Under the pieces are notes generated by a model. It was not told the origin of the DNA, made no database searches, and saw only the letters and a list, made by a program, of their open reading frames with translations. DNA of 30,973 bases. Origin: a virus. Below, in pieces: positions 1 to 30,973 of the stretch. The translations under genes and the position numbers were made by a program. How positions within the stretch are numbered: position 1 is the stretch's first letter; each line of letters begins with the position of its first letter. The DNA is taken from positions 1 through 30,973 of the IMG/VR virus record IMGVR_UViG_3300033144_004625. One strand, given 5' to 3'.

Positions 1-3000
1 TAAGTAACTCAAGTTTCCTTGTCCTGTTGAGCCACCTGCATCTAAATATATTGTAGTTATAATATCTGTTAATTCATACCCTGGTGTAGCAATAACTATT
101 GCTTCTGGTGGAATAATATTTTGAGTTATCACTTGATCATCAAAACCTGTCAATCCATTAAAACTATCTGTCACTATTACAGTATATGTATCAGGATCTG
201 ATACAGTAATTGCTGCTGTAGTTTCTCCTGTACTCCACAAATAACTTGGACTTCCAATTACAGATGGATTAGCTGTTAACAAATAACTTGCAGTATCACA
301 ATCCAAGTGTCCCAATGTATCACCACCTACAGTAATTATCACTGTTGGATATACTCCTGTTGTTGTACTAGTAGTAGTAGGAGGAGTAGTAGTAGTTGTT
401 GTCGTTGTTGGTGCTGCTGTTGTACTAGTTGTTGTCGTTGTTGTTTGTTCAAGAGCTGTCCCTGCAATATCACAAGAATATTCCTGATCATTACAATTTT
501 TAATTTCTACTAATATACCATCAATTATATGATAAATAAGATTTGTATCTACAGAATCACTTAAAATATACCAATTATCTGGAACCTTTTCACAAGGTAT
601 ATTATTACCACTTATAAGATAAACTGCATTACCAACAACTAATTCTTCTATTACTCCTGTGTGTCCAGTAAATTCTATAATATCAGCAGATTCAGGACTA
701 TTCATAAATTCTATGCCTTTACATGCTGTAACTTCTGTATCTGAAATATCAACTTTTATTACACTCCATATAAGATCAAGAAACTCAGGAGGCAGTGTCC
801 AACCATCTATCCAAAAGAATTCCTCCACATTAGAAGGATAAATACATTCCTCTACAGGAGCCACTGTTATAATACCTGTTACAGTATATACACAATCTGT
901 TTGTCCTATATGTCCATCTAAATCACATTGATTTTTATATGCAGTAGTTGTAGTTGTAGTTGTGATAATTTTTTTAGTAGTTGTAGTTGTAGTTGTGATA
1001 GGATTTGGCACACGTTTTCCTACTACAAAATCAAAACTTCCTTTCCCTTCTTCTCCTACACCATCAGCAATAAAGTTATCCCCACAACAATCGTTTGTTC
1101 CTGAATAAAAGAAATTGTTTTCTGCTATATACCAATTAGGAATATAACTATGGAAACTTATCCAACTCTTAGTATTCATATTAAATGAAAGAGTCCAAGA
1201 TTTATTACAGAAATAATCTGTATCCTTTAATTGTACTATTTGTCTTGTATATGCAGGAGCAACTATTTTTCCTTCTTCTCCTGCTTCTCCACCTATTTCA
1301 GCTTTTCCTTCTATTTTACAAGGATTTCCTGAAAGAAGATTTTCAATATAAAATTCTTGTGTATCTTCATCATACTTAACATCATCAGAAATTGGATCAT
1401 AATCCAACTTAGTAATAATAACTCTATCATATTTACTATCATATACACCATGTAATCCCAGTCCTATAAAATGATTATCTACATTTGCATCAGGAAAAGT
1501 TCTTAATATTTCAAAAGCCAAATGATCTGTAAGGAATCTATTTAACCCTGAACCAAATGCAGAAAGATCTGTTATTTTTGTACCATCTATTAAGAACACT
1601 TGTCCTCTTTTAGCATCTATAGTTATTTGTCCTTGTGGTATTTTAAGAAGCATTTTGTGTTGACTTCCAACATACCCAAGATCTGTTTCAGCAAAATCAA
1701 TAGGAGGAGCTCCTTCAAATAATTTAGGATTACCAACATACGCTGCTTGTGGATTACTTGTGTCTATGGTTAATAGATTATTATATAATAAAGTTTTATT
1801 ATGAAACCTTGTTAAAATAGCTCTGTTCTGAATACCATCTATTGATGTGAAATCTCCAAAATTCTGAGGAAAATCAAAATAAGATAGTGCTCTATATGTT
1901 AACCAACTATTTACTCTGTTATCTGAATCAACTATTTGAACATCTGAATATACTGCCCTAAAAGGATAATTAGTCCGACATTCTAATTCATCCCAATCTG
2001 CAGGAAGATTTGTAAATACATTTTCCTTATTTTGTTTAGAAAATGTTGTATTATAATAATATACATTATCATGTGCTATAGATACAAAACTCTCTTGTAC
2101 CCAGTCATCTGGAATATGTGTACTTACATGAGGCCAAAAATCCCCTTCTCTGTTATTGGAGGCTTGTCTTAAATCAAGATTATAACTACTTTCACAATAG
2201 AAACTTGGTACTCCATAAGCAAACAGATAGAAATATCCATCATAATATGTTCTGTTAGGATCTCCACTAGATAAGTCTGGAGGAGTTCCCCAAACATCTG
2301 GATCCGTATCTCCTTGTGAATTAGGACAATCAAAGTTATGAGCTTTGTATGAAATCATATTGTACATAGGTCCCACCTTTGTTGCAACAAAATCCTTTAA
2401 AACTGATCTTGCTGAATGCCAATATTTTGGATATGCAATATTTCCTATCTCATCATAAAATATATCACTATCATCAGGAGCATTTACTCTATCATCTATA
2501 AAGAATGGAAGTTTTGTTTTATAAGCAAATCTGCTTATAAAAGTATCTCCTCCAAATATTGTATATTTTCCAAATGTGGTTTCCCCTATAGATTTATGGA
2601 AACCAGTATCAACCACATCATATGTATACATTTGTCCCCATTGACCTACAACACTATTCTTTAAAGAAGCATAATAAGATACTACTGATATATCTTCTTC
2701 TTTTCCTGGAACACTACAGTTACTTTGATTATCTAAAGTTTTTGATATAATAAACCTTGATTTATCTTTTATGATAGATCCATTCTCATCCATCATATTT
2801 GGACTTCTATCTGGAAAAGGTAACTTTTCTCCCAAAGGCTTTAAATATACTGAAGATTCTCTATTATAATTATTTATAGTAAAGTCATCTCCTACAGATT
2901 GTACTCCAGGAATTAAATATCTGGATATATCTAAATTTCTTTGTTTAACTCCCTGCTCATTAGGAATATGTTTATAATAATCATAACTAGCAATAGAATT

Positions 3001-5694
3001 GAAAGAATATGCATAATTCTTTCTTGTAATACCATTAATATATATTGTCAAATATGCTTGATATGCTGTAAACATAGCAGCAGAATTAAAAGGATCTGTA
3101 TAATCTGCTAAAAATTCAGAGGCATTTAATGCATCTCTTTGAGCTTCTCTTGTGATTAATTTATATTTAGCATTATCTTTAACTTCAACAAAGTGTGCTT
3201 TGCCTGCCCCAAACATTACACTTTCTAATTTCAAAATACTTCCTAAGAAAGGTTGTCCAAAAGAAGTTTCTGGTGAATTAAATATTTGTCGCAATGAATT
3301 ATCAGAATGAGATTCTATTTCTGTTAATTCCTCTCCTAATCCACAAAGATCTTCTCCTGGAAAGTCACTATATTCACCATTTATAATATAATGTTCTCTT
3401 GTAATTTCACTATCTCCACACTCATCGCCACCCCCTGCTTCAGCTTCTACGGTAGTTCCCTGTTTTACATTCACTGTAGCACTTCTTCCTCCTGACACTG
3501 CTCCACTAATCCACTTTTGTTGTGCAGTATTAGTATTATCTATCCAAAGAATTCTAAATCCACTACACCAACCTCTTGATTGGGCATGCCACACTTCATA
3601 ATTAGTATATATCACTGTGTTTTCAATAGGAGGTAAAAATGGTCCTCGGTATACACTAACTTCTGGTGTTAAAATAGGAAATGTCATTGAACAAATAGTA
3701 CCAGGACCTATCTCTTTTATTTTTTCTGTTTTTTGTTTATTTGTATTACAATCTGTATATGTTAGTGTAATAAACTCTTCATCACCTCCCTCAGGATCAG
3801 GTCTAAGTTCTTTAATATCATAATTATAACTAAAACAATCTTCCTCAAAAGCATTGTTAGTTGAATTTAAAAATGGATCTGTTCCTAAATCATTGTAAGG
3901 ATAATTAGGAAAATAATATTTTTGATTCTCTCGTTCATATTCTCCAACATTTCTAAGCATTCCTTTTCCTATGATAGATTTGTTAGTTCCTCTATCCCCT
4001 CTTAGTATTTTAAATCCTACTATATCATCTTTCTGAGAATCTGTAAGATTACTATCTTTTATAAGTGTTTTTATTTTATCTACATCTATTTTTACACCAA
4101 TAGGAAAAATAGCATTATTTTGCATTTCTACGTCACCAGAAAATTCAGAAGATTCATGTATAGGAGAAACTAATACATCAGGAAACTTATGATGACGTAT
4201 TTGTTTTCCTGCCAAATCTCCCCATAATTCTTCATTACAAGGATATTCTTCATTAGATTCCCAATAAGCAAAATCACCATATTGATAAGGACCTTTATAA
4301 GCAGCATCTTCACTATCGTATAAAGGATGATTTTCTATAACAGTTGCTGTATTATATATCCTCCAATGTTCACTATATCCTACGTCTCCTGCTACCTGTG
4401 AAGGAGCTCCTACAAAATCATCATCAGTGTCAGATATAGAAGGTAAATTATTTTCCTCATCTGTTATAGCTCTTCCTGGTATATGGAAAGAATCGGTTTG
4501 TTTGCCATTTTTTAGTTCAAAAACAATTTCAAAGGGGTAAATTTCATCTCTGAGGTATCCTCTGAGGTTTACTGCGTTTAGTTCATCTGCATAGTTTTCT
4601 GTAGAAGGAATTCTCCAACTTTCCCACTGTAAAGATATACCAGAAGCTATTTGTTGATAATTAACTCTATCTATAGATGTTAATCCTTTCCATATTAGTA
4701 TATCATTAGCTGTTGTTATATCATCTGCAATTTCATAAAAAGGAAACTTTTCAAAAATATCATTCATTGATAATCTTACAGCAGTGACATTTTGTCCAGT
4801 ATATGTTATTTTTTCAGATGTTTCTTCAATAAAATATGTACCTACCAGTTCTGGAGAAGCAATTCCATTGATTGTTTTAATAACAGCAAGGTTAAAATAT
4901 TGAAATTGTCCTGTATTATCTAAATTAGAAATATCAACAACAATTGATTTTCCTACAGGATAATCAAAATTGACAGACGTAAAAGTAGGATCAGATATAG
5001 GAACCTTATTTGTTATAGAATAATAAGATGTATAAGGATTACCAAGAGCATCTGCATATTGTGCAGTAAATTGATATGTACCAGCCTTTAAATCTCCCCC
5101 AGATACAACTTTTTCTATATCTATATTAGGTATGCTAAAATTAGGTTGTACCTTTAATTTATTACAATCCAACTCAGTAGAATATTCAGGATCACACAAA
5201 GGAGTTCCTTTTACTAATTTATAAGGAATATTGTTTATATCCAAATATCTTCTTGCAATGTTATCAGGCCAATAAATTTCTGTTGAACAGTTTGTTATCT
5301 TATGAACTATTTTATATATAGGATGATGAATATCCCAACCAAGGCAAGGATGAGAAACAAGTTGATGATAGATACAATCATTATTATCCATGTATCCAAT
5401 TTCACTATCGCCTGTTTCAGGATTAGTCAAAAAGAATATATGTTTTTCTAGTTCACTAATATGATGATGTCCTATAAGAACAAATCCACTAGGAAATGCA
5501 AAACATAATTCATTACCTGGTTCATTTTGATAATTAACAGAGTTAGAATCAAAATTTTCTACAGCAGCATTTAATGCATACGTTAGTCTACCCTTAGAAA
5601 TCTGATTTGGTGTCTGATCTAAGTTTAGTCCAGTAGTAGCATTATTATACTCTTGGTTAATATTGCTTTGTCCTTTTTTTTTATCTTCAGCCAT
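1..5694 (-). CDS. Tail stabilisation protein (P22 gp10-like, crAss-type) with C-terminal Thr linkers and PKD-like domains; 3' end outside window
   Basis: This frame is open from the ATG at 5694 to the left edge, at least 1898 residues, so the C-terminus is missing. It follows the P22 gp4-like gene by 9 bases, the position of the large stabilisation protein in crAss-like phages, which caps the tail barrel below the portal. The N-terminus has a low-complexity start (MAEDKKKGQSN) and then GLNLDQTPNQISKGRLTYAL, a pattern I associate with this family. Residues about 1565-1587 and 1748-1783 are threonine-rich linkers. From about 1788 the sequence is PKD/Ig-like: SYLWSTGETTAAITVS, then TYTVIVTD, and a second copy opening with LDAGGSTGQGNLSYL at the edge. 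Such domains are typical of secreted Bacteroidota proteins and suggest a receptor-binding extension. The body assignment rests on position and pattern and is fairly secure. The role of the extension is inferred. Confidence 0.85.
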   Translation of the reverse strand, partial: MAEDKKKGQSNINQEYNNATTGLNLDQTPNQISKGRLTYALNAAVENFDSNSVNYQNEPGNELCFAFPSGFVLIGHHHISELEKHIFFLTNPETGDSEIGYMDNNDCIYHQLVSHPCLGWDIHHPIYKIVHKITNCSTEIYWPDNIARRYLDINNIPYKLVKGTPLCDPEYSTELDCNKLKVQPNFSIPNIDIEKVVSGGDLKAGTYQFTAQYADALGNPYTSYYSITNKVPISDPTFTSVNFDYPVGKSIVVDISNLDNTGQFQYFNLAVIKTINGIASPELVGTYFIEETSEKITYTGQNVTAVRLSMNDIFEKFPFYEIADDITTANDILIWKGLTSIDRVNYQQIASGISLQWESWRIPSTENYADELNAVNLRGYLRDEIYPFEIVFELKNGKQTDSFHIPGRAITDEENNLPSISDTDDDFVGAPSQVAGDVGYSEHWRIYNTATVIENHPLYDSEDAAYKGPYQYGDFAYWESNEEYPCNEELWGDLAGKQIRHHKFPDVLVSPIHESSEFSGDVEMQNNAIFPIGVKIDVDKIKTLIKDSNLTDSQKDDIVGFKILRGDRGTNKSIIGKGMLRNVGEYERENQKYYFPNYPYNDLGTDPFLNSTNNAFEEDCFSYNYDIKELRPDPEGGDEEFITLTYTDCNTNKQKTEKIKEIGPGTICSMTFPILTPEVSVYRGPFLPPIENTVIYTNYEVWHAQSRGWCSGFRILWIDNTNTAQQKWISGAVSGGRSATVNVKQGTTVEAEAGGGDECGDSEITREHYIINGEYSDFPGEDLCGLGEELTEIESHSDNSLRQIFNSPETSFGQPFLGSILKLESVMFGAGKAHFVEVKDNAKYKLITREAQRDALNASEFLADYTDPFNSAAMFTAYQAYLTIYINGITRKNYAYSFNSIASYDYYKHIPNEQGVKQRNLDISRYLIPGVQSVGDDFTINNYNRESSVYLKPLGEKLPFPDRSPNMMDENGSIIKDKSRFIISKTLDNQSNCSVPGKEEDISVVSYYASLKNSVVGQWGQMYTYDVVDTGFHKSIGETTFGKYTIFGGDTFISRFAYKTKLPFFIDDRVNAPDDSDIFYDEIGNIAYPKYWHSARSVLKDFVATKVGPMYNMISYKAHNFDCPNSQGDTDPDVWGTPPDLSSGDPNRTYYDGYFYLFAYGVPSFYCESSYNLDLRQASNNREGDFWPHVSTHIPDDWVQESFVSIAHDNVYYYNTTFSKQNKENVFTNLPADWDELECRTNYPFRAVYSDVQIVDSDNRVNSWLTYRALSYFDFPQNFGDFTSIDGIQNRAILTRFHNKTLLYNNLLTIDTSNPQAAYVGNPKLFEGAPPIDFAETDLGYVGSQHKMLLKIPQGQITIDAKRGQVFLIDGTKITDLSAFGSGLNRFLTDHLAFEILRTFPDANVDNHFIGLGLHGVYDSKYDRVIITKLDYDPISDDVKYDEDTQEFYIENLLSGNPCKIEGKAEIGGEAGEEGKIVAPAYTRQIVQLKDTDYFCNKSWTLSFNMNTKSWISFHSYIPNWYIAENNFFYSGTNDCCGDNFIADGVGEEGKGSFDFVVGKRVPNPITTTTTTTKKIITTTTTTTAYKNQCDLDGHIGQTDCVYTVTGIITVAPVEECIYPSNVEEFFWIDGWTLPPEFLDLIWSVIKVDISDTEVTACKGIEFMNSPESADIIEFTGHTGVIEELVVGNAVYLISGNNIPCEKVPDNWYILSDSVDTNLIYHIIDGILVEIKNCNDQEYSCDIAGTALEQTTTTTTSTTAAPTTTTTTTTPPTTTSTTTGVYPTVIITVGGDTLGHLDCDTASYLLTANPSVIGSPSYLWSTGETTAAITVSDPDTYTVIVTDSFNGLTGFDDQVITQNIIPPEAIVIATPGYELTDIITTIYLDAGGSTGQGNLSYL
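357..449 (-). repeat. Thr-coding low-complexity repeat (linker 2 of the stabilisation protein)
   Basis: On the plus strand this is a run of GTT/GTA/GTC triplets; on the coding strand it gives a Thr/Ser-rich linker containing STTAAPTTTTTTTPP. Bases 404-423 are identical to bases 12811-12830 in a different gene, so the similarity is at DNA level and not only in protein. Confidence 0.85.
940..999 (-). repeat. Thr-coding low-complexity repeat (linker 1 of the stabilisation protein)
   Basis: Two runs of seven Thr codons separated by KKII. They form a hinge between the conserved tail body and the next small domain. Confidence 0.8.
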
Positions 5695-5703
5695 GACACT
5701 TAT

Positions 5704-6612
5704 TTATAACTCAAATCTTTGTAATCTATTACGTTCTCTTTTTATACCTCTTTGTTTTTGCCAAACAGTTTGTTTCTTAATTTCAATATCTGCTGTAATA
5801 TAACACTCATCAGTTTGTTGTTTATAATAGATTAACTTTTGTTGAAGTTGGTTAAAAGTTTCATCGTTGGTTTGATTAGTTAAAGTTTCAAATACTTTAT
5901 ATTTTATAAAAGATTCTATATATTCTCTAATCTCATGATTATCAGGAACTAACTGACTCCCTGTTTTATCAAAGTCAGTGGCATAAAATATTAAATGTAC
6001 TACCCCTGTTCTGAAATTAGTAACAAACTTATTATCTCTGATATCAAATGAATCTATCCTACTTGATCCAGGAGTTTGTCCATAATTTTTCCAAGCTGGC
6101 ATATAGGTGACATCACAATTTGAATTGGCAGATATATTACCTGGCTTAAGAAGATATTGTTGTTGGTAGGACCTATCTATTGAATAGTTTGTTTTGTAAA
6201 CACCTTGTACTACTTCAGGCATACATTCAGGACAACCCTCAACACAAGTAGGACTTGTACATGGTATTCCATTTATAACCACTGGTGATATTTGTATAGT
6301 TTCTGCAGAAATTGATTGAGAATAGAATGAGTTTGCTCCTTGGTATGAACCTAATGGTACTTCTGCACACATCCAGGCTTCCCTTACAGCGTGAAAATTA
6401 TCTGGTAATCTACTTTGAAAATCTTCTATAAATAAAGGACTTTCTTTTATGGGAAGAGTTGTTCTTCCTAATTTTCTCAAACACTTATCTACGTAAGTGG
6501 GAAACATAAGATCATCAATTGCTCCTGTATCAAAGTAACTTTTCAATTCTTCTTTTACTACAGAAAAAACTACATCTGGTGTTATAAAGTTATATTTATA
6601 ATAGTGACTCAT
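5704..6612 (-). CDS. P22 gp4-like tail/head-completion protein (crAss tail tubular protein)
   Basis: A 302-residue protein. In P22-like tails gp4 forms the ring that joins portal to tail, and crAss-like phages keep a homologue next to the IHF-like and stabilisation genes, exactly as here. The helical N-terminus (VVKEELKSYFDTGAIDD, then a CLRKLGRTTLPI segment and RLPDNFHAVREAW) matches the family pattern of an adaptor with an alpha-helical start. Residues about 115-130 hold a Cys cluster (CTSPTCVEGCPECM) that could bind a metal or form an insertion loop. The C-terminus is helical and very basic (KRERNRLQRF). It sits 10 bases after the previous gene in one transcription unit. The assignment is from pattern and position. 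Confidence 0.8.
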   Translation of the reverse strand: MSHYYKYNFITPDVVFSVVKEELKSYFDTGAIDDLMFPTYVDKCLRKLGRTTLPIKESPLFIEDFQSRLPDNFHAVREAWMCAEVPLGSYQGANSFYSQSISAETIQISPVVINGIPCTSPTCVEGCPECMPEVVQGVYKTNYSIDRSYQQQYLLKPGNISANSNCDVTYMPAWKNYGQTPGSSRIDSFDIRDNKFVTNFRTGVVHLIFYATDFDKTGSQLVPDNHEIREYIESFIKYKVFETLTNQTNDETFNQLQQKLIYYKQQTDECYITADIEIKKQTVWQKQRGIKRERNRLQRFEL

Positions 6613-6622
6613 AATATTATTT

Positions 6623-7099
6623 TTAATGTATCCATTCTCTATAAAGATTCATATATTTTTTATTGGTCTTTAAATAATGTGCTAATAATCTTGAAGTTGT
6701 TCTTGATGGCTTAAAATACCAAAGATCAGAATTTGTAAATCTTGCTGTATTTTTAAACCAAACCCACCCAAAGAAATATCCTTCAGTATGAAAATTAAAA
6801 TTATATATTATCTTTCCTTTTTCTTTTGTTTTTTTCCAATCTACAGGGAGGTTAATAAATTCTTTACCATCCTTGTCTTTCACTCTTCTTCTTTTCTTTT
6901 TGTTAATGGAGAATACTCCAAATCCAAAAGGAAGTTTTGCTTTTTCTCCTGTCTCTAAAATATATTCTTTAAAGGACTCATTGAATAGATATATTATATT
7001 TCTCCATTCATCAAACGTAAGTTTAACAGTTGGATATTTTTTACAAAACTTATTATAGTTTTTCCTACTTGCACTTCTCCACTCAACTTTAACCCTCAT
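6623..7099 (-). CDS. IHF/HU-like protein of the crAss tail module
   Basis: A 158-residue, strongly basic protein. Its centre, YILETGEKAKLPFGFGVFSI followed by NKKKRRR, resembles the G-F-G-x-F beta strand and basic arm of HU/IHF proteins. Crassvirales carry an IHF-subunit-like gene between the ring and gp4-like genes, and this is the right place. It is longer than a plain HU protein (about 90 residues), with an aromatic C-terminal half (FGWVWFKNTARF, YLKTNKKYMNLYREW) that has no HU counterpart, so it may be structural and not nucleoid-like. It lies one base after the ring protein stop. Confidence 0.65.
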   Translation of the reverse strand: MRVKVEWRSASRKNYNKFCKKYPTVKLTFDEWRNIIYLFNESFKEYILETGEKAKLPFGFGVFSINKKKRRRVKDKDGKEFINLPVDWKKTKEKGKIIYNFNFHTEGYFFGWVWFKNTARFTNSDLWYFKPSRTTSRLLAHYLKTNKKYMNLYREWIH

Positions 7100-7100
7100 A

Positions 7101-7829
7101 TTATTTTAGTTTTGGAGCATTTACTGCTTGTCCATCTATACCTTCTTGTGCCACATCTGTTTTTACAGCAAAATAAGTTCCTAATAATTTTTGTGATACT
7201 AATTCTAATACTTGTTTTTTAAGATATCCTGGTAAAGGAAATTCCTTATCAAGAGGATTTCTACAAAGATCTTCTAAAGAAGGATCTGTACCACCACAAG
7301 CACAATGTGAATATAACACATCATTAGAAATATCTTGTTCAAATAAAGCAACAAATCTAATTGCTTTTACATGAGGATTGTTTACATATAGATAATCATT
7401 TATTATCCAATAGTATTCCTCTTTTTTTATAATAGGAAGCTTTAAAAGATTCATATATCTATTGATAGTAGTTTCTTTTAATTTCTTTCCTGCACCACTT
7501 AAAGCATTAATAGAATAAACTCCCTGAATAACATATTGGTATGTGCCCTCTGCTATGCTGGGGAGTTTAAATTTTGATCTTGATATTGTACAAGGATCCA
7601 CATAATCACAACATTCAGAAATTGAGACCTCCTTCATTTCTAAGCATGGTATAGTGGTAAACACTGTATCTGTAGCCCAAAGCTTTCTTAGGTTTGTTTC
7701 TCTTTTAATCAATAACAAGGAGTTATTCCTTACTTCAGAAGCAATTGCTCTATCTGTTATCAATGAATCTGTACTAAGTATTTTATGCATACTTCTTACA
7801 TCTGAAACGAAATTTCTTAATGTTGCCAT
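7101..7829 (-). CDS. Putative crAss-like ring/tail structural protein
   Basis: A 242-residue protein without a named domain that I can see. It lies between the metallophosphoesterase and the IHF-like gene, the position of the conserved ring protein that stacks under the portal in crAss-like virions. The N-terminal half is helical (MHKILSTDSLITDRAIASEV). A central beta-rich part carries Cys (SECCDYVDPC), and a CACGG motif is at about residues 176-180. The C-terminal tail (VAQEGIDGQAVNAPKLK) looks disordered. The function comes from synteny, not from a motif. Alternatives are a minor head-tail connector or a tail hub protein. Confidence 0.6.
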   Translation of the reverse strand: MATLRNFVSDVRSMHKILSTDSLITDRAIASEVRNNSLLLIKRETNLRKLWATDTVFTTIPCLEMKEVSISECCDYVDPCTISRSKFKLPSIAEGTYQYVIQGVYSINALSGAGKKLKETTINRYMNLLKLPIIKKEEYYWIINDYLYVNNPHVKAIRFVALFEQDISNDVLYSHCACGGTDPSLEDLCRNPLDKEFPLPGYLKKQVLELVSQKLLGTYFAVKTDVAQEGIDGQAVNAPKLK

Positions 7830-7834
7830 AATAT

Positions 7835-9064
7835 TTAAATGCGAGCTTCAAACTCTGCTATTTTTCCATGTTTAAGATCATAGACCAGAGCAAGTGCTGC
7901 CCTAACCTGATGAACATAATTATTATCACTGTGCCACCTATCTGTACCAGATAAACTAGGCATCTGTTGTATTCTCACTCCTTTAACATCTATAGCCATA
8001 TAATGATGTTTATCCCCAGTGTGCACTTCCCTAAACTTAGCATCTCCAAACATTTTTCCATAAACTGGATGTGTGGCAAATAATAAAGGAAGTTCTCCTA
8101 TTTTACAATTTCCATGATGCCAGCCTATAAAAGTATTACCAAACTTGACTGCTTTAATAACACTATGTTCTCTTTCAAACTTAATACCACTATCATCACC
8201 AAAGTATATTTCCAAAGCATGTGCCAAATAAAATGACTTGGTTCTGTCATGATTACCCTGAACTAATATAACCTTTACATTAATACAGCATGCTTTTAAC
8301 AATTTAATAGTTTTGACAAGAACATCAAATCCTATCTCATATTCCTTATCATACTCTACAATAGTATCCTGAGGAGTTAATCTGGTAGTACTTCCATCAT
8401 AATTGTCTGTATGAAAAAAGTCATTTGATATAGGAAATACAATCGTTTCAATATCAAAAATTGCTTTAGTTTTATTAACCAAGTTTTCAGCTATGTTAAA
8501 AAAGGCTTCAGCTCTTTTTTCAATAGAATTTGTCCCATCAATATGCTTTTTAGCAAGATGATAATCAGCTATAGATAATGCCATACTGACAATTTCTTTG
8601 CCTGTCATTTTTGGAGAAGGGATCGGAATGTAGTTAGATTCGTAATTGTCCAAGACTCTTAAAAAGTCTTCTTCTGTGTATTCTTCTGGGTTCTTTCTTC
8701 TACAGAATAAAGAGGAGGTAAAATCACCATTTGGTTGTAGTTTGGTCCAATAGTTTGTGATTGTGAATTTTGTGAGATCAACATTATGTAATTTAGCTAA
8801 TTCTTGATGATCTCTAGGTTCGTATGTAATTGATATTACACTTTCAATAGTTCCCTTTTCTTCATTTACTTTCTTTATTCCTATATTGGGTGGGGTTTCT
8901 TTTTCCTTATGTGGTTCAACAAACACATAATTTTTGGATCGTAATTCTTTTAATAATTCTTCTACTTGTTCTTCTGTAATTTTTAGCTTTTCGGCATAGA
9001 ACTCTTTACTTTTTTTCCATTTTAGTAATTTTTCCAGCCGATACAGCATTGCTTTATCAGACAT
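7835..9064 (-). CDS. Calcineurin-like metallophosphoesterase with N-terminal helix-turn-helix
   Basis: A 409-residue protein. Metallophosphoesterase motifs appear in order: DYH at 167-169, ND at 214-215 where GD is usual, GNHDR at 270-274, GWHHG at 314-318 and TGDKHH at 349-354. Together they would bind two metal ions and cut phosphodiester or phosphomonoester bonds, as in Mre11/SbcD-type enzymes. Residues 1-45 look like a DNA-binding helix-turn-helix (KLKITEEQVEELLKELRSKN), so the substrate is probably DNA, though this is inferred. It is the first gene after the terminator at 9166-9206 and has its own promoter candidate at 9081-9088. The start at 9064 is preceded by the AT-rich leader TTTAAATACAT. 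It lies inside a virion block, so it may be packaged or act in DNA maturation. Confidence 0.85.
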   Translation of the reverse strand: MSDKAMLYRLEKLLKWKKSKEFYAEKLKITEEQVEELLKELRSKNYVFVEPHKEKETPPNIGIKKVNEEKGTIESVISITYEPRDHQELAKLHNVDLTKFTITNYWTKLQPNGDFTSSLFCRRKNPEEYTEEDFLRVLDNYESNYIPIPSPKMTGKEIVSMALSIADYHLAKKHIDGTNSIEKRAEAFFNIAENLVNKTKAIFDIETIVFPISNDFFHTDNYDGSTTRLTPQDTIVEYDKEYEIGFDVLVKTIKLLKACCINVKVILVQGNHDRTKSFYLAHALEIYFGDDSGIKFEREHSVIKAVKFGNTFIGWHHGNCKIGELPLLFATHPVYGKMFGDAKFREVHTGDKHHYMAIDVKGVRIQQMPSLSGTDRWHSDNNYVHQVRAALALVYDLKHGKIAEFEARI

Positions 9065-9080
9065 ATGTATTTAAATTTAA

Positions 9081-9088
9081 CAAAATTA
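9081..9088 (-). promoter_or_regulatory. Candidate Bacteroidota-type promoter (-7 box) for the tail module
   Basis: On the minus strand the bases read TAATTTTG, an exact TAnnTTTG, 16 bases upstream of the ATG at 9064 and just beyond a strong terminator. I see no convincing TTTG at the usual -33 distance, so this rests on one box plus context. Confidence 0.45.
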
Positions 9089-9165
9089 TGGTAAAGATAA
9101 CGAATAGTTTTCATTATCCAAAATATATTTAATTAGAATGGTTATTTTTAATAACTTTTTTAGTT

Positions 9166-9206
9166 AGAAAAAAGAACCCCCAATAAACTTTTTTGGGATA
9201 TTGGGG
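9166..9206 (-). terminator. Rho-independent terminator after the fibre genes
   Basis: On the minus strand CCCCAATA (9206-9199) pairs with TATTGGGG (9185-9178) over 8 base pairs, followed by GTTCTTTTTT. It lies about 45 bases downstream of the fibre gene stop at 9252. A weaker stem, TTTCAG/CTGAAA (9215-9220 with 9241-9246), precedes it. Confidence 0.85.
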
Positions 9207-9251
9207 ATCTTTAGTTTCAGAAAGAAAACCAACAAACTTACTGAAAATTAG

Positions 9252-12200
9252 TTATGTTGTAGTTGTTGTCGTTGTTGTTGGTGCTGGTGTTAAAATTTCT
9301 GTCATTGCTGCTATTATTTGAGAAGCTCCTGCTGCTAAAGGAACTATATCAAACACTTGAGTTAAGGTCCAAGGTGTTGTTAACTGTATTTCATAAATTC
9401 TTGTTAATGTATTATGTGAATTTGTAAGATATAATGAACTTCCTTGTTGGAATAAACCAAAAGGTCTTTCATAATCTACTAATTCAGAAGTAATATCTTT
9501 GTTTATTTCTAAATCTCCTGTGGCATAATCAAATTGCATTAAATGAAGAGTTGTATCATTCCAATGTTCTGCTGTCAAAATTAATTTAGGAGTACCACCA
9601 TTGTCTACATATAAGAAATCTCCAGATATAAAATAAAATTCTCCACTTGCTGCCCAAGGTAAATCCCATATTCTTGCTGTTGTAACAGATCCTGGAGTAG
9701 TAATATCAATTTCATGAATTTCCCAAGGATCAAACCATCCACTACCTGCATCAGGCACGAATGAACCAATAATAGTATTAGCATCTTTCATTACTAATCC
9801 TAAACCTGATTTCCCTAAATCATCAGCACAGGCTTGGAATATCATATCTTGATCAAAAACAGCACTCCAAGGATTTATTGTAATGTCCCATATACGAATT
9901 AAATTATCCCATTTAGGAGCATTATAACTACCTTGTGTATTTTGATAAAGTTTTGTTACTGTATGAGCTGTATCTTCACTTCCTGATAAAGGACTTGGTA
10001 AATCAACTTCAATAATTTCTTCTGTTATTACATCAATAAAAGCTAAATCATGTGCTTCTCCAGCTTGTAAATCAATAATAGCTGTATTATTATCCACTGT
10101 AAACAATGTAGTGGTAGTCGTTGTTGTAGGAGCTTGCGTAGTAGTAGTTGTTGTTGTGGGTTGTGTTGTACTAGTTGTAGTTGTAGGAGCTACAGTAGTT
10201 GTTGATGTTGTTGTTGATGTTGATGTTGATGTTGTTGATGTTGTCGTTGAACAATAAATTGGCCACTCACTACATTCTTGTTGATTGCTTAAAATGGTAG
10301 GAACACCACTCAATGTTATTCTTATATAATATAAATCACTATCCCATACATCTATTTCATTAGGAAATGCATAATAATAATCTCCCACTCTCATCATTTC
10401 CCAAGTAAACCCTGCTCCTACATTGGTGTAATTAAATGTAGCATCTAAAGTTCCATCATTATTCAGTCTGATAATTTTTGTAACTGGTGTACCATTATAT
10501 GTAGTGAAATCTCCTGATATAACATACTTGCTTCCATCTTCAAAAATAGTCATAGGACCAACATCAAATCCTGTTCCTACATTTGCCATAAATGCTGTAT
10601 CAATAGAGCCATTAGTATTTAATCTAATAATTCCATTAGCACTGCTTCCATCCCATTCGGTAAAGAATCTACTTGTAAGAACTAGTTTATTATTAGCATC
10701 AACAAAACCAACCATTGGTTCTATTCCTGGGCCCCCTGCATTATTAGGCCCTGCTCCTATATCAAATGTAACATCACGAGCCCCTGTAGTTTTGTCTATT
10801 CTTACAACATGATTTACAGTGTCTCCATTATATGTAGAGAAGTAGCCATGAACATATATTTTATTGTTAGCTCCTGCATCAAGTACCCAAATAGTAGAAT
10901 TATCAAAACCAGTACCAATGCTAAATCCTGCAACATTATCACCATTTTGATCAAGTTTCACTAAGTTTTCATAAGAAACCCCTTTATAATTATCATATCC
11001 TCCTCCAATAAATACAGAACCATCAGAATCAATAAGAGGGGCTGAAGTATAACCATCAAATCCTGTTCCTATATCAAAAGAACTATCTTCTGTTCCATCA
11101 GCGTTTAGTTTGATAAATCTATTTTGAGAAGATCCTTTCCAAGTGGTAAAAAATCCTGAAACATAAATACTTCCATCGGCAGCCACAGTGGCTCTACTTG
11201 AAACATAAGCAGAATCATTAGGCCCTGTAGAAATATTTGCTTCAAAAGCAGCATCTAAATTTCCACATAAATCAAATTTAGATAATCTAGTAGCATTTTC
11301 TGTGCCCCAAAGTCCCCACTGTCCAAATACAATAATTTTTGGTATATTACAATCATATGTTACATCTATTGAAGTCATATAATTATCTAATAACTTAATA
11401 CCTATTGTTGTTGTTGTGCTAGTAGTAGGAGGAACATGTTCAAATATCTTATATATACATTCTCCTAAAATAGAAATATAAAGAGTATTGCCAATAACAA
11501 TAGGTTCTCCTAATCCTTCATCTTCACTAAATGCATAATAAACACTACCATCAGAATTTAAAATAATGCTCCACATAGAATCCACACCATTATATGATGC
11601 AAATTCCCAGCTCTTAATTAATAATTTATCTCCCCAAATAATGGTACCCGTTGATGGGTATCCATATACTATAGGATTACTTCCCCAAGATGCTATGTGT
11701 GAGAATCCTGTTCCACTATCAAAAGTAGGATCAAGATCTCCATTCTCTTTTAATTTGACTATACTACCATAATTTCCTGGAGCAGTCGTAGCTATTCCTT
11801 TGTATGCATTAAATCGTCCAAAACAGTAGAATGATGTTTCTCCAGGAATTCTTAACATATAAATTGGCCAAGGATGTATAGTAAGGGTAAATCCTATACC
11901 AGCATCAAAAGACCAGTCAACATCTCCATTTTCTTCTAATTTAACTATTCCTGATGGACACCAAGCACCTTTATAAGCAGTGAAATATCCTGTAACAAAG
12001 AATGAATCATCTCCTGCACTACTCATTAATACATCTTGAGTGGTGTTATTAAATCCATCTCCTACTATTAAAGTATTATCATATAATCCATCCTGATTGA
12101 TTCTTGTTATTCTTGGAGAATAATTTCCATTATAATGTGTATATAGTCCAGTTATTATAGCTCTTCCTTGAGAATCAATAGCTGATGGGGATGTATATTG

Positions 12201-12782
12201 TGAGTTACCTGTAAAACCTGTTCCTACATCATATGTAAGATCAATGGTTCCGTCTGTATTAATTCTGACAATAGCATTTCTTGAATATCCTTGAAAAGAA
12301 GAAAATGATCCTGTCAATATTATTTTACCGTCCCACCATTGTTCCATCATAGTTTCTTCTTCATAAAAAACTTGATTAGGCCCTGGTTCTGCATCCCAAG
12401 CAAAATCAATTGTAAGATCATCATTGAGCTTCATTAAATGTGTAGTAGTCCATGTTTTACTTCCATAATTATATCCAGTAAAATATCCATGTAAATATGT
12501 ACTATCTTCTTTTTGTATTATACTTAAAATATAATTATTGTCAGTAGGCAACAATGTAAAACAAGGTGGTGCTAGTTCCACTAACACTTCAGTAGTACAT
12601 ATTCCCTGAGACACCACTTTAATTTGTGTAGTAGTATCATCAACCTCAATAGTATATCCTACAGCTAATTCAGAATAAGTTACTCCTACATCAATAGGAG
12701 TAGTGAAACCATCGACATCTGAATATAAGTCAAATGGTCCACTATCGTTTTCTCCTGATGTTATAGTCAATAATATCTTCAT
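9252..12782 (-). CDS. Giant fibre/adhesin with delta-60-type beta-propeller repeats and Thr linkers
   Basis: An 1176-residue protein. Residues 1 to about 75 are a domain shared with the upstream gene (GPFDLYSDVDG). Two large arrays of delta-60 propeller repeats (DUF5122 type) follow, with units such as LKENGDLDPTFDSGTGF and LNADGTEDSSFDIGTGF, split near residue 450 by PPTTSTTTTIG. A long Thr/Ser linker covers about 845-900, then comes a further beta-rich domain (HDLAFIDVITEEIIEVDL), and the protein ends in APTTTTTTTT. Propellers of this kind are common in extracellular bacterial proteins and bind ligands or glycans, so a host-surface adhesin is the likely role. It starts only 9 bases after the upstream stop, and a terminator follows. 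The shared N-terminal domain probably anchors it to the virion; this is inference. Confidence 0.8.
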   Translation of the reverse strand: MKILLTITSGENDSGPFDLYSDVDGFTTPIDVGVTYSELAVGYTIEVDDTTTQIKVVSQGICTTEVLVELAPPCFTLLPTDNNYILSIIQKEDSTYLHGYFTGYNYGSKTWTTTHLMKLNDDLTIDFAWDAEPGPNQVFYEEETMMEQWWDGKIILTGSFSSFQGYSRNAIVRINTDGTIDLTYDVGTGFTGNSQYTSPSAIDSQGRAIITGLYTHYNGNYSPRITRINQDGLYDNTLIVGDGFNNTTQDVLMSSAGDDSFFVTGYFTAYKGAWCPSGIVKLEENGDVDWSFDAGIGFTLTIHPWPIYMLRIPGETSFYCFGRFNAYKGIATTAPGNYGSIVKLKENGDLDPTFDSGTGFSHIASWGSNPIVYGYPSTGTIIWGDKLLIKSWEFASYNGVDSMWSIILNSDGSVYYAFSEDEGLGEPIVIGNTLYISILGECIYKIFEHVPPTTSTTTTIGIKLLDNYMTSIDVTYDCNIPKIIVFGQWGLWGTENATRLSKFDLCGNLDAAFEANISTGPNDSAYVSSRATVAADGSIYVSGFFTTWKGSSQNRFIKLNADGTEDSSFDIGTGFDGYTSAPLIDSDGSVFIGGGYDNYKGVSYENLVKLDQNGDNVAGFSIGTGFDNSTIWVLDAGANNKIYVHGYFSTYNGDTVNHVVRIDKTTGARDVTFDIGAGPNNAGGPGIEPMVGFVDANNKLVLTSRFFTEWDGSSANGIIRLNTNGSIDTAFMANVGTGFDVGPMTIFEDGSKYVISGDFTTYNGTPVTKIIRLNNDGTLDATFNYTNVGAGFTWEMMRVGDYYYAFPNEIDVWDSDLYYIRITLSGVPTILSNQQECSEWPIYCSTTTSTTSTSTSTTTSTTTVAPTTTTSTTQPTTTTTTTQAPTTTTTTTLFTVDNNTAIIDLQAGEAHDLAFIDVITEEIIEVDLPSPLSGSEDTAHTVTKLYQNTQGSYNAPKWDNLIRIWDITINPWSAVFDQDMIFQACADDLGKSGLGLVMKDANTIIGSFVPDAGSGWFDPWEIHEIDITTPGSVTTARIWDLPWAASGEFYFISGDFLYVDNGGTPKLILTAEHWNDTTLHLMQFDYATGDLEINKDITSELVDYERPFGLFQQGSSLYLTNSHNTLTRIYEIQLTTPWTLTQVFDIVPLAAGASQIIAAMTEILTPAPTTTTTTTT
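9255..9290 (-). repeat. Thr-coding C-terminal tail repeat
   Basis: This encodes the last residues, APTTTTTTTT. Bases 9265-9286 are identical to 12802-12823 in the neighbouring gene, a 22-base match at the same C-terminal position. Confidence 0.85.
10105..10251 (-). repeat. Thr/Ser-coding linker repeat inside the giant fibre
   Basis: About 49 residues of almost only Thr and Ser with APTTTT, QPTTTT and QAPTTTT units. It separates the propeller arrays from the last beta-rich domain. Confidence 0.85.
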
Positions 12783-12791
12783 AATTGTTGG

Positions 12792-13508
12792 TTATGTAGT
12801 AGTTGTCGTTGTTGTTGGTGCTGCTGTTGTTGTTGTCGTTGTTGTAGCAGCTGTCGTACTGGTTGTCGTTGTTGTTATTGTACAAATATCTAAGAACTGC
12901 CAGAACGATTGATGACTTATATCTAACGTAATAGAATCAAGAACACCTCCACCACTATCTCTTAAGAATATAGTAAAATTAACAGTACCTGATCCATCTG
13001 GTTCGGTATAATATAATCTTCCTGTAGGAGGAGAAGACTGAGCAATACTCACATCTGCAGTTCCTGAATTTTTAGTTACAGTTAAATAAGATCCAACAGG
13101 ATCATTAGTTACATCAATTTCATATTCCACTGCACAAACTGCATTATCATTACAATTATTCCATCTACAAGAAGCTTGTCCTAATGTAAGATTATATGGA
13201 ATTGCTGTAGTAGTACTTGTTGTTGAGGATGATGTTGATGTAGTAGTACTGGTTGTTGGCCCTGTAGTGGTAGTAGTAGTTGTAGCTACAACAGCAAGAT
13301 CAACATAATTAGTACAATTACCAACAGACATAAGTCTGATAGTTGTTGTACCATCTGGTACTAGTGCTGAAGAATACCCTGCCAATAAAGCAGCTCTTCC
13401 TATTCCTGATTCAAATGCAGATAAATAACCATCTACGTCTGAATAAAGATTAAAAGGCCCTGAGTCTATTCCAGCTGTTGTTAATGTTATTAATACTGTT
13501 ATTGCCAT
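12792..13508 (-). CDS. Small fibre/decoration protein, paralogous N-terminus to the giant fibre
   Basis: A 238-residue protein in four parts. Residues 1-75 are a beta-rich domain with GPFNLYSDVDG that aligns with the start of the downstream giant fibre, including a shared C-x-x-x-V end. Residues 76-101 are a Thr/Ser linker. Residues 105-208 are a second beta-sandwich-like domain with Cys (ASCRWNNCNDNAVCAVEYEI). The rest is a Thr-rich tail ending AAPTTTTTTT. No enzyme motif is visible, and it is probably a virion surface or fibre-base protein. Its TAA stop is in frame with the next ATG, three codons apart. The start is preceded by AAACCAAT at 13522-13529. I know this N-terminal pattern from other Bacteroidota phage proteins but not its structure. 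Confidence 0.75.
   Translation of the reverse strand: MAITVLITLTTAGIDSGPFNLYSDVDGYLSAFESGIGRAALLAGYSSALVPDGTTTIRLMSVGNCTNYVDLAVVATTTTTTTGPTTSTTTSTSSSTTSTTTAIPYNLTLGQASCRWNNCNDNAVCAVEYEIDVTNDPVGSYLTVTKNSGTADVSIAQSSPPTGRLYYTEPDGSGTVNFTIFLRDSGGGVLDSITLDISHQSFWQFLDICTITTTTTSTTAATTTTTTTAAPTTTTTTT
12795..12875 (-). repeat. Thr-coding C-terminal tail repeat
   Basis: This encodes 27 residues that are almost all Thr with Ala-Ala(-Pro) interruptions, directly before the stop codon. It shares 20-22-base identities with 404-423 and 9265-9286. Confidence 0.85.
13206..13283 (-). repeat. Thr/Ser linker repeat
   Basis: This encodes residues 76-101 of the small fibre protein, joining its shared N-terminal domain to the second domain. 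Confidence 0.8.
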
Positions 13509-13527
13509 GATTTATATTTTTATTGGT

Positions 13528-13791
13528 TTAATGATAAGTTTCTAATGCAGCCACTCTTAATTCTAATGCAACGTTGGCTGCCTGTAATGCTACAATTTCT
13601 GCTTGTTGAGCACCTATCACTGTATCTATTTTTTGTAAAGATACGGATAATGTGTCACAATCATCTATTGTTGCATAAGAAAGATTAGGTCCTGAATATG
13701 TTAATAGATTTGATGTTGTAGGACATGTTGAGCATGGAGTACATGCTGGTGTTTGACAATCTGGGTTAACTGGTAAATAAGGCCACGACAT
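13528..13791 (-). CDS. Small Cys-rich protein with C-terminal coiled coil, probable fibre component
   Basis: 87 residues from the ATG at 13791. An upstream ATG at 13824 exists but lies inside the previous gene, whereas 13791 starts 2 bases after its stop and gives MSWPYLPVNP. Residues 9-22 hold four Cys (CQTPACTPCSTC), then a short linker, and from about residue 50 to the end a regular heptad pattern (LQKIDTVIGAQQAEIVALQA, then ALELRVAALE), the signature of a parallel coiled coil, most often trimeric in fibres. It is too short to be a whole fibre. It may be a chaperone, a fibre-trimerising partner of the collar-type protein just upstream, or a small spike. It is not recognised as a named family. 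Confidence 0.75.
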   Translation of the reverse strand: MSWPYLPVNPDCQTPACTPCSTCPTTSNLLTYSGPNLSYATIDDCDTLSVSLQKIDTVIGAQQAEIVALQAANVALELRVAALETYH

Positions 13792-13793
13792 AA

Positions 13794-14891
13794 TTAAGAA
13801 GGTATATAGATTATATAATAACAAGCCAATGCTGGCTGATTGTTTGCATGAGATAATCCTCCTCCTGTAGGATTAACAGATATAGTATGTGAATGTGCTC
13901 CATCACTTAAAGTATATGCAGAGCTTGTTCCTGTATGTACTCTTGATCCTGAATGCCATATTCCTTTAGCACTATTACCAGGTTCATCATCATCAGATCG
14001 GATATAACTTGCTCCTAATTGATGAGTATGTGCACCTGTTGAATTTGATGATGCTGTATGTGTATGACTAGGTATTTGTGTTGATGTTAGTACAATAGAA
14101 TTCACCCCTGCTTTCATGTTTAGTATATATGCAGGATTTCCAGGAGTAATTGGATTCACTTCAGCATCTAATGTATCACCACCCATTCCAGTAACAGCTC
14201 CCACAGAAACCCTTCCTCTTTTGTCAGGAGTTCCATTTAAACCATTACATAAATATACCTGTTCCCAATTACCTGTTCCTGCTCCTGTAGCATTAAAGTA
14301 ACTTGTTGAACCGTAGTATTCAACAGCTACATAAGGAATCATTTTATTACGTACTAAACTTGATGCACCTACACTTTCATTATAACTAGCAATATAATCA
14401 TCTATATCAGCTACTTTAACATAATTAGTATCAACATCGAGTTCAAGTGCAGTAAGATCTGTATTAACAGAACATAAAAGAGTTATTACTGCTTGTAAAA
14501 CAGCATGTGTACCATCACTTCCTTCTACACCACTCAAACATTCTATATCATAATCTCCTTCCTTTTGAGTTAATATTGTAGTTATATCATCCACTTGTGT
14601 CTGAAGAGAACAGGTGGCTTGTACTAGAGCACTAGATAAATCTGCTAGTGTCAGATCTTTACAGTCAGGAAGGTATCCTGATACAAGGTCACATATAAGT
14701 TCAGAATCTATATCCAACACAATACCTACCCCATCCAATGTAGAAACTAGAAACTCTATAAGAGCTTGTTCTACATAAGACAAAGAATCTCCATTTTCTA
14801 TTCCCAATATGGGAACATCAATTCCTGTATATTTGATACACTTATCTGATGCTATTTCTGTGCAACCATTAAAACAATTTGAGCAACCCAT
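13794..14891 (-). CDS. Tail-collar/short-fibre-like receptor-binding protein
   Basis: A 365-residue protein. The C-terminal half has the phage collar / T4 gp12-like pattern: IPYVAVEYYG, WEQVYLCNGLNGTPDKRGR, GGDTLDAEVN, then HxH repeats (SHTHTASS, GAHTHQLG, AHSHTISV) and the closing NNQPALACYYIIYIPS. In T4 gp12 such His pairs bind metal ions along a trimeric knitted tip that contacts the receptor, and the same role is likely here. The N-terminus is Cys-rich (MGCSNCFNGC) and residues about 60-180 are helical, suited to trimer formation and attachment. It lies between Thr-tailed fibre genes but has no Thr tail of its own. The function is well supported by motif; the receptor is unknown. Confidence 0.85.
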   Translation of the reverse strand: MGCSNCFNGCTEIASDKCIKYTGIDVPILGIENGDSLSYVEQALIEFLVSTLDGVGIVLDIDSELICDLVSGYLPDCKDLTLADLSSALVQATCSLQTQVDDITTILTQKEGDYDIECLSGVEGSDGTHAVLQAVITLLCSVNTDLTALELDVDTNYVKVADIDDYIASYNESVGASSLVRNKMIPYVAVEYYGSTSYFNATGAGTGNWEQVYLCNGLNGTPDKRGRVSVGAVTGMGGDTLDAEVNPITPGNPAYILNMKAGVNSIVLTSTQIPSHTHTASSNSTGAHTHQLGASYIRSDDDEPGNSAKGIWHSGSRVHTGTSSAYTLSDGAHSHTISVNPTGGGLSHANNQPALACYYIIYIPS

Positions 14892-14917
14892 GATTTTTTA
14901 TTTTTTTAATTTTTAAT

Positions 14918-15769
14918 TTATGTTGTTGTTGTTGTTGTTGTCGGAGCAGCTGTTGTGCTAGTCGTTGTGGTTGTTATACCATCTGGACAACTCATTGTAT
15001 AATTCCAATATGTTCCATCCATTGGAGCCCATACTCTGATTTGTGCTGTATCTACTGCACTTCCTTTATAGAATGATGTTGATCCTGCAGCTGGCCCTAC
15101 TATAGGTTCAGTTGGTTCTCCTAAAGCAATCAAAGCATTATTCAAACTTGTTTGTAAACTAGCACTTCCTCTGTACCCTGTATCAATTACTTTCGCACCA
15201 TCAAACCATACTTCAAACTTATCTGGTATTGCTATAGTGTTGAAATCAAATGTAACAGTTCCTAGAGTTGTGTCAAGGAATACATAACTTACATTAGGAT
15301 AATCTTGTCCTCCTGGGAATGTTACAGGACTATCACAAGTGTTTACAAATGCTGTTGTAGTTGACGTTGTTGTTGAATATGCAACAGCAGTTGTTGTACT
15401 GGTTGTTGTTGATGGTGGAATTGTACTAGTTGTTGTAGTTGTTGGTGCAGCTGTTGTTGATGTAGTAGTTGTTTTAACTATTTCATCACAATTTGTACAT
15501 TTAACACCTAAAGTTAATAGTTTAACTCTACTGGCAACCAAGGGCAAAGTATATGCACTATTATAATCTTCATTACAATATTTAGCATATAAAATTCTTT
15601 TATAATGAACTAAATCAATAATAGTTTCTGTTTCTATTTCTCTATTGAGAAGAAACACAGTGTTGTTATATAAATCATTACTCACTCCCATTAGCTTACA
15701 ATCTATATCTCTTATTAAAGAGAGAATGTTTGGGCACTCTGGGCAATGAGATAGTCTAGGAGTTATCAT
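14918..15769 (-). CDS. Two-domain virion surface protein with Thr linker and Thr tail
   Basis: A 283-residue protein. Residues 1-98 are a helical domain framed by Cys pairs (HCPECPN at the start, CTNCDE at 91-96). Residues 100-139 are a Thr/Ser linker. Residues 145-263 are a beta-sandwich-like domain (GTVTFDFNTIAIPDKFEVWF, VIDTGYRGSAS, VWAPMDGTYWNYTMSCPDG), a pattern that I have seen in phage and extracellular proteins and that may bind sugars or mediate assembly. The last 18 residues are TTTTTSTTAAPTTTTTTT. It starts 3 bases after the stop of the 33-residue Cys protein, so the two are probably translated together. No catalytic residues are evident. Confidence 0.75.
   Translation of the reverse strand: MITPRLSHCPECPNILSLIRDIDCKLMGVSNDLYNNTVFLLNREIETETIIDLVHYKRILYAKYCNEDYNSAYTLPLVASRVKLLTLGVKCTNCDEIVKTTTTSTTAAPTTTTTSTIPPSTTTSTTTAVAYSTTTSTTTAFVNTCDSPVTFPGGQDYPNVSYVFLDTTLGTVTFDFNTIAIPDKFEVWFDGAKVIDTGYRGSASLQTSLNNALIALGEPTEPIVGPAAGSTSFYKGSAVDTAQIRVWAPMDGTYWNYTMSCPDGITTTTTSTTAAPTTTTTTT
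14921..14974 (-). repeat. Thr-coding C-terminal tail repeat
   Basis: This encodes the 18-residue Thr/Ser/Ala tail of the upstream protein, and includes an uninterrupted (GTT)n tract on the plus strand that could slip in multiples of three. Confidence 0.85.
15353..15472 (-). repeat. Thr/Ser linker repeat
   Basis: This encodes residues 100-139, with the units TTTTSTTAAPTTTTTSTIPP and two STTTSTTTA copies, between the two domains of the same protein. Confidence 0.85.
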
Positions 15770-15772
15770 ATA

Positions 15773-15874
15773 TTAAGGATTTACATTTCCCTGTGCAATA
15801 CAATTTGCACAAAGGCCATTTGTTAAACTACAACCACATCCTACTGGTTTTCCACAATTCTTGCAATGAGCCAT
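15773..15874 (-). CDS. 33-residue six-cysteine zinc-binding-like miniprotein
   Basis: An intact frame that begins MAHCKNCGKPVGCGC and ends NGLCANCIAQGNVNP. Cys residues are at 4, 7, 13, 15, 22 and 25, as CxxC, CxC and CxxC, which suits a zinc knuckle. It fits tightly between genes: its start is 2 bases after the upstream stop region at 15877 and its stop is 3 bases before the next ATG at 15769. That spacing, the ATG, the AT-rich leader (CCAATAAATATTTAAAT) and the non-random Cys spacing argue for a real gene. It may be a small virion component or an assembly factor for the Cys-framed domain encoded next. Its function is unknown. Confidence 0.75.
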   Translation of the reverse strand: MAHCKNCGKPVGCGCSLTNGLCANCIAQGNVNP

Positions 15875-15876
15875 AT

Positions 15877-16437
15877 TTAAATATTTATTGGATAATAATT
15901 ACCCGAACATCCACAATTTGAGCTAAGAAAATTATCTAACATCTTATCAGCAGCAGTGTATAATTTAGTTGCCTGTATAAGTGCACAACTATTAGCTGCA
16001 GCTATTGCTCCCTGTATATAAAAAGAGATCGTGTTAAGATCTACCTTAGCTTGTTTTTTAATAGATTGATCACATTCGATCATATCTAGTTTCATAAAAG
16101 CACCATCAAACTTCTCTTGAAGCTTATCCACTCTCATGAAAGATTTTTCAACATAATTAATATATGCTGGAGAAACAGTATACTTAAACTGATAAACTCC
16201 ATCAGGAATGGCTTGAAGATCTCCAGCCTCACTAATTCCCAATGTAACAGAATTAAACACATTAAAATCATTCACAACAAAAGGTATATGAATTATACCA
16301 AGTGCAGGAACATCTATCTCAATGGTTGGGCTTGTTACAATTGGAGGATCGTCAGGATACGTTGAAGCATCTGCTATTCCAAGTGTCTTAACATTATATG
16401 TTGGAAGTACTAATATATCTAATTTTAAATCTGCCAT
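15877..16437 (-). CDS. Conserved-type virion protein, function unknown
   Basis: 186 residues from the ATG at 16437 (MADLKLDILVLP). A longer frame to 16497 would start inside a hairpin and lacks any leader, so I prefer the inner start. The first half is beta-rich (PTIEIDVPALGIIHIPF, DGVYQFKYTVSP), and the second half is helical (KSFMRVDKLQEKFDGAF, IAAANSCALIQATKLYTAAD) and ends in a Cys pair (SNCGCSGNYYPINI). This beta-then-helix layout with terminal Cys resembles proteins seen beside fibre genes in other Bacteroidota phages, perhaps a fibre-base or decoration protein. No enzymatic motif is visible. It follows a dual hairpin at 16456-16497 that may set its expression. Confidence 0.75.
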   Translation of the reverse strand: MADLKLDILVLPTYNVKTLGIADASTYPDDPPIVTSPTIEIDVPALGIIHIPFVVNDFNVFNSVTLGISEAGDLQAIPDGVYQFKYTVSPAYINYVEKSFMRVDKLQEKFDGAFMKLDMIECDQSIKKQAKVDLNTISFYIQGAIAAANSCALIQATKLYTAADKMLDNFLSSNCGCSGNYYPINI

Positions 16438-16455
16438 GTTGCTTTTTAAATAAAT

Positions 16456-16497
16456 ATGCCAGAGGATTAGAGTTAATCCTCTTTTATCCTCTGGCAT
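16456..16497 (-). terminator. Dual hairpin: terminator or attenuator between virion genes
   Basis: On the minus strand ATGCCAGAGGAT (16497-16486) pairs perfectly with ATCCTCTGGCAT (16467-16456), 12 base pairs with an 18-base loop. The loop holds a second AGAGGATT (16482-16475) that can instead pair with AATCCTCT (16468-16461), 8 base pairs with a 6-base loop. ATTTATTTAAAAA follows, which is a weak U tract. The two folds exclude each other, as in attenuators. Confidence 0.7.
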
Positions 16498-16539
16498 AGG
16501 TTATATTATTATTATTTTGCCTACTATTACTTTCCTCTA

Positions 16540-17718
16540 TTAAGGAATAACTACCAAGGTAGATGTAGTAGTAGTAGTTGGAGCAGCACTAGTTGTAGTG
16601 GTTGTAGTTATACAAGCATTATCAGCAGCAACAGCTCCTAAAGCAGCAACTAAAATAGCTTCAATATCTGTTGCATAAGCTCCACCAGATACACAAGCAA
16701 TAATAACTGTACTATCTGTTTTGAGATAAGCTCCCCAATTATATGCTCCTGGATCTAACTCATTAAACTTAATGTAATAGGTATCATAAAACTGTCCATC
16801 AGTCACCCAACTCTCAAAATTAGCATTGTAACCAGCAATCCTATATAGATGTTTCAAATATCCTGATTGATAGCTATAATAATTTTTCTCTAGTTGTTTA
16901 ATTTCTTCAGCACCACCTGTTAAGTAAGAAGAACGTTGTGTAATTGTAGCATTAGCCACTATGTCACAAGCATCATTTACAATAAAGTCAGCAGTAGTTG
17001 CTGGGCCTTCATAAGCAAATGCTCTAAACCACATTCTGTCATATTCGTGTGGGAAAGCAGCTACATCACATGGTTGACCATATGCTGTTAGAGGCAATCC
17101 TGTAATACGAAGAACAGCATCAGCATCATCACCAATTCTTTGGAATTCAAAGAAATCAGTGATTTTAATATTATCAGGATTAGCTCCTGGGCCTAATGGT
17201 TCATTGAACTTAGCGATCAATAAATCAAGTAAAGCAGGAACATCTGTGTCCACACATGGATCAGCACCACATTCACAACAAGGAGCTGTGACAGTTATTG
17301 ATCTAGTGAAACCATTGAAATATAATGAGTCTAAATAACTAGAATGAGCACGTAAAGTAATAGTTACATCTTCACCACATTTAAGGCTCCATGCAGAAAG
17401 TTCTGTAATTTGATTTACAGGAACTCCACAACCAGTTACTTTGTACCATTCGGTTACATTAGTTTTACAAGCAACGCCTGCTTGAGGGCACCCACTAATT
17501 TTGTCAGATCTTTTGGATCCAAGCAAATAGGTATTTGTTCTACCTTGGGCAATATAAAAATAAGGTGCAGCAGCAATGTTTCCTGCTGTCGCAAAAGCAT
17601 AGGTGTTTAGAAAAACACCAACATCACCTGCAGCCAAATCTTGTGTCGAACCAGAGCTAGGAACTGCTTCCAGTCCTACTGGCACCACGAATAACGTGGT
17701 TAACGAAAAATCACTCAT
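16540..17718 (-). CDS. Auxiliary capsid/virion protein with Thr-rich C-terminal tail
   Basis: A 392-residue protein four genes after the MCP in the transcript, so a head decoration or auxiliary capsid protein is the best guess. The N-terminus has a beta-rich segment (FYIAQGRTNTYLLGSKRSDK), then a Cys-rich part (GCPQAG, CKTN, GCGVP, LKCGED) and a CCECGADPC cluster near residue 150. The remainder has mixed alpha/beta (DRMWFRAFAYEGP, YYSYQSGYLKHLYRIAGYNA). The end carries TTTTTTSAAPTTTTTSTL before VVIP, the same tail type as in the downstream fibre proteins. It may also be a tube-like or stopper protein. I recognise no named family with certainty. Confidence 0.7.
   Translation of the reverse strand: MSDFSLTTLFVVPVGLEAVPSSGSTQDLAAGDVGVFLNTYAFATAGNIAAAPYFYIAQGRTNTYLLGSKRSDKISGCPQAGVACKTNVTEWYKVTGCGVPVNQITELSAWSLKCGEDVTITLRAHSSYLDSLYFNGFTRSITVTAPCCECGADPCVDTDVPALLDLLIAKFNEPLGPGANPDNIKITDFFEFQRIGDDADAVLRITGLPLTAYGQPCDVAAFPHEYDRMWFRAFAYEGPATTADFIVNDACDIVANATITQRSSYLTGGAEEIKQLEKNYYSYQSGYLKHLYRIAGYNANFESWVTDGQFYDTYYIKFNELDPGAYNWGAYLKTDSTVIIACVSGGAYATDIEAILVAALGAVAADNACITTTTTTSAAPTTTTTSTLVVIP
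16558..16608 (-). repeat. Thr-coding C-terminal repeat
   Basis: This encodes TTTTTTSAAPTTTTTST near the end of the auxiliary virion protein, the first in transcription order of the Thr-tail series. Confidence 0.8.
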
Positions 17719-17743
17719 GTTTTTTGTTTTAAATTATTAATTA

Positions 17744-18475
17744 TTATTCATTTGTTTGTATTCTAAATTGGGCACTTTGAACAGCAGAAGCATTTTCTGT
17801 GTACATTCCTAAATTTTGTACTGTTAAATCTAAGAGTTCATCTTCCAGGAATTCTTCTAATTCACAATTTACATCTTTAGAATCACTTCCATCAAATTTT
17901 TTATATCCTGTCTTATCAATATTAACAGGATACCTTATATACATTATATGTATTTTAGTTGGTGTAAAAGTTCCATCTGTATATATACTTATGGAATCAT
18001 TTGATATAGAATTAAAAGTTTCCTGATACTCAAAAGATGGTTTGTAATGATCGTTATTTAATAATAATGACAAATCACCATGTTTTGCAAGATCTTTATT
18101 GATCCATATCTTTCTATCTTTACACTTTCCTTTGTTTGCTAAAATAAAACTATCCACATAGAACAAATATTTAGGAAGAAGTTCTTTTATGTTAGCAGAC
18201 CATTGATTTAATCTTTCATCTGTTTCTTTCAATTCTAATGGTTGATTGTTATATTCAACTATAATACTTTGCAAGTCTTCATAACGCTTCTTAAAAGCAT
18301 CCATTCCTAAACCACTAACTACACTAATACCATCAACTTTCTGTTTTATCAATTTTAATTGAGCTTCATTTAAAGCCAATATCTTATCTTCCAACTGAAT
18401 CCTTTGATGATCGTTTGAGGATAGTTTATTTAGTTTCTGGTCAATCTTATATAATAAACTATCTACTGGTATCAT
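17744..18475 (-). CDS. Putative head-completion/connector protein
   Basis: A 243-residue protein whose ATG overlaps the previous gene's TGA (ATGA), so translation is coupled. Residues 1-75 are helical and coiled-coil-like (LLYKIDQKLNKL, QLEDKILALNEAQLKLIKQK). The middle holds a beta-rich part (SISIYTDGTFTPTKIHIMYI) and the C-terminus is acidic and helical (ELEEFLEDELLDLTVQNLGM). The position after MCP and before the auxiliary capsid gene fits a conserved crAss head-completion or neck component. No motif confirms this. Confidence 0.6.
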   Translation of the reverse strand: MIPVDSLLYKIDQKLNKLSSNDHQRIQLEDKILALNEAQLKLIKQKVDGISVVSGLGMDAFKKRYEDLQSIIVEYNNQPLELKETDERLNQWSANIKELLPKYLFYVDSFILANKGKCKDRKIWINKDLAKHGDLSLLLNNDHYKPSFEYQETFNSISNDSISIYTDGTFTPTKIHIMYIRYPVNIDKTGYKKFDGSDSKDVNCELEEFLEDELLDLTVQNLGMYTENASAVQSAQFRIQTNE

Positions 18476-19440
18476 ACAGAGGCTATTTTCTTAGTTTTTA
18501 ATTTTTGTTCTAATGTAAGTAACTCATCCTGATTATCCTCATTAGCTAAGAATTCTACCAAATCACTTTCTTCTTTAGCTATTTCAAATTCTCCTTCATA
18601 TATTTTCCCATTGGGTTTCATTCTATATATGGAGTGAGTTAACGCTTGTTTAATTAAATCTTTAATATGAAGCAAATTATCTTTCATGTCAGCGTACCTA
18701 TTAAACATATCAACGGTTGACTTACCTTTGAATGTTCCTTTTCTGAAAGTTAAATCTTTAAGAACAGTATCCACTTCATTATAAATAATTGATTCTGGAG
18801 ATTCCTCTGTTATTGGTAATCCTAACAATCTAGCAACTTTACGTTTCTTCTCAGGTGTCATTGCATCAAACTTAGCAATAGCTTTATTGATCACTTGTTT
18901 TTTCTTGTATATGATTGCATTTTCTATTTCTTGATCAGCAACATAATATTGTGTGTCTGCAGGATATTCTCCTCTTTCCCATGCTTGAAAACTTGAAGCA
19001 ATTGTTGGGTGAACACGTAACCAAGAAAAAGCTATTTCTTGAAAAGGAATAGTTAAATCAAAAAAGTTATCTCCATCTAAGAGTTTCACAGGTTGAACAT
19101 GTTGTGGATCTTGAGGAGAAGTTGATAAGCCATAATTCCAAAAAGTAGAACGAGGTCCTAAATCTATATCTCCTAATTCTTTTGATAACTTTTTTTGTAG
19201 CTTTTTAATTCTTTCAATTTCCAAAGTTTTTTCTGTTGGATCTTGGATCCTTCTAAGATATCCAGCCTCAGGATCTAAACCTGTTCTGTATTTACCATCT
19301 ATTTCCTTATAAGGATATTTAAAAACCCCTGTTCCAGGAACTCGTGACATACCATTTCTTGATAATTCACTTTGCATTGTCTGAATGTCTGTATTGCTAA
19401 AATCCTTTGGAATAATAGCAATTTTTCCTAATTTGCCCAT
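18472..19440 (-). CDS. Structural protein of the head module, function unknown
   Basis: A 322-residue protein, the first gene after the MCP and its structured 138-base gap. The N-terminus is unstructured in look (SRVPGTGVFKYPYKEIDGKY). The middle has an aromatic-rich segment (RSTFWNYGLS, FSWLRVHPTIASSFQAWERG) and basic helices (KKKQVINKAIAKFDAM). The C-terminus is acidic (KEESDLVEFLANEDNQDELL). A crAss-like phage gene in this place is normally a conserved virion protein, so a minor head or packaged protein is likely. The start at 19440 is preceded by AAACCAAT and TTTAAAATAACTACAT, a leader almost identical to that before the scaffold-like gene. Confidence 0.65.
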   Translation of the reverse strand: MGKLGKIAIIPKDFSNTDIQTMQSELSRNGMSRVPGTGVFKYPYKEIDGKYRTGLDPEAGYLRRIQDPTEKTLEIERIKKLQKKLSKELGDIDLGPRSTFWNYGLSTSPQDPQHVQPVKLLDGDNFFDLTIPFQEIAFSWLRVHPTIASSFQAWERGEYPADTQYYVADQEIENAIIYKKKQVINKAIAKFDAMTPEKKRKVARLLGLPITEESPESIIYNEVDTVLKDLTFRKGTFKGKSTVDMFNRYADMKDNLLHIKDLIKQALTHSIYRMKPNGKIYEGEFEIAKEESDLVEFLANEDNQDELLTLEQKLKTKKIASV

Positions 19441-19455
19441 ATGTAGTTATTTTAA

Positions 19456-19463
19456 ATTGGTTT
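19456..19463 (-). promoter_or_regulatory. AAACCAAT leader motif upstream of the 19440 start
   Basis: AAACCAAT lies 15 bases upstream of the ATG, followed by an AT-rich stretch and ACTACAT. The same arrangement precedes 22459 and, in part, 13508. It may be a translation or transcription signal. Confidence 0.35.
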
Positions 19464-19470
19464 AATTTGA

Positions 19471-19576
19471 TGAGTGCAGCCATTAAAGGCCTAGAATCTA
19501 GTTCTACACTCAAATGAGAGAACCCCCTCTAGGAGGGAGGTACGAGGGGATTATCTCGGAACATAGCTTTCGCTAT
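19471..19576 (-). promoter_or_regulatory. Structured region between MCP and the next gene
   Basis: Directly after the MCP stop codon the minus strand folds as ATAGC-GAAA-GCTAT (19576-19563), a stem with a GNRA loop. Next comes a C/G-rich part in which CCCCTC (19549-19544) or an inner CCCTC (19537-19533) can pair with GAGGGG (19529-19524), followed by TTCTCTC. A third stem joins CACTCA (19507-19512) and TGAGTG (19471-19476) around the palindrome CTAGAATCTAG. It could be a terminator, an attenuator or an mRNA-stabilising end that raises MCP expression. Confidence 0.55.
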
Positions 19577-19578
19577 TG

Positions 19579-21132
19579 TTAGAATTGTGGGATTTCTTCA
19601 ATCAAGACTGTTCTTGACAAATCTTCAATAAAGATATCACATCTATCTTTCATCCATAGTTCATATCCTGGGAACTTATTGGCAGAACTCATTCCTTGGG
19701 ATTTTGCAAACCCTAAGTGATGTCTTGTTCCATCAATATAACCCCATGTCATAGAAGGTGCTCCTTTCATTCTTACTTCTCTGATGTTATTCACCATAGA
19801 ACCATCGCTCATTGGAGATACATCAAATACCATAAATATTGGAGTAGACTTTTTATTTTGTCCAAATTCTAAATTAGTTTGAGGTAAATCTAATTCCTTC
19901 AAGTGGATAAGTTCTACTCTACCAGTTTCACGAGTAACCATTGCATCAAATGCAAAGTTATAAGTGATATGCTGGCCTTCACCTTGCATATATCTGTTAC
20001 CTGAATCAGCAACAAATGTTAATCCAGAGTTCAATGCATCATTTTTCAAAGCAGTTTGGAATACATCGAAACCAGCCTCATTAGTATACATCTTAACTCT
20101 TCGATCCTTAACATCAACTCTCCTGTAGAATAAGTCTCCAAAGACTGAACGAATCAGATTTGCAGAAAATTCTCCACGATTGTACTGTACCAAGTTTCCA
20201 TTATTACGCATTCTGTGATATACACCAGCAGAGGTACGTTTTACTTCTTGTCTTGAACCATTAGTTTTAACTGTACCTGGTTTAGCCCAGATCATTCGCT
20301 TAACTTTCAGCTCTAACATAGACTTACGCATCCAAAACTCAATAAACGGTTCCCACTTAACATCATTACGAGTAAGAGGTAACTGATTACGTCTCTGAGG
20401 AGCGTATACTAAAATATCAAGTGCTTTTCCTGAAGCATCTTTTAATGTTCTGTCATCAGCCCATTCTGTGATTTTGTGCTCATAACCATATGCTGAACCA
20501 AGAGATTCAAACATAGTGATTTTTTCACCTAATCTAGGAAGACCTAATAGATCTTGATCAAATTCACCAATAGCAGCATCGACTAGTTCTAGGTCAAGTC
20601 CAAGCTGTAAGAAAGTTGGACTAATAAAGTCAACTGTTGGGTTATCAGATACTAATGTAAATGTATATAACCAACCATTGTTCCAAGGCATAGGATCTTT
20701 AATAACATAAATTCTTGGTCCGTATTGTCTGGAACCAACAGAAATTATTGCATTTTTAGAAAACTCGTTGCTGTCTATTACTAATTGAAATTCTTGACCA
20801 TCAATTCCTGGTTTAGCCAAATCGACTGTTGAAGTAGGAACATCTAAAATTTTAGGAAATTTGTAAGGCACTTGAATTTGCCATTTCCAAGCATCACTAT
20901 TATTATCAATATAAAATGGTGTGCTTTTGTTAATCATGTCGAGGAAATCATTACTATACAATGAACTTTGTGTGTAGAGACTTATGATTTTTTTGTCATA
21001 GTCTGCAGGTTCTGTAGAGTGAAAAGACTCCAAGTGATTTGAATCTGTTAGCTTACCTATAGCACGTTTGTCCATAGAAGCTACCCTTGCGTAGGTAAAC
21101 CCAGTTACACCTGGGAGAGTTTGAATTGCCAT
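19579..21132 (-). CDS. Major capsid protein (crAss-type HK97 fold)
   Basis: A 517-residue protein that builds the icosahedral shell. Its size and position (portal, scaffold-like gene, MCP) match crAss-like phages. Segments that support the call are the N-terminal TLPGVTGFTYARVASMDKRA, the conserved-looking KWQIQVPYKFPKILDVPTST, the PWNNGWLYTFTLVSDNP region, and a C-terminal AFDAMVTRETGRVELIHLKE followed by FMVFDVSPMSDGSMVNNIRE and PSMTWGYIDGTRH. It shows none of the Thr tails of the fibre genes. Because a structured gap follows its stop, its mRNA may be ended or protected separately, as expected for the most abundant virion protein. I see no obvious cleavage site for a prohead protease. Confidence 0.92.
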   Translation of the reverse strand: MAIQTLPGVTGFTYARVASMDKRAIGKLTDSNHLESFHSTEPADYDKKIISLYTQSSLYSNDFLDMINKSTPFYIDNNSDAWKWQIQVPYKFPKILDVPTSTVDLAKPGIDGQEFQLVIDSNEFSKNAIISVGSRQYGPRIYVIKDPMPWNNGWLYTFTLVSDNPTVDFISPTFLQLGLDLELVDAAIGEFDQDLLGLPRLGEKITMFESLGSAYGYEHKITEWADDRTLKDASGKALDILVYAPQRRNQLPLTRNDVKWEPFIEFWMRKSMLELKVKRMIWAKPGTVKTNGSRQEVKRTSAGVYHRMRNNGNLVQYNRGEFSANLIRSVFGDLFYRRVDVKDRRVKMYTNEAGFDVFQTALKNDALNSGLTFVADSGNRYMQGEGQHITYNFAFDAMVTRETGRVELIHLKELDLPQTNLEFGQNKKSTPIFMVFDVSPMSDGSMVNNIREVRMKGAPSMTWGYIDGTRHHLGFAKSQGMSSANKFPGYELWMKDRCDIFIEDLSRTVLIEEIPQF

Positions 21133-21166
21133 CTGTTATTCTTTTTTTAATTATTATTAATTATTA

Positions 21167-22459
21167 CTATTTAAACCATGATACCTGTTTTTGTTTTTGT
21201 CTTTGAACAGGAGTCTTAGCTTTTTCTACTTGTTTTGCTGTATTAGCGAACAATGCATCAGCTTTTTTTGTGATGCCAGCTCTTTGTATAGTAGCTAAGG
21301 AAGGATCCTTCTCCATGATTTTTAATAATAAAGCAATTTTTACTTTGCTTGCATGATTCTCAGGTCTCTTCATTTCTAGTATGACTTTGTCAAAATCTGT
21401 CAGGGTTTCTCCTGAAGCCATCTTGTACTTATCTACTAATAAAAAGTCTTGTAGTTCGTTTGCTAATTTTGTATTGATGGGAATACCATCAAATGTTTTT
21501 TCTTTTAGTTTATCCTGTAGGATAGTTTGAACATTACTTATGTACTGATTTTTAATTGCTGTTTTGTTTTGGAGAGCTTCTTCAGCAGCAGTTTCCATTT
21601 CCTGAAGTTTTGCAGTTTCTTTTTTAATTAACACTTTGTGGTGTTTTCCTGCTACTGTTTCTAAATCCCCATAACTTTTAAGTCTTTCCACCTCAGATGT
21701 TACATCCTCTGGTTCAAATCCTTGATCAGTTAAGGCTCTTCTTACAACAGAAACTTGATTTTCTTCACTTTTTAAATCCAACTCTGCAAAATTAACTACT
21801 GTGTTATAAACACCAAAATATTCTTTTGGATCTACTCCTTTAACATATATTGCATCAAAAGCTTCTTGATAGTCTTTTCCAAATTGTCCGATGAATTCAT
21901 TCACCATTCCAATTGCTCCTTTTTTCTTTTCAGCAATAAACCTATCTCTCAATGCTTCAGGACTATCAACTGCACCTTCTTCTTCCCCTTCTTCTTTAGT
22001 AAATATTCCTATACTAAATAGGTCAGTTGCCAATGCTTTAAATCTATCATCTTCTTCTGTACCTTCACCTTCAGCTCCTTCACCTTCAGCTCCTTCTCCT
22101 TCTGCACCTTCAGCTCCTTCTCCTTCTGCACCTTCAGCTTTTTCTCCTTCTGCACCTTCTTCATCACCTCCTAAAAAATTAGAAATCATTTCTGGACCTG
22201 TAAGTTCTTCGCCTTCTTTTTTATTTACAATTTCCTTACCAGCTTCAGCTCCTTCTTTCTTTTTAGGTTCTTGTTTTTCAACCTTTTTAACAATAGGTTC
22301 TATGTCATCTGGACTTCCTGTGGATGTTTCTGGAGCCATTAAATTTTTTATAAGATCTCTATTTCCGATCCCCATATCCATAGTATCTTGAATACTAAAA
22401 TTTTCTGTAGCAGCTGGTGTTCCCCCAGCAGGTTCTTGCTTAATTATATTATCAGCCAT
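21167..22459 (-). CDS. Acidic scaffold-like protein between portal and MCP
   Basis: A 430-residue protein in the usual place of a phage scaffolding protein, which guides capsid assembly and then leaves the head. It is very rich in Glu, Lys and Ala. Residues 99-136 are a low-complexity GAEGE repeat. Residues about 60-80 are Lys/Glu-rich, and 230-330 are strongly helical (HKVLIKKETAKLQEMETAAE). The C-terminus is basic (KTPVQRQKQKQVSWFK), as in scaffolds that bind the capsid protein. It starts at 22459, with AAACCAAT 16 bases upstream, after a 131-base gap. A maturation protease seems unlikely, since I see no catalytic motif. The role is inferred from position and composition. Confidence 0.7.
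   Translation of the reverse strand: MADNIIKQEPAGGTPAATENFSIQDTMDMGIGNRDLIKNLMAPETSTGSPDDIEPIVKKVEKQEPKKKEGAEAGKEIVNKKEGEELTGPEMISNFLGGDEEGAEGEKAEGAEGEGAEGAEGEGAEGEGAEGEGTEEDDRFKALATDLFSIGIFTKEEGEEEGAVDSPEALRDRFIAEKKKGAIGMVNEFIGQFGKDYQEAFDAIYVKGVDPKEYFGVYNTVVNFAELDLKSEENQVSVVRRALTDQGFEPEDVTSEVERLKSYGDLETVAGKHHKVLIKKETAKLQEMETAAEEALQNKTAIKNQYISNVQTILQDKLKEKTFDGIPINTKLANELQDFLLVDKYKMASGETLTDFDKVILEMKRPENHASKVKIALLLKIMEKDPSLATIQRAGITKKADALFANTAKQVEKAKTPVQRQKQKQVSWFK
22052..22165 (-). repeat. Imperfect tandem repeat coding for GAEGE units
   Basis: The plus strand repeats CCTTCAGCTCCTTCTCC-like units about six times, coding on the minus strand for acidic Gly-Ala-Glu-Gly-Glu repeats at residues 99-136. 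Confidence 0.8.
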
Positions 22460-22590
22460 ATGTAGTTATTTAAATATTGGTTTACTAGTGTAAAAATAGA
22501 AAAACAGATTATAATATCAAAGCATTATTACCTATAATGTATCATTTTTTTTGGTAATATAGCATTAAAACTATTTACGTTATTCAATTA
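22460..22590 (-). other. Non-coding gap between portal and scaffold-like genes
   Basis: 131 bases, almost only A and T. It contains a 7-base inverted repeat (TATTACC at 22526-22532 with GGTAATA at 22553-22559) around an oligo-T run, and the AAACCAAT leader at 22476-22483. No exact TAnnTTTG box or gene is seen. Confidence 0.4.
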
Positions 22591-25170
22591 TTAATTTTTT
22601 TGATTATTTCTTCCTTTTGCATTCTCTTTTGCCACTGCAAGATCATTTATTTGGTTCTCTCTATCTACCTGTAGCTTCTCTCTATCTACCTGCAACTTTT
22701 CTCTAGCTATAGATTGTTTTGATTGAATATCCTTTAACTTAGTAATGTGATCTTGATGGGCTTTATTACGAGCATCATTTAAATTGGTAATTTGTAAAGC
22801 ATCTGCTACACCATCATTATCGTTATCAGCAGGAGTTTCTTTATTCATTGCACCAATAAGAGCAACTTCTTTTTTATTAATCCTATCAAGTTGATTTTGA
22901 TAGTTTTCATTTTCCATTTCAATTGCTTTTTGTTCTGCTTCTTGTTCAAGAGCTGCTTTAGCTTGAGCATTTTGTTGTTCAATCTTTTGTTGTTCTTGTT
23001 TAGAAGCAGTATCTAACATTTCTTGTTGCTTATCTCTCAACTCTTTAAATGTTTTCTTCATAGCTCTCATACTCTTCGTGCTATATAGTTCTACTACATC
23101 ATAAAGTGTACCACCATTTTGAATAACTGCTTGAGCAAGTTGTCTGAGCTCACTAAACATTTGAGTATCTTCAGGTCTATTAGTCATAAACACTTTGATA
23201 TCTCTGAACCTAAGTTCACTACCATTCACTTTTACGAATGCAGATTCTCCTTCAGATGTGATATATGATAGTGTGGATTCTTCTTTTGCTCCTTCTATAT
23301 ATAGAGAAGCATCAAGTATACCTTGGTAAAGTTGTCCTAGGACATATTCGTGAGCAACAAATAATGGTTCTGTTTGAGCATAAGATTGCTGCATAGCAGT
23401 ATTAGTTCCTGTAGCTGTTTCACTAGCAGCAATATCTCCCATTCTTTGTTTTGACATACCTATTAATTCCCAACATTCTATTTTCATTTGCTGGGCAAGT
23501 GTATATCTGGCCTGTATTTCTTGTGTACGTGTAAGATCAAGTGCTGTGAATTGATTGAAACTAGAAGGAGATTTTAGATTTTCTGGACTATCATCAACAA
23601 ACACAATACCTTTTTCTCTTGCTTCTTGTTCCCATATATCCAAAGCATCCTGAGCATCACCATCTTTAGGAATAGGAATGTGTCTAATTGACATTAGCTG
23701 AACTTTACCCACTTCTTTTTCAAGCAACTTGTACAATTGATTCATACATACATTATATATTACCTGAAAAGGTTTCATGAGATCCACCAAAGATTTGGCC
23801 TGTGTGTTCTTCACTTCGTATACTGTTCCTATAATAGGACAATAAGGAAGAAGATCAAAAGGTTTCATATGATAAACATCAGCTCCTATTTTTCTTCCCT
23901 GATACCATTGATTAACCCATCCCCATTCTAATGATATTTGTGTAGGAATAGTTCCTGATTTATAATTTTCATCAACAAGTATAGATTGCTCATTATCCAT
24001 TTCATCCAGAAATACCAACCTACCTACTTTTTTCTTTGACATCCAATAATTGGTTACTACAACATATTTATATCCAAAAGAAGAAAGATTATTTGTAAGT
24101 CCCAACCAATCTTGTAATCCATCATCATTATCTTTTAATTCACTTTCTATCATCATTCTTTGCTGTAAAACTAAAGGATCATATGTATCATATTTAATTG
24201 TATCTATTCCTTCACCAGCTTTAGGATTTCCAAGATTTGACTCTCTTACATCAATCAATCCATAATCATTTAATGAACTACGTAGATGATCTATTTCTTC
24301 TTTTGTAATTTCTGGACAAGCTTCAATAATTTCTGATAATTCCATCACCTGTACAATACCAGCTGCATAAGCACCCCTTGCTCTTCCAGTTGGATCACTT
24401 ATCCATTTTTTGTCTGCTGTAGTTAAATACCAAGTGTTCTTAGTATTGGCAACCTCTACATTAAATCCCATTTTTGAATTATCTTCATATATATGATAGT
24501 ACTCCCTTGAGGAAACCAATAAATCTCTAAAAGCATCTTCACTCATTTCTTTAGTGTTGAAATCAGCTTTTTGAGATGTTAAAACATGGTTGGACCATTT
24601 TTCTGCTACAGAGGTATAACTATCCAGTTCCTCTTGTACCTGTTCCATTGTTCTTTTTTCCAGTTCTTCCTCTTCCAATTCTTCCCCCTGTGAAAAAGCT
24701 TTTTGTGCTATTTTTTGTTTTACTTGATTTGTAATAAATTCTTGAAGAAGATCTGTCTTCCATTGTAATTCTTCAGACTTACTGTCATCATCAAAAGCTT
24801 TTGCTCTGAATGTATCAGGTCTTTTAGAAATTTCACCCACCAATTCATTTATAGGTGTAGTAATAATAGAATACATTTTTACATATGCTGGAAGATCTAT
24901 ATCTCTTGTAAGCATTTCTGTGAAAGATTTAACATCAGGTTCCTGATAAAAATCTTCTGGTCTCAGAATTCCTTTCATAAGATCATAGTTCTTTACAAAG
25001 GAATCTCTGTTTTTTACATATTCACTATAAGCTTTTGTAGCAAAATAGTCTAAAGTGTGTTTTATGTAACTTTCATTCTCCTTTTCTTTTTCCGTCTTGA
25101 ACTGATCTGGAAAAATGTTAAGATATGCATACTTTTCAGTTACATCTTTTGTATATCTAATGATTGCCAT
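22591..25170 (-). CDS. Portal protein
   Basis: An 859-residue protein, the dodecameric channel through which DNA enters and leaves the head. It starts at 25170, sharing one base with the TerL stop (TAATG), the typical TerL-portal pair. The centre has portal-like segments (VYHMKPFDLLPYCPIIGTVY, YEVKNTQAKSLVDLMKPFQV, then NVCMNQLYKLLEKEVGKVQL) and SKQRMGDIAASETATGTNTA, expected for the crAss portal core. From about residue 705 the protein is a long Gln/Glu-rich coiled coil with a repeated REKLQVD. It contains DNDNDGVADA at residues 782-791, which fits a calcium-binding loop of the DxDxDGxxD type. It is long for a portal (usually 500-800 residues) because of this tail. Confidence 0.93.
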   Translation of the reverse strand: MAIIRYTKDVTEKYAYLNIFPDQFKTEKEKENESYIKHTLDYFATKAYSEYVKNRDSFVKNYDLMKGILRPEDFYQEPDVKSFTEMLTRDIDLPAYVKMYSIITTPINELVGEISKRPDTFRAKAFDDDSKSEELQWKTDLLQEFITNQVKQKIAQKAFSQGEELEEEELEKRTMEQVQEELDSYTSVAEKWSNHVLTSQKADFNTKEMSEDAFRDLLVSSREYYHIYEDNSKMGFNVEVANTKNTWYLTTADKKWISDPTGRARGAYAAGIVQVMELSEIIEACPEITKEEIDHLRSSLNDYGLIDVRESNLGNPKAGEGIDTIKYDTYDPLVLQQRMMIESELKDNDDGLQDWLGLTNNLSSFGYKYVVVTNYWMSKKKVGRLVFLDEMDNEQSILVDENYKSGTIPTQISLEWGWVNQWYQGRKIGADVYHMKPFDLLPYCPIIGTVYEVKNTQAKSLVDLMKPFQVIYNVCMNQLYKLLEKEVGKVQLMSIRHIPIPKDGDAQDALDIWEQEAREKGIVFVDDSPENLKSPSSFNQFTALDLTRTQEIQARYTLAQQMKIECWELIGMSKQRMGDIAASETATGTNTAMQQSYAQTEPLFVAHEYVLGQLYQGILDASLYIEGAKEESTLSYITSEGESAFVKVNGSELRFRDIKVFMTNRPEDTQMFSELRQLAQAVIQNGGTLYDVVELYSTKSMRAMKKTFKELRDKQQEMLDTASKQEQQKIEQQNAQAKAALEQEAEQKAIEMENENYQNQLDRINKKEVALIGAMNKETPADNDNDGVADALQITNLNDARNKAHQDHITKLKDIQSKQSIAREKLQVDREKLQVDRENQINDLAVAKENAKGRNNQKN

Positions 25171-27194
25171 TATTTGAATAATTTATTTTTATTTGTACTA
25201 AACATTCCTCTTGATTTTGTAAACAATTTTGTTTTTTCTCTTCTTTTAAATAATGCATTGATTCTGGGATCTCCTCCTCCACCTACCTTACCCATTAATG
25301 GATTCATCTTCATAGCCAATGCTATTGCCAATTCTGCTGCAATAATCCTGTCAAAGTTTCCTGTTTCATTATATTGTATCATTTCTTCCAACAATACAGG
25401 ATCAAATATCTTAGCCATTCCTAATGTGGCCTTTATAACTTTACCATCTTCATCCTTTTCTATATGAAGAGGTTCTTCTGTATATTTTTTTAAACACCCA
25501 TGTAAAAAATCTCTGATCTTCTCAGCACTCCTATGTATTCCAAAATCTCTATTAACAGTGGTATTGGGTACAATCTCTTTCAGCCACCCTGGTTGTTTCT
25601 CCAGATAACGACTATCTCCTTTGTTCACCATATAATCTATAAAGGATATCTCATCATTCTCACACAATGTACGAGCATTATAATATTTTATCAATAGTCT
25701 TGCCTGATTCTCCCATATTTCCTTCTTATCAGGTCTTGCACTATAACTGGCAACAAACATATCCTGATATTTCTCCCCTGTCAGATCATGCATCCTTTTA
25801 TATATGTATACACTTCCAAGTGAATCACTATATGCTGCTTTTCCCTGTCTGTAGGGATCCACTCCTGCTACATACAATCCATAAGGAGGACTGTCAACAG
25901 GAAACTCATATATAACAACAGGAGCATTTTTATCATCTGATGCCTTTAAAGGAAAGCTTGTAATTGGCATCTTGTCTGTAAACTCATGCTTTACACCTTC
26001 TCCATCATCATATAATATAACAGGTGTACCTGTTCTTTCCTGTTGTATTAATTTAGCCTTTTGTCTTTTGGCTGCCTCAATATCAAATATATTTGTATCC
26101 TCATTAAGAAATATATCATCTACCTCTCTAGGATAATACATCTTTTCTTTTAAATAAGCCACTCTGTCTCCAGAGTTTTTAAGACTTTCTAATTTATCTG
26201 TCAAGAACTTATCTGATTTCTCTTTATTGGATACCAACATTGGCACCTTATGTAAAGGATCATTTTTTGGTTTTCCCAAATGTGCCCCCAGAGTAGAGTC
26301 TTCTTTCCCTTCCATTCTATAAGTATTGGAAAGAAACAATCCATGTCTTCTACCTGGTTGTTTTGCATCTGGATAATCTAAAAAGTTAAAATTAGCTGCA
26401 TCAAACATAAGTCCTTTTGCATCTTGAAAACTTTGCATATCACCACCAGTTCCTACTAATATTGGACTACACCCCCAACCAAAGGCTGTTGTAAACCCAG
26501 GTGTAGCTGCTTGGAAACCTCGCATGAAACTACCTTTTCCTATCTCATCAATAATAAGTTTTCTTGGTTTCGTTCCTGCAATAGCTTCCTCATTTGCTCC
26601 ACCATCTAAATTCCTTATAAGAATTTGGGAGAAAGGTATTCTTTCCCCTGCTTTTGTTTTTATTCCCAGAGTAACCTGACTCTTCCAGTTGTCCTCCACC
26701 CTTTGCCATCTCCATGCCTGTGGAAGAAAATTCAATCCTTTATCAAGCTTATCTGTAACTAGTTTTATATCAGGGGCATTCAATCCTGCTATAATGTTCT
26801 GGGAGTTTTCATCAAAGGTTGCTCCCCAACCTATATACGAAGCCTCTATAACAGATTTTGCAAGCCTTCGTACACCTAATATTACAAGTCCTTTTTTCTC
26901 TACATGTGCTCTTTCTATCTCATTTGTAATAAGCCATTCATTATCTCTCAATAATGGATTTGAATATTTTTGTGTTATCCTTCCATACTGGTCCAGCATA
27001 TCCACCTCTGTATTCCAAAAGTTTAAATGCCAATAGAGAAAAGGATTAATAAATTCTCCATTCATTATGCATCCCCTCATGCAAAGTTCTTTATGATATA
27101 CATAAAACTCTTTATAGTGTTGAGATTGCCTGTCTGGAACTCTTTTTGAATTTAAATACCAATCTTTATAATCTACATGTATTAGATCTGCCAT
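25170..27194 (-). CDS. terL: Terminase large subunit (TerL), ATPase-nuclease of DNA packaging
   Basis: A 674-residue protein. An N-terminal ATPase drives DNA into the prohead. The Walker A-like stretch is GVRRLAKS at residues 107-114, Walker B is KLIIDE at 212-217, and VGTGG at 247-251 fits the coupling motif. The C-terminal RNase H-fold nuclease that cuts concatemers is shown by VAGVDPYRQGKAAYSDSLGS (Asp446), CENDE (Glu512) and NFDRIIAAE (Asp615), in correct order and spacing. The P-loop has Ala where most ATPases have Gly before Lys-Ser, a deviation but not a loss of Lys or Ser. It lies directly before the portal and one base overlaps. A coiled-coil protein just upstream could be the small subunit. 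Confidence 0.95.
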   Translation of the reverse strand: MADLIHVDYKDWYLNSKRVPDRQSQHYKEFYVYHKELCMRGCIMNGEFINPFLYWHLNFWNTEVDMLDQYGRITQKYSNPLLRDNEWLITNEIERAHVEKKGLVILGVRRLAKSVIEASYIGWGATFDENSQNIIAGLNAPDIKLVTDKLDKGLNFLPQAWRWQRVEDNWKSQVTLGIKTKAGERIPFSQILIRNLDGGANEEAIAGTKPRKLIIDEIGKGSFMRGFQAATPGFTTAFGWGCSPILVGTGGDMQSFQDAKGLMFDAANFNFLDYPDAKQPGRRHGLFLSNTYRMEGKEDSTLGAHLGKPKNDPLHKVPMLVSNKEKSDKFLTDKLESLKNSGDRVAYLKEKMYYPREVDDIFLNEDTNIFDIEAAKRQKAKLIQQERTGTPVILYDDGEGVKHEFTDKMPITSFPLKASDDKNAPVVIYEFPVDSPPYGLYVAGVDPYRQGKAAYSDSLGSVYIYKRMHDLTGEKYQDMFVASYSARPDKKEIWENQARLLIKYYNARTLCENDEISFIDYMVNKGDSRYLEKQPGWLKEIVPNTTVNRDFGIHRSAEKIRDFLHGCLKKYTEEPLHIEKDEDGKVIKATLGMAKIFDPVLLEEMIQYNETGNFDRIIAAELAIALAMKMNPLMGKVGGGGDPRINALFKRREKTKLFTKSRGMFSTNKNKLFK

Positions 27195-27523
27195 TATTTT
27201 TTGTTTCTGTTTTCAAGGAAAGTATCAGCCTGGCTTCCTAATTCTTGATCCCCTCTCACAGCCACTTTCTTCTTATTATCCTCCCTTATTCTCATCATAT
27301 CGACAGTACGTAATATCTCAGCATAGTCTTTTAGAGCTTGTGTCAAATCTTTTCTTTGAGCTTCTTTTGTCGCTACACATATTTGCACCTTACCTCTCAT
27401 CATCATCCTATCCTTTAAACTGGAAAAAGGTGTATCCTCTATATAATCCTTAAGCTCCTGAAGTTTTAATTCCAAGAACTCAAGCTCATATTCTATCAAT
27501 AGAGCTTTCTTTGCTGTTGCCAT
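27194..27523 (-). CDS. Small coiled-coil protein upstream of TerL, possible small terminase
   Basis: A 109-residue, mostly helical protein (LIEYELEFLELKLQELKDYI, then CVATKEAQRKDLTQALKDYA). Its stop overlaps the TerL start (TAATG), so both are made together. A small, helical protein directly before TerL is where many phages carry the small terminase, but no DNA-binding motif is clear and crAss-like small terminases are poorly defined. A simple packaging accessory role is equally possible. Confidence 0.65.
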   Translation of the reverse strand: MATAKKALLIEYELEFLELKLQELKDYIEDTPFSSLKDRMMMRGKVQICVATKEAQRKDLTQALKDYAEILRTVDMMRIREDNKKKVAVRGDQELGSQADTFLENRNKK

Positions 27524-27535
27524 AATGTAATTAAT

Positions 27536-27826
27536 TTATATGTCCTCTTCCTTTATTCCCAATATATCTTTTAGGTTGAGGTTAAGGCCATCATTTATTA
27601 TATGATTGATATCTTCTATTCCAGTTTCATGAGGAATATCCAGATCTTGTCGTATTTCATAGTTTTCCAAAGCAAACAAGAATTCCTTATCTGTAATATT
27701 CCAAAGGTCTCCATATCCTTCAAAAGCTGTTGCCATGTGCCTCCCATAATTAAACGTTGGATGCTTCCTATGTAGCCTCTTCAGGACATTTAGGATTTTT
27801 GTGTGGTATGATTTCATTCTAGGCAT
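27536..27826 (-). CDS. Small protein of the pre-terminase cluster, function unknown
   Basis: A 96-residue protein. The first 25 residues are very basic (MPRMKSYHTKILNVLKRLHRKHP) and could bind nucleic acid. The remainder is acidic and helical (YGDLWNITDKEFLFALENYE). It overlaps the previous gene by 13 bases. A second Met at codon 4 could be the true start. No family is recognised. Confidence 0.65.
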   Translation of the reverse strand: MPRMKSYHTKILNVLKRLHRKHPTFNYGRHMATAFEGYGDLWNITDKEFLFALENYEIRQDLDIPHETGIEDINHIINDGLNLNLKDILGIKEEDI

Positions 27827-28068
27827 GCGTCTATGTCTTCATCTGTTAAAATCCTGACTTCTGGGGAATGTTCCTCTTCTTGTGGAATGTCTACCATGTT
27901 CTCCTCATCTGTCATGTATTCCTCTAATACAGCCAATCCGATTTCGTCTTGTATGTCGTCTGGCTTTCCAATTATATCTACATAATCTGCTCCTGCGTTG
28001 TATAAATGCGTCAACCCATCTAATAACATTTTCAATGGGATTTTCCTAAGTTTTAGTACTCTTTCCAT
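27814..28068 (-). CDS. Small acidic protein, function unknown
   Basis: An 84-residue protein. A basic start (MERVLKLRKIPLKMLLDGLT) is followed by a helix-strand section (LYNAGADYVDIIGKPDD) and a very acidic C-terminus (DEENMVDIPQEEEHSPEV). It overlaps the zinc-ribbon gene by 23 bases and the next gene by 13, which supports translation as part of the cluster. No known domain is seen. Confidence 0.65.
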   Translation of the reverse strand: MERVLKLRKIPLKMLLDGLTHLYNAGADYVDIIGKPDDIQDEIGLAVLEEYMTDEENMVDIPQEEEHSPEVRILTDEDIDACLE

Positions 28069-28354
28069 ATTTCATTTTTGTTTCTTCATCCCTTGTTACC
28101 ACAGGGAACCATTTTGGCACCTCTAATGGACATTTACAAGAGAGACATTTCGTTTTAGCAGACAACGTACATTTACAATCTGTACAATGTTCGTCAAACC
28201 TACTAGTCTCATATCCCTCCTTATTACTACTGTGCTCAGGACATCCTTTACATATCTCTAGTCGTTTGTCACTGGTCTCCTTTATTATCTCCTTTAATCT
28301 CTGGGGAGGAAACAGGTGGTTTCTCCAGCCCTCGTACACTTGGCTTATTTTCAT
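28046..28354 (-). CDS. Cys-rich zinc-ribbon protein
   Basis: A 102-residue protein with eight Cys at 35, 38, 57, 60, 62, 70, 73 and 75 (CKGC, CTDCKC, CLSCKC), enough for two zinc sites. The N-terminus (VYEGWRNHLFPPQRLKEIIK, then RLEICKGCPEH) follows a layout I associate with small zinc-ribbon proteins of Bacteroidota phages. It starts at 28354 inside the upstream HU-like gene and overlaps it by 86 bases. I keep this start because the conserved-looking helix lies before the first Cys pair. It may bind DNA or help assembly; the role is unknown. Confidence 0.8.
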   Translation of the reverse strand: MKISQVYEGWRNHLFPPQRLKEIIKETSDKRLEICKGCPEHSSNKEGYETSRFDEHCTDCKCTLSAKTKCLSCKCPLEVPKWFPVVTRDEETKMKYGKSTKT

Positions 28355-28694
28355 GTATTCTTGGTTTTAACACTTTAATGTTTATATTCATTACCTTCAA
28401 CTTCTGTTCCAAAGAATCTTTCTCCTTATCATTCTCTACATGTTCCAGGTCCCTAAGGAGATACTTCTTTTCCTTAATATATTTTATCATCCTCTTCTTT
28501 GCCCTGCTCTGGTTAAAAATAAACTTCCCAAATCCTGAGATCTCTACACTGTCATGAAGCCCCACAGCATCATTGGCTGTATCAAACTGATTGGCAATAA
28601 CAACATTAATTATCTTCTCTGGCGTATTAATGTTCATTGACAACTTCTTCACCAACCATTCCTTCATTGTCATTGTAGAGGGTTTATTTACCAT
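28269..28694 (-). CDS. HU/IHF-like DNA-binding protein
   Basis: A 141-residue protein. Residues 8-70 follow the HU/IHF layout: a two-helix start (MTMKEWLVKKLSMNINTPEK), then HDSVEISGFGKFIF with the G-F-G-x-F strand, then a basic segment (NQSRAKKRMIKYIKEKK). The C-terminal 60 residues are a Lys/Glu helix and a Pro-rich tail, absent in plain HU. It could bend phage DNA for packaging or at the divergent control region nearby. It starts inside the end of the preceding gene (11-base overlap), and Met8 or Met10 are alternative starts. This is the second HU-type gene in the window, after the one at 6623-7099. Confidence 0.7.
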   Translation of the reverse strand: MVNKPSTMTMKEWLVKKLSMNINTPEKIINVVIANQFDTANDAVGLHDSVEISGFGKFIFNQSRAKKRMIKYIKEKKYLLRDLEHVENDKEKDSLEQKLKVMNINIKVLKPRIHENKPSVRGLEKPPVSSPEIKGDNKGDQ

Positions 28695-29028
28695 GTTCTA
28701 AAGATATTACAAGAATTGCATTCTTATTAAAATCAAGAACAATAATAGGATTGATACTGACAATCCTTCCTTTCTTTACAAAAATGCTTCTCCTTTTCAA
28801 TTTACTAATAATATTATTAATTGTAGCAATCGTTGTATCATAATTCTTACAAAACTTGTTCTTTGCTGTAGCACTGCTTATATTTCCATTGACTGCTGTA
28901 AAGGCAACAAGCTGTATTTCTCTTTTTGTAAGTTGAAGATTATTTATGGCAGAAAGAATAGCGTAGTATTTCTCTGCGTGGTCTATATCACTTATAACCA
29001 CTTGTCGAAGGCTTTGTTTTACACTCAT
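28684..29028 (-). CDS. Winged-helix-like DNA-binding protein, first gene of the late strand
   Basis: A 114-residue basic protein. Residues 35-95 look like a winged helix: LTKREIQLVAFTAVNGNISS, then a recognition-helix candidate (CKNYDTTIATINNIISKLKR) and a wing (RSIFVKKGRIVSIN). As the first gene after the divergent region it may regulate the late genes or act in packaging as a small terminase-like protein; both are inferred. A promoter candidate with TATCTTTG lies 20 bases upstream. Confidence 0.7.
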   Translation of the reverse strand: MSVKQSLRQVVISDIDHAEKYYAILSAINNLQLTKREIQLVAFTAVNGNISSATAKNKFCKNYDTTIATINNIISKLKRRSIFVKKGRIVSINPIIVLDFNKNAILVISLEHGK

Positions 29029-29047
29029 AATATGTAATTATTTCTAA

Positions 29048-29079
29048 CAAAGATATATAATTACTGGAATATATCCTAA
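29048..29079 (-). promoter_or_regulatory. Candidate Bacteroidota-type promoter of the minus-strand block
   Basis: On the minus strand TATCTTTG (29055-29048) matches TAnnTTTG exactly. TTAG (29079-29076), close to the -33 TTTG, is 20 bases upstream. The ATG at 29028 follows 19 bases after the -7 box, giving a very short leader. Confidence 0.55.
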
Positions 29080-29323
29080 CTAAAAAATATAATTTTTCGT
29101 GTACATATCTAAAGGAACAATTAAAACCCCACCCTCCAACCCCAAAGGTCTGCAGAAAAAATGAGTTTTCCTAACATAATTAAAAAATTTTTTTTGGGGA
29201 AAGCGATAATCACCTTATGTCCACTGTGTTAGGGGACTCCATAAAAGAATCCCCCACTAAAAATAAAGAATTGGGGTACCCCCCACGTTAAACAATGAAT
29301 ATTAATAAATAAAACCATAAAAA
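29080..29323. other. Divergent intergenic control region
   Basis: No gene is present. In order it holds a C-rich run (29127-29143) whose minus strand has GGGG, GG, GGG and GGGG tracts with 1-2-base spacers; a long A-tract/T-tract (29182-29195) likely to bend; an inverted repeat GGGGA/TCCCC (29232-29236 with 29250-29254); and a perfect palindrome GGGGTACCCC (29273-29282). The G+C islands stand out against AT-rich surroundings. Such a layout suits an operator or replication control region; no exact plus-strand promoter is seen. Confidence 0.5.
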
Positions 29324-29731
29324 ATGGAAGAATTAACTTTGGGTGCCATCGTGCACATAGTATTAGAATCAGGAAACTTTACAGCGAATGGTAATTATTC
29401 AGCTTATGATGAATCAGGCACTCGCTATCACATTCACAAAAGAATGTGTGATGCATTGAATTGGAAAGAAGATAAAGATGTGGTGTTTCCTCTCTACAGC
29501 ATCGCTTCAGTTAAAGAGATTGGTACAAGAGATGATGCAGGGGAATTGACTGATGTTAAGGTCAACAGGCTTGCTGTTACTAAAATCTATGCTACTCGCC
29601 AAGAGTACATCGACTCTCAAATTGACAAACAGACTACGAAGATAGAGATTGCTCAAGGTGTTAGTGAGAAAGCAACATCTGCAGGATTGAACGAAGACGC
29701 TGTTAAGGCTCTGTTGTTAGCATCAATCTAA
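29324..29731 (+). CDS. Plus-strand protein of unknown function, codon use suggests high expression
   Basis: A 135-residue protein, the only gene between two structured non-coding regions. Residues 1-75 are beta-rich (LTLGAIVHIVLESGNF, then ANGNYSAYDESGTRYHIHKR) and could be a small beta-barrel such as an OB fold; this is a guess. The C-terminus is helical (IEIAQGVSEKATSAGLNEDA) and ends ALLLASI. Unlike its neighbours it uses CGC for Arg and many C-ending codons (ATC, TAC, AAC, GAC), and it is richer in G+C. That fits selection for strong expression or a different origin. The leader AATAAATAAAACCATAAAAA is typical of Bacteroidota starts, and a long stem-loop follows its stop. Confidence 0.85.
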   Translation: MEELTLGAIVHIVLESGNFTANGNYSAYDESGTRYHIHKRMCDALNWKEDKDVVFPLYSIASVKEIGTRDDAGELTDVKVNRLAVTKIYATRQEYIDSQIDKQTTKIEIAQGVSEKATSAGLNEDAVKALLLASI

Positions 29732-29738
29732 CCTTATC

Positions 29739-29779
29739 ATTATAAGAACGTTGCGTGATAATCGTAGCGTTCTTATAAT
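29739..29779 (+). terminator. Long stem-loop after the plus-strand gene
   Basis: ATTATAAGAACG (29739-29750) pairs with CGTTCTTATAAT (29768-29779), and five further pairs (two G-U) extend it to about 17 with a 7-base loop, TGATAAT. It starts 8 bases after the stop codon. The following AATGTTATTATATAT is only weakly U-rich, so it may protect the 3' end as well as terminate. Confidence 0.75.
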
Positions 29780-29864
29780 AATGTTATTATATATATGGGT
29801 GGGATATTTATTTCTCAGGGTGGGTAATGAATTAACATCAAATATGCAAAATATCCAGTGAAAT

Positions 29865-30110
29865 AGGTAGTATAGTATTAGTTTTAGTTCACTTTTAAAC
29901 TTCCACCGAGGAGGAAAGTAACTTTTTGGGGTTAAACTGATACTATTCTATCTTATTTTCTATGAATATGTTGTGTAAGTGTGTTAATGGCAGTGTAACA
30001 CGTACCAGGTTATAATGGTACTATTCTATCGTCCTGAAAAGCATAAGTGGATAGATATAGCATAAAATAGTATAAACTAACTAAGAGCTGTTGCAAGTCA
30101 GCCTGTAAAA
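29865..30110 (+). ncRNA. Candidate structured non-coding RNA or cis-acting DNA element
   Basis: There is no frame of note from 29732 to 30145. Bases 29865-29884 pair with 29934-29953 at 19 of 20 positions (two G-U), enclosing a smaller hairpin (ACTTCC with GGAAAGT). Further stems are GTGTTA/TAACAC (29981-29986 with 29996-30001), GTACC/GGTAC (30002-30006 with 30017-30021), CTATTCTATC with GATAGATATAG (30021-30030 with 30050-30060, one bulge) and GCTG/CAGC (30087-30090 with 30099-30102). TACTATTCTATC occurs twice (29941-29952, 30019-30030), each copy in a stem. The function could be a small RNA, a long structured leader or a replication signal. Confidence 0.5.
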
Positions 30111-30145
30111 TAGTGAGCATACATAATATTTAAAACAATGATGAT

Positions 30146-30298
30146 ATGGCTAAGCTAATGAAACATATTAAGAATGAACATGGGTTTGAAGAAACTATTT
30201 GTGTTCTTGAAGGTAGTGAAGAGTACTTGACTAGCAAATTAGATATTATGTCTGATAGAGATGTTGTTAAATTTTATATTGTTGATGATGATTCCTAA
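30146..30298 (+). CDS. 50-residue protein, first of an early-type operon
   Basis: The frame begins MAKLMKHIKNEHGFEETICV and ends KFYIVDDDS. It is AT-rich and uses the same codons as its downstream neighbours. Its last codons overlap the next start (ATGATGATTCCTAA). A basic N-terminus and an acidic end are the only visible traits. It is probably a small early protein; the function is unknown. Confidence 0.6.
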   Translation: MAKLMKHIKNEHGFEETICVLEGSEEYLTSKLDIMSDRDVVKFYIVDDDS

Positions 30299-30506
30299 AG
30301 ATATTACAATAGATAGTGATACTAATGAACATGTTGCTTCATTTGATTATTATAATGGACTGGCTTATGCCAAAGAACATGATTTGAAACAAACCTCATC
30401 ATTTGATGATGTATTTAAGGGTACACATTTTATAGTTTGTTGTGGTGATGTTATGATTAGCATTAAGCCAAACACCTTCATGAATATTAAAAGAAGAATG
30501 ATATGA
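30288..30506 (+). CDS. Small early-type protein, function unknown
   Basis: 72 residues from the ATG at 30288 (30285 is also possible). A longer frame to 30261 would overlap the upstream gene far more and adds a hydrophobic stretch, so I chose the inner start. The protein begins MIPKDITIDSDTNEHVASFD and has VFKGTHFIVCCGDVMISIKP near the end. It overlaps its upstream neighbour by 11 bases and its downstream one by 4. No domain is recognised. Confidence 0.65.
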   Translation: MIPKDITIDSDTNEHVASFDYYNGLAYAKEHDLKQTSSFDDVFKGTHFIVCCGDVMISIKPNTFMNIKRRMI

Positions 30507-30706
30507 TAGAGTTTCATCTTGAATTTCAAGAAAAAACAGCAGTAAAGGTTAGAAAAGTATATCTTCCTTATTTACCTGTTAAAGGTGAAGCTAACTTTGA
30601 TATTAGAGAAGATGGAGAACCACATAATTTCTCTGTTGTAGATGTAGATACTTCTATTGCAGATGGTAAATTTTCACATGGTGTAATATATTTAAAAAAT
30701 GCTTAA
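30503..30706 (+). CDS. Small beta-rich early-type protein, function unknown
   Basis: A 67-residue protein whose ATG overlaps the previous TGA (ATGA), so translation is coupled. It is beta-rich (MIEFHLEFQEKTAVKVRKVY, then FDIREDGEPHNFSVVDVD), perhaps one small beta-sheet domain. No motif is recognised. Confidence 0.7.
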   Translation: MIEFHLEFQEKTAVKVRKVYLPYLPVKGEANFDIREDGEPHNFSVVDVDTSIADGKFSHGVIYLKNA

Positions 30707-30908
30707 TGATATGAATGAATGTGCTGTTAAAGTGATGGATTATTTAAAGGACAATGATATTCCTTATGATGAGAATGAAGTAACAGTTAGCTATAAAGCT
30801 TATTATCATTGGGAGTGGTTTAGTAAGCTTGGTATTAATGATGAACAACACGCTGATAAGGTAATAAAACAAATCAAACAAAATATAAAAGGTGATGCAA
30901 GAGGATAG
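30699..30908 (+). CDS. Small acidic early-type protein, function unknown
   Basis: A 69-residue protein overlapping the previous gene by 8 bases. A helical start (MLNDMNECAVKVMDYLKDND) is followed by an aromatic segment (VSYKAYYHWEWFSKLG) and a basic end. No family is recognised. Confidence 0.7.
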   Translation: MLNDMNECAVKVMDYLKDNDIPYDENEVTVSYKAYYHWEWFSKLGINDEQHADKVIKQIKQNIKGDARG

Positions 30909-30973
30909 AAAAAGAAAGATAGATCTTGTACTTTCATGTTATAAACATGTTGATGTACGTTCAATTAAGAGAA
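30895..30973 (+). CDS. Start of the next small gene, 3' end outside window
   Basis: This frame opens at the ATG at 30895 inside the preceding gene (14-base overlap) and is open to the right edge: MQEDRKRKIDLVLSCYKHVD and six more residues. It is basic at the start. It is too short to name, but continues the overlapping chain. Confidence 0.5.
   Translation, partial: MQEDRKRKIDLVLSCYKHVDVRSIKR

Follow-up and report, generated by a model that had tools for sequence, protein, structure and literature searches.

Why would a phage keep a stretch of about 400 bases free of genes? This question is raised by the IMG/VR record IMGVR_UViG_3300033144_004625, whose full 30,973 nt are referred to as the window in the following. 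The ORF list of the window contains no ORF of at least 50 aa at 29732-30145, and the empty stretch described in the original prediction is indeed present. The reasoning attached to it, that small phages rarely keep unused DNA, starts from a wrong premise, because the 31-kb record is a fragment of a crAss-like phage genome and its near-full relatives measure ~103-119 kb (about 110 kb), with a coding share of 92-94% in the three analysed in full. The minus-strand genes of the window encode a crAss-like muzzle protein, major head protein, portal and large terminase, and the portal has its best relatives among crAss-like phages (23-28% identity). A search with the terminase gene revealed related loci on contigs of up to 119 kb; these relatives are uncultured aquatic kin of the gut virus crAssphage. 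On the DNA level, no close relative of the window was found in the phage collection, the weak matches being due to chance.

Comparison with the related loci suggests that the stretch serves as promoter and 5' leader for a rightward transcription unit, located where the two genome halves diverge, and we assign this reading a probability of about 55%. The unit is probably early, judging by the position of the small ORFs downstream, and might be transcribed by the virion RNA polymerase. Being conserved, present once per genome and lacking a host-type promoter, such a control region offers one defined site at which to ask how crAss-like phages begin transcription with the RNA polymerase they inject and where their replication starts.

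Conserved layout of the non-coding region

Related loci were collected by two scans. The terminase-based scan gave 80 related loci, and a scan for the G-block pattern gave 80 more stretches, most of them with the same leader and a handful being GC-rich chance matches. After removal of duplicates, 102 leaders including that of the window were aligned. The non-coding layout is kept in about 100 other loci, normally once per genome, in the order terminator hairpin, TATATATA with two GGGTGGG blocks, hairpin C, block D, linker, ATATAGCAT and first gene. The corresponding features of the window are as follows.

29739-29779, plus strand: terminator-like hairpin that follows the upstream gene (ORF 29324-29731), recognised from sequence and relatives
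29790-29796, plus strand: TATATAT box just 5' of the first G block, also present in relatives without G blocks
29797-29824, plus strand: element B, GGGTGGG-N14-GGGTGGG, a potential four-tract G-quadruplex
29860-29960, plus strand: element C, a hairpin, recognised from shuffle z, covariation and the nested helices of relatives
29865-29884/29934-29953, plus strand: outer helix of element C
29903-29904/29930-29931 (CC/GG) and 29906-29913/29922-29929 (CCGAGGAG/CUUUUUGG), plus strand: inner helices of element C
29973-30024, plus strand: element D, conserved block around GCAGTGTAAC, recognised from the alignment and a profile built without the window
30025-30054, plus strand: element E, linker from D to F
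30055-30063, plus strand: element F1, the ATATAGCAT box
30146-30908, plus strand: overlapping small ORFs that follow the leader (50, 81, 67 and 69 aa), from the ORF list

The gene upstream of the leader belongs to differing families among the relatives, and the same non-coding layout follows 3' of it. At the place of the terminator-like hairpin the relatives have a hairpin of high GC content, which is often followed by a T-rich tail. With the protein of ORF 29324-29731 as bait, no relative was found among viral contigs. This ORF is a single gene between two leaders, a position at which different protein families occur across the phages.

Element B occurs at one site per genome where it is present, and at two sites in tandem in one genome. 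The strict pair of G blocks was found once in five of twelve near-complete relatives, twice in tandem in one and without an exact match in six; for one of the single-match genomes (G009), the location of the match in the leader is assumed. Among 51 terminase-selected leaders, which were picked regardless of G blocks, 34 carry both blocks, and the other 17 depart from the pattern, several of them keeping partial G blocks or TATATATA. A pattern scan of bacterial genomes returned six matches; the one examined is not a phage leader, and the other five come from unrelated taxa and were assumed to be chance matches.

Structure and conservation of the hairpin

The starting point of this study was a predicted stem of 20 positions, 19 of them paired. 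This stem could be confirmed: the arms of the outer helix enclose one U-U mismatch and two G-U pairs, and the nested hairpin, in which CCGAGGAG pairs with CUUUUUGG, is part of the predicted fold as well. With -30.5 kcal/mol, the plus strand of 29860-29960 is far more stable than its shuffled counterparts (mean -17.2 kcal/mol, z -4.53, 0 of 500 as good), compared to a z of -1.96 for folding of the minus strand. The hairpins proposed to follow at 29970-30035 exhibit stability at shuffle level (z -0.27), and the comparison with shuffled sequences thus speaks for the stem region and not for the later hairpins. The second half of the originally proposed span is kept in sequence but not demonstrably folded, and the whole 271-nt stretch is modestly stabler than chance (z -2.15). 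A 12-mer, TACTATTCTATC, is present twice as described (29941-29952 and 30019-30030), but only part of the second copy lies in a stem: in the minimum-energy fold the UAC of GUACCA/UGGUAC is paired and most of the remaining bases are single-stranded. Since the second copy is not consistent among the relatives, an alternative-pairing switch formed by the two 12-mers was rejected.

Conserved pairing with changed bases, proposed beforehand as support for the element, was found in hairpin C. At the same position, 13 relatives carry a long hairpin with the arms ATTATTCTCAG...CTGAGAAT, most of them with the inner motif AAACTTTCTACGAGGAG. The arms of the window are unlike those of the relatives in sequence and pair equally well. 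In the arm alignment of the window and the 13 relatives, 10 of 22 pairs are changed on both sides and 20 further pair types occur, counts that are biased somewhat towards the structure, since the window was aligned manually on the CTGA it shares with the relatives and a spacer of constant length took the place of the loop. These counts were reached by none of 500 shuffles, and slid controls gave 2-4 pairs changed on both sides. Sliding of the pairing partners lowers the pairing from 79% to 30-42%, and the window arms form 19 of 22 pairs with each other compared to 12-15 with the arms of relatives. Hairpin C thus shows compensatory changes beyond both shuffled and slid controls, as expected for a structured RNA.

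The nested helix of the relatives keeps invariant G-U pairs; their inner helices have counterparts in the window, and on the opposite strand these G-U pairs would be lost. When a covariance model was built from eleven relatives with the window left out, it matched 29870-29956 at E 2.1 (rank 6), which is not significant; for the homology of the hairpin between the window and its relatives we therefore rely on its position, the inner motif they have in common and the number of covarying pairs. The plus strand folds better than the minus strand in the 54 C regions of at least 60 nt (mean z -2.94 vs -2.21, p 0.0017), and among imperfect pairs G-T is more frequent than A-C (119 vs 73, p 0.017), both p-values being optimistic because the sequences are related.

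In many relatives hairpin C is absent or very short, and B and D are then close together with nothing folding between them. The hairpin can thus not be essential to the shared function; it is an evolutionarily conserved, optional part of a larger single-copy control region. In L009, L025, L046, L053, L047 and L061, the leader motif AAACTTTTTACGAGGGAG is reversed, or two inverted copies of it form one long hairpin. A reversed inner motif in a few relatives is easier to explain for a DNA element.

A search of the window against Rfam 15 gave no family at the gathering cut-off, and for 20 related loci the matches were confined to tmRNA and tRNA. tmRNA genes were predicted in several relatives (L026, L029, L051, L018, L019, L131, L147 and L103). 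Permissive searching produced chance likenesses only, such as let-7 (RF00027), which scored 25.9 bits at 29857-29961 (E 0.022) compared to a gathering value of 53.5 and reflects a chance likeness of GGUAGUAU together with the long stem. Open-literature searches of partial coverage yielded no published description of the leader. With the covariation, the shuffles and the lack of an Rfam match, the proposal of an undescribed structured element is supported; the element is larger than the proposed coordinates, and the hairpin is only an optional part of it.

The AT-rich box and the G blocks

Most relatives show a short stem-loop between the two G blocks, the sequence of which varies while the pairing stays. 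The mean best Watson-Crick stem amounts to 3.58 compared to 2.86 in shuffles (z 8). Pairing is best described as strictly Watson-Crick and has no strand preference. The spacer measures 10-26 nt among the relatives, and the stem in the window is weak with three pairs. Four G tracts of at least three bases are found at 29797-29824 and might form a G-quadruplex. Quadruplex-duplex hybrids, combining a G-quadruplex and a stem-loop, are known from aptamer work (PMC8466185). The arrangement GGGTGGG-stem-loop-GGGTGGG resembles these hybrids in its sequence pattern, with 17 of 51 terminase-selected leaders having less than two full blocks. With stems that change in sequence but keep their pairing, it would be an unusual natural quadruplex-hairpin element.

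Conserved block, linker and first genes

Element D is conserved in sequence (GUGU...ACC). A profile of D alone that was built without the window found the window at E 0.075, and a D-to-F profile, likewise built without it, found 29973-30063 at E 0.0015 and gave one significant site in each of the three full genomes. Single sequences suggest a hairpin or a pseudoknot in D, and a conserved pseudoknot has weak support from column pairing and windowed statistics (z 3-4 in the best registers and near zero in others). Since these pairing statistics are weak, no structure is claimed for D; compensatory changes as in hairpin C were not found in this block.

The first ORF begins a median of 23 nt after F1 in the relatives and 91 nt after it in the window, and an ORF starts at most 150 nt from F1 in 80 of 95 loci. 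The first cistron differs among the phages. No family match was found for the small ORFs at 30146-30908, and the genes downstream of the leader have no known function. In the leader of T4 gene 32, the gene of a single-stranded-DNA-binding protein, a pseudoknot is followed by an unstructured stretch and the start codon. Both leaders share a structured 5' part, a linker and a start codon; they differ in the pseudoknot, which is weakly supported in D here, and in the first cistron, which varies here.

A proposed promoter and 5' leader of a rightward unit

The element is located at the gene strand switch in the three full genomes. On the opposite side, the late operon carries a promoter box of the host type.

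29048-29055, minus strand: Bacteroidota-type -7 box TATCTTTG of the divergent late operon, recognised from sequence and relatives

Of the late leaders on the opposite side, 97% contain the motif TAnnTTTG (17% in shuffles), compared to 9% of the right-hand leaders (15% in shuffles), and the right-hand leader of the window does not carry the Bacteroidota housekeeping promoter (TTG at -33, TAnnTTTG at -7). The divergent late leader (window 29030-29320, both strands) is itself strongly conserved, with TACCTTTGG followed by GGGTGGGTGGG-like G runs; it further contains A/T runs, ATAATATAGCAT and the Bacteroidota-type promoter before the first minus-strand gene.

According to literature, the early genes of phi14:2 are read by the virion RNA polymerase (PMC8375218), and the late genes of crAss001 and phi14:2 are probably read by the host RNA polymerase (PMC10136315). 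With no host box here and this published division between early and late polymerases, a leader in a unit of the phage polymerase would be the simplest synthesis. The cultured phages phi14:2 and crAss001 belong to the same virus order and likewise have divergent early and late halves, with late genes thought to be read by the host polymerase (PMC8375218, PMC10136315). They differ, together with phi17:2 and Lbo-JY46, by the absence of element B. In Thermus phage P23-45, the start sites of the two-barrel virion RNA polymerase are AT-rich and phage-specific (PMC10770324). Compared by description, the AT-rich site is alike (TATATATA here), whereas a single site with G blocks is present here. A promoter motif for the virion RNA polymerase of crAss-like phages was not found in the literature covered, the coverage being partial.

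The data show that the region is conserved and single-copy, that the hairpin covaries and folds preferentially on the plus strand, and that a promoter box of the host type is missing; transcription itself, its start site, the polymerase reading the unit and a binding partner of the hairpin are inferred. Transcription of the upstream gene would end at the hairpin 29739-29779, and a polymerase that does not use the host's Bacteroidota promoter code would start at or near TATATATGGGTGGG. The nascent RNA would then carry the optional hairpin C, followed by block D and the linker up to ATATAGCAT before the first small gene. The hairpin might act in cis, as a stabiliser or as a protein-binding site on the messenger. 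This reading is favoured by the covariation, the plus-strand bias, the G-U pairs, the terminator-like hairpin on the 5' side, the ORF near F1 and the rarity of the host box. Against it stand the optional nature of the hairpin, the inner motif reversed in a few relatives, the strand-neutral stem of B and the E of 2.1 obtained with the model of the relatives.

A more specific version is tentative, although worth considering: TATATATA(A/T)GGGTGGG-[stem-loop]-GGGTGGG might be the clade's sole early promoter for the virion polymerase, recognised as a quadruplex-duplex/hairpin structure of the DNA. The hairpin of the original prediction would then stabilise the transcript as an optional stem close to its 5' end.

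Alternative explanations

The main alternative is a DNA replication origin, in which G-rich blocks containing a hairpin would lie at the skew minimum together with palindromes and AT-rich stretches for unwinding, perhaps primed by a leader transcript. We regard it as rather unlikely; it is compatible with the leader reading, and neither excludes the other. An origin would agree with a unit that occurs once per genome, where the genes diverge, and close to the cumulative GC-skew minimum; in the three full genomes, 18 to about 620 nt separate this minimum from element B. The strict Watson-Crick stem of B and motifs in both orientations would also suit a DNA element, and the skew inversion of Crassvirales has been interpreted as two replichores (PMC10136315). 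In G006, however, the one genome that separates the two effects, the skew of the 93-113 kb part tracks gene strand and not distance from the element. The skew may thus only reflect transcription, and it was rejected as proof of an origin. Moreover, no array of repeated initiator sites was seen, and the plus-strand folding bias suggests RNA.

A packaging (pac) site, or another protein-binding DNA site, at 2.7 kb from the large terminase gene appears improbable. It would account for the single copy close to the terminase, and crAss002 is predicted to use headful packaging that starts at a pac site (PMC8042965), but RNA-type pairing with G-U on one strand would not be expected, nor would the location of the unit directly before a gene run and in fixed orientation to it. 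Full-length contigs break at varied places relative to the site, which says little if packaging is headful. Just as doubtful is a stand-alone small RNA or riboswitch instead of a leader. Its attraction lies in the long structured non-coding stretch without an Rfam match, yet many relatives have block F immediately next to their first ORF, a conserved folded core for a ligand pocket is missing with the pairing of D being weak, and the phages vary in their first cistron. That an AT-rich gap between genes folds by chance, as the near-chance stability of the later hairpins and the whole stretch would suggest, is hardly credible in view of a stem equalled by 0 of 500 shuffles, the covariation and homologous leaders in about 100 loci.

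Further conserved elements

The exact 11-mer ATATAGCATTA occurs 1-3 times per genome, typically as F1 and as a second site.

22557-22567, plus strand: element F2, second ATATAGCATTA site, upstream of a minus-strand structural gene

In most relatives F2 is found 7.5-9.4 kb from F1, just upstream of the Bacteroidota-like promoter of the structural gene. As F2 adjoins this promoter, a phage regulator might bind at F. The sequence at these coordinates of the window is TAATATAGCATTA, and nearly all relatives have it upstream of the minus-strand gene that follows the portal gene, just before a promoter-like site. The same placement is seen even in the distant Leptolyngbya phage Lbo-JY46, making it a candidate regulator site.

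A search for a tRNA or a AATGCACCA element right after F1 gave no match and was probably too strict or faulty, the AATGCACCA element being visible by eye. A further conserved non-coding element occurs downstream of the leader in about 20 loci and consists of TTTAATGCACCA..CAGCTTCCCAAGGGCTG.., a possible distant closing stem and GAGTGCAGAGGGAT. No Rfam match was obtained for it in L095 or L116. It is found about 193 nt after F1 in L095, and also in L097, L111, L116, L129, L140, L152 and others.
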